A stretch of 53,235 nucleotides of DNA from Spirogloea muscicola. Its lineage: Eukaryota; Streptophyta; Zygnematophyceae; Spirogloeales; Spirogloeaceae. This document shows, piece by piece, positions 1 through 53,235 of the stretch. Each line of letters opens with the position of its first letter. The stretch's first letter is position 1. The position numbers and the translations under genes were made by a program. The DNA lies in NCBI GenBank assembly GCA_009602725.1, contig WELB01000176.1, forward strand, positions 189,666 through 242,900, written 5' to 3'. The notes beneath the pieces were generated by a model that had not been told where the DNA came from, ran no database searches, and saw nothing but the letters and a program-made list of their open reading frames with translations.

Positions 1-1
1 G

Positions 2-1330
2 GCGCGGTGGGTCCGCGGCGGCGGCCCGGCGCTGCTGGCGGACCTGACGATGCTGCCGGCGGGGGGCGGCCACGGCCCAAACCCGCACCACGAGAGCGAG
101 AAGCTCATGCCCGCCGCGCTGCTCGCTCGCGAGCTCGCAACCACCGCCATGGGCGCCAACGCCAGCGCCGGCGGCGCTGCGGGCCTGCAGACCCTGCCAG
201 TGCCGCTCTTCTGGCTCGCCGACCCGCGGCCGGCATCGTTCCTCTCGGCCTGGGCGCACGGCCTCCTCGCGGCCTTCGTCGCCGCCAGCAACGGCAAGCT
301 GCTGCGGGCCGAGTTCCTGAGCGTCCTCCCTCCTGGGCCTCCTGCGGTCTGCTTCGAGGACGCCGTCCTGCTCGCGGGCATCACCAGCGGCCGCTTCGTG
401 CCGGACCGGCGCAGCGCCGACTGGCTGCGCGCCCTCGTGTTGGCCCACTGCGGCATCAACGACGGCCCGCCGACAACGACCACCGGCGCTGCGCCTCGGA
501 GGGCTGTCCTGGTCGTGCGCGAGGGGGGTTTCCCCAGGCCGCCTCGGTCGATCATCAACGCCGCGGACGTCGGGCGCGCAGTGGAGGCGGCCTTGGGGGT
601 GCCACTCGACGCCGTCGTGGCAGGCCACGGCTCCATGTGCGACCAGGTTTGTCGACACTCGCGCATTGGCAGCGCTCTGCCGCCCAACTTCACTCATGTC
701 TCACTATGCCCGCGAGACTAAGTCCTGAGGCCTTACTCCCGAAACCCTTCTCGACTGGATTCTGAGCTCTGGAGTTGCTCCAGCGCGTAGTATTCTAGTG
801 TAAGCATTTCTCATGCCATGCTCAAGCCCACATGTTCCACTCCACCTTCTCTCCAATTGTCACACCCTCAGCCCTGGTGGTCGCCGTTGGTCGTGGCAGT
901 TATGTACCTGACCGTAATCCACTTTTGTTGTTGGCCGCTTGTGTAGGTGAGGAGCGTGGCGGACGCGGACCTCATCCTCACGCCGCACTGCTCGCAGAAC
1001 GTCAACCTGCTCTTTGCGCCACGCGGGGCAGCGGTCGTGGAGATCTTCCCCTTCCTCTACCATGCGCCATTCCTGCGCAACTACCTCTGCGCCGCCGATG
1101 TCCACCACCACGAGCTCTTCGGGGGCTGGTCGCCACTAGGTGGGGGCGGGCCGCTCATGCCGTTGGCGTTGCGAGCATATGCACTCGCACTAGGCTGGCG
1201 CCGCTGCTTCCACTGGCGGCCTTGCATGAACCTCGCCAAGCGCCAGGACATCTTTGTGGACATTCCACAACTCAAGCATCTACTGAGCTCGCTCGCCGTA
1301 AAGCCCATAGTGCAAGCCCCTGACGCGTGA
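2..1330 (+). CDS. GT61-like glycosyltransferase, C-terminal part (5' truncated by window start)
   Basis: The frame is open from base 2, so the gene starts outside the window. Model: exon <2..646, intron 647..946 (GT..AG), exon 947..1330 ending in TGA; about 342 residues are visible. The join keeps frame and links CDQ to VRSVADADLILTPHCSQN. The last part has the shape of the GT61/DUF563 family C-terminus: a histidine-containing segment (ADLILTPHCSQNVNLLFAP) followed by RGAAVVEIFPF, which parallels the family's H-G-A...P-G...V-E-I-x-P block. GT61 enzymes are Golgi type II membrane proteins that transfer xylose, arabinose or GlcNAc to glycans. The usual HGA glycine is replaced here (HCSQN), so acceptor and donor cannot be inferred. 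A WRxCxN motif lies near the C-terminus. The family call rests on pattern only and is moderately sure; the splice model is good. Confidence 0.72.
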
Positions 1331-1619
1331 TGCTCACAATATGGGCTTCACTTTCACTCAACCTGAGCCATGCATGGAACAAGGGCCAGCTCCAAGCAAC
1401 CCAGAAGCTAATTGCCTCTGCTGTTGCTTCTCGAGGCATCAAGTATCGCGAGCAGCAGCTATCTTGTGATGTCTTCACAGATACCCCATCTTTCCCACCA
1501 CACCTCTCCATCGTGCAATTGAAGGAAAGAATCGAACCCCTCTCATCAGAGCTCTTTTTGCTCCAGCAACATCAAGATGGCTTTGAGTGCAGCCAAGTGA
1601 TCATGACAAGAACCCGATG

Positions 1620-4005
1620 TCAGTGCGAGAGAACCTCCTTGAGCTCGCCGCTCCTTTGCATCTCCATAACAATGTCACAGCCGCCAACCAGCTCGCCGCC
1701 GTGGTAGAGCTGGGGGTATGTTGGCCAGTCCGAGATGATCTTCAGCCCATTGCGGACCTCGTCATCCGTTAGAATGTCAAAGTATCCAAAGTCAACGCCT
1801 GCCCTGCGCAAGGCAGTGACGACCTGCAAACATGAGGTGCTGCGACGTTAATAACGAGCCCGTGCAGGACCAGCAGCCGAAGCTTAAAAATCCAGGTGAA
1901 CTTGTGGAGCTCTGCAGAGTGGATGTGCTGGCAAGCTCAAGAACTGAGCAGCACATAGCTACCACAAATATAGGTGAGTCACTTTATGCTTTAAGTCAGA
2001 TCTACGTTGTCTGGTAAGCTATTGTATATAGTAATATTCATGCAGTATTGCATCTTTAACAAATATGTAAAGTATCTTGCTCCTGGTGCCTTGGCAGACA
2101 ATAGCACCCCTTGGAGCTCAGGGCTGACCTTTGAGCTGAAGCCGCAGCGGGGGTCGTCGGGCGTGCCCTTCATGAAAAGCATGGTCTGCTGGCTGACAAG
2201 CAGCCGCCTGCACCGGTCCTCGGCGCTCTCAGCAGGGGCCATCGGTTCCTCCTTACTGCCAGCACCACCGTTGGCTGTACTTGAGGCCTTCTCGCCTCGA
2301 AGCAGCGCCCCGAGCTCGCCGCTGCGGTGCATCTCAAGCACAATATCGGAGCCGCCGACCAGCTCGCCACGGCAGTAGAGTTGCGGGTATGTTGGCCAAT
2401 CGGAGAACTCCTTGAGGCCTGCGCGCACGTCGCTGTCCAAAAGGATGTCGAACGTCTCAAACGGCACACCCTCCTCGTCCAGCGCTGCAACCACCTTGGC
2501 CCAGGAAGAGCACACACAAAAAGCAGAGTTGAGCATCTTCGACACTCCTCGCTGCTCGTGTTGGCCTTGAAATGTGGCACACAGCTGACGGCTGACAATG
2601 ACACCAAGTGTCAGCCCTTGACGAAATGAAACTGACAACGACTTGATAATCTGTCAGAAACTTTCATGTCCATCTTGTGTATCAGAATAAACACCCACTT
2701 TTTAAGCTGCTATAGAGCGTCGAGGATGCATGCTCGACCAATAAGAAGATGCTTGCAGAATACCTTGGAGCTGAACCCGCAGCGGGGCTCCTCCCGAGTG
2801 CCCTTCATGAAGAGCATCACAGGGCTCGAGTTCACCAAGGCCGTCAGCCGCCGATGCAGCGTGTCGCTCAGGCCTGCATACAATCACTTAGACCAGAGCA
2901 AACGCTAACGTGGGGCACGGCTTCGACAAGTACAAGTCCGTCTGCTGTTCTTGGACATTGTGCTCAATGTTGTCAATCGAGAATTGTCCACACAGTTGGG
3001 CACAAAACGAGCCACGAATGGAGTTAATTCAGTGTGAGCCGCAGTCAACCATTTCGCCTCATCTTGTATGCATCTCGTGAGAAGAGGATGAGGGAGGTGA
3101 CAATCCATTATATCAAAATCTGCCCGGGTGAGGGTTTACCTCTGGAGTTGTCCTCGTCAACGCTGGCCCTGGAGCTGCTGGCCACGGCCTCGATAACCTC
3201 CGGGCCGGCAGCTGTGGCGGCCACAGCGGGCGGCCGCAGCGTGCCCGCAGGCGGGCTCTGGGCATTGGCGATGTGCGTCGCGACCTTGTGCGCCAGCTCG
3301 GGGGGGCTCGCGCCCTCCAGGCTATCAACGACAGCGCCGTTCTGGGGATCGACCGCAGGTGCCGGCACACTGATGGGTCTGCTTCGGCTACACAGTCCTC
3401 ACGGTGTAGCAAAGCACAGTGGGGACTGTGCTTCGGCTACAGTCCCGAAGCACGGTGTGGGCACTCCGCCGAGTGCCCACAAGCAGCAAGTGCAGCGACA
3501 TGGCAGCAAAAGCCGCGCTCGGCAGCAGGAGATTCTGCAGGAGTTAAACCTGCACCTTGTAGAAGAGGAAGAAGGGCACCGCCGCCACGCCGCACTGCTC
3601 CGATACCTCCGGCAGCTCCTCAGCCTCCACCTGCGAGAGCCATCGTCGCCGGCAGGCAGACAGCCGAGCCGAGGCGCTCAGCTGCGCCTGGCAGCCGACC
3701 TCGGCCTCCATTTGCAGAGCAACGAGGAGGCCATCACACTGTTCTTGTTACTCAAACATTTCTTCGTATGACTTATCCACAATGAGCCCATCGTTTGCAA
3801 TCATGACTGTGACGGCGCGGCGGCTGACCCGGAGGAAGGCGGCGGCGGGGGTCTCGGCAGCGAGCGCCGCGAAGACGCCGTCCATGTGGGCGCACGGCTC
3901 GCACCAGCGCGCCCAGAAGTTCACCGCCGCGCCCGCCGCGCCCGCCACGGCCGCGTCGTACTCCGCCTTGGACGCCACGTCCACCACCGCGCCGCCGCGA
4001 GCCAT
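1620..4005 (-). CDS. GRXS17: PICOT/GRXS17-like multidomain monothiol glutaredoxin (Trx-Grx-Grx)
   Basis: Complement of exons 4005..3829, 3630..3556, 3341..3140, 2873..2764, 2494..2129, 1823..1620 (TGA); 377 aa, every junction GT-AG and frame-consistent. Residues 1 to about 105 are a thioredoxin-like domain with WCEPC ([16 protein letters not shown]) followed by [20 protein letters not shown]. Two glutaredoxin domains follow, each with CGFS (near residues 183 and 305), [17 protein letters not shown] and a GELVGG(S/C)DI glutathione-site motif. CGFS glutaredoxins bind [2Fe-2S] clusters with glutathione; PICOT proteins (GLRX3, GRXS17) act in the cytosol and nucleus in iron-sulfur trafficking and redox protection. 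The ATG at 4005 fits a cytosolic start. An in-frame ATG at 4164 would add an arginine-rich stretch that crosses an N at 4099, so the true 5' end is uncertain. The domain count (two Grx) is like animal GLRX3, not the three-Grx land-plant form. Confidence 0.93.
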
Positions 4006-4099
4006 GGCCGCCGGGAGCTTGCGCAGCACAACCTTGCTGCCGGCCGCCACGGCCGTCGAGGCGCTGTGCCTCGGAGCTGCCCGAGCGCTGCCAAGCCCN

Positions 4100-4134
4100 C
4101 GGCGGCGGCGGCGGCGGCGGCGGCGACGGCGGCG
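4100..4134. repeat. CGG triplet tract beside an assembly N
   Basis: An almost pure CGG run directly follows the N at 4099, about 95 bases upstream of the GRXS17-like start codon. GC triplet runs like this recur at the 5' ends of genes in the window (for example 14677-14712 and 53160-53235) and are hard to sequence. Confidence 0.85.
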
Positions 4135-4179
4135 GCGGGGCAGAGCGGTCGCGGAGCTATGCAAAGCTCTGCTTAGCGC

Positions 4180-5372
4180 TTTCGGAGCTTTTTAGCTCTT
4201 TCACTTTAGCGCTTTTTTAGCTCTTTCACTTTAGCGCTTCCTTAATTGGCGCTTTCCGTTTTGTTTTGGGCTGGCGTCTCACACAGACCGCCCTCTACTG
4301 GAAGCGTCTTCCCTCTCTCCTTCTGCGCTTTTGCCCCTTCGAACTTTATTCAATTCTTTTTCTGGGCTGGCCATCACAGCCGCCCTCTTCTTCTGGAAGA
4401 GTCTTCCTTCTTTTCAAGTAACGGAGTGTGTAGTTGGTGATGGAGGGCCTGTGTGGCCAAGTACAAAGGCAAGCACATTGACAAATGTGCATCACCTGCT
4501 GCTTAGCCGAGCCGCTCAATAACCACGAGTCAGCACATAGAGGTCGCCAAGTGATGCCCGAATACCGACCGGCAATCGACAATCGGCAGTGTTCAAGGCT
4601 GACACCATCCCCAGATCCTAAATCCCTACTTCAACCTCGCACCCACTGCTCCACAGGGGATACTGAGCACCCAGTAGCCACTTGAGTCGCTGTGTGCTTC
4701 AGCGCTTTTCTGGCCCCTTCGGACTTTGTTCACTCCTTTCTCTGGGCTGGCCAATCACAGCCATCGCCCTCTAATGGAAGAGTCTTGCTTCTTCTGCACA
4801 GGGGCCGAGGCAGACAGCTCCACTGCACTGCTGCCAGTGCCGCCGCAGCGGGGGGCTCTAGCAGTCACACTGGCGCAGGGCTTACAGGCTGGCGGGCCCA
4901 ATGGTCAGGGTGCTGCCGGGCATAGAGCTGCTCGCCCGCTCGACGTGCTCTGAGCAAGGCTAGGCGGTGTCGCTTGCACGTCTGAAGCAGGCCACTGCCT
5001 TCGTCTCAAACCCCTCCTAAGGTGACTCCCTTTGACTTCTGCAGTGACTGTCGTCAAGATCATATCCTCCAATCAAATTTCTGTGGACTCACCTCACCGC
5101 GGTCCATCCATGTATCTACATTGCCTCAAGCACAATCATAAGTGATACTCTAGCAGCACACATGGATTTGTTTAGCATCACTGGAGCAGTGCAAGCTAAA
5201 CCTCAGGTTTCTTTTGACTCGGTTCCTAAACCTTTGGACCTTCAGAGCAACATTGAAGGTAACCCGCCCAGCAGCTCGTGCTGGCGGACAAACGGAGAGA
5301 AAGAGCTGCAGATAAAGTAGAGCGCAAGGGCAGTGTGTAACACAGAACCAAGCCAGTGCATCTGCCAAGGAG
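4180..5372. other. Intergenic, with dispersed-repeat copies
   Basis: No gene is seen. An imperfect direct repeat of TTAGCTCTTTCACTTTAGCG occurs at 4193-4240. Two plus-strand copies of the dispersed retrotransposon-tail repeat (TTTCTGGGCTGGCC ... CACAGCC ... GGAAGAGTCTT) occur at about 4330-4415 and 4715-4795. A roughly 150-base unit at 4420-4560 is repeated at 11303-11450. The rest (4930-5370) shows nothing recognisable and probably includes the 3' UTR of the EH-domain gene. Confidence 0.6.
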
Positions 5373-8300
5373 CTACTCAAAGGAGCTCCATGCGTCCAGG
5401 CCCTTATTGCCAGTCAGCACCCGCCCGGTCGCAGCAGGCGCCCTGCCGAAGTTGGTGAAGGAGCCGAAGCCGCCAGCAGCCGCTGGCGACTCCACATCTT
5501 CGGCTCGCGGGCTGTCCCGGTGCTCCAGCGAAAACTCGTCCCGGCGGAACGAGGGTTCTGTGTCTGTGTCGACACTCCGGAAGGAGGCATTGCCGGCCTC
5601 GTCCCCAAAGCCAGGCTCCTGAGGCATGGTCGCCACGGTACCCAACTTGCCAAAATTGCCATCATAGTCATGTGTTGCCTGCACAGCCTGTAGTTGTGGA
5701 TGGGCCAGTTTGAGGCAGTGCCAAGATGTATGTCAGCAGACAACTCCTACCTTCGTGCCCAATACACAGCGGCTTCCACTAAAGCCATTCTAAAATATAC
5801 TGCACTGCAAAAACAATCTCTTGAGACCACAAGCACCACACATCGAACTTCTAGTGCATTGCTCAGCATCCAGTACACCACAAGCTACACGTGAGGCTGC
5901 ACTTTGAAAGCAACAACACGGTTGAGTTTAACCGGTGCTTTGTCCATGCACTTACCTGTGTACTGTAAGGGTTGCTGTTCATGGCCCCCGAGGCGCGGGT
6001 GCCAGAATCCACATCATCATAGTTCTGGCTACTCAAGGTTGATGTCCAGAAGGTTGCTCCGTCCCCATCTCCGGATGGAGAGTCGTAAGACTGGGTGCCG
6101 TGGTCGAGGCTGGAGGAACACGTAAGACACCAAGACAGAGTTAGGCGCTCTAGCTTCCAGCTTCTCATTCTTGCAAAAACTCTGCATTTTCATTCGTTTG
6201 TCACTTTGGCAACCACTGTCCATGAACATCTTACCTGGAGCTGTGAGCTTGACCATTGGTGTTTTCTTGCCCTGTGAGGTATTGCGGACCTGCACTTGCT
6301 GAAAGACTGCACAAGCCACAGAAGCAGTCATTCATGACATTTCTCAATCAGATGGATCTGATGTCTGTTGCCAAGCAGGAGGAACAACTTCATGACTACT
6401 GGGATGGATGTCTGTCTCCATTGGCACCAGGGCAGCACGAGTTATCACCGCAGCACAAGCTCTTGCCATCTTAGCCATCGACTGCGCTGCTTTCAAGCGC
6501 AAGGGCGCAGCAAGGGTGCAGGCGGTCACCGTGCGGGCTTCTGAGCATCTGCAGGCCCTGTCTCCGCGTCCTCTTCCTCCTGTTCAAAGAGTGGCGGTGA
6601 TGAGAAGTCCTCGATGGGGAGAGGGCCCCCTGTGATGCTGTACTGCGAGGACTGTGTTGGAATGGGTCCATTGGGAATGTTTGTGTCCTCATCAAGGAGG
6701 TTTTGCACATTCGTAAAGCCTGCAGCCAGATATGGAGAGCAAGGCATGTCAACCGTATTCTACCTCGTTGGTGGGTGCGCTTGCATCTGCCAAGGCTGCA
6801 TATCTGCGGAACTTTCGGCTTGCAAACGAAAGCTTCATAGTAGCTTCACAAGCGTCACTGTAGCTTGCACTCTCATCATGTCATGACAACATAGACTTCC
6901 CCCAAGTCATAGTTGCTAGAATCAGTGTGGCCAGCACTGCGTCCTTACCCTCATCAACAAACTTGTCCCAGTCCTCGTCCCAATCAAGGGCGTTCTCCTG
7001 CATCCCAGCCTGCCAGCCTGTGGTCATACAGAATGCGGCTAAAAGTCAGCCTGTGCCGTTTCAAAAGCTGCAGCTCAGGTTGCAAACAGCTTGAGCGCTT
7101 TGACTTGCACCATCACAATGCAACCCTGCCAACTCCAATACCAGCTGCATGACAAATTTGGAATATGGCACATTTAGTATTAACTTCCGAGCTCTCATTG
7201 TTAAGGAGCTTGCCGAAGGGGATTGTCTCGGATGATGCAATCGGTCGGACTGTCAGGCCCAGCTGCTTGGCACGTTGATTCACCATACGCCGCAGGTCTT
7301 CGAGGTCATTGACAATTTTGTCAGCCCTTTCCTGCAGGGCACGCATCCACTATCAGTTCTAAATACCAAGCCCATGCAAGTAGGAGGCTTGCAAACACCA
7401 GGTTGTACGTGGCATGTGCTTCGCCCCTATACATCTTGGGTGTATAGCGACTGTGACATGTGACTGTAATTGCCTGCCAGCTAGACACAATAGTTGCCAG
7501 GTAAGCACAATAGAGCACCTACCTGTAGCAAACCGTTGGGATTTCCACCTTGCTCCATACGAGCCAGTGCATTAAAGAGCTCCAATCTCTTGTCCTGGAC
7601 AGATCAAAGGGTAGCAGTGCCAAGTAAGAAACACAACATGAGCAACATGTCGACCAATTGTAATCTGCAGGGCAGGATCATCGCAGCCTGTGCATGTCAA
7701 TGTCATTGCACATTGAACAAGGGATCATACAGTCTAACCTGCACATCCTTGAATGCCTTTTCCTCAAGCTGGAGTCGTGTCATGACGCCCTCTGCAGCCT
7801 TGTACCTGTCATTGTACCTTTTTGAAAGCTGGTCCACCTGGTGTGTAGGACCATGTTGACATGATCAGATTTTAAGTTGCTCAGGATCACAGCAATATCG
7901 TCAATGAGCGTACACACTCAGCAGACACACTGGTCCTCCAAAAGCCATCACTACAACAAGTTGCTCATCTTATGCCTGCAAACATGCCTGCCTATCCGGG
8001 CCTTGATAAGGTGACAGGTACATGCACTACACAGGGCTGCTTGACGGCGACGAATGTAAGATGAGCCGTTACTTAAATGTATGTAGACAATCTGTCAGCT
8101 TCAACAATAATGCCACATGAATACCTCGCGTTTCTCGAGTGCGGCTCTCTCTGTGACTTCATTGAGGCGGTTGTCACACCTTGTCTTAAATAGGATCTGG
8201 AAGAGGGAGCCACAAATGCGGTATGTGAAGACCAAGTTTCTAATGACACCACAGGACAAGTACAGAGTCAAGTGACAAGTCTGAAAAAGAGAAAGAGAAT

Positions 8301-11199
8301 ACAACTCACAATCTCTTGCATCTTGTCTCTGTAGAACTCAATCTTCTGCTTCGAGTCCATCATTTCCTTCTCCAGCTCGTAGGCCTGCACTTGCACACAG
8401 GCCCAGGTCAGTGTACAACGCAAGACCCCTTGTGCCAATGCAAGAGCGGAGTTTAAAGAGCGCCTGCACAAGGCACGACCTATGTAGCATCACAAGATGC
8501 TGCCCCGCGGGGTGCATTAGTAGCTCACATTCTTCTCTGCGTCCGCGGCCTCTCGCTGCTTCCTCTTGAGAGCATCTGCCTCATCCGGCTGAAGCTGGTT
8601 GACAAGGCGATCATCAAGTTCTGGCACCTGAGCCTTGAATACTTGGGGCCCAACTTCTTGCGGTCCCACATTTGGCACCTGCTGCGGCAGCTGCCCAATA
8701 GGCGCTGTCTGAAATGCGGCAGGTTCAGGTGGTCCTGGCACTGGCGGGGCCAGTGAAGCTGGCCCTCCCAGCATACCTGGTACAAGCAGAACCAGAACAA
8801 TCATGACCAGGCTGCCTCATGCCGATGCTTGACGAAGCTAGCACCCATGCTAAGCGAAAATGTGACTGTGGCAAATGCTCCAGTTCCTTGTCAAGTGGAT
8901 AAGTCCTTTTAATAGCATCAAATTGCCTACACGAACTTCTCGTGTCTCAGTGGCGGAGGCGGGCTTCACATACCTGGTGTGTTCTGCCAGCTGGGCACGT
9001 TGTAACCAGCTGCGTTCTGCATGAGGGCTTGCTGAGCCTGGGCAATGCGGGCAGCTGCAATCGCAGCGCGAGGATCTTGGGCAGGCTGGTCAAAGTGGAT
9101 GCCCAGCGGCAGGACTGAGGGAATCGGGCGCCCTTCCCGGAAACGCTCCATCAGGTAGAGGGCCGTGCAGAATTCCCGAAAAGAAAGCATGCTGTCAGCA
9201 TCTTCATCAGCGAGCTCCCACACCTGCTTCAGTACCCCTGCAAAGCGAACCGGAAGCTTTAGTTGAGCATGCCGTCACTGAGGCTGGGGATGAACACATC
9301 ATCAGCATTGCTGGTGAACCTCAACTATGAAATGTTGATGTTGCCGAGATGTACTGACAATGGCACAGTGTGGTGAGTGCGTGGAATACTCACCGCGAGG
9401 AAGCCCCCAGCTCAGGAACAACTCCCTGGCCTGCTCTCCACTGATCTTGCCATCGCGGTCTGTGTCAACATCAGCAAAGACGCGCGTGTACCTCTGGGCC
9501 TCCACCACAGTCATCTGCGGCCAAGCCGCACCTGGATCTGCTGCTGTTGGCGCCTGAGCCCCAGGAGAGAAGCCCTGCTGCTGGGGAGGCTGCGCTCGGG
9601 ATGGAGGAGGCAGCGCCGGCTGCACATTCGCCTGCGGCCTGGACAGGTAGCCCGCATCCTGCTGATGACCTGGGCCGTTGACGGCTGGCAAGGAAGGAGG
9701 TGCTGCACCGAAGCCTTGCCCCGGAGATGAGGAGACGGGCTGAGTGGGCAAGGGTGCTGGGGGCATTGAAGACGGTGGTTGAGGCAATGCCAAAGGCCTG
9801 CCTGAGGCCGCGTTCGCCGCAAACGCCTCGCCAGAAAACGATGCTGTGGGCGATGCCAGCGACAGTGGCTGAGATGTTCCCTGCCAAGAGAACCCAAGAG
9901 GATGGTGAGCAAGGCACAAGTCATGCTTAGACTAATGCCATGACCTGCCACTGACACTTCACGCATCTGACATGGCTCGGAGTTGGCGTGCCTTCCCTTT
10001 CAGTAGCAAGAGAGGAGACACTGAGGCTTAGCCTTTCCCAAAAGCTAGTAGCACCTGCAACCCCCCAACTGCAAGTATGCTAGTGTCCATATGCTATTCC
10101 TTTCAAGGTAAATATCTTGCCATTGGACACACACGCAGCAGTACAACATTCACCTGCATGGAACTGCCATAGCTTGCAGTGTTGCTTGTGGCAGGCACCG
10201 CAGGCGGCTGAGCCCTGAAGCCAGAGCCTGAGAAGTCGGCTGCAAACGTCGCAGGCTGCTGCTCCTGCTGGGGTGGCGACGGTGACGGCGGTGCCGCTTT
10301 GAAGACACCGCTGGACCCAAAGCCGGAGCTTGCGCCAGGGGCATCAAAAGCTGCTGGCAGCTGCTGAACAGCGGGGCTCGGGAAAGACGAAAATTGGCTC
10401 TGGGGCTGGCCATAGCTTCCCTGCTGCCCCCCCGCTTGACTGGCCGCCGAGGCCGGGACGCCATACTGCCGGCTGCCGTAAGCACTGGCGGAGCTCGGAG
10501 CCGGCGGCGCCGACGAGATGCGCGGCGGAGGGATCTGCGCCGCAGCGGGGCCGGTGAGCGCGGCGCGGGCGACGTCCGCCGTGAGCTCCCTCCCCGATTG
10601 GGCGACGGTCACGAGCTTGAGCGCGTTGTGGAACTCGGGCCGGTTGAGGAAGCCGCGCTGGGCCTGGTCTGAGAACTGCCAAATCTGCAGGCGCAGGGCA
10701 CGAGGCAGGCCTGCCTCAGCTACTTATCTGAGCTTCTCCGGCACTCGAGTCCCGGATACAGAAAGGTGAAAATGATGCGATCTGACATGTTGCTGAAAGC
10801 TATCAGTGTGCAGCCTGCGCGCCCCGTCGGAGGACGTAAATGATGGGCAGGCGGCATTATCGGCTGCCGCCGGGAGCAGGCTGCCGCGGCGAGCGGCGAG
10901 GAGGCGGGGGCAGGGCCAGAGCTTGCGACTAGAAGGAGTTGCTCCCGGCCTTGAACGAAGCTCAAGGCCGAGGGACGTCAAGTCCATGGCAAGCGCATGG
11001 CTTGATGGGGCTGGCGGCGCCTCAGCAAGCCCAGCTGCATCGCAAGCGAGATTACCTTCGCCAGCGTGACCTGCGGAAGGCCGGCGCCCTGGAAGAAACC
11101 GACGGCCTCCGCGCCGCTGATGCGGCCGTCGCCGTCGGCGTCGGCGAGGCGGAAGTACTGGTCGAACACGTGGAGCGGCGGCGGCAGCGGGCCGGCCAT
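5373..11199 (-). CDS. EH1: EH1/Pan1-like EH-domain protein (TPLATE endocytic complex)
   Basis: Complement of 15 exons: 11199..11056, 10684..10154, 9880..9394, 9237..8974, 8776..8529, 8384..8310, 8196..8125, 7837..7739, 7594..7523, 7331..7214, 7017..6949, 6719..6530, 6306..6235, 6109..5956, 5678..5373; about 966 aa, in frame throughout. EH domain 1 (residues 8-100) has an EF loop DADGDGRISG and IWQFSDQAQRGFLNRPEF. EH domain 2 (about 345-440) has DVDTDRDGKISGEQAREL and VWELADEDADSMLSFREF. A P/Q/S-rich linker lies between them. A coiled coil (about 520-690) follows, then IPFGWQAGMQ and an acidic motif DWDEDWDKFVDEG. Order and motifs match plant AtEH1/AtEH2 of the TPLATE complex, which links clathrin-mediated endocytosis to membrane and actin/autophagy. 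The intron after exon 10 uses a GC donor. The N at 11267 lies 68 bases upstream of the ATG. Confidence 0.93.
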
Positions 11200-11267
11200 G
11201 GCCGCCGCGCTGCCCCGATCCCGGCAGCTCCCTCCGCCCGCGCGCGGCCCGGGGGGCGCCCCGAAAN

Positions 11268-12788
11268 CTGCCGCGGCAGCGGGAATGGCGTCGCGGGTGA
11301 GGAATGGAGTGTGTATTGAGTGATGGAGGGCCTGAGTGGCCAAGTACCAAGGCACATCGACGGATTTACATTCACTTTTATCGTGAGTTACATCACCTGC
11401 TGGTAAGCTGACACCGCTCAGTGACCACGAGTCAGCAAATAGAGGTCGCGAGGGGGGGCTGGACTTACCGGAACGGCTGCCCCGAGGACGTTGTTGGGGA
11501 CTAACCGAATAAGAAGAAAGGGCTCGCCCATTGAGGACTAACCGAGGGCTCGGGCGCCCTGAAGAAGATGCTCGCCCACAGAGAAGAGGGGCTGGCAAAG
11601 CCAACCCATAAAGAATGGACAATGTCCAAGGCCAAAGAAAGCCCGAGGAGAAATGGAGAGTGTATTAAGAGATGGAGAGAAGCCCGAGGAGAGAAGCGGG
11701 TGGGCGCCAATATCGACGGCGCTGCCGGGAATCGGAACGCAGAGCCGATGTCATGAGAGGAAGAATTCTTCCAGTAGAGGGCGATGGCTGTGCTTAGCCC
11801 GCCCAGAATAAGAATGTGCGGAGGGGCCAAGAAAGATCAAGTGACTCAAGTGGCCACTGGGTGCTCAATACCCCCTAGTCCAATATGCTTGCCTTCGTAC
11901 TTGGCCACACATGGCCTCCTTATCTCTTAATATACACGCATTTCCATTCCTAGTGAGCAGCCGCAGGTCAGAGACACAAGAGGGAAGAGAGAAGCAAGGT
12001 GTGCGGTGCGCACGGAATGGACGGCCTAGTTGAGCCGATGCTCATGACAGGGACACGAGTGGTCTCCAGCACATAGCATCGTGGCAGATTAGCTGAATGA
12101 GGATTCAAATAATGATGCACAACTCTTGTTGGTCAAGCAGCAAGATGTCAGCAAATCAAAGTGGCAGTGCCCTGCAAGCCCCCGTGGCTTGTACGTGCTC
12201 TGGCAAGATAGATCTATTCAAGCAAGAAGTACTGCAATAGCAGAGCGGCTCACTGTCCTGCTTGTCTGAGGACGGGCAGCGATGTTCAACAGGATTAAGG
12301 GTGATTCTGCCAACCTGCACAAGTAAGCTCGTAACAAGAAGCTGCCAAGCAGTCAAGTGAGGACAAAGGTGGCTGGTAAATAGAAGATCAAGCCTACTAG
12401 GCAGTGACCCAGCTGCGCAATGTCTGACCAAGTGCAATCCGAGATCCACCAATATAAGAGGTGCAGCAGAGTGGTGCTCGTGCATGGGGGGGGTTTTGCT
12501 TTACTGCATGAATAAACACAGATGAACGCACTCGAAGGTGCATTTATAAGGTGAGTGCATTCTAAACACGAATCCACACTCCAGCTCTACAAAAACAATG
12601 CTGGCCAATAAAGCAGGTAAACTACACCAAGCTACAGTTGCAGTTGCAGCTGGGTACAGCAAGCAAGAGGTGGTCTGCTTGCTGAATGTTCAGGTCCCCT
12701 TCTGAGTTTTCTCAATGCCGAGTTGAGCACGAAAAAGCCAACAAATACCTCTTTGCTTTCCAGGTCAGGCAAGGCATCATCAATGAAC
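11268..12788. other. Intergenic with retrotransposon-tail fragments
   Basis: The left part is repetitive. The unit at 11303-11450 matches 4420-4560. A minus-strand tail fragment with the GGGGCTGGCAAAGCCA hairpin lies at 11570-11640. A minus-strand copy of the GGAAGAG...GGCTGTG...GGGGCC repeat spans about 11760-11840. An inverted version of the CTTGCC-GTACTTGGCCA segment is at 11887-11910. From about 12030 to 12788 I see no gene or repeat; it includes the 3' flank of the MIF-like gene. Confidence 0.55.
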
Positions 12789-14170
12789 TCAGAATGTGGA
12801 TCCATTCCAACCAAAATCACTCCGCTGCAAAATGACAGACCAACAAAATTGCTCTTAGTTTGAAAGCTCTCTGGTAACTGTTGAGGAGGCTGCAGTAAAA
12901 GGTCCAAGCACTCCATTGGCATTATGCTGACATTATTTTGCATACTTTACTGAGCATTTAATATGTCCGCCTGATATGCACTTCTGACTAGGCCTTGAAA
13001 GCTGTCACAATAGTCGTGCAAACGCATAGTCGTGTAGGCTGGAATGAGTCTGTCCCAACAGACTCAATCAAACTCGCAAATACAAACAAGGTACACCTGC
13101 CTTGACTTTTATTTCTACTGTGTCGTAATGCAAGTCAATTCAGGGCCTTTGATCTGCCAGGGCAGGACCATTGTAGGACCTCTAGGGTGACTTACCATCC
13201 CTATGGAGCTTGTTGGACTGACCGCTACTCCTTGACCGACCGGCGCTTCTGAAATGTACTTAGGCTCTACTGATGTATGGCATGCAAGCATATGCTCTCC
13301 GCAGCGCTCGCCTCCAATCCCTGAGGTGCAGAGGTTTCTTTGTTGGCTCATTGCACACTCGCACTCTAAGCTCAAGTCTGGATAATGTGACATCCTACGT
13401 ATCGCCATATCTGCATGGCATGGCAGGGTGGCTTCTCGTGGCTCTACTGTCAATCTGCTGCAAAACTGAGTGACTGTACGCCTGAAGCTCACCTTCACAT
13501 CATAGAACTTGATGTACACCCGGTTTGGTGGCACGCTCAGCTTGCTCTGGAGGATATCGCAAACAGCTGCACTCAATTTCTTGTTCGTCTCTGCATCCAG
13601 CCCACCAATTGACACAACCTCTCCATAGGCTGTAGGCTCCTCACTGCCTCCAAAGGACATGGGAACTCCTGCCTTGAGAGACACCATGACGTACTGCCAA
13701 TGTGCATTGCACACGGGCTCTCCTTCAAGTAAGTTACACAGGTCAGAACAAAGGGCTGCAGCGAGTCTCTTGGGAGGCAGCAGAAAATAAACGATTGCTT
13801 CTTAGCAGCTATAGTTTTCCATGCAACTTGTACTGTAGGCATTGCAGGAAGCGTCTAATACAGGATATTATTGGAACAGCCTAATATGTGATGTTCTTGG
13901 AGCAGACGCATACATTCTAATAGTTGCATGGTCATGACCATGGGAGCCGGAGCACACGTGAGAATCAGAACCACTGAAGCATGTCAGACTTTTGCATGCA
14001 GTGTACTCCAATTGTGCCATACGGTGTGTGTTAAAGAGGAGTACAATCAGAAGACTTACTGACTCCGGCTTGCCAATGATCTTAGACACGGCCTTGCTAC
14101 CGTCCTTCAGTATGTCCGATGTCACGACGCCGTCTGCGGGAACGTTGGTCTGGATGTTGAGGGTAGGCAT
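12789..14170 (-). CDS. MIF/D-dopachrome tautomerase family protein
   Basis: Complement of exons 14170..14060, 13693..13493 and 12824..12789 (TGA); 115 aa, the normal size for the macrophage migration inhibitory factor superfamily. The start is MPTLNIQTNVP, giving the N-terminal proline that acts as the catalytic base after Met removal. Other family motifs are KIIGKPESYVMVSL, PMSFGGSEEP, VYIKFYDVK and the terminal RSDFGWNGSTF. The human CxxC oxidoreductase motif is replaced by TAYG after EEP, as in plant MDL proteins. The last exon is only 36 bases and sits 668 bases beyond exon 2, so it is easily missed. Members are trimeric keto-enol tautomerases; the natural substrate in plants and algae is unknown. 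The gene is divergent from EMC2. Confidence 0.94.
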
Positions 14171-14676
14171 GGCAGGCTGCTTCACCTCACGAAGCGCAAC
14201 AGCCCCAGCTTCCCTGTGTGAAGGCAATTCGACACAGCAGAGCTTCAAGCACAGCACAGTGTAAGAGCTGCCTCCAGCGCACCCTCAGGCCTGGCCAGCA
14301 CGAACAGCCATAGTTCCGCAAGCAACTGAAGGTGGAGTGGAGTTAGTGGCCTTGGAGACGACCCGCGGTCGGCCTCGTCTCGGCGCGAGGCTCTGGCAGG
14401 CCCCACGCCGCCGCGAAGAAGCGGCGGCAACGGAGACGGGGGGCCTGGTCCTGGCGACGACCTGGTGCGCCGCGGCGGAGAGATTGGACGTGTAACCAAG
14501 ACGGAGTGAAGGCTATCTTCCCAAAGTAAGGCTATGTGAGAGCTGTGAGATGCCAGCCCCAATAGGTAGAATCTGACACTGGCGTGCATACTTTCTCGAC
14601 GATAGGAAAAGAAAATGCGTAGACCGGAGAAGAGTGCATTCACGAGATAATCGGCCTCTCCCACGCACGCCAGCGC

Positions 14677-14712
<36 letters not shown>
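14171..14712. promoter_or_regulatory. Divergent intergenic region between the MIF-like gene and EMC2
   Basis: This 542-base interval separates two divergent start codons and probably holds both promoters. Its EMC2-proximal end is a run of about eleven CGG/GCG triplets (14677-14712) abutting the EMC2 ATG, presumably in its 5' UTR. No clear TATA box was found. Long open frames here in several frames are by-products of GC content. Confidence 0.5.
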
Positions 14713-14713
<1 letters not shown>

Positions 14714-17275
14714 TGGTGACCGCGCCGGAGAGCGCGGAGGTGGAGGCGCTGGAGAGGCAGCTGGAGGCGCTGGGAGTGGCTGGCGGCGCCAGCAATGGCT
14801 TTGCCGACCGCGTGGCATACCTGCAGCTGCTGCGCAAGCACCGCCTGCGGCGGCCCGCCGCCGCCGCCGCGCACGGCCTCGAGCTGCTCGACGACCGTCG
14901 CAGCCGCGCCAGGCTCGGCAGCGAGGGTGAGGACACAAGACTGCGGCTGTAATCGCCAGTCAGGTGTATTCAGATGGTGCTCATGACGATACCGGTCGAG
15001 CCATAGACGGAGGTCCCGCCGATTGCTCCGTCGTCTCGCTGCATTGGTTGCGCGGTCGTCATCCGCTTGTGATCCACTGATCCGCTTCATGGCCCTCACG
15101 GTGCCTGCTGGCTGCCGCTTCGCAGTGTGGACAGTCTACGAGCAGGTGGCCGTGGCCGCCATGGACTGCAACTCTCCGGCCGTCGCCGATGTCAGCTCCG
15201 TGGGCCGCCCCTCTCTGTCTGCAGCCTGGCCTCCAGCCTCGCCCCCCTTGATAGCAGCTCCCGAGGCACTCAGACGGCTGGGAGGCCAAGTGCTGGAGAC
15301 CAGACGCAGTCAGGCGCCTAGATTGGCGGGCGATGGCGGCCCACGCAAATGGCTCAGCTTTAGAGTGGAGCGGGCTTTCTTCCGAGCTTGAAGTCAAGAG
15401 CCAAAAGGATCTGCGGCGATGTGGCGCTGCAATGATAGTCGCTAATCACAGTTGGAGCCTTGCGTGCCGCTTCTGACCAGCTACCTGCTGCTGTGGTCCT
15501 CCAGAAATGTGTCGAAGCACTCATGCGGCGATTCCCAGACAGCCTTCGTGTCTGTGAGGCTTGCCATAACCCCTCCTTGTTCTTATGTCTTTCTTTGAGA
15601 CATCATCTGCTACTGATCGCCGTCTCTTGAAGAGAGGGCGTCTGAGGTCGCAAATGCCTTCCAGTGGCATCGGTTGGTCTGAAGCGTGGCCTGCCTTGCT
15701 GCGGCAGCACGGTTGAAGGGCATGTTGCTTGAGGCCAAAGGGTGGTACGACCAAGCGGACAACGTTTACTCAAGCTTGTTGGTTGAGCATCCGACAGAAG
15801 CTGTGTGTAGGCCCCACCATTCTGTACCACTTCGACAGGCTGAGGCAGTGTGGACAATATACTTGCACAAGCCTTGTTGGAACATATGTGGCATCGCTTT
15901 GCATTCTCCTCCTCCTCCTACTCCCTAAGGAACTTCTTGTATCTTAGTGCTCCTTGGTCCATTACATCACTGTTGACATGTGCTCAAATGTTGAACAGGT
16001 ATTGCACAAGAGGAGGGTGGCCATGTTGAAGGCTAAGGGCGACCTTGTTGGAGCTGTGGACGCTCTCAAAGAGTATCTGGACATGTACTTCTCTCCATCG
16101 TACTCTTTTTGATAGTCCTCGCAATTTCCTTCTCGAGCCAGTCAAAACCACCTTTCTTAAGAGCACTCATGATTGTTAAACTGATCAGAGCTGGGCAGAG
16201 AACTCGCTGAGCGGCTGCCTGACCATGTTCTGATGCCATCACTTCACACCTTTCGCTTGCCATCAGATTCATGGCCGACCACGATGCATGGAGGGAGCTG
16301 GCAGACATCTACATCAGTTTGCAGATGTGGGGACGTCCATCCTTTATACTGTGGTTTTGTCCTCCATTTGCTTGCTCCAGTGCTTGCATGCCTGAGCTCT
16401 AACGCCAAGAAGCAGCAATATTCTCGTGTGCGGCAACTTGCTATTCATGTCAGAGCTCATACTCCACATGAAAGCTAAGAAGACTGTGCTTCTTGGACAT
16501 GTTGGTAGGCTGAAGCAAGCGGCTTTTTGTTACGAGGAACTGCTACTCTCCCAGCCAACAAACTGCCTTTTCACCCTCACATACGCAGAGGTAATTTGGA
16601 TACAAGCTTCAACGTTCTTCGAGGAAAGACTCCCACTAAAACACAGACTTGGTATAGCAATGGCATATCTGCATCTCAGTTCCTCTTTTTGTGATGGCCA
16701 GATATTATACACCATTGGCGGTCCTGACAATTTGCGAAGTGCGCGCAAGTACTTTGCTGCAGCAGCAGAATATAGTGGTGGAAAGAACATCCGTGCACTC
16801 TATGGCATCTGCTTGGTGAGCATCAACAACAGTCTGAAAATACTTGTAAAGTGTATGCAAGCAATTGTAGCGTCTGAACCTCTGATAATGCCTTGCAGTT
16901 TACATGAGTGCCCATCGAATCAATGTTAGTAGAAGGCCAACATGGTCAGCGTCCACTATGATTCAACACATCTATTGGGTTGCCTGCTAGATGGGTCGCT
17001 ACATGGGTTGTTTGCTGATGTATGTCAAGAATGACATACATCAGCCAAGAATGACATACATAAGTCAACATTGGACATGCCATTCATGTGTGCAGTGCAC
17101 TGCAGCATCTACTTCAACCTCCAGTGGGCGAGGCCGCTCAGAGAAGGACACTTCATCAATCTCAGAGGTTGCCTCATTAGTACTGCAGAAGGAGTACGTC
17201 CGCCGATGCCCAACCAAGGCCAAGCTTGTTAATAGTGCGCTTCAGGCGTGGAAGGTCCCTCTTAAAAGCAGTTGA
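14713..17275 (+). CDS. EMC2: ER membrane protein complex subunit 2 (TPR protein)
   Basis: Exons 14713..14926, 15126..15190, 15505..15553, 15708..15802, 15999..16084, 16267..16326, 16509..16590, 16702..16815, 17096..17275 (TGA); 314 aa, close to plant and human EMC2. Family landmarks in order: VWTVYEQVAVAAMDC, KCVEALMRRFPDSLRV, SRLKGMLLEAKGWYDQA, VLHKRRVAMLKAKGD, FMADHDAWRELADIYISLQ, LKQAAFCYEELLLSQPTN, TIGGPDNLRSARKYFAAA and a C-terminal YVRRCPTKAKLVNSALQAW helix. These are tandem TPR helices. EMC2 is the cytosolic scaffold of the EMC insertase, which places tail-anchored and multipass proteins in the ER. All junctions are GT-AG and keep frame. The exact start of exon 9 is less sure than the others. 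Confidence 0.92.
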
Positions 17276-17729
17276 AAGCTGGCCGTGCCGCTTGTGCCCT
17301 TGACTGCTGCTCAGGTGTAGCGGCTGCTTAAGCTTTCCTGCAGCCCATGCCGGGACTTGTCGGTGCTGCCTGAATCAGAATACAGCACCAACACAGTCTG
17401 CATGATGAATTCTTACTTTCCTTCAAGATCCTAGGAATGCGATTCTTGGCTTCTTGGGTTCTGGCATCACGGCAAATGGGCAGGCCCTGAGAGAAGTTAG
17501 CTCCCACAACCCCTGCACTTCGTAGATGAACCTGGCTAAGTACACGCCGTCAAGTGGTCACTGGGTGCTCAATGTCCCCTGTTGGTCCAAAAGGATGAAA
17601 TGAATGCGGCTGCTGATATGAAAGGAATCGGCTGTAAAATGCCAAAAGGGCCGAACCCTCTAAACCCAAACCCTGCCGAGCCGCTTAGACCCCTAGCGAG
17701 ACCCCCCGGGCCCGCCATCAGCGCCGGGG
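17276..17729. other. Spacer between EMC2 and the Mpv17-like gene
   Basis: No gene is seen. A segment at about 17540-17585 (ACTGGGTGCTCAATG) matches other copies near 4650-4675 (inverted) and 11850-11875, so it is a dispersed repeat. At 17655-17680 the probable 5' UTR of the next gene carries telomere-like sequence (CTCTAAACCCAAACCCTG), similar to the telo-box element of plant promoters. Confidence 0.45.
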
Positions 17730-19781
17730 ATGGCGCCGCGGCTCCCGGGCCCAGGGCCCCGCGTCGGCGGCCTCGGCGGCCTCGGCGGCGGCGGCAATGG
17801 CCATGGCCATGGCGATGACAGCGCCGCCGAGGTGCGCCAGCTGGCGGCCCGCGTCGGCAGCCTGGAGCGCGCCGTGAAGACGACGACGCTGAAGCTGCAG
17901 GAGCAGCTACGCTCGGGCCGCGCCTGCGCCGTCTCAAGGCTGCTCTTGCCAGCGCCCACGCTCTGACACGCCTGTCTCGCCATGGCGCCTGCGCTCGCCG
18001 CAGAGATTCCCTCTCAAGGCCGCCGGCATCGCCGGGGGCCTGGCGGTGGTCGGCGACGGCATCGCGCAGGGGCTGGACGCCGTGCGGCGCCGGCGCGACG
18101 CGGAGCGCGCCACCGACGGCATGGCGCCCTGCTGCCGGAAGAAGGTCAGCCCACGTCTAGCTCTGCATTCCCTCCTCCTTTCCGACAGCCCAGGCGTTCG
18201 AGCTGCCGGCTTGCCCGAGCTGCCTGACCACCGCACGGGCGATGGAGGCCGTCATTGTCAGCATCAGGGTCAGATGCAGACACATTGTCAGCATGAGCAT
18301 CCGCTCTAGCGTCAGCGAAGCCAGGTGGCTGTCTTCTTTCCTACATTCGCTGCTGGAGCCGGCTGTCAGCCCTTGGAAAAGTGGCTGGGCTAGCCGGCCT
18401 TGAGCTCAGCTGACCATGGCCAGGTGCTGGCGGGCTTGAAGCTCTTGTTGCGGGCTGCAGAGAGCTCTGACGGACCCCTTGAGCTCAACGCAAGGCTTGC
18501 CAGTTCAAGGACAGGCCTTGCTGCCGCTGCTGCCAAAGCAGGGTCGTCGACCCGCTTCTCAAACTGGCTGCAGGAAGTCGCACGGTGCACGAGGTCCTGA
18601 GCTTCTGACCGAAGCGCGAGTATCTCGTGCTGCAGGCGCTGGCGAAGGCGAGCCAGTATGACTTCGTGCGAGCTGCGCGCATGGGCAGCTATGGGTTCCT
18701 CCTGTATGGGCCCTTCTCGCAGAAGTGGTACGAGTTCCTCGAGGGCGTCGTCCCAGGGAAAGAGCTCGGCGCCATCTCCCAAAAGGCAAGTGGACTGACG
18801 TCAATGTACTCACCTTCTGGTGCTTGTGCAACGTGGTGGAGATAATATGTGGGTCAGGAGGAGAGTGTGTCTCTAGTCGCAATGCCGATGCGACTTGTAC
18901 ATAGCTCGGGACAGACATACAGGTCAAGGTATAGCACGCCTAATCTGCAGGAATTCAGGAGATTGAGGAGCTTGATATGGGTAGTCAATTTGCAGTCAGC
19001 ATGAAAACATCCATATACATTGTTGACACCTGCCATGACTGGATGCTTACATCCTAGGCATCAATGTCCGATATATCATGTCCACGGTATTAGAAAGGCC
19101 AGGGTACGACTCGTGAACAATCATGGCTGCAGGTATCTGAGTGCAGAGGCTATCTCTGCGTATGCTGCAGGTGATTGCCAACCAGCTCATCCTGGGCCCG
19201 ACAGTCCTGCTCATGGTCTATGGTTGGAATTTCCTCTGCATGGGCAAGCTGCGCGAGCTGCCGCAAAAGTACAAGCGGGACATGTGGCCGTCCCTTGTTG
19301 ACGGTGCGTACTTTGACCTCGCGTGCTGCATTGGGGCACAGTGCAAGTGTTAAGATCACCACTTCTGTGCTGTGAGGTATGTGTTGTTCACAAGGATCCC
19401 GGGTATTACTTTATTGAGTGTGCACCTGCAGCAGTCTGATGTAGTGATGTGCTGCCGAGCACATGCAGGCTGGAAGTTCTGGATTCCTGCTTCGGTTGTC
19501 AACTTCGGGTACGCGAGGGTCTCCTCTACAGTCGTTAATTGGTCTTGTGTCTGCGCCCCTGCTCGACATCTTTCATCACTAGCTGGAATCATGGCATTTT
19601 ATAGGCTTTGGCCTCTTAGAAGGTGGTCAACAGTATCTTGCCCCTTGCTTGTTGTCTTGATTACCACTTTGAGCTACTGCTGCATTTCAGGGCCGTGCCG
19701 CTCGAAGCGCGGGTGGCATTCATGTCAACGTGCGCCATCTTCTGGAATTTCTACTTGTCACGAAGCGCGAGCAAGGCCTAG
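17730..19781 (+). CDS. Mpv17/PMP22 family membrane protein
   Basis: Exons 17730..17930, 18004..18144, 18636..18785, 19171..19303, 19469..19508, 19691..19781 (TAG); 251 aa. The C-terminal half shows the family pattern: AARMGSYGFLLYGPFSQKWY, VIANQLILGPTVLLMVY, a PQKYKRDMWPSLVDG segment, GWKFWIPASVVNF and AVPLEARVAFMSTCAIFWNFYLS. The N-terminal part has a GDGIAQGLDAVRRRRD segment (family GD-xx-AQ motif). A glycine-rich stretch plus a short coiled coil (AAEVRQLAARVGSLERAV) precedes it. Mpv17/PMP22 proteins sit in inner mitochondrial, peroxisomal or plastid membranes and have been linked to channel activity; compartment is not evident here. The intron after exon 3 appears to use a GC donor (18786). 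The start of exon 3 at 18636 is the least certain junction. Confidence 0.87.
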
Positions 19782-20389
19782 GTCAAGCAGAGTGGTCAAC
19801 AAGCAGGCCACTGGCAGGTCATCTAGAAGCAGATGCTAGAAGGTTATAGCCCAACTCCTGGCACTTACCCTCTCCTTCATTGGTCTAAGCCCGACAGCAA
19901 GGACTTGTCCAGCAGGCACTTGTTTAATCGCCTTCGGCAGAGGGGTGCTGCCGAGATGTGGCAATATGCGGCACCCCGGAAATTAATATTATCAGACGCT
20001 TATCTATTGATGGATCACTAGAGGCGATCCCGTCTACCTTCAGGCAAAGCTGCGGAAACAACAAGTGTGTGAGCCTTGGGCCTTGATCTGACACGGCGGA
20101 GCGAGTAGAATAGGTCCTCGGGCGTATATGAAAGAGCAGAAAGAGCAACATAGCGGAGCGTGTCCATGGCCCTCAGCAGGTTTAGGTGCCATACTAAGAA
20201 CTATGCCGGCCTGCTCAAGGAGAATGATGCGACCTCAGTAGGGACATGTGCAGAGTTTGGGCTTCGAGGATCGATATCGTGACTCAGCAAAAGACAAGCA
20301 AATGGTGTGGAAGTAAGTCCAGCTTTGACGCAGATGTGCCGCATGTGAACGATCAGCAGCACGGCTTGAGAGCCCGTTAGTTGACTTAC
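19782..20389. other. Intergenic, no gene seen
   Basis: This is the 3' flank of the Mpv17-like gene. No coding pattern, RNA gene or clear repeat is recognisable before the retrotransposon fragment that follows. Confidence 0.4.
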
Positions 20390-20780
20390 AGGATGATTTT
20401 CAGAGATTGGATAAGGATGACTTTCGGAGATTGGATAAAGAAGAAAGGGCTCGCCCATAGAGAAGAGGGGCTGGCAAAGCCAGCCCAAAAAGAATGGACA
20501 ATGTCCAAAGCCAAAGAAAGAGATGCCGAAGAAGGACTACTCTACCAAACACAACATCACACCAGGGAAGAGAGAAGGCGCGCGGTACGCATGAAATTGA
20601 AAGGGAGGCCAATTCTAGCCTTACAAATGTCCTGTTAACTGGGTAATGAGCTGGCTAAGGGGGACGCTAATATCCCCGAGTAAGCACATGCATATCTGAC
20701 AAGCTATGCTGAGGAGCCGAACCACCTCCACGGAAGCCACTAGGGAAGCTCAATACCCACTCCATTAAGGATCGAAGTTT
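20390..20780 (-). mobile_element. 5'-truncated non-LTR retrotransposon copy (last codons plus 3' UTR)
   Basis: On the minus strand the last codons read SLSDMHVLTRGY followed by TAG (20667-20669), the signature C-terminus shared by the copies at 30.8, 32.2-33.0 and 47.7 kb. The 3' UTR then runs to lower coordinates. It contains the conserved CTTTCAATTTCATGCG... block (20575-20605) and the GGGGCTGGCAAAGCCAGCCC hairpin (20464-20483). No reverse transcriptase remains. Confidence 0.75.
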
Positions 20781-21103
20781 TGAAGCTGTTGAATCTGCAC
20801 TTTTCGCAGTGCGCGGGCTTTACGGCAATACCGGGGGTGTGGTCCAGGTCCAACTGCCCGGCTGGCCTGATCAGCTCGCCTCCCGCCTGCAGCGGCGGCG
20901 GCGGCGGCGCGCGGCGGCGGCGGCGGCCATGCGGCCTTCGCTGGCCGCCGCAGGCNGCCGCAGGCCCGCTGCGGCGCGGGTCCACGCCGCGCACGCCGCT
21001 GCTCCACGGCAATGGCGACGTGGGCGTCGGCGAGCGCGATGGCGCGGCAACGCCTACGGCGGCGGCGGCGGGGCTGCCCCGGGGGCCGACCGGGTCGCCT
21101 CGC

Positions 21104-23553
21104 ATGCCCGGCGGCGCCGCCAGGAGGCCAGGCCCGGCACACGCCGCAGCGGGCGTCTTGAGCTCGAGACCGTGTGCCGGCCTATTCGCATGCTGGCCAT
21201 GGCAGGCCTTGCTCGCAAGCGGCCTCCTCGTTGTGATGGCGCTCATTGGATATTTGTCCACGCGCATGCTCCTCATCGAGCTGTCGACTTCATCGTGGCC
21301 GGGCTGCGAAGTCGCCGGGCGGAACTCCAGCCTTCACCCACAGGAGCACACGGGACAGCTGCGCCTGGAGACGGGCGACAGATTCAAAGACCTGGTTCGA
21401 CGGCACTTGCACTATCCCAGTGCAAGCAATCGGGGGCAGAACGACATGGACGACGTCTGGGACGACCCGGATATAAGCTTGTCACACTACAAGAACGGCG
21501 TGCCAGTTCCTTTGCAAACGCGACTGCGCTGCAAGTCGCTCCTCCTGGCGGCGCAGAGCATAACGGGGCGAGGTACGTGTCTGGACTGACGCGAACAACC
21601 AGGTTATTCACGCTGGCCGTAGCGGCTAGACTGTAGCTGGCTGCATTGACATTGTTCTTGGACACCTGCTAACTGTAACATAATAAGAACCTATCGTCAG
21701 TAGCATAGCCCACCGGATACGATGACCTTGAGCATCTTTGCCAGCTGTGTCTGACTTTAGGAGCTGTTAGGAGGCTTCCTCGTCTTCAATCTCTTCGATG
21801 AACGTTCCTAAGAGCTAAATATGCATGCTGAGCCAATCCATTACATTGCTGTCATAAGTGACACATCCCGCACGTCAAGAGGCGCAGGTCTTCACCCCTC
21901 TGAGTCGGAATTTTGAGAACCGTGCTTCAGGAGTGATTGTGGAACTTGGCACTTCGATAGGACACAGTACACGATGCCTTGCTGCAGGCCTTCGCAAGAG
22001 CAACAACCACAATCAGAGCCGCATCTACTCTTTCGGTACATTCAGGCAAACCACCAACATGCTGGCCAAAATGCGGCCCAGCTATGGCATGTCTGGAGAA
22101 CCTTCTCTTCAAACAACACCGGCAAGCACTGAAAGTAGTCTTAAGAGCAGAGGTGTCACTAATCTACGAGCTGTATGTGGTACTACGTGAGTAGGAAGCC
22201 ACATGATGTCGAAGTGGACGTAATCAGAGCCTGTCTTTGCAATCAGAACGCTTCTAGCCAAGCAAGGTCAATCAGGAGGCTGCTTGTGAGATCTTGTCGT
22301 GAGAGGTGCCACATGCACGTGCTAAGAGCTGGTAGCTTCTATCCTTCATGCATCAGGTATGTTGAGTACCTTACAACCTTGGGAATGTAATGTGCGTGCT
22401 CTGGATCCATCTGCTACAGCAATTTCAGGAAGACTTGCTCAGGTCTGCATTGCCTTACATCGAGTTAAACAACGGACATTGCACCTATGAGCTCAATACT
22501 TAGGAAGAGATTGCCTTTGCTTGACATCCTCAGGACATCTTTATTCTAGTGTTCTCAACAACTGTCTGTACAAGCCTTCAGAGCTTTTGTGCTGCAGGTC
22601 GTCACACCTGCTGCTTGGCATCACCAAACCATCGAGCTCCTCATAATACACGCTCCTACAAAGTTGCCCGAGCTGCGAGCTCTGGTACATTTGAAGAAGC
22701 TGAAACAATGTATTGTTGCTAAAAGGGAGTGTGCACAATCACCCCAGTATTAGCAACATGCAGATGAGCTATCCACTCCACTGCTTACAGATGCTTGCAG
22801 TCTGCCCACTCCTGTGATCATTGATAGCATGACTTGTATGTTCGCTTATTATGCAGTTTGTCAGTGTAGGCGAGCTGGCCGTTGGGAGTATCATCAGCTT
22901 CATGCACTTTGCACAGACGGCACTTGTAGACATCGAATCGATAGCCTTGAGCACTAGGCTGTTTTCAGCTGAGCTGTTGCTGAGCTAAGGCCACTGCCAT
23001 GTCATTGTCGCTATTTCATGAGAACTGGTGCTCCACATGAAGCTGATAAGATGCGTCGCATTGAATCTGCAGCTCGAGATATTCTTATTGATGTTCACTC
23101 CAACCAAGGAGCTAGAAGTTGTCGCACTTGACTTCTGCTCCCTTGCGTGGACTTTCAAAGTCAGGTAGATAAGCCGCCAGTATATAGTTCGTAGTAGAGA
23201 CTGTCTGTAGCAATGTAGGGCCATGATAGCATTGGCATACAGCTTCCATGCAGCAAGTGGCAATATGAATTATGAACTAAGGAGTTGCCTGTGCTTCCAA
23301 GCATGGAGTTCCTGGAGTAGTCTACACCACACAAAGGCAAGAGTGAGGCTTGCCTAATGCTAGTCGTCTTCGTGCAATTTGAAACAGGAAGCCACTTTCG
23401 CTAGCTAACCTCGTCATCTACGACCCCATGGCCATACCGAAGAGCCAGTGGGAAACCATATTTGATTCTGCTCGTTCATTGATCATCTCCTTAGGAACCG
23501 AAATGGGCGCCTCATCCAGCATGTGTGATTGCACACTTGAGATTGTACAGGCG
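21104..23553 (+). CDS. Type II membrane protein with class I SAM methyltransferase-like domain (incomplete model)
   Basis: Exon 1 (21104..21572, may start further upstream because an N lies at 20956) encodes a transmembrane anchor (LLASGLLVVMALIGYLS) and a lumenal stem with DVWDDPDISLSHYKNGVPVP. Exon 2 (21880..22035) carries SGVIVELGTSIGHSTRCLAA, which fits motif I of SAM-dependent methyltransferases. Further coding-like exons are about 22082..22172, 22357..22386, 22431..22500, 22599..22740 (TIELLIIHAPTKLPELRALV), 22858..22985 (VGELAVGSIISFMHFAQ) and 23393..23553 (ANLVIYDPMAIPKSQWETIF). The D/H-A-x-K and G-S-I-I blocks resemble the TylF/macrocin O-methyltransferase layout. I could not make all phases agree after exon 4, so the junctions, the C-terminus and intactness are unresolved. 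A Golgi sugar or glycan methyltransferase is a guess. Confidence 0.5.
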
Positions 23554-26500
23554 AGGTAAGAGGAACCACGATATCTGATCAGCCAGGGGTTGGCTAGGAT
23601 CGTGGTATATCACAACGGTACTCTCTACTCCTGTGAGCTTACATTACATTGGTATGTGAGTTTAGGATCACAAGGGATGGACTATGCAGGCAGTGAACCT
23701 GTTTCGTAGCGGATCTTTGGCAGATAGGTCTGGTGCAATCTAGTCGGAAAGTTGCTGCAATAGCATGTCTTCTAACGGAAGTAACAGCATTGGGGCTACA
23801 GACTCGCAGTGGCTATGTCAGGAAAATTCGAGCCAACACACAATATGGTGAGCAAGACTTCTTACAAGATGAATGTGCTCCTCGGCGGCATGTGGCGACA
23901 TATTAATGTTAGCGTTCTAAGTTCTAAGCCGATGCCGATGCTTTGTACAATCCTCCAGTTGCTGCTGCGCATTCAGGAGAAGCACAACTACTCGTCTGAG
24001 CAGCAGGGCCTCTCTCAAGATCTCAGGTTGTACTGCAAAGACAGCAATCAAAGCCCGAACCACCAATTCCACAGAGATGACCATGCAAGTAGGCTTAGCA
24101 ACAATCAGAAGCTGGAGCAAGCTCCAGAGCAGTTGCCATCCACAGTGTCTTTACTACCTATGCCAGGCAAGCCTGAAGTCAAGCTGCAGGCTATCGAAGG
24201 GCCACAGCAGGTTGTGTGGCAGGACAACATCAGCCTTTCATAAGTGCGGCAATATATAATCTTGCCCACTTGTCTTGAAGGTTTTGACACACGTTTCACT
24301 TCTCTTTCTCTTTCATTTCATGCGCCCCGCTCGCCTTCTCTCTCTTGAGCAAACTCTTCTGTTATGCACTTTCAGAAGCCGCTGACAGTTTGTGCCTAAT
24401 AATTTACATCTGCAAGCCCAGCCATTAAATGGCAAAAGATCTGAGCTCGTACTAGGAAACATGCAATGTGTTGCCACAGTTGTGATTCATCTGGTCAAAG
24501 TCCAGCTGAAACTCATAAGGCCAACCTATACAGACCACTGAAAAGCCAGCAAACCTACTGCATACATAGGAGCTTGATTGGGTAGGTCATAAGAGGCTTG
24601 ACATGTCCATGACCTCAGCAGTGTTTAAAAACTCCCAACCAGCAGAGTAAGCTGGCATTGCAGCTCTTGTAAAGAGACAGTCAAGAGGTAGAACGGATCC
24701 TGCAAGCAGAGGATTCAGTGGCCACACTGGCAGCGCCAGGCGACTTGGCAACTGTGTCCCCTCTGCTTTATATGCGCCACAAGAGGTCAAGTAACAGGGG
24801 CTTAATTATGCACAATGTTCTGGAAGTCAAGAACAATCGGGGCTGTGGTAGGTGCAATTGCGACGAACTAATGCTGGCAATGCAGCATTCAGTCGAGGCT
24901 GCTGCAGCATAGTGACTCTCCATACAGCGGTTGGCTTGACTGTGCAGGCAGGCTTGGGAGCAGTCTCCTGGCTAAGGTAGACACGCTGGCAAGCAGGCCT
25001 GCTCGACCGAAGCTCACTCGTGTTTAGCAAGGGCCAGCTCCTGACTGCTTCGTACGAGCGACACATAGCCCATGTCCCATGGCGAATCAACGGAGCAGAG
25101 GCCAGGCGGGAGTGGGGGCGGTGCCTTGGCGCTTGCTTTTTCCCGGTCATGGCCGGGTGGGCTCATGGTGAGGTCCCCCCACAAGCGAGTCGGCGAGAGA
25201 AGGGCGCTGCCGGCCTTGCCATTTCCGTCCTCGTTGAGCAGCCCTGCCCAGCCCTTGTGCCTGTAACAGGGTGCGGCGCACGTCAGAGCTAGCAATCAAC
25301 TATCCGTCTAGGCGCATGCATTGACTGACTGCTGACCCTTCGCTTGCCTTAAAGCTGTAGCTGGGGGCTGGCAGCTACTCGGCAACAAGTTCAACAGTGA
25401 GGACGGGTGCAATGATGGACCAGGTTGCCAGGTGCGGCAGTGCTACTTGTATAGGCTACCCAAATTGGGCCTGGGAAGCTGCAAAGGGTGGGCAGTGCAG
25501 CTGGGGCCAACTAAAAGTACAAGCAGAGGAGGGGAGGGTGGGAGAGGGAGGGGAGCGGATAGAGAGGCGGGGCTTACGGGTAGCAGGTGAGGAGGTCAGC
25601 GTCCAGAACGGCTGCGACGGCCGTCCTCAGCGTGTCGCCAAGGCCGCTCAGCAGCAAGCCGACGGCGGCCTCGAGATGCCAGTCCTCGAGAGAGGAGGCA
25701 GCCGCGCAGCCGGAAGCGTCGGCCCGCGATGCGGGCAGCTGCACTTGCAGCATGATGGCGACGCGCCAGCGCCGGCACGGGCGCCGGCACGGCCGCTCTT
25801 GCGCCCGGAGCCCGGACAGCTTGGCTTGCGAGGGGGACCCTGGCGAGGGCGTCTGTGCCGGCAAAGCTCGGGGCTTGCTGCCAGGCGCGGCGGCGGCTGC
25901 GGTCGCGGCGGGCGGAGGCAGTGGGCGCCCAAGACGGGACCTGGGCTCCCGCGACGGCCTTTGACGCTCGCTGAACTGGGGGAAAGAACGGGTTAAGGGG
26001 AGGAGGGAGGGCGGGGCAGGCGGAGGAGGGAGGAGGGGGAGGGGGCCCCAGATGGAGGAGGGAGGGAGCGAGCGGGGGGGGTTGCGCTGACGCAGCGGGG
26101 GGCGTCACGGCAGGGGGTGGGCATTCGACCACGGGTTCGATTTATCGCCCTAGGCGGGGCCGCCGGTCACAGCGAACGGGGGGCCCGGAGGCGCAAAAAG
26201 GGGGCCCCTCCGCCTGGCCCCAAGTACTCGCCACGTGTCCCTAGTGTGCCACGCGGCGTGAGCGTAAGACTTCCGGGCGCGCCGACGTCATCGTGCCGGG
26301 GGCTGGCCCAGGGCGCCCCTGCCCGCCGGAAAAATTTCTGCACCCCAGCCGGCATCCCTGCCCGCGGGCAGGCCGGGAGTGCCGGGGTTCTAGAAGGCCG
26401 GGGCGGGCCTGACCCCCCCCCCCATTACCGGCCAGAAGCGGAAGCCCCACGGCCGCTTTCATGAAGCCCCAGAATGTCCGATAAGCGATCTGCCAGAACT

Positions 26501-27176
26501 ATTCTTCACGTGGCCACCCATTTCATCCCATGTTTACCCTCACGCCTTCTCTCGTTCGCATCGTCCGGCACCTTTGCAGCCGCTAATCGCTTGTGGGCCC
26601 CTCCAAACCTTTGTCAATTCTTTTTTGGGCTGGATTTTCGCAGCCCTTGCCCCTATTGGGTGTGCCACTTCTTCGTTCGTGAGAATGGCTCTTCCCGTAG
26701 ATGGCGATGGCGATGGGCTTTCGGGATTAGGACTATTTGGGGGGGTGCCGGGGATCCTGGGGTTGCGGGCTCGACTAGAAGAAAGGGCTCGCCCATTGAG
26801 GATAGGGGCTGGAAAAGCCAGCTCACAAGAGAATGAACACTAAACAAGAATGGGGCCAGGGGAAGCGCTAAGAACCCCCCAACATCCCAAGTGCCATCCG
26901 GCAGGCCCTCCAGGGGGCCCCGGTGAACGAGTGGCCAGCCGCGGCTCCCTCAGCTCCATCTGATCCAGCACAGCATTTAGCACGGCAGGTGGGAACGGGC
27001 CCCGCAACCGGCCTCATCGCGGCCGTCTGTCCTCAGCCCCGCGCCATCTCGGCCGTCCATCATTCGTGGCGCTAACCTTTTCCCCGATTGGTGGTATTGC
27101 CGCTGATGCAGCTATCTCATTGGCCGATGGGCCTGTTTTATCTGAATTCTGGAAGAAGTGAGAATTCCGGAACTCN
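23554..27176. other. Long interval without a firm gene
   Basis: 23809-24243 is an open frame with no recognised domain; it may be a last exon of the upstream gene or noise. A weak minus-strand candidate exon is at 25753..25578: ATG, MLQVQLPASRADASG..., helix LEAAVGLLLSGLGDTLRTAV, then a GTAAGC donor. No partner exons or family could be assigned. 25500-26460 is extremely GC-rich with homopurine and G/C runs. 26570-26850 holds two retrotransposon-tail repeat copies, one plus (TTTTTTGGGCTGGA...) and one minus (GGGGCTGGAAAAGCCAG). Confidence 0.5.
27087..27123 (+). promoter_or_regulatory. Paired inverted CCAAT boxes upstream of PGK
   Basis: Two ATTGG motifs (27087-27091 and 27119-27123), 32 bases apart and followed by a T-rich stretch, sit just upstream of the PGK 5' exon. 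Such boxes bind NF-Y in eukaryotes. The N at 27176 separates them from the coding start, so their link to PGK is inferred. Confidence 0.3.
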
Positions 27177-29686
27177 GCGCGCGGCCGGCGCCCCGCGCCG
27201 CCCTCCGCACCTACCGCGGCCTCGTTGCCGGCCGCAAGGACGTCCAGCGCTTCGGCAACGTGTTCGAGGTGCAGCACGACCTGGCCTCCGCCGTCGCCGT
27301 CTCCGTGTCCAAGGCCGGGAGGGGCCGGCGCGCGGTCGTGAGCATGGCCAAGAAGAGCGTCGGTGACCTGACCGAGGCCGACCTCAAGGGCAAGAGGGTC
27401 CTCGTCCGCGCGGACCTCAACGTGCCGCTCGACGACCAGTTCAACATCACGGACGACACCCGCATTCGGGCCGCCATCCCGACCATCAAGTACCTGACCG
27501 AGAAGGGCGCCAAGGTCCTGCTATCCAGCCATCTGGTGAGCGTGCGAGAAGGCTCGCGTCCAGCGTGATCACCACTCCTCGTGCACAATGCAGGCGTCTC
27601 TTGCGCTCCATTCTCGAGGTCGAACTGACCAAGCAGGCTTGGCTTGCTGGCCGCAGCAGCATTTGCAAAGTGGGGGCCTCACTAAGATGATCAGCTCCTC
27701 AGCTTGCCTTGCAAAGGGCTGACCAGTCCTTTGCAAGTCTATCTACCCCCACCTTGTCATCTTCGGCGCCAGGCCACGATCATTGTCTTTGCAGTCGTCA
27801 GTGCACTGCAAGATCCAACAGCAAGAGGAATCAACATAGAGCTGAACAGCTGATCTGCAGTTTTCCTCTGCCTGCCGCTGTGGACCAGGGCCGCCCCAAG
27901 GGCGTGACGGAGAAGTACCGCTTGACGCCCCTTGTTGGCAGGATCTCAGAGCTCCTTGGATCGAAGGTAAGGGTGCACACGGTGCCTGACTCGCTTCCGG
28001 ATCAACGTGGAGTGAACTGTTGACTATCCAGGTCATGCGGGGGTGTTGGGTACCGGTGACTATCTGCATTGTGGAACTTTGCGTCACCAATTGTGGACAG
28101 CTATCCATCGGCAAAGAATGCTAGTTTGAGCTGTGATTTTGCTCCTTACACATTCTAACAGACTCCTCATGACTTACTGCACAGATTGAAAAGGCTGATG
28201 ACAGCATTGGTGAAGAGGTTGCTGCTAAGGTGGACTCAATGCCCAACGGCTCCGTTCTCCTGCTGGAGAATGTCCGCTTCTACCCAGAGGAGGAGAAAAA
28301 TGACAAGGAGTACGCCAAGAAGCTGGCGGCCAATGCTGATCTCTATGTCAATGATGCCTTCGGAACAGCCCACAGAGCCCATGCTTCTACTGCCGGGGTC
28401 ACTGAGTTCCTGCGGCCATCTGTAGCTGGCTTCCTTCTCCAAAAGGTGGAATCAGATGCCCTGGCTAAGCAATAGTGTGCAGGGTTTCCTTCATTAGTCA
28501 GTTACTTGCAGTTGGAGCCCAAGGCGTCATACTGGTAGGAATGACTGCTCGAAGCGGGACCTTGCGCTTGAATTTGACGCCCTTCACTCCTGTGCTCCAG
28601 GAGCTTGATTACCTTGATGGAGCAGTTGCCAACCCTACCCGCCCATTCGCGGCCATCGTCGGCGGCTCCAAGGTGTCCTCAAAGATTGGAGTTATCGAGT
28701 CTCTGTTGGCCAAGTGTGACATCCTGCTCCTGGGAGGTGGCATGATCTTCACATTCTACAAGGCCAAGGGCCTGAGTGTAGGATCCTCTCTGGTGGAGGA
28801 CGACAAGATTGAACTGGCAAAATCTTTGATGAAGTCTGCGGAGGAGAAGGGTGTCAAGCTCCTCCTCCCCACGGACGTTGTTGTTGCTGATGCCTTTTCT
28901 GCGGATGCCAATACTCAGGTACCAACATTGCAGTGAGCCTCTGTTGAAATGGGAGACAGTAGATGAGCTAAAAGTATTCCAAATGTAGTCTATGGAAAAG
29001 GATGCAAGAACGGGAGCTGATCTACCTCCAGCTTTCGCGCATTCGTACAGAGCCATCCTTAAGTTGTTGCTTTTGGTGCACCAGACGGTGGCGGCAGAGG
29101 CTATTCCCGAGGGCTGGATGGGGTTGGACATCGGCCCTGATTCCATCAAGACGTTCAATGAGGCCCTTGACACTTGCAAAACTGTGATCTGGAATGGCCC
29201 GATGGGTGTTTTTGAGTTTGAGAAATTTGCGGCGGGTACCGAGGTACACTTTACCAAAGCCCTACATCTGACAACCAGCCAGATGACCAGCTACGGCTAT
29301 ATCGCAGAAGTGTGTGGTTTGAAGTGTAGCAAGTTTCAAAGTTGGGCACAATAAGTTGCAGATATGGAACAGCCAGCCTCTGACAAAGGATCCAACAGGA
29401 TGCCTTGTCATAGCACAGCTGTCGAGCAATAAGTGGAGATGACTGAGGAACGAAGCACTGTCTTGTCCTGTGACTGCAGTCTGTGGCCAAGAAGCTGGCC
29501 GATCTCAGCGGCAGCGGAGTGACTACCATCATCGGAGGAGGAGACTCTGTGGCTGCGGTTGAGAAGGTCGGCGTGGCTGACAAGATGAGCCATATATCGA
29601 CTGGCGGAGGCGCTTCCTTGGAACTTCTGGAAGGCAAGGTCCTGCCTGGTGTCGCGGCATTGGACGATGCCCTCGTCACAGCTTAG
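27177..29686 (+). CDS. PGK1: Phosphoglycerate kinase, chloroplast type (5' end interrupted by an N)
   Basis: Exons <27177..27535, 27889..27966, 28185..28445, 28601..28918, 29085..29243, 29480..29686 (TAG); all junctions GT-AG and phase 0. Catalytic landmarks: [86 protein letters not shown] and [14 protein letters not shown] interconverts 1,3-bisphosphoglycerate + ADP and 3-phosphoglycerate + ATP. The Arg/Ala/Ser-rich stretch before [19 protein letters not shown] looks like a plastid transit peptide, which points to the Calvin-Benson cycle, although one PGK may serve both compartments. The initiator ATG is not visible and is probably lost in the gap at 27176. A TGTAA motif (29724-29728) shortly after the stop resembles the green-algal polyadenylation signal. 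Confidence 0.96.
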
Positions 29687-30399
29687 ATGCCCAACTCAGA
29701 GCCGCCAGACTTGTACCATGCCATGTAACGACATGCTCCCTCCCATTGTTCCCTTGCGTTCACATTCTTGCTCCTGACAAACTTGAGTTTTCTCGCCCTC
29801 GCGGCAAGAACGGCATTCAGTCTGGGCCTAAGGGTCAGTAGGCTGACTTGACTTCAGTAGGTATGGGTGCATCACGTCAAGGACAGCACAGGTTGCTTGG
29901 TCAAGCTTGTGATGCTACTCATTGTGGAAGCATGATGGAGAAGGTCAGAATAGCATACAGCAGGATGGCTTTGCTGGGGTGGTGAGGTGCAACAGATGAC
30001 TTGAGCAATTATCATGGATGAAGCGGCACTCAGCACCAGCTGCACAGGAGGTGAATGCCCACATTTTGCAACCAAGTTCCACATTGGAATACGTAGAAGG
30101 GTCAGGATTCCGGGTGAAAGAGTGCAGTGCAGGAAGCATGGAGAATGGGCGACTGACTCACGGTTTGGGCGACTGACTGTTGGGTCCCACTGTGGCACGA
30201 CTGTGCATGACCCTACTAGCGGTGCACAAACGAAAGCAGAGCTACTCTCACCTGTGCTACCAGTCAGTTCTAGAGGCTGTGGATTGGGTTGGGCCAGGTA
30301 GCTCACTTGATTAGGCCACGGTAGGCCAGCCCAGGTCAAGCAACCACGCAGAGTGAGAAAGAATGCGGCTGCTGATATATGAAAAGAGCGGCTTGAACG
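29687..30399. other. 3' flank of PGK, nothing recognised
   Basis: Apart from the probable PGK 3' UTR I see no gene, RNA or repeat with support. Confidence 0.4.
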
Positions 30400-30589
30400 C
30401 TAGCCAGGTGCATACAGAGGGTGTTCATGACTATATCAGCGGAGCCACAGGCTAGGTGGGCGCTCTTAGTACCCCAGTGTCAGCAGTAGGATTTCAGATG
30501 AGCTGAGGGGAGGAAGAGTGAGAGGTAAACCTGTTGAATATAGAAATATGGTGAATCAGTGGGTCGCTAGAATCACCCACTCCGCCTTT

Positions 30590-30910
30590 TCTGCAAGGCC
30601 GATGAGAGTCTTCCTTTGTGCTTGCCAGCTGCATATCTGTCTTTCTTGCGACGACGAGTTTCGGCCTATTTGCAGTGTGCCCAGGCTAATGCCTTGCACC
30701 AGAAAGCTGGGCGAGCTCTAGTTGGTGGCAGAAGGGCTTCTTATCTGACATCTAGTATGCAGGCATCGATTAGCGACCTTCATGTTTTGACCCGCGGTTA
30801 CTGAGCGGGTCATTCTGCTGTAGGTTATGTAGGTCTTGATGTGCTTGCCTTTGTACTTGGCCATTTGGCCTTCGTTTGTTTCAAATACACGAAATTTGCC
30901 TAGATAAGGG
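30590..30910 (+). mobile_element. Degenerate retrotransposon C-terminus and 3' UTR, plus strand
   Basis: The end of an open frame reads ALHQKAGRALVGG ... SISDLHVLTRGY with TGA at 30802-30804. It matches the HQRAGRAL...SLSDLFVLTRGY tail of the other copies. The following 3' UTR includes GTGCTTGCCTTTGTACTTGG (30840-30859) and TTTCAAATACACGAAATTT (30880-30898), found in inverted orientation near 48040-48100. It is truncated at the 5' side and not functional. Confidence 0.65.
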
Positions 30911-30949
30911 AGGCCCCGGCAGATCGCATTATTGACCCGAACAATCTTG

Positions 30950-31115
30950 TGGCTCTGAGTGCGGCGAGGCGGCGCTGTGTGCGCGGCTGCTCTGTGTGCG
31001 GCGAGGCGAGCTGTGTGCGCGGCGGCTCTGTGTGCGGCAAGGCGGCTCTGTGTGTGCGACAGCTCTGTGTGTGCGGCCAGGTGGAGCTGAGTGCTCGCCG
31101 GCTCTGTGTGTAATC
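30950..31115. repeat. Imperfect tandem repeat (GCGGCTCTGTGTGCGGC-type units)
   Basis: About eight diverged units of roughly 17-24 bases, each with CTCTGTGTG or GCTGTGTGCG followed by a GCGG core, lie head to tail. The open frame on the minus strand here (repeated TQ/PHTE) is a product of the repeat, not a gene. Confidence 0.7.
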
Positions 31116-31207
31116 AGGCAAGCCTTTGTGTTACTCTGAACTCATTGTGATCATGTCCGCGTCTGCGTCCGCATTTGCACCAAGACGAGGACGGTCTGCC
31201 GGTCCTC

Positions 31208-32107
31208 CTACCTCAAGACAGGAAGTGGCTGTAAGACATGAAGGACAGGTACAAAATGTAGATCGTGAACAGCAGGTTCAGGTTGCAGATCATGGAAGAC
31301 GAGGGCAGGCAGAGCAAGAGTCGTTTCAAAATCCCCTCTTTTATTTGCAAAGCGGCTGCTTTGTATGATGCTAGCTAGTGGCCACCTTGCGTCCTTTCAT
31401 CTGCAGAGGGATTGGAATCCTGCTCTACAAGCAGGATGCACCTGGAAAGCATGAAAGCGAGATGATTGAAGGCGACAAGAGAAAGTGACAGCGCTTGAGT
31501 GAATACAAGACGTGCATCCCATAGTGGACAGTCATTGGACTTGAGGGGCAAGGAATCAGCAGGCACAGTGCCACGCACAGTTCTCAGCGCCGCTGGTGAG
31601 CTGGGGAAAGCAGGTTGCTTAAGCTTCCCGGCTTCTTGAAACCTTGTCCATTGCTTTCTGGACTGGCCTTTCAACAGCCATCGCCCCCTTTTGGAAGAGC
31701 GTCTATCTTGTTCTGGCAGGCTCTTATGTTCCCGGCTGCAAGTCTGTGTGAATTGTAGCTGCCAAGTCCGACTTGCAGCTGCTGACTTGGGTGGCCACCA
31801 GTGGTAGCCACTGGTATTTGGTTAGAACTCTCTTCCTTCTGGTACTGCCGGAGTAGTTTGCTTTTCGTGCTGGGGCCTCTTGACCTTGTTTGTAAGTAGG
31901 GGCTGGTTTCACAGACGTTGGAAGAGCTTCTTCCCTCCTCGGACCCTAAAGTGAGAGAAGGTTCGCGGTGCACATGACGTGAAAGGTGAAACGACTCTTG
32001 CTCTGCCTGCCCTCGTCTTCCATGATCTGCAACCTGACCCTGCTGTTCACAGTCTACATTTTGTACCTGTCCTTCATGTCTTACAGCCACTTCCTGTCTT
32101 GAGGTAG
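31208..32107. repeat. Inverted repeat with ~121-base arms
   Basis: Arm 1 (31208-31328) and arm 2 (31987-32107) are near-identical in opposite orientation, separated by about 658 bases. Both encode the same peptide-like frame (EVAVRHEGQVQNVD then GQVADHGRRGQAEQESF), in plus for arm 1 and in minus for arm 2. On the minus strand that frame continues past arm 2 to about 31671 with HREPSLTLGSEEGRSSSNV. This suggests two oppositely inserted copies of one retroelement coding segment, perhaps ORF1. No known domain was recognised. Confidence 0.7.
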
Positions 32108-32620
32108 AAAGTGCTCGCCCTGAGAAAAAGGGGGCCAGCAAAGCCAGCCCAGAAAGAATGGACAAAGTCCGAAAGCCAAAGAGCGAAGAAACACACAGCT
32201 AGGCAGCTAGACAAGAAGACACAACGAAACCACAGGAAGCTCAATACCCACGGGTGAGCAACATCAGGTCAGAGTAGCTCGACGCCGGAAAAGATGCATT
32301 CAGACGCGACCCAGAAGCAGCCGCGAGAGCAAGACCGGCACGCGAGTGGACGGCATGAGCAAGAGAGCGCTGGAGGGACACGGAGAGCCGCATCCGAAAG
32401 AGAGAGAGAAGGCGCGCGGGGCGCATGAATTGAAAGGGAGGCCAATTCAAGCCAATACATTGTTCAGGACAGAGTCGAGTGCAGACTAAACAATGCTACA
32501 TAATACGGAGACCTAATCTAAGGTACCTAAGATGACATTAGTACCCACGGGTGAGCACAAACAAATCTGACAAGCTAACTTGGGGAGCTGGAGCGCCGCC
32601 ACGAAAGCCGGAGGCAAAGA
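32108..32620 (-). mobile_element. Two tandem 5'-truncated retrotransposon copies, minus strand
   Basis: Copy one: codons 32450..32241 end in SSYSDLMLLTRGY-TGA. Its 3' UTR carries the GGGCTGGCTTTGCTGGCCCC hairpin, at about 32128-32150 on the plus strand. Copy two lies just upstream: SLSDLFVLTRGY-TAA (TAA at 32540-32538), then a 3' UTR ending in the GCGCCCCGCGCGCCTTCTC block at about 32405-32425. That block abuts the truncated coding start of copy one (ATGCGGCTCTCCGTG). The two copies are therefore head to tail. Confidence 0.75.
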
Positions 32621-32917
32621 GAGAAGGCGCGCGGTGCGCATGAGATTGAAAGGGAGGCCAATTCTAGCCTTACAAATGTCTTTTTAACTGGGTAATGAGC
32701 TGGCTAAGGGGGACACTAAATATCCCCGAGTGAGCACATGCATATCTGACAAGCTATACTCCGAAAGACCTGGGCCAGGGAGCCGGCCGCGCTGAAGCCG
32801 GGCAGCCCCCCTGGCAGACCCGGCCGCCGCTCGATGGCCTGCCGGGCAAGCCGCTGGAGGAGATTCAGCCAGCCGCTGCCATAAGCCCCGTGGGGGGAAG
32901 GCGCGCGCGGTGCGCAT
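32617..32917 (-). mobile_element. Truncated retrotransposon copy with lost stop codon, minus strand
   Basis: The tail reads YSLSDMHVLTRGY but continues LVSPLASSL, so the stop is mutated (GGATATTTAGTG). The 3' UTR ends at the GCGCACCGCGCGCCTTCTC block (about 32617-32640). It is closest to the copy at 20.4-20.8 kb (shared GGCTAATTC... and ATGCATGTGCT wording). Upstream it joins the 3' end of the next copy at about 32895. Confidence 0.68.
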
Positions 32918-33928
32918 GAAATTGAAAGGGAGGCTTATTCAAGCCAATACATTGTTCAAAGCAGAGGCTAGTGCAAACTAAACAAGGCTACATGATGTGG
33001 AGACCTAAACTAAGGTGCCTAAGGTGACACTAGTATCCACGGGAGAGCACAAACAAATCTGACAAGCTAACTTGGGGAGCTGGAGCGCCACCACGAGAGC
33101 CGGAGGCCTGACTTAGAGCACGCGCTGCACGTTGATGAATAGCCAATGCTTGCGAGCGCTGCAAACTAAGCGAGAGCCGCATTCTGTAATATGCAACTAA
33201 GGCCTGCGGAATGCTGAAGTGGCCCAAGCTGCCCCCCCGACTTCGACGACGCGCATCGACCAGCCGGGCCAGATGCTGGAGCAGGGAGGACCTTTTTGCG
33301 CCGTAGCCTCCGTAGATATCCATGGCACACGGATAAAGATGGTCCCCTCGAGGATGGTCCTGGTAGTGCCGCTCCTTCTTGCGCTCGGCGCTGGACGTGG
33401 CCCAACCAGACACAGTTGACGTGGGTGCGCCAGCCTGTGGACGTCGATGGCAAGGGCCGCGAACTCGTCGCCGGGGGGGTGATCCGCGTACTTCCGCTCC
33501 TTGCTGCGGGCCGCCACAGCGACCGCATGCCCCGCGGTCGACGCCGACTTGGAGGAGTTAGCGGAATCGACACAGTCGGCGGTCACCACATCCGCGATGA
33601 GACGCGGACCGCTCCCGGGCGGGATGGCGACGAGGTCAGCGCGCCGGGTGTAGGTCTGGCCATCGGCGTCGCGCAGGATGGGCATAATCGACGTGTGCTC
33701 CACGGCCACCTTGTAGCCTGCCTCGATGAAGACGCCGTGCATGCCATTTCTGAGGAGGTCATGGGAACCGGTCCTCTCGCCGCCATGGGCACAACGGAGC
33801 ATGTGGGCCGCCAGCGTTGCAGGGTCAGCGTGGCGGGCACCGCACTCGCATTGCACGACTCCGACGAGGCAGGGGGGTAGGAGGCCCAGAAGCCGGTGCA
33901 CCGCCGTCCTGTAGACGGCGTCAGGCAT
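32893..33928 (-). mobile_element. Chimeric retrotransposon fragment: zinc-finger plus PD-(D/E)XK-like domain and C-terminus
   Basis: Minus-strand frame 33928..33197 starts with a CxC...HxxxC zinc-binding motif (CECGARHADPATLAAHMLRC) and a HDLLRNGMHGVFIEAGY segment. ADLVAIPPGSGPRLIADVVT and KERKYADHPPGDEF follow, a D...K pattern like PD-(D/E)XK endonucleases of some non-LTR retrotransposons. A second frame (33413..33030) repeats the KKERHYQDHPRGDHLYPCAM element and runs to SLSDLFVLSRGY-stop. The same motif thus occurs twice, and the piece looks like two copies fused with a frame change. The 3' UTR continues to about 32893. No reverse transcriptase domain remains. The retroelement assignment is by inference from motif order and multicopy tails. 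Confidence 0.65.
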
Positions 33929-34320
33929 TATGAGAGCCGCGTAGATGGGGAGCGCGGATACCCACGCCGCCGCCCCTGGGGAGGAGGCTGAGAGAAGCCG
34001 GGCGCGCCCTCGAAGGGGACTTTGTCAACAAACGAGAGAGCACATTCAGATCCGAGGCTGACTTGAGGAGCCAAGAGTACTGCCATGGAAGCCACTGGCC
34101 TGGCTAGAGCGCGCCCAGCACGCTGATGTATAGCCAAAGCTGGGAGGGCTGCAAATCTAGCGAAAGCGCATTTTGTACACTGCAACTGTAGCCTGCGGAT
34201 GCTAGTACGCCTCGAGCTGCCCCCCCGATTCTGACGACACCCGTCAACCAGCTGGGCAAGACGCTGGAGGATGAAGGACCTTCTCTTACTGCAGCAGCCG
34301 TTAATGTCCATAGCGCATGG
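33929..34320 (-). mobile_element. Decayed retrotransposon copy, minus strand
   Basis: The frame 34311..33928 contains a diverged version of the common C-terminal region: MDINGCCSKRRSFILQRLAQ, ALAIHQRAGRALARP and APQVSLGSECALS in place of SLSDLFVLS. Reading frame and tail have decayed. It abuts the chimeric copy below and hairpin repeats above. Confidence 0.6.
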
Positions 34321-34324
34321 ATAG

Positions 34325-35000
34325 AAATGGTGGGGTCTTTGGGGTGGTTTGTGATGCCTCTCCTTCTAGTGCTCCGCATGGATTGTTGCACAGCCAGAAA
34401 CAGCTCTACCAAGTAAGGCAATGGCTGTGAGCCAGGAAGTGGATACAGGTCTGTCTTTAAAAAAAAAAAAGTAAGGCAGTGGCTGTGCGACATGAGAGGA
34501 GCTCATTCACAGAATAGCTCTTCCAACGGAAACAAATGGCGAAGAAGAAGTGGCACTCCCAATGGGGGCAAGGGCTGCGAAAAGCCAGCCCAAGAGGAAT
34601 GAAGAAGGGCGCGACGAAAGTGAAAGGCCAAGACGAGAGGGAGCTCGTTCAGTGTAAGGCAATGGCTGTGAGAGGCCAGCCCGGAAAGGTATCATTAACA
34701 AGGCCGAGATGAAGTGAGATGTTCCAAAAGGGGCCGAGGCCTGCGAAAAGCCAGCCCGAAAAGAGAGAGAAGCGAGGACCAGCCGCAGTTGAGAGAAGTG
34801 CTCGCCCATAGAGAGAAGGCGCGCGGTGCGCATGAAATTAACCATAGAGAAGAGGAGCTCAAGCAAAGCCAGGCCCAAACGCATGGACAATGTTGGGACA
34901 GGACTCAGAACCCTGCCGCCCAGGAAGCGAGAGCGCCGGAGCCCAACGTCAACTGGGGAGAGGCGGAAAGTGAACGACGTGGCGTCGCAGGGTGCGTCGC
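34325..35000 (-). repeat. Cluster of short hairpin-repeat units (retrotransposon 3' UTR type)
   Basis: At least four minus-strand units occur (about 34500-34610, 34625-34690, 34720-34770, 34795-34890). Each carries an AAAGCCAGCCC or AGAGGCCAGCCC core and flanking GGGGCCGAGG/GGCAAGGGCTG. A CGCGCGGTGCGCATGAAATT block sits at 34816-34835. They match the dispersed units at 4.3, 26.6 and 46.0-46.3 kb. Confidence 0.6.
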
Positions 35001-35538
35001 CAGGGTGCTGTCGCGCGCTGACTTGGCCGGTCGCCCGCCAATGGGGTTGCGGCCGCCGTGGAGGCTTCTGGAGGGCCCAGGGGTTTAGGAGGGGCTTTAC
35101 GCCACCTCCCATGCAAACCTGCGGCAGCGCCAGATAGCCCCCAGCTGGCCCAGCTGCCGCCGCCGCCGCCGCCGCCGCGGGCGCCGCCGCGGGCGCGGGC
35201 GCCGCGTTCGGGCTGGCAGGCATGGAGGGGGCGGGGGAGAGCTGGGGGGGGTGTCTTCCCCTGCTGGAGCCCCCTCGGCTTACCTGGAAGATAGCGGTGA
35301 CGGCCCCGCCGGTGAGGTTTCGAGCCCGTGCTCCGGGCCGCGCCGGGGGCTTACCGGCGCGCCCCGCCCGCTAACCCGCCGTTATGGCCACGCGGCGGGC
35401 CGGCAGACGACACTCGTCGTCTGCCGGGGCTCTACCGCGCCGCCACGTGTGACCGTGACGCTGACGCTGACAAGGCACACGGTGGCGGCGCGTGAGATGA
35501 CGCTGACGGGGATAAGGACACGGGGCCCGCTGCTCCTC
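35001..35538. other. GC-rich sequence upstream of HSP70, before an N
   Basis: A GCC-triplet run (35158-35200) and GC-rich low-complexity sequence. No gene is supported; the overlapping open frames in several registers are compositional. The N at 35539 separates this from the HSP70 presequence, so it need not be the HSP70 promoter. Confidence 0.45.
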
Positions 35539-35539
35539 N

Positions 35540-36366
35540 CACCGCCGCCGCCGCCGGCGCACCGGCCGCCGGGCCGCGGTCGCTGCCGTGGTCGCTGGCC
35601 AGGGGCGTCGCCGCCGCACGGCGGAGCTTCAGGTAGGAGAAGCTGGCGGGACGCTGCCGTTGCCTTGCCATCGCTGCCGCTGCCTTGTGGCGGATCCTCA
35701 GGCTCTGACCAGCTGGATCCTGATCACTCGCCATGCCGCATGTGCAGCAACAAGGCCGCCGGCAGCGACATCATCGGCATCGACCTGGGCACCACCAACT
35801 CGTGCGTCGCCGTCATGGAGCTCAAGGTGCGCTGCAGAGGCGAGCTGGCCTCTCGAGCTGCCCTCTGCCTGCGGCGTGCCGTGTGTCGGCTGCCCATCCG
35901 CTGGCTGTCATGCTCCGGAGACGGAGGTCACGAGAACCGCAGGCGGCCGCCAGCCCGAGGAGGCGCGGCGAGCTGAGCCGTGCGCTCTGGCCTGGTCCTG
36001 CAGGCGCCGCGGGTGATCGAGAACGCGGAGGGCGCGCGCACGACGCCGTCGGTGGTGGCGTTCAGCGCCAAGGGCGAGCTGCTGGTCGGGACGCCGGCCA
36101 AGCGACAGGCCGTGACCAACCCGCAGAACACCATCTTCGGCACCAAGCGGCTCATCGGGCGCAAGTTCGACGACCCGCTCACGCAGAAGGAGATGAAGAT
36201 GGTGCCGTACAAGATCATCCGTGGCCCCAACGGCGACGCCTGGGTGGAGGCCGGCGGGCGCCAGCTGTCGCCCTCGCAGGTCGGCGGCTTCGTGGTGGCC
36301 AAGATGAAGGAGACGGCGGAGGCCTTCCTGGGCCGGCCCGTGGGCCGGGCCGTCATCACTGTCCCG

Positions 36367-36418
<52 letters not shown>

Positions 36419-39055
36419 GCGGCCTCGAGGTCGCGCGCATCATCAACGAGCCCACGGCCGCGGCGCTGTCGTATGGCATGGATAAGAAGGAGGGCCTGGT
36501 TGCTGTCTTTGACCTTGGTGGCGGCACATTCGATATCTCCGTCCTCGAGATCTCCAGTGGCGTCTTCGAGGTGAGGTTCACCACTTTCGTAGATGCCTTG
36601 ATTGATATGGAGATTGCTGGGTCCTTTGTTCTGCATTCGGCCTTCGTAGAGATTTTTGGTGATGCAAAGCTTGGTTCGAATCACGATCTGATGGGAAATT
36701 GTGGAGGAGTTTGTGGAGTCAGAGGATCTGATGCTTTGGCATGGTGAAGGTAACCTTTATCCGCTGGGAAGAATCTGCTCAATCTGACGCATTGCCGTGT
36801 TATTGCCGACCTGGGCCGCACAGGTGAAGGCAACGAACGGCGACACCTTCCTGGGTGGTGAGGACTTTGACAACGCGCTGCTGCAGTACCTGGTGGACGA
36901 GTTCAAGCGCAGCGAGGGCATCGACCTGACACAGGACCGGCTGGCGCTGCAGCGACTGCGCGAGGCGGCGGAGCGCGCCAAGATCGAGCTGTCGAGCACG
37001 CCGCAGACGGAGATCAACCTGCCGTTCATCACTGCAGACGCAAGCGGGGCCAAGCACCTGCAGATGTCCATCACACGCAGCAAGTTCGAGTCACTCGTGT
37101 CGCACCTGCTCGAGCGTGTGCGTGAGCCTTGCAAGGCCTGCCTGAAGGACGCTGGCCTCTCTCCCAAGGACGTTGATGAGGTGCTGCTGGTTGGCGGCAT
37201 GACCCGCATGCCACGTGTTCAGGTGAGGTTTCTGCCTTCCCATCTGAAAACTCCAGATCTTGCTGCTCATATGCAGATCATCAGTTTCATTGAGTTTCAT
37301 GGACGAGGAAGCTTGTTCATTACTGTACTGTTGATTTGGCCAAGTGCTATGCTGAGCGATTAGCTCAGCGCTTCACATGTCAGGTTTGCTGTTGTCTGCT
37401 CTTTCTTGTTTCCATCTTGACATGTCACTCAGGGCCTTGTTGACTGACCTGCGCCCTCAGTCGACTGCAGGAGATAGTGAATGAGCTGTTTGGCAAGGAG
37501 CCGTCCAAAGGTGTGAACCCCGACGAGGTGGTGGCGATGGGCGCCGCGATCCAGGGCGGCGTGCTCAAGGGCGACGTCAAGGACCTCCTGCTGCTGGATG
37601 TCACGCCGCTCTCGCTCGGCATCGAGACGCTGGGCGGCGTCTTCACCCGCCTCATCAACCGCAACACCACCATCCCCACCAAGAAGAGCCAAGTCTTCTC
37701 CACCGCCGCTGATGGCCAGACCCAGGTGCAACACCAGGGCTTCAAGGCTTGGGGCCAGTGCTTTGCCACAGGCCCCACTACCCTTTATCGACCATCGACC
37801 AGCTCGAGTAGCTCAATGACTCTGCATGAGGAGGATGCCGAGAGATAGAGTAGGAGCCACACTCCAACTGAGATGACCCCATTACATCTGGCAGGTAGGC
37901 ATCAAGGTCCTGCAGGGTGAGCGCGAGATGGCGGCCGACAACAAGCTGCTGGGGCAGTTCGACCTTGTCGGCATCCCGCCAAGTCCACGCGGCGTTCCAC
38001 AGATCGAGGTGACCTTTGACATTGATGCCAATGGCATCGTCAACGTGTCAGCCCAGGACAAGGCCACTCAGCGGGAGCAGGCCATCACAATACAGGTCCA
38101 TCCCGCTTCCCTTTCCTTCTTAGTGCAGTCATTTTGCTAGTGCATGTAAGTGCTTGGACCTTATAGCAGCATGTGCAGCTGATAAGCTTTCTCTGTTACC
38201 TCATATTGATAAAAGACTGCCCTGGCTTAGTTGATTACATCTTCTGTACCATCGCAGTCCTCTGGTGGCCTTTCGGAATCGGAGATTCAGAACATGGTCA
38301 AGGATGCGGAGTTGTTTGCTGCCAAGGACAAGGAGAGGAAAGCTCTGATTGAGGCAAAGAACGACGCAGATACGACTCTGTATTCAGTGGAGAAGAGTCT
38401 AAATGAGCACAAGGCCAAGCTTCCATCGGTGAGCAACAAGTCACAACTTCTCCTTTAAGGAAGCTGGCACTGGGTCCCGTGTCGATGGTGTGGTGGCATG
38501 TTCTACTCCTCTCCGTTGACCAGTGTGCATACAGACTTGCCATACACTCGACTATTCTGCACACGACTTAGACTACTCTGAAACGACTGGGGCAGCTGAA
38601 GACATGTTAGACATGGACGTCATATTATCAGCTTTTGCACAAGTCCACTACGACATACTGTGTGGTCCTAGTATCAAGAGCTCCACGTGCATGTCTGGCA
38701 CGTCTGCCTCCCGTATACAATGTGAAATGGAGGTACTTAGGTTTTACCAACACCAAGCAAGCATTCTGAGTGCCTTCTTTCTAAACATCGTTGTTTGCAG
38801 GATGTGGTGAGCAACATTGAGGCAGCTTTGGCAGATCTTAGGAAGGCTACGGAGGGTGACAACGTGGACAACATAAGGTCAACACTGAGTGCTGCCCAGC
38901 AGGCGTCATTGAAGATAGGGGAGTCCTTAGCAAGGCAGGCGCCACCAAGCAGTGGCGCAACAGGAGGTCCAAGCGACGGCAGGCCTAGTGGTGGCGACAA
39001 GACGGTGGATGCTGAGTATGAGGACGTGTCTTCCAATAAGGACAAGAACAAGTAA
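35540..39055 (+). CDS. mtHSC70: Mitochondrial HSP70 (DnaK family), 5' end interrupted by an N
   Basis: Exons <35540..35632, 35748..35826, 36004..36570, 36824..37222, 37471..37725, 37895..38095, 38258..38428, 38801..39055 (TAA), all frame-consistent. Exon 1 encodes an Arg/Ala-rich presequence ([18 protein letters not shown]) joined to [20 protein letters not shown]. Key motifs: [103 protein letters not shown] and [15 protein letters not shown]. The C-terminal DAEYEDV is typical of mitochondrial forms. It is the ATP-driven matrix chaperone and import motor. The ATG is not visible; it probably lies in the gap at 35539. The frames that continue past each exon end are intronic. It is convergent with the ethylene receptor. 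Confidence 0.96.
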
Positions 39056-39960
39056 TACGGCCGGACCGTCTTGAAATCAGATTCACCTGATATTGTGGTG
39101 AATACTACTGTAGTTGCCTCGTGGTCCCAGGCAGTCCATCAGATTCGGCCTGGCAACGCTATTGCAGATGGGCTACTTAGACGTGCTGGGCTGCCACTTT
39201 GGCAGGCTGGCAGTGAGGTTCACAGCCTGCAATTGTTCTGTGGGGTTGCCAAGCCACAGCCCATGATGTGCAGCATAATTTGGCACTGCCTGTCCTCGCA
39301 ATATGGGAACCTCAGCCCACGGGTGTACTGTGTACAATGCAGAGTAGCAGCAAGGCTCTTGCTGATACAAGCACTCAAACCTTCATCTTCAGTCCCTCAA
39401 AATACAGAGGAAACGTCATAGTTGACTTATAGACCGTCAGACGAGAAGTGCAGTGGTTGAGTACAAAAGGCTGCTTGGCGGCTTAGTCTGTGTCTACTTA
39501 GGGCTCATCAACCTGGTGGAGCACAGGCCATCAACTTATCAAGCACTGGAGCATGCTAATAGCAGACAGACCTTCAGTTAAGCTGGTCAAGCACTGGAGC
39601 AAGCAAACTGAAGACTGTACAAGCAAACCCTGTGTATAGGGCCAAGAGGGCTCCTATACCAACCACATTTTTGCATAGGCAAGACAGTGTACGATCTGCC
39701 TCCCCTGCTGCTTGCACTTCATTGGCAGACTTGGGCTACATGTTGTTGGCGATCATTATAAGAGAGCCACAATGCAAGAAGCTGATAATAGAGCGATCAT
39801 AACAAGAGAGCCACAACGCAAGAAGCTCCTAATCGAAGACGCCGCTTTCAAAATTGCTGAATAAGGTCGAGCAAGGTAGCAAACAGCAGGCTATCAGATT
39901 CAGATCTTGCTGGCACAGCAGGACACAGGAGGGCCCCCGTGACAGAAAGCTGGTCAAGAC
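39056..39960. other. Convergent 3' intergenic region with short duplications
   Basis: It lies between the HSP70 and ethylene-receptor stop codons. 39749-39832 is a tandem duplication: two ~40-base units with CGATCAT.A.AAGAGAGCCACAA and GCAAGAAGCT. An imperfect direct repeat of CAAGCACTGGAGCA occurs at 39540-39555 and 39590-39604. No gene is seen. Confidence 0.55.
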
Positions 39961-42900
39961 TCAATGCAAGCTTGTCAGTACAGTCCTCATGCTGTCCAGA
40001 GACACCGGCTTTGCGACGACAGTGTCCATGCCTAGGGCTAGGCAGCGCTCCTTGGTAGCCCTGTCTGTGCATGCGGTCAATGCCACCAGCAGGGGCCTAC
40101 GCGTCTGTGCAGTGCTCTCCTTGTCCCTAAGCTTGGGATATCTTTCCAGTATTCTTCGAGCTACTTCAAAGCCGTTCATTTCGGGCATGACAAGGTCAAG
40201 CATAATCACCTGCTTTACAGACACAAATAGATCAGACATGCACAACTCAATCAAGTCTGTCAACATGACTGGAAGCTGGCTCTCAATTGACTCCAAGCCA
40301 TACCAGTTACAGATTACAGCAGGTGATGTTAGCAGCTGCAAGCATTCCTATCTCAGGGCAAACTTACATTGAAGGCGTGGCCTGGAACAAGAGCGGCGAG
40401 GCACTCTTTGCCGGAGTTTACTGTGGTGACCTCACAGCCCAGCCGACATAGCAGCCCGCGGGTGACCATGCGGTTTAGACTGGCACAGAAGATCATAAGA
40501 GTCATGTAAACATGAGTCATGTGAACAGTAGCGTATGTATAAAGTTGAGAAGCAGCCAATCAAGTCGATGGCAGTGTGCCCTGACTCCCCTTTTGCAGGC
40601 GCACCTGCTGGGGCAAGGCATTGGATGCTGGAAGCACCCAGTAGAACATGGATCATGATGTACATTGCGAAATTGCACACCCTTCCTGCAAGCTATGAAT
40701 TACCAAATGTGTAGCTATAACGTCTATTAAGTATCATGAAAGTATTTAGTCACCTGTTGTCATCTACCACAAGGGCTTTGAGGCCAGTACCAGCCAGCTT
40801 CACTGGGCAAGGGGGCTCTGCAAAAGCCACAGCGAGATCCTCCTGGTTTGGGAGGCCCAACTTAACGATGAATGTGACAGTGGCGCCCTTCCCAACTCCA
40901 GCGCTCTCGAGCCAAATGTGGCCTTCCATTAAGCTCACAAACCTGCACATACAGAAGCCTTTTCACTTGTGAGCTGCCTGCCACAATTGACAACAGACAT
41001 GGACAATCTTGTTGTCTATGTCGACATTACAAAGAGTCACATAGATGTGCATAACACCTGTCAAGCAGGTCAGGCATGTCAAGCAGCAATCAACAACAGT
41101 CACATGGTGACTGCTAGTCAGTTACTTGCGGTTCACATGTGTTAGCGTGTATCTGAGAGAGCTCAGACTTGAGAGGCTGCTAGATGCAAGAAAGCAGAAC
41201 ACACCGCTTGCAGATTGCAAGGCCTAATCCAGATCCACCAAAGGTTCTTGAGCCTCCTGCATCGGTCTGCACAAACTTGTTGAATAGAAGTGGCATCTCC
41301 TTTGGACTGATGCCCAGACCTGTGTCTTTGACCTGCCATGCAGATAACTTTTGTCAGTAGTAGGCATGAAGCCCACATTGAGGAACCTCTATGCAAGTTT
41401 GCGTGTGTTGCTTGAAAAGAGGTACTATGACAAACACTTCTTGAAAAGGCAGTACTCTTTGTGCCAAACACGAACTGCGCCAGGAATACTCAGAAGTGCA
41501 ATTATCACAGCAACGATGAAGGATGAGGTGGCTCAGATCTACCTGCACTCTGATGTATGCATGGTGGTCACCAGCTAAAGGCCTGAATTCTGGGCACCAG
41601 GGATCTCGAACCCAATGCGGTTGTTCAAGGGAGACAGACACGGAAACTGAGCCTTCCTGTGTAAATTTGATTGCATTGCCCACCACATTTAGAGCCGTCT
41701 GCAGCAGACGTTTACTGTCCCCAACGACATACTTCGGCACGTCTGAGTTGACCTTGACAGTGACAGTGAGCCTCTTGACAGAGGCAATTGGCTTCACCAA
41801 GTTAATCACCTGAAGAACAGCATTGCCCACTCATTATCCAACAGAAGTCGCCAAAGGTGCTTGCCCTTAACCCTGAGAAATACACTGATTGCTAGTGTAA
41901 CATTAAACACTCTACCGTTAAACACATGAAATGTAGTACACTGCTGCCAGTGTCAAGGAACAAGAGCTCGGAGATGCAAAAGATCTGACTTGCTGCGGAG
42001 CAGGACAATATATCTATGTATACCTCTTCAAACAGCTCCTGCAATCTGAAGGCCTGGCGATCAAGCTCAAGGGAGCCATCCTCAAGCCGAGAAAGATCAA
42101 GGACGTCATTAATGAGTGTGGCTAAAAGGTTGCTGCTCCGAAGCACCGTTTCCACCATGGACCTTTGTTCTGATGTCAAATCAGTCTCCTGCACAGGCGT
42201 ATCTGAAATCTTATTAGCAATTGTCAGACACGAACTTGTGCATCTCTTGCAACAACGGGGTATCCTCATGGTACCAAGTGGCGATAGAAGTTAGTCACAT
42301 GGGTCACCATGCCAAGTCAAGCAACAGTACTGCAAGTGCAACATTCACGGTGCTTCTTTGAGCTTGTTCACCAATCCCAACAGAACAAGGTCTCAGTAAT
42401 ATTGATATTACATTGACTGACCTGAAGCAGTGAGGAAAGGGCAATGACAGCGTGCATTGGTGTCCTCATCTCATGATTCATCACAGCGAGAAAGTCATTG
42501 CGAGCCCTGATTGCAGTCTCTGCTTCCCTCCTTGCCATGTCCAGAGCAACATTCTGCTCCATGAGCAGGTCCCGAGCCCGTAAGGACTCCTCCAAGATAG
42601 CCGCATGCGAGAGCGCCACAGCCACCTATTCAAGGAGCGGAAGCACGTCAATCGCCTTCCTTGGCGCAATTGGAGTGAAGTATAGGTCACTGACAAGATC
42701 TGAAGGGGCGCCATCATCAGCCAAAGTGGCACATGCACATGCAGCAACAAGGTGCAGAAATTGGTATGAAGGTGAATGCTTTGCTGGATACAGAGAATCT
42801 GCACATTTCACAATTAAGGTACTTAGGGTACTCCAGCTTTGCACCTGATCTGCAACGACCTCAACCATCTCAAGCTCATGTACATGCCATCGCCGCGCAC

Positions 42901-44815
42901 TATCTGATGGCAGCATCAGCACCAACAGGGCATAAGAGCGAGTTGTGCTGTCAGGCCAGTCTCCTGTGTGGAAGTTGTTCAAGTGCAGCAGGGGCACTCT
43001 GACTGCAACCACGTCTCCAGTCATGTATTTGCTTGATCGCGGTCGGGCAAGGGCCACTGGGCTGTTGGGAGATATGACCACAGCTCGATTGCTGCTAAAG
43101 ACTTGCTTGATCGTTGGGTGCTGCAGTTGAGTGTTTCAGGACCACTGCTTGTCAGGATCAGAGACTGGTAGGGAGGCCGGACTGACCACCAGACTGAAGG
43201 GTCTGAACCCAAACCCTAAACCCTAACTCCCTAAACCTTCTATGCTGAAGGACGACACACATGCACTCAATTTTGTCCCATCTTTGCCATGAATCGAATT
43301 CACCACCAGGAAATGATGTGCCTGCCTGGAGCAAAGTGTTGACTGCTTATAGCACAGCCATTGACCTGCCTTTTACCAACCTGTATTGGAACGGTGACAG
43401 GCATGGGATTCTGGGACCGCAAAGTGTGACAGAGCGTAAGCTCCTGTGCAGTAGATCGAGGCATCCACAAGGAGCACTCCTCCAAGGAGAGCGTCTTGCC
43501 CAGCTCCACCAGCGTGGTATTCAGGATGGTGTGCCGATCCAGAGTTGATCGTATCTCATGCGTCAGCATGCGAACATGCCGCCCAGTCTCTTCTTGCGTG
43601 CGAATCAGGCCCATCTCTCGGTCCAGCTCTGCAGCCTGCAGGAAAGCAAGAAAGGGAATGTTGGACAAGACCCCAAAGACAAGGTGGTGACCTGGCACAA
43701 ATCACCACGCAGAAAGGCTGGTGGAATACGGTTCCTTGGATGTCAGTCATGTGGTTGTTGATTGACATGTACTCGGATCTTTGTCTTGCCTGCTGACAAA
43801 TTGCTGATAGTCAACTGATGATCTACGCCACACTCGTCATAGGGTCTAGGGATGACACCATCATGCAAAGCCCAAGCAGGCCCCCTATGTAGGACATATC
43901 AAAGCCCATAACAAGGGGTCACTGACCGACGTGATGCAAAGGTTGACCAGCCTCAGCAGCCCCTTATCACAAGAGCAAGGCTGGTCTGAGCACCTTGTTC
44001 TTGAGGAAGAGCTCACGGGTTTTGACTGAGAGAAGGTCAGGGATGATGTGCACAAGCATAAGTGCTGTAGCACAGGACACCACGGCAGTCAACACCTGTT
44101 TGCATTATGCAAGAGATATTATTCTTCAATGCTGCAGCCTGTTACACAACAACTCAACAAGCTGGTCTTTTCTGCTCAGATATAAGGACTCAAATGTAAG
44201 GGCCACAATCTTCTCAACCAGGGCATGGTGAAAATGCTGATGTGGGAAATGAACATGCTAAAAGCTATGACTACAGCACCTTCGACAATTTTACAATGGG
44301 GAAAAATTTCAATGTAAACTCCTCAGCTATATGATCAACGGGAGTTCCAGACAACCACTGGAGGGCTTTTCAAGATCAAAGAGGCCATGCCTATTTCACT
44401 AAGCCTTACCTGCATTCCCTATGTAAGGGTGTCCACTTGCTCATTTTGCAATTCCTCACAAGAGCCAGCAAAGCAATGACCTTCACTTTTGCCTTTCCTT
44501 GACCTCAAAAATCATTGCTGTCGACTGGTGCAGAGGAGAACGCACCTTAGCAACAGTCATGACAATTGCCACAGTTTCGTCGTAACCATTGAAGGTCCAA
44601 AGGTTGATAAGGTGAGTTGCTCCGCACAGGACAATGAATGCTCCAAATTGGACGAGCACCCATCGATATGGAAACACCGCAGACTTCTTCACGAAGTAAA
44701 TGAGCTCCAGGGGAATAGAGAAGTAGGCAATAGCGATGAAGAAGTCCGAGACATACTGGTAACGAGCAAGCAGGTCGTCTCCGAAGTGCATGCAGTCGCA
44801 GTCCAGCGACACCAT
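39961..44815 (-). CDS. ETR1: Ethylene receptor, ETR1 type (hybrid histidine kinase with receiver)
   Basis: Complement of exons 44815..44546, 44095..43994, 43635..43381, 43120..42845, 42625..42422, 42188..42024, 41809..41543, 41332..41205, 40942..40754, 40479..40368, 40209..39961 (TGA); 738 aa, all GT-AG. Residues 1-115 hold three transmembrane helices ([39 protein letters not shown]) with the copper/ethylene ligands C64 and H68, D24, and N-terminal C6/C8 for the dimer disulfide. The GAF domain spans about 150-300 ([20 protein letters not shown]). HisKA His352 is in [11 protein letters not shown]. The N box is [10 protein letters not shown]1 is DTGLGIS, F box LFNKFVQ and G2 GGSGLGLAI. The receiver has VVDDN, Asp661 in [12 protein letters not shown] and Lys723 in AKPVS. 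This is a subfamily-I receptor, normally in the ER membrane and signalling through CTR1-like kinases. All catalytic residues are kept. Intron 3 contains telomere-like repeats. Confidence 0.98.
43208..43240. repeat. Interstitial telomere-like repeat (CCCTAAA type) inside an ETR intron
   Basis: Consecutive AACCCTAAACCCTAACTCCCTAA-like units (plant TTTAGGG complement) lie in the intron between receptor exons 3 and 4 (43121-43380). The run is short (about three to four units, one imperfect). Confidence 0.8.
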
Positions 44816-45690
44816 TGCTAGGTAGGCTAATCTGCATGCCTCAATTCCCTGGGGCAGCGACGGTCTTATGGGAGGCCTCTCATTCAGGAGTGTGCCGCCT
44901 CAGCAGAGGCCCCAAAGGCCAGGCCTGAAATGCGGCCCACTGATGCGTCGGCGTTGCTCACCAATGCACTAACGGCCGTCCGCTGAAGAGACCATGTCTG
45001 ATGCGACCATCCCCGTGCTCAAGCCGCCATGGCCTTTGAAGTGCTTGCATGCTCGCCAAATCAGGGCAGCCCGGCGGAGCTCTGTTGCCTATACGAAATT
45101 CGTAGGCTCTGTTGTCGCGCTTCTCAAGCCGGCACAAGCCTGGCCGGATGGACCGAGCTGTCCTTCCTACCACGCTGCCTCCATCCCGCCGAGGCTGAGA
45201 AGCGCGTCTCGCTCAGCGACAGCAGATAGGTTGGGCCGCAGCGGGCCCTGGTAGCCCGACTCCGTCAGCAGGATGTCGCAGACCGACGAGGCCGCGAAGC
45301 CGCGCGGCGGCGGCGGCGGGTGTGTCTCTCAGGCCGGGGTTGGGGGCCGTGCTGGCGTCTGGCCGCGGCGGGCCGAGTATTGCGGGAACCATCAGTGGGC
45401 GGCGGGCGAGACGGCGTTCCATGCAGACGGGGCTTGGGGATCTGATGGGCCGAGCCACGGATCCGTGGTCGTTCCCGCCTGTGAGATCTGCGCCCGCGCG
45501 GATTCTACCAACCCGCGGGAGGCCCTGCTCCCGACGGGCAGAGTGGGGTGGCTGGCGACGGAGAGTCCCACGTCTCCAAAGCGTCACCATGGCGGACAAG
45601 CTAACGGCCGGTCGTCTCCTCTGCAGACCACGTATTCCCAGTGGCGTGCCGGCCCAACCCCCAATAAAACCAAAGGGCGGGACGGCGCTT
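44816..45690. other. 5' flank of the ethylene receptor, GC-rich, no gene assigned
   Basis: Long open frames on both strands (45213-45911 minus, 45273-45729 both plus frames) overlap each other and show no family motif. 45590-45660 could be part of a decayed element, since a retrotransposon 3' UTR block follows. Receptor promoter elements presumably lie just above 44815 but none can be named. Confidence 0.4.
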
Positions 45691-45699
45691 GCTGATTTC

Positions 45700-45850
45700 C
45701 CCCAGAGAGAAGGCGCGCGGAGCGCATGAATTGACAGGGGAGGCCAATTCAAGCCAATACAGTGTTCAGGCAGAGTCGCGTGCAGACTAAACAAGGCTAC
45801 ATAATACGGAGACCTAAGGTACCTAAGAGAGAGTACCCAGAGAAAGTACC
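45700..45850 (-). mobile_element. Retrotransposon 3' UTR fragment, minus strand
   Basis: GAGAGAAGGCGCGCGG, AGGCCAATTCAAGCCAATAC, GTTCAGGCAGAGTCG and ACATAATACGGAGACC run in the same order as at 32395-32520 with only small differences. It stops before the SLSDLFVLTRGY codons, so this is a tail-only fragment or a broken copy. Confidence 0.7.
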
Positions 45851-46019
45851 TTTCCATCGTCCCGGCGGCCAGCCGCGGGGTGGTGATGGGGAGATATGGC
45901 CGCCCGCGCACGCTTTCGTCGCCCCGCGGCGCTGGCGTCTATCGAAGCTGCCGCCGCGGCCGCCGCCGCCGCCGACAGGTGCGCCTCCGCCGCAGGCTTG
46001 GCCTCCCCCGTCTGGATCA

Positions 46020-46320
46020 TGTCCAAAAGGGTTCTTTCTGGGCTGGCCTTTCTCAGCCCCCTTCTCTACAGCTTCTTCAGGCCCCTTCGTCTTGCCCCTT
46101 CGTAGCTGCAAATCGTTTTTTGGCCCCTTCGAACCTTTGTCAATTATCTTCGGGCTGGCTTCTCACAGCCCTTGCCCCCATTGGGAGTGCCACTTCTTGT
46201 ATGGGCGAGCAATTTTCCTGTCCCTTCAGCTGCGGGTGGGTCGCATGATCCTGGGGCTGGCCATTCACGGCCCTCGCCCCTTTGAATGCGCCACCTTCAC
46301 CTCGCGGAACATGTGACACT
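46020..46320 (+). repeat. Tandem hairpin-repeat units
   Basis: Three plus-strand units in a row: TTTCTGGGCTGGCCTTTCTC-AGCCCC (46035-46065), TCTTCGGGCTGGCTTCTCAC-AGCCC (46145-46172) and CTGGGGCTGGCCATTCACGG (46249-46268). The middle one is followed by CCCCATTGGGAGTGCCACTT, the same block seen at 26650-26675 and, inverted, at 34545-34565. Confidence 0.7.
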
Positions 46321-47174
46321 CCTCAACTCGGGCATGTAGTGCTCACATCGTTGAGACAGAATGGGAGACTTATGGTGGTGAAAATGCGAAAAGTCCAGCA
46401 AGGGACAGGGTGTTCACAAGAAAAGAAAAGGGACTGGGCTTCACCCGGTTCCTGGATGTTCAATACCAATGCAAACTGTGATCTGGTTGTGCTATTCCTT
46501 AGCTGGGGCTCACAACGTGCAACCCCATTTTAGGCAAGCAGGGCCGGGCGTTGCTTCCTCCTTGTTGCAGTGCTTCTGCATCAGTCCAACTCAATCGTGT
46601 TTCCATCTTTGCTGCCGCTGCCGGTCGACCCTGGAGCTCCATCCAGTTCGTCTTCAGCTCGTCTCTCCTCGCGGCGAAAGAGGTCATCGGCTGCATAGCT
46701 GTCATTGCACCTCGTGAGCTGTGTCTCCAGCATCCACCACTTTGTCGAGGGGCGTCTTCTGACCCAAGGTGGAGGGCAGCTGCGAGAGTCAGGGGTGGGG
46801 CGCAGCTTGCGCAGCTGAATCCTCCTTCCTCACCAGCGAGAGGCATGCGCCGCCACGCAATGGGCCAGCTTGCCAGCTTTTCCACCGGGGCTCCTGCTGC
46901 CAGAAGGCTCTGGCCCGTGGCGCCGGCAGGACTGGCCGTGTCCCACCCGGGTGCCCCGTCAATGCTACTCACACTGCTGAAGTACGTGACAGCGGCCTCT
47001 ATATGAGTCCTACATGACTTCACACTTGTAATGGAATGTCCAGGAGTAGGACATACCAATAACTCAAACATGAGAACTCCTATCTGGTACTTCAGGGCAC
47101 TGATTATTGTACTGCTCACTACACGATCTCTGCTGTTATTGCTCAGCCAGAGCTTGCTATGGTTTATATAAAGC
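46321..47174. other. Unassigned interval with an open frame of unknown origin
   Basis: The minus strand is open over 47182..46499; it includes AARRDELKTNWMELQGR and TRLSWTDAEALQQGG, which look protein-like. No family was recognised and no splice partners were found. It may be another retroelement coding remnant, given its neighbours. Confidence 0.35.
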
Positions 47175-47714
47175 TTGCCCAAAGTATGCCAAAAGCCGGC
47201 CTGCTTCCCGGTTTCTCCTCTCTACCGATCTGTCGATCTGGTCGGCGTCCCCCTGGGAGGTGGCAAGCGGCTCCTCATGGACTTTGTCCTCACCGACAGC
47301 TTCCGGACGAAGGGCCCCATTACTTCTGAGACCGGCTACGCTGTGAAGGTGGCCGAACGGAAGAAGCTGCACAAGTACAAGGACCACCCGGCGGGTGATA
47401 CCTTTTACCCCCTGGCCATGGACATCCATGGGTGTTACTGGGGTCGGTGGTCCTCGTTACTTTGGCTGCTGGCCTCTCAAGCTGACCAGCGGCGCCGGGA
47501 GCAGGGTGCTGCCCTTCCCGGTGGCTCGGTGCCTTTGGGTCTTGTGTCCTGCTACCGTATGCGATTGTCTACAATGTCCCTGCAGCGCTCCCAAGCGCTT
47601 GCTTTGCACCGCCGCGCTGGTCGCGCCCTTGCAGCAGCCTCTGGCTTGCGCAGCGGGGTTGCTCTTCCTCCCCTCAGCTCATCTGACTTCCTACTGCTGT
47701 CACGGGGGTATTGA
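47175..47714 (+). mobile_element. Retrotransposon 3' coding fragment (PD-(D/E)XK-like domain and C-terminus), plus strand
   Basis: This is the longest uninterrupted copy of the family's C-terminus, about 180 codons ending SSSDFLLLSRGY-TGA. It carries DLVGVPLGGGKRLLMDFVLT, then AVKVAERKKLHKYKDHPAGD and FYPLAMDIHG, giving the D...(E)xK-like arrangement also present at 33.2-33.7 kb. It continues CYRMRLSTMSLQRSQALALH and RRAGRALAAASG. Reverse transcriptase is absent, so it is a dead 5'-truncated insertion. The endonuclease role is inferred from similarity to C-terminal nucleases of early non-LTR elements. Confidence 0.68.
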
Positions 47715-47989
47715 GGGCGCCCTGTCTGCCTAGCCTTTGGCTCCGTCATGAACACCTGTATGCATCTGGCTGGCATTTCACAGCCGATTCTTTCATATCA
47801 GCAGCCGCTTCTTTTCTCTTCTCTACCTGGTCCAAAGTTGCTCGCCACTGCTGGCAATGTGTCCATATCATGATCTCCACAAGGCATGGTGGCCAATGGC
47901 AGGCGGTCCGGTAATGCCTGTTCGCTGAGCAGAGCTACCATGGGCTCTTGCTCATAGCTGGCATTCCATAGGGATGTCCTTCCTTGAAC

Positions 47990-48180
47990 AAAACCAAAGT
48001 GGTGTGGGGTGGCGACGGCTGTGGAGTGCCAGCCCAAAGAAATTTTCGTGTAATTGAAACAAACGAAGGCCAAATGGCCAAGTACAAAGGCAAGCACATA
48101 AAAGCCAAAGAGAGAAAGAAGGCGCGCGGTGCGCATGGAAAGAAACGGTGGCCAATTCAAGCCAAGAAGAGTAGACGACG
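47990..48180 (-). mobile_element. Retrotransposon 3' UTR fragment, minus strand
   Basis: It contains the GAAACAAACGAAGGCCAAAT and GGCCAAGTACAAAGGCAAGC blocks (inverted relative to 30835-30890) and GGCGCGCGGTGCGCATGG (48121-48138) with GGCCAATTCAAGCCAA. It ends about 75 bases before the start codon of the next gene, so the promoter of that gene may lie partly in the element. Confidence 0.65.
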
Positions 48181-48255
48181 TGCGCTCCCGGCGCGCCCGA
48201 CCGCGCATGCTCGCCGTTGCAGATCACCGGTTAGCTCAGTAGCGCCGTCGTCGCC

Positions 48256-48271
48256 ATGGCAGTCGCCTCCG

Positions 48272-48302
<31 letters not shown>

Positions 48303-50048
48303 TTCTCCGCCCCGGTGCTGTGTGCGAGCCAGCAATCGCGTCGGGCCGCGGCGCGCGGCCTCGGCCCTCCCTCCGTCGCGAGCGTCGGAGCAATCTGCTG
48401 CGCCGCCAACTCCTTGTGTGTGGTACTCTCATTACACCTCAGGCGGCGGCTGACGAGCTGCACTGGCATTCGCGTAATCTGCTCGCCAAAGGACCTGCTG
48501 GAGCCAGATATCTTCGGCACTGACTGCTGGAACGCGTGGCCGCTCCTGGGGGCAGGCCGCTGTGGCGCTGGCGAGGCAAAGGCGGAAGCCACGGTCGGCA
48601 GGAGACAAGCTCTCGGGACGTGCTTCCAGATCGCTGGTGTAGCGGCAGTTGAAGCAGCCTTGCGGGCTCTTCCAGCCAGCGCAGACGAAGCTGTCAGCTC
48701 GTCTGCAAAGACCACAAACCTGTCAATTGACCAGATCAAGGTGATTGCGCAAGAACAGCACTTGTATGTCTGTATGACCTGCAAAGCACCCTGGAGGAAG
48801 ATACGCACTTCAGATGGCTGAAGAGAGGCAAAGCGATTTTTGCAAAGCGTAAGCTGTACCGCATGCCTCAATGAGAGGAGAAATGTCCAGCATGTGCTTG
48901 TAACACTGGAACTTGCACAATATTGTCAAAGATATCCCTCTGTGTCCTGCTCAGAGTAATGCCCTCGTCTGTGCCTACTAACTTGCTGATTGGCTTATGC
49001 AGACCATCATAGAGAGAGACATCAGTGAAGGGCAGTACTTTGTCACAGGCGATCTCACCAGAGAGATCTATAGGGATGACTGCAGGTTAATCCCCTTCCC
49101 TTGACATACTTACACCTGCTAGCTTTCTTCGAACGGGATCTTGTATGGAGGTTTTCTGAAGTTCCTGGTCTACTGTGGAGTTGGGAGTGGTTATCTTTTC
49201 TCCTGTTCCAGACTGCATCTTCTTGGCACAGATTCAAGGACCCAACGAACGAGACAGTGGGTCTGGACAAGTATCTGCAGGCTGTTGGCATCCTCTTTGA
49301 TCCAAGGGTCTCCAAACAGGAGCTGAGAGCTATCAGAGTCACGGGTCCTGACACAATTCATGCTGATTGGACACTAGGAGGGTATGCCCTCTGTAAGACT
49401 CGAGTTGCCGTCTGGAAGGTGCAGGCTTCGTGATGCTAGGATTTTGCAAAGATGTCGTGAAGGGTGATCCTGCATTCACTTTCGTTGTCACTGATATTTT
49501 GGAACTTTAGATGCTGATGTCATCATTTGTTTCACACTGTGCTCGTGGTATGTTGAACTCACAGGTACCTAAAGTTGCCATGGCGTCCTCATGTCCTTCC
49601 ATTCCAAGGTGCGTGAATCTCTGCTTGTTCCCTTGCATCATGATTGATCTAGGGTAAGAGATGAACATCGATTAGGGCTAACGTAATCGACAAAGGCTTC
49701 TTGGAGCTTTTTGTCCACATACAAGCACATGAAGTGAACACTTGCTATGGCCTTAGGTTCCACGATGTACAAAGTAGACGAGAATGGCTTGGTAGCCTTG
49801 CACTCCGAGACTTGGGAAATATCCCCAATCACAGCACTACTGGAGACTATAACACCCTCATGGGGCCCAGCAACATAGATGCACGACGAGCATCCCCTTG
49901 TTGACGATGTTGAAGGCATGAGCTGGCACCAGTGGCGCGGGTAGCAAGAGCGGAAAGGGGTGGCTCATTACATAATTGGACAATCTATAATCTTAACAAT
50001 ATGCATCTTGAGACATTGAAAGGCGCTTGTACTATGTGCATGACAAGG
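48256..50048 (+). CDS. DUF2358-like plastid protein, probable lumen targeting (C-terminus unresolved)
   Basis: Modelled exons: 48256..48415, 48556..48740, 49003..49085, 49232..49381, 49565..49608 and, less surely, 50013..50048; the last exon is not found. The N-terminus is Ala/Ser/Arg-rich like a plastid transit peptide. It is followed by a second signal with twin arginines (GRRQALG), a hydrophobic stretch (IAGVAAVEAALRALP) and ASA before DEAV, like a thylakoid Tat-type lumen signal. The core reads IIERDISEGQYFVTGDLTRE, IYRDDCRFKDPTNETVGLDK and WTLGGYLKLPWRPHVLPFQ. This is the pattern of the plant/cyanobacterial DUF2358 family, an NTF2-like fold of unknown function. Boundaries of exon 1 and the end are tentative. 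It is convergent with the NIFK-like gene. Confidence 0.72.
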
Positions 50049-50119
50049 GTACTTGAAGCGGAAGTGCAAGTGCCTCGCATCAAGGCCTGTACAAACTTGC
50101 AACTAGAGGAGTAAAGGCG

Positions 50120-51287
50120 TATGGCGCTTTGCAAGAGCTTTGCTGAAAGTAGCCTCTTCGTAGAATCCTGTGATCCACTGCACCAGACTAGAGTATGTAT
50201 TGCTGCTGAACTTTAGCTTGTTTGAGTATCCTCAGTGGATCTAGAAGTGCACATCACGAAAGCGAGGGCAAGGCAAGGCAGTCTGCGGGTACAGCAGAGG
50301 ACACTCATTGAGTCTGCAGTTAATGCGAAGTATGCAAGCCTGGCGCAGGAGAAGAGACCAGCAGCCTGAGGGCGCCCATGTCCATGGGCGTTGAGCAGGT
50401 CATGCTGTGATTGGCAAACATATCTTGAGCCTGCTGACTGGTTGCTTTGCTGCAAATGGACCGTGTGGAGCAAGTCGGCCGACACCCCAGGAAACCGAGA
50501 CTAGTCTGATATTAAAAGTTGACCTCGTGTACTCAGTGTAGCCAGGCGAGAGGTGGCCAGCGAGTCACAGCGATATCAGTAGGCGCAGCACACCAATTTG
50601 CAGAACACCTTCATACGCCGTGAGCGAGACGGAAGGTGCCAATTTGTGAATGGTAGCGATGGCACTGCTAAGCTCCTCATCTCTCCATGTGCCCCACTCT
50701 ATAAATACACGGCAGCCCTTCCCATGACCCTATCAGAACATTGTAGTGAGGTGGTCCAACTTGCTAGTGCAGGTGGAATAGCTATGGAGTGGACAATGTA
50801 GAGCTCTGCAAGTCCTGCATACAGCTAGCGCTCTTCCTACGTAGCAACAGCCAAAAGGTGCGTCGACCTGGCCATTCTGGCACAGTTAATGGCCTGCGCT
50901 TTGCTGCAGAAACAGCTTGAGAAACTGCATGGGCCAGGACAAGGTAGTCATCGTGCTCCTGTCATTGGACAAGACTTCCTAATGTTTACAACAAGGTAAA
51001 CGCTGCTTCTGTCCGCCCTCCCCAAGATGCTCCCCTTGGAGTACGACACCCCCTAAACTCCACCTCTAGCATGACATGTGCAGAGAGTACAGGCTTCACC
51101 ACAGGCCCTCATTCTGAGGTACACACAAGGCCGGAATGATGTCAAAGGGAAGAGAAGGAAGCAACTGTGTGATGGTAACTGAGCTACCTGCAATTGAATC
51201 TCAAGTCAAGATTCTAGTATCAGACATGGAGCTCATTTACAACGACGTATAAAAATGTATTCATCCTGCAGCCTAAGATGCCTATCC
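50120..51287. other. Convergent intergenic region, no gene assigned
   Basis: It probably contains the missing last exon of the DUF2358-like gene and both 3' UTRs. I could not identify a matching exon with the right phase. No repeat or RNA gene is evident. Confidence 0.35.
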
Positions 51288-53235
51288 CTACTTGTCTTCT
51301 GGCCTTCTCTTTCGCTTTACTTTGACTGCTTTGTCTTCCACTGCATGCTCGTCATCTCTATCAAATTTGATGTGAACTGGAGCTGATGGACATAAAGTCC
51401 TCTGCAAGCAACCAAGACATCTGTCCATTAGTCCAACAAGTCCAACAAGTCCAACAAGTCCAACAAGTCCAACAAGTCCAACAAGTATCCAACGAGCATC
51501 CAATGAGTCCATCTGCCCTTCTTCTTCTGACAAACTTGGCCCTCCTCCACTGACAAACTTCAGCCTCCCGAAGATATGGGTCGACTGACAAATATTCCTT
51601 TCATCAAGCCACAGCTTGAGCAGCAAAATGCTTGTGGCAATCGTGAAGGCCAATGAGATCAACATGTATCTACCTCAGGCCACACATGAAGCAAGATAGT
51701 CAAGGAAGACTCACAAAGCCCTCAAAGCTGTACTGGATGCCAGCAGCTTTTAGCCTCTCCTCTCGCCGCTTGTCCTTCTTTGCCAGCCGCGTTAGCACTT
51801 CCTGTTGCTCATGGAAGGAGCGTTCCCGGTTGTGCCTCTCCCTCGCCATCTGCTGCCACGGTATCTTCTTAAAGGTCTTGTTTGCACCAATCCAGCTGCA
51901 GATTGCAGGTCATCCAGCAAGCTGATCAACGACCACTATCAGAGCTGGCCTTGTACAGGGTCACGTGACAAAGCTGCTGCCTGACCATGGAGTGACTGCT
52001 TTGCAGAATGCGACTCAGACATGGCTTGCCACTGCAAAGGCAGCACTTAACAAATTTAGGAGTGCATGAAAACCAAATTTTGAGACCACTAAATTCCCAA
52101 CATCAAAAGTCACTTGTTTGAACTTCTCAGTATGGACTTCCACATCCAACCAGGAACATGAGACCCAATGTGAAGCATACGTGGTAGGATGAATCTTGTC
52201 TGAAGGCAGTAACTTGACTTTGAGGATTGCTCCAAAGAGGAGGTAGTTGTGCATGCAATCTGCAACAATTGCTGCCACCTGACAAGTGAAAGTATGATAC
52301 AGCCAGAATGTCAAACCACTTTCCTTGTGGGAGATACTTTTGAGTTGATCTACAAGGTGCACAAGAAAGGTCATGCCAACCTGCTTTCTACTGTGGCACG
52401 ATTCATTAAGATTCTTTCTGAAGCCGGTGAGTTATTCACGCTATGTCAAATGAACAAGATATGCATAAGATGGGAGGACAAGTCTAATCTGCAGCTTAAA
52501 TGCAAGTGCGTGTAAGATACATTGTTGGCACCAAGGGTGTGAGGGCTGAGGGAGAAACCCACATCTGGAGACTCAAACTCAATGAAGGCGTAATGCTTGG
52601 ATTTTCCCGTCTGCATGCAGCCGCCGTGGTGGCTGCAGTCAGGCAGCGCACACGAATCCCATGGCCCAGTCACAGCAGCGGCGGAGCTAACTCAGCATAT
52701 GCACTCGACTGACGGCATGCTCCAACACACAAGCTCGGCAAGACAGCTGCACAAAAGCCAAGCCCGTGTCACACGAAACTCTCAAGCGAGCCGTGACCTG
52801 CCCTCGTGAGAGCCCCGGCAGCTTGTTGCCGCCGGTGGCCGCCCCTGGCGGCTGTGGCACGGCAAGGCGGAGCGCGCGCGGTGGATAGCGAGGCTGGCGC
52901 ACCTTCTTACTGCGCGACAGGCGCAGCCGCGTGATGGTCCCAAACTGCCCAAAGAAGCCTGCATGGCAAAGGCATGGACGCTGGTAAGGCCGGTCAGCAG
53001 CAACGACGCCGCCGCCGCCGCCACCGCCGCCGCCGTCGCCGGCGCTGCCGCCGTCAGTGGTCTCGCGGAGCGGGGGGACAGAGCGGCGGGGGCCACAGGA
53101 AAGGGCTCACCGGCCATCTGGTCCTCGTAGAAGCCGTGCGGGACGTGGCCGACGTAGACGGCCGTCGGCCGCGCCGCCGCCGACGCCTCCTCCCCGCCGT
53201 CGGCCTTCCCGCCGGCGGCGGCGGCGGCGGCGGCG
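51288..53235 (-). CDS. NIFK/Nop15-like nucleolar RRM protein (5' end beyond the window)
   Basis: Complement of exons >53235..53111, 52958..52903, 52610..52563, 52278..52181, 51895..51715, 51401..51288 (TAG); all GT-AG and in frame. One RRM: TAVYVGHVPHGFYEDQMAGF (RNP2), FFGQFGTITRLRLSRSKK, TGKSKHYAFIEFES (RNP1), VADCMHNYLLFGAILKVKLL. A basic helical C-terminus (ARERHNRERSFHEQQEV, KKDKRREERLKAAGI) and a Lys/Arg tail (KVKRKRRPEDK) follow. This is the layout of human NIFK (MKI67 FHA-interacting phosphoprotein), yeast Nop15 and the Arabidopsis homologue, which act in 60S ribosomal subunit assembly in the nucleolus. An Ala-rich stretch coded by GCC triplets runs to the window edge, so the start codon is not seen. 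The last intron holds a 9-base minisatellite. Confidence 0.93.
51430..51487. repeat. 9-base minisatellite (GTCCAACAA)n
   Basis: Six consecutive perfect GTCCAACAA units, then diverged GTATCCAACGAGCATCCAATG units, lie in the last intron (51402-51714) of the NIFK-like gene. Confidence 0.92.

Follow-up and report, generated by a model that had tools for sequence, protein, structure and literature searches.

An intact gene for a predicted ETR1-like ethylene receptor, most likely from a streptophyte alga

The stretch of DNA analysed here (53,235 nucleotides, called the window below) carries on its minus strand an intact gene of 11 exons, which is best read as an ethylene receptor of subfamily I (the ETR1-like type) in a green-lineage nuclear genome, most likely that of a streptophyte alga. 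We put the probability of this reading at about 0.9.

Gene model

The gene runs from 44815 to 39961, and was assembled by reading the three minus-strand frames and joining exons at GT..AG boundaries. The coding sequence of 2217 nt gives 738 residues followed by TGA, with no internal stops in the translated model. The exons, and the regions of the protein that they encode, are as follows.

44546..44815 (minus): exon 1; start codon, Cys6 and Cys8, and transmembrane helices 1 and 2 of the ethylene-binding domain (EBD), with the binding residues D24, Y31, I34, P35, I61, C64 and H68 (residue table; Pfam ETR1_N match, residues 17-114)
43994..44095 (minus): exon 2; third transmembrane helix and start of the linker (model; hydrophobicity scan)
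43381..43635 (minus): exon 3; linker and first part of GAF (model; Pfam GAF match, residues 157-306)
42845..43120 (minus): exon 4; remainder of GAF (model, Pfam)
42422..42625 (minus): exon 5; DHp/HisKA, with the phospho-acceptor His352 (model, Pfam)
42024..42188 (minus): exon 6; remainder of DHp and start of the catalytic (CA) domain (model, Pfam)
41543..41809 (minus): exon 7; catalytic domain, with N469 of the N box (model, residue table)
41205..41332 (minus): exon 8; G1, F and G2 boxes (model, residue table)
40754..40942 (minus): exon 9; end of the catalytic domain, linker, and D616/D617 of the receiver (model, residue table)
40368..40479 (minus): exon 10; first part of the receiver (model)
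39961..40209 (minus): exon 11; remainder of the receiver, with D661, the gamma loop MPEMNG, T701 and K723; TGA stop at 39961-39963

All 10 introns are GT-AG, with lengths of 158-450 nt. Eight of them fall between codons, while introns 8 and 9 follow the second codon base. The full donor GTAAGT occurs only at intron 10 and the other donors deviate from it (for example GTGCTC at exon 2), so that the choice of splice sites depends on frame and homology. The join across the exon 2 donor gives the same residues as in ETR1. Translation is taken to begin at 44815, at the first ATG past an in-frame stop, and another Met lies 8 codons further on. A pseudogene or partial gene is ruled out, given that the frame is intact across 738 residues.

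The first-pass annotation had proposed 11 exons and 738 residues. The model rebuilt here from the sequence is the same, with GT-AG introns throughout and an intact frame, and C64, H68, H352, D661 and K723 fall at exactly the numbers that it had assigned to them.

The intron between exons 3 and 4 contains plant-type telomere-like repeats (CCCTAAA) at about 43208-43237. In the window as a whole there are four matches to TTTAGGG on the minus strand, two of them in this intron, and none on the plus strand.

Domain structure and receptor class

Five Pfam domains were found over their cut-offs, arranged in the order of ETR1: ETR1_N (residues 17-114, E=1.6e-32), GAF (157-306, E=1e-13), HisKA (342-407, E=1.6e-18), HATPase_c (454-584, E=3e-23) and Response_reg (613-733, E=2.7e-17). 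The receiver is also matched by a sixth family, Receiver_CRE1 (1.9e-06), narrowly above its own cut-off. A chance origin of these matches and of the intact frame is excluded. A sequence search of the PDB returned ethylene-receptor chains, namely 4pl9 (catalytic domain of Arabidopsis ETR1, E=1.4e-55), 4mt8 (DHp domain of ERS1, E=2.3e-42) and 1dcf (receiver of ETR1, E=7.9e-33). The match to the top row, 7p8e (8.7e-65), is confined to the kinase and receiver, and a search with the GAF region gave a single match, which was not significant (E=0.48).

The seven residues that Arabidopsis ETR1 (AtETR1) needs for binding ethylene, D25, Y32, I35, P36, I62, C65 and H69, are all kept at the aligned sites (7/7), as in an ethylene receptor. 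Seven residues are described as required for ethylene binding by AtETR1 (PMC6682694), and D25, C65 and H69 are named among them (PMC12643061). The histidine kinase is also complete, with H352, N469, D516/G518/G520, F530/F533 and G546/G548/G550 in place. The intact ligand and catalytic residues that had been claimed, including the N, G1, F and G2 boxes and the receiver residues D661 and K723, are therefore all present.

The hydrophobicity scan marks the segments 24-42, 46-70 and 91-109, with no peak N-terminal to these. One further peak, at 645-663, falls within the receiver; AtETR1 likewise has an extra one, at 295-313. Subfamily I is described as having three transmembrane helices, an N-terminus of about 19 residues and no fourth helix (PMC6682694, PMC13012798), and the window protein likewise combines a short N-terminus with three hydrophobic segments in its N-terminal part, as in ETR1 and ERS1. 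C6 and C8 align with C4 and C6 of ETR1, so that the cysteine pair of the disulfide-linked dimer is also present. The predicted receptor fits subfamily I (ETR1-like). Subfamily II was rejected on the grounds of the short N-terminus and the lack of any hydrophobic segment ahead of the EBD.

The full-length comparison was made with an AtETR1 sequence that contains both PDB pieces letter for letter and has the 738 residues printed for ETR1 (PMC12643061). Identity to this sequence is 67% end to end, made up of 90/98 in the EBD, 149/190 in the linker and GAF, 91/100 in DHp, 94/179 in CA and 62/119 in the receiver. Comparison with the PDB-derived pieces alone gives 52% for 4pl9 (CA of ETR1), 79% for 4mt8 (DHp of ERS1) and 50% for 1dcf (receiver of ETR1).

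Cyanobacterial homologues

A scan of genome_contigs with residues 1-124 yielded one relative, a cyanobacterial record, alongside 37 pattern stretches. A subsequent Pfam-family scan of cyanobacteria found matches in 74 of 292 genomes drawn from the phylum, 72 of them above the cut-off. Among the matches listed, 15 regions were taken, chosen mostly for open frames near 700 residues. Ten homologues in which the match extends to the receiver were aligned; L041, L042, L044, L046 and L047, in which it stops short of the receiver, were left out.

In a tree, the window protein and AtETR1 group together at 100/100 against the 10 cyanobacterial homologues, with AtETR1 as the only other plant sequence included and with a residue composition of the window protein that deviates from what the model assumes. 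The branch lengths are 0.19 for the window protein and 0.37 for AtETR1. A cyanobacterial or other bacterial contaminant was rejected, in view of the 10 introns and of the identities, which are 67% to AtETR1 and only about 28-30% to the cyanobacterial proteins where a single alignment covers most of the protein. A scan of viral_contigs with residues 1-209, looking for a viral carrier, found no relative (148 pattern stretches, 0 confirmed).

Genomic context

The neighbouring genes recognised in the window are listed here.

13115-13801 (minus): exon of a MIF-family protein (Pfam, E=2.9e-16)
28469-28936 (plus): exon of phosphoglycerate kinase (PGK; E=6.7e-38; closest solved chain 7zy7)
35977-39055 (plus): HSP70 gene with several exons, tail to tail with the receptor gene and about 0.9 kb from it

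Pfam also identified a glutaredoxin and an EMC2-like TPR exon on the same contig. The HSP70 Pfam matches are in the frames 35977-36747 and 36788-37363, and the last exon, ending at 39055, was recognised by eye. GC3 is 0.60 for the receptor, 0.64 for the PGK core, and 0.93 and 0.83 for the HSP70 cores, in a window of 55.7% GC. The HSP70 values lie above that of the receptor, which counts against the preferred reading, although PGK matches the receptor. Taken together, the neighbouring genes and the base composition are consistent with the nuclear genome of a green alga.

Scanned against Rfam at gathering scores, the window gave no matches. Open frames at 33030-34024 (minus) and 47172-47714 (plus) share segments by eye: KERK..DHP.GD is found in three frames, and SLQRSQALA in both 33030-33557 and 47172-47714. 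Pfam gave no match on the frames 33197-34024 and 47172-47714. These frames are possibly a repeated transposable element. Five single N bases (4099, 11267, 20956, 27176 and 35539) are probably assembly gaps or masked spots.

Receiver domain

The receiver pocket consists of D616, D617, D661, T701 and K723, with the loop MPEMNG. This is the pattern of a response regulator of the typical type (DD, D, T/S, K and a loop like MPxMDG), except that the loop has N for D. At the positions aligned with Glu617, Cys661, Ser692 and Val711 of ETR1, the window protein has D617, V663, T701 and V720 respectively; Val720 is thus common to both proteins, at the position of Tyr106 in CheY. The suggestion in the first-pass annotation that this receiver is more canonical than that of Arabidopsis ETR1 holds up well, since D617, T701 and MPEMNG here stand against E617, S692 and MPGVEN. 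All 10 cyanobacterial hybrids have D at the Glu617 site, T at the Ser692 site, K at the Lys714 site, D-G in the loop and H at the Val711 site, while the first acidic position (the D616 site) is D in eight and E in two. Given that the D and T are shared by 10/10 of these homologues, the Arabidopsis state is probably derived, the plant side of the comparison being AtETR1 alone. The receiver described here looks as though it keeps most of the apparent ancestral pocket.

Hung et al. (2016, PMC4972365) assign the ETR1 receiver to an atypical class, report that it is unable to bind a phosphate analogue, and discuss a gamma loop that is flipped, along with the residues Glu617, Ser692, Cys661 and Val711. 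A working His-Asp relay in the window protein is plausible from its residues but unproven, because the ETR1 receiver is reported there as unable to accept phosphate. The same account describes an ETR1 receiver given CheY residues, among them Glu617 to Asp and the loop, in which phosphorylation was likewise impaired. Canonical letters by themselves do not therefore prove a relay. Among the matches listed in a literature search, no paper deals with the receiver state of algal receptors, as judged by its title and the opening of its abstract.

Alternative readings

An ethylene-gated phosphorelay might be the main output of the receptor, with phosphate passing from His352 to Asp661 and on to a phosphotransfer protein in the style of bacterial hybrids, a function that Arabidopsis ETR1 would have lost later. 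The cyanobacterial-type D617 and T701, the MPEMNG loop and the atypical nature of the AtETR1 receiver point in this direction, and for ETR1 itself a non-canonical branch has been described in which the relay runs from DHp through RD to AHP (PMC13012798). Against it are the impaired phosphorylation of the CheY-like ETR1 receiver, the Val720 shared with AtETR1, and the N in the loop where the cyanobacterial homologues have D. We consider such an output possible but unlikely. The fuller evolutionary version, in which the chemistry of the ancestral hybrid kinase has been kept and the phosphate-refusing receiver of Arabidopsis is a loss that came after signalling shifted to CTR1/EIN2, would be rather improbable. 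If the receiver truly accepts phosphate, it would offer a direct comparison for the disputed question of phosphorelay signalling by ethylene receptors, and would bear on when the plant line abandoned the phosphorelay.

Alternatively, the gene may be residual: intact, but kept for some other purpose in an organism lacking the downstream CTR1/EIN2/EIN3 pathway. The published surveys can be quoted on both sides. EIN3/EIL is reported as lacking in Mesostigma and Chlorokybus, in an account that nevertheless deems their ethylene signalling almost complete apart from EIN3 (PMC7027972), and EIN2 is described as absent from chlorophytes, Mesostigma and Chlorokybus (PMC10518463). Both the binding and the kinase residues are conserved, which suggests that the receptor itself is under selection, and we think it doubtful that the gene is a remnant of this kind. 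A land-plant contaminant in an algal assembly, or a window that itself comes from a land plant, is very improbable. The 67% identity to AtETR1 could also suit a bryophyte gene. However, the gene has 10 coding introns, whereas fewer are described for tomato receptors: SlHK7 and SlHK9 have five or six, SlHKL1-4 have one or two, and SlHK8 is intronless (PMC5000602). Its GC3 is close to that of PGK on the same contig, in a window of 55.7% GC, and the contig joins the receptor gene to the HSP70 gene. The preferred reading is still that of a subfamily I receptor in a green alga.

Proposed function

The sequence leads us to infer that the protein sits in a membrane, binds copper and ethylene, and acts as a kinase with a signalling output. 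By homology, the three-helix membrane domain would hold Cu(I) by means of C64, H68 and D24, and the two N-terminal cysteines would link receptor dimers. Ethylene binding would be passed through the GAF domain to the histidine kinase. As in the published account of plant receptors (PMC13012798), the receptor would be in its active state when ethylene is absent, and ethylene would switch it off. The output may consist of CTR1 docking, the land-plant mode, or of a relay from His to Asp, or may combine the two.

Comparison with known systems

Homologous receptors or ethylene-pathway genes are known from published descriptions of the streptophyte algae Spirogyra, Klebsormidium, Mesostigma, Chlorokybus and Zygnema. 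Ethylene receptor genes are reported in genomes from charophyte algae to seed plants, with candidates in some chlorophytes, and receptor function has been demonstrated in Spirogyra, a moss, angiosperms and a cyanobacterium (PMC10518463). Most ethylene genes are described as present in Klebsormidium (PMC7027972), and Zygnema has two ETR1 homologues, which are co-expressed (PMC9915684). The first-pass annotation saw in this gene evidence for ethylene sensing before land plants. The gene does encode a complete ETR1-like receptor, but the idea is not new, since charophyte receptors, functional in Spirogyra, have already been published (PMC10518463, PMC7027972). Apart from the receiver question, this is one more intact receptor in a family known from algae.

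The window protein also resembles the cyanobacterial hybrid histidine kinases with an EBD (relatives of SynEtr1 and GeiEtr1). The seven binding positions and the H, N, G1, F and G2 motifs are found in 10/10 of these, as are D, D, T and K in the receiver (with E for the first D in the two noted above). Identity is about 28-30% in the five with one alignment across most of their length, and up to 51% over the EBD alone. They have one cysteine at the two aligned N-terminal positions, as against two here, and uninterrupted open frames, as against 10 introns.

The window protein is like AtETR1 in its length of 738 residues, its domain order of EBD-GAF-DHp-CA-receiver, its two N-terminal cysteines and its kinase boxes. 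It differs in ending shortly past the receiver, in an identity to AtETR1 of only about 52% within the catalytic domain and the receiver, and in carrying D617, T701 and MPEMNG where the Arabidopsis receiver has E617, S692 and MPGVEN.
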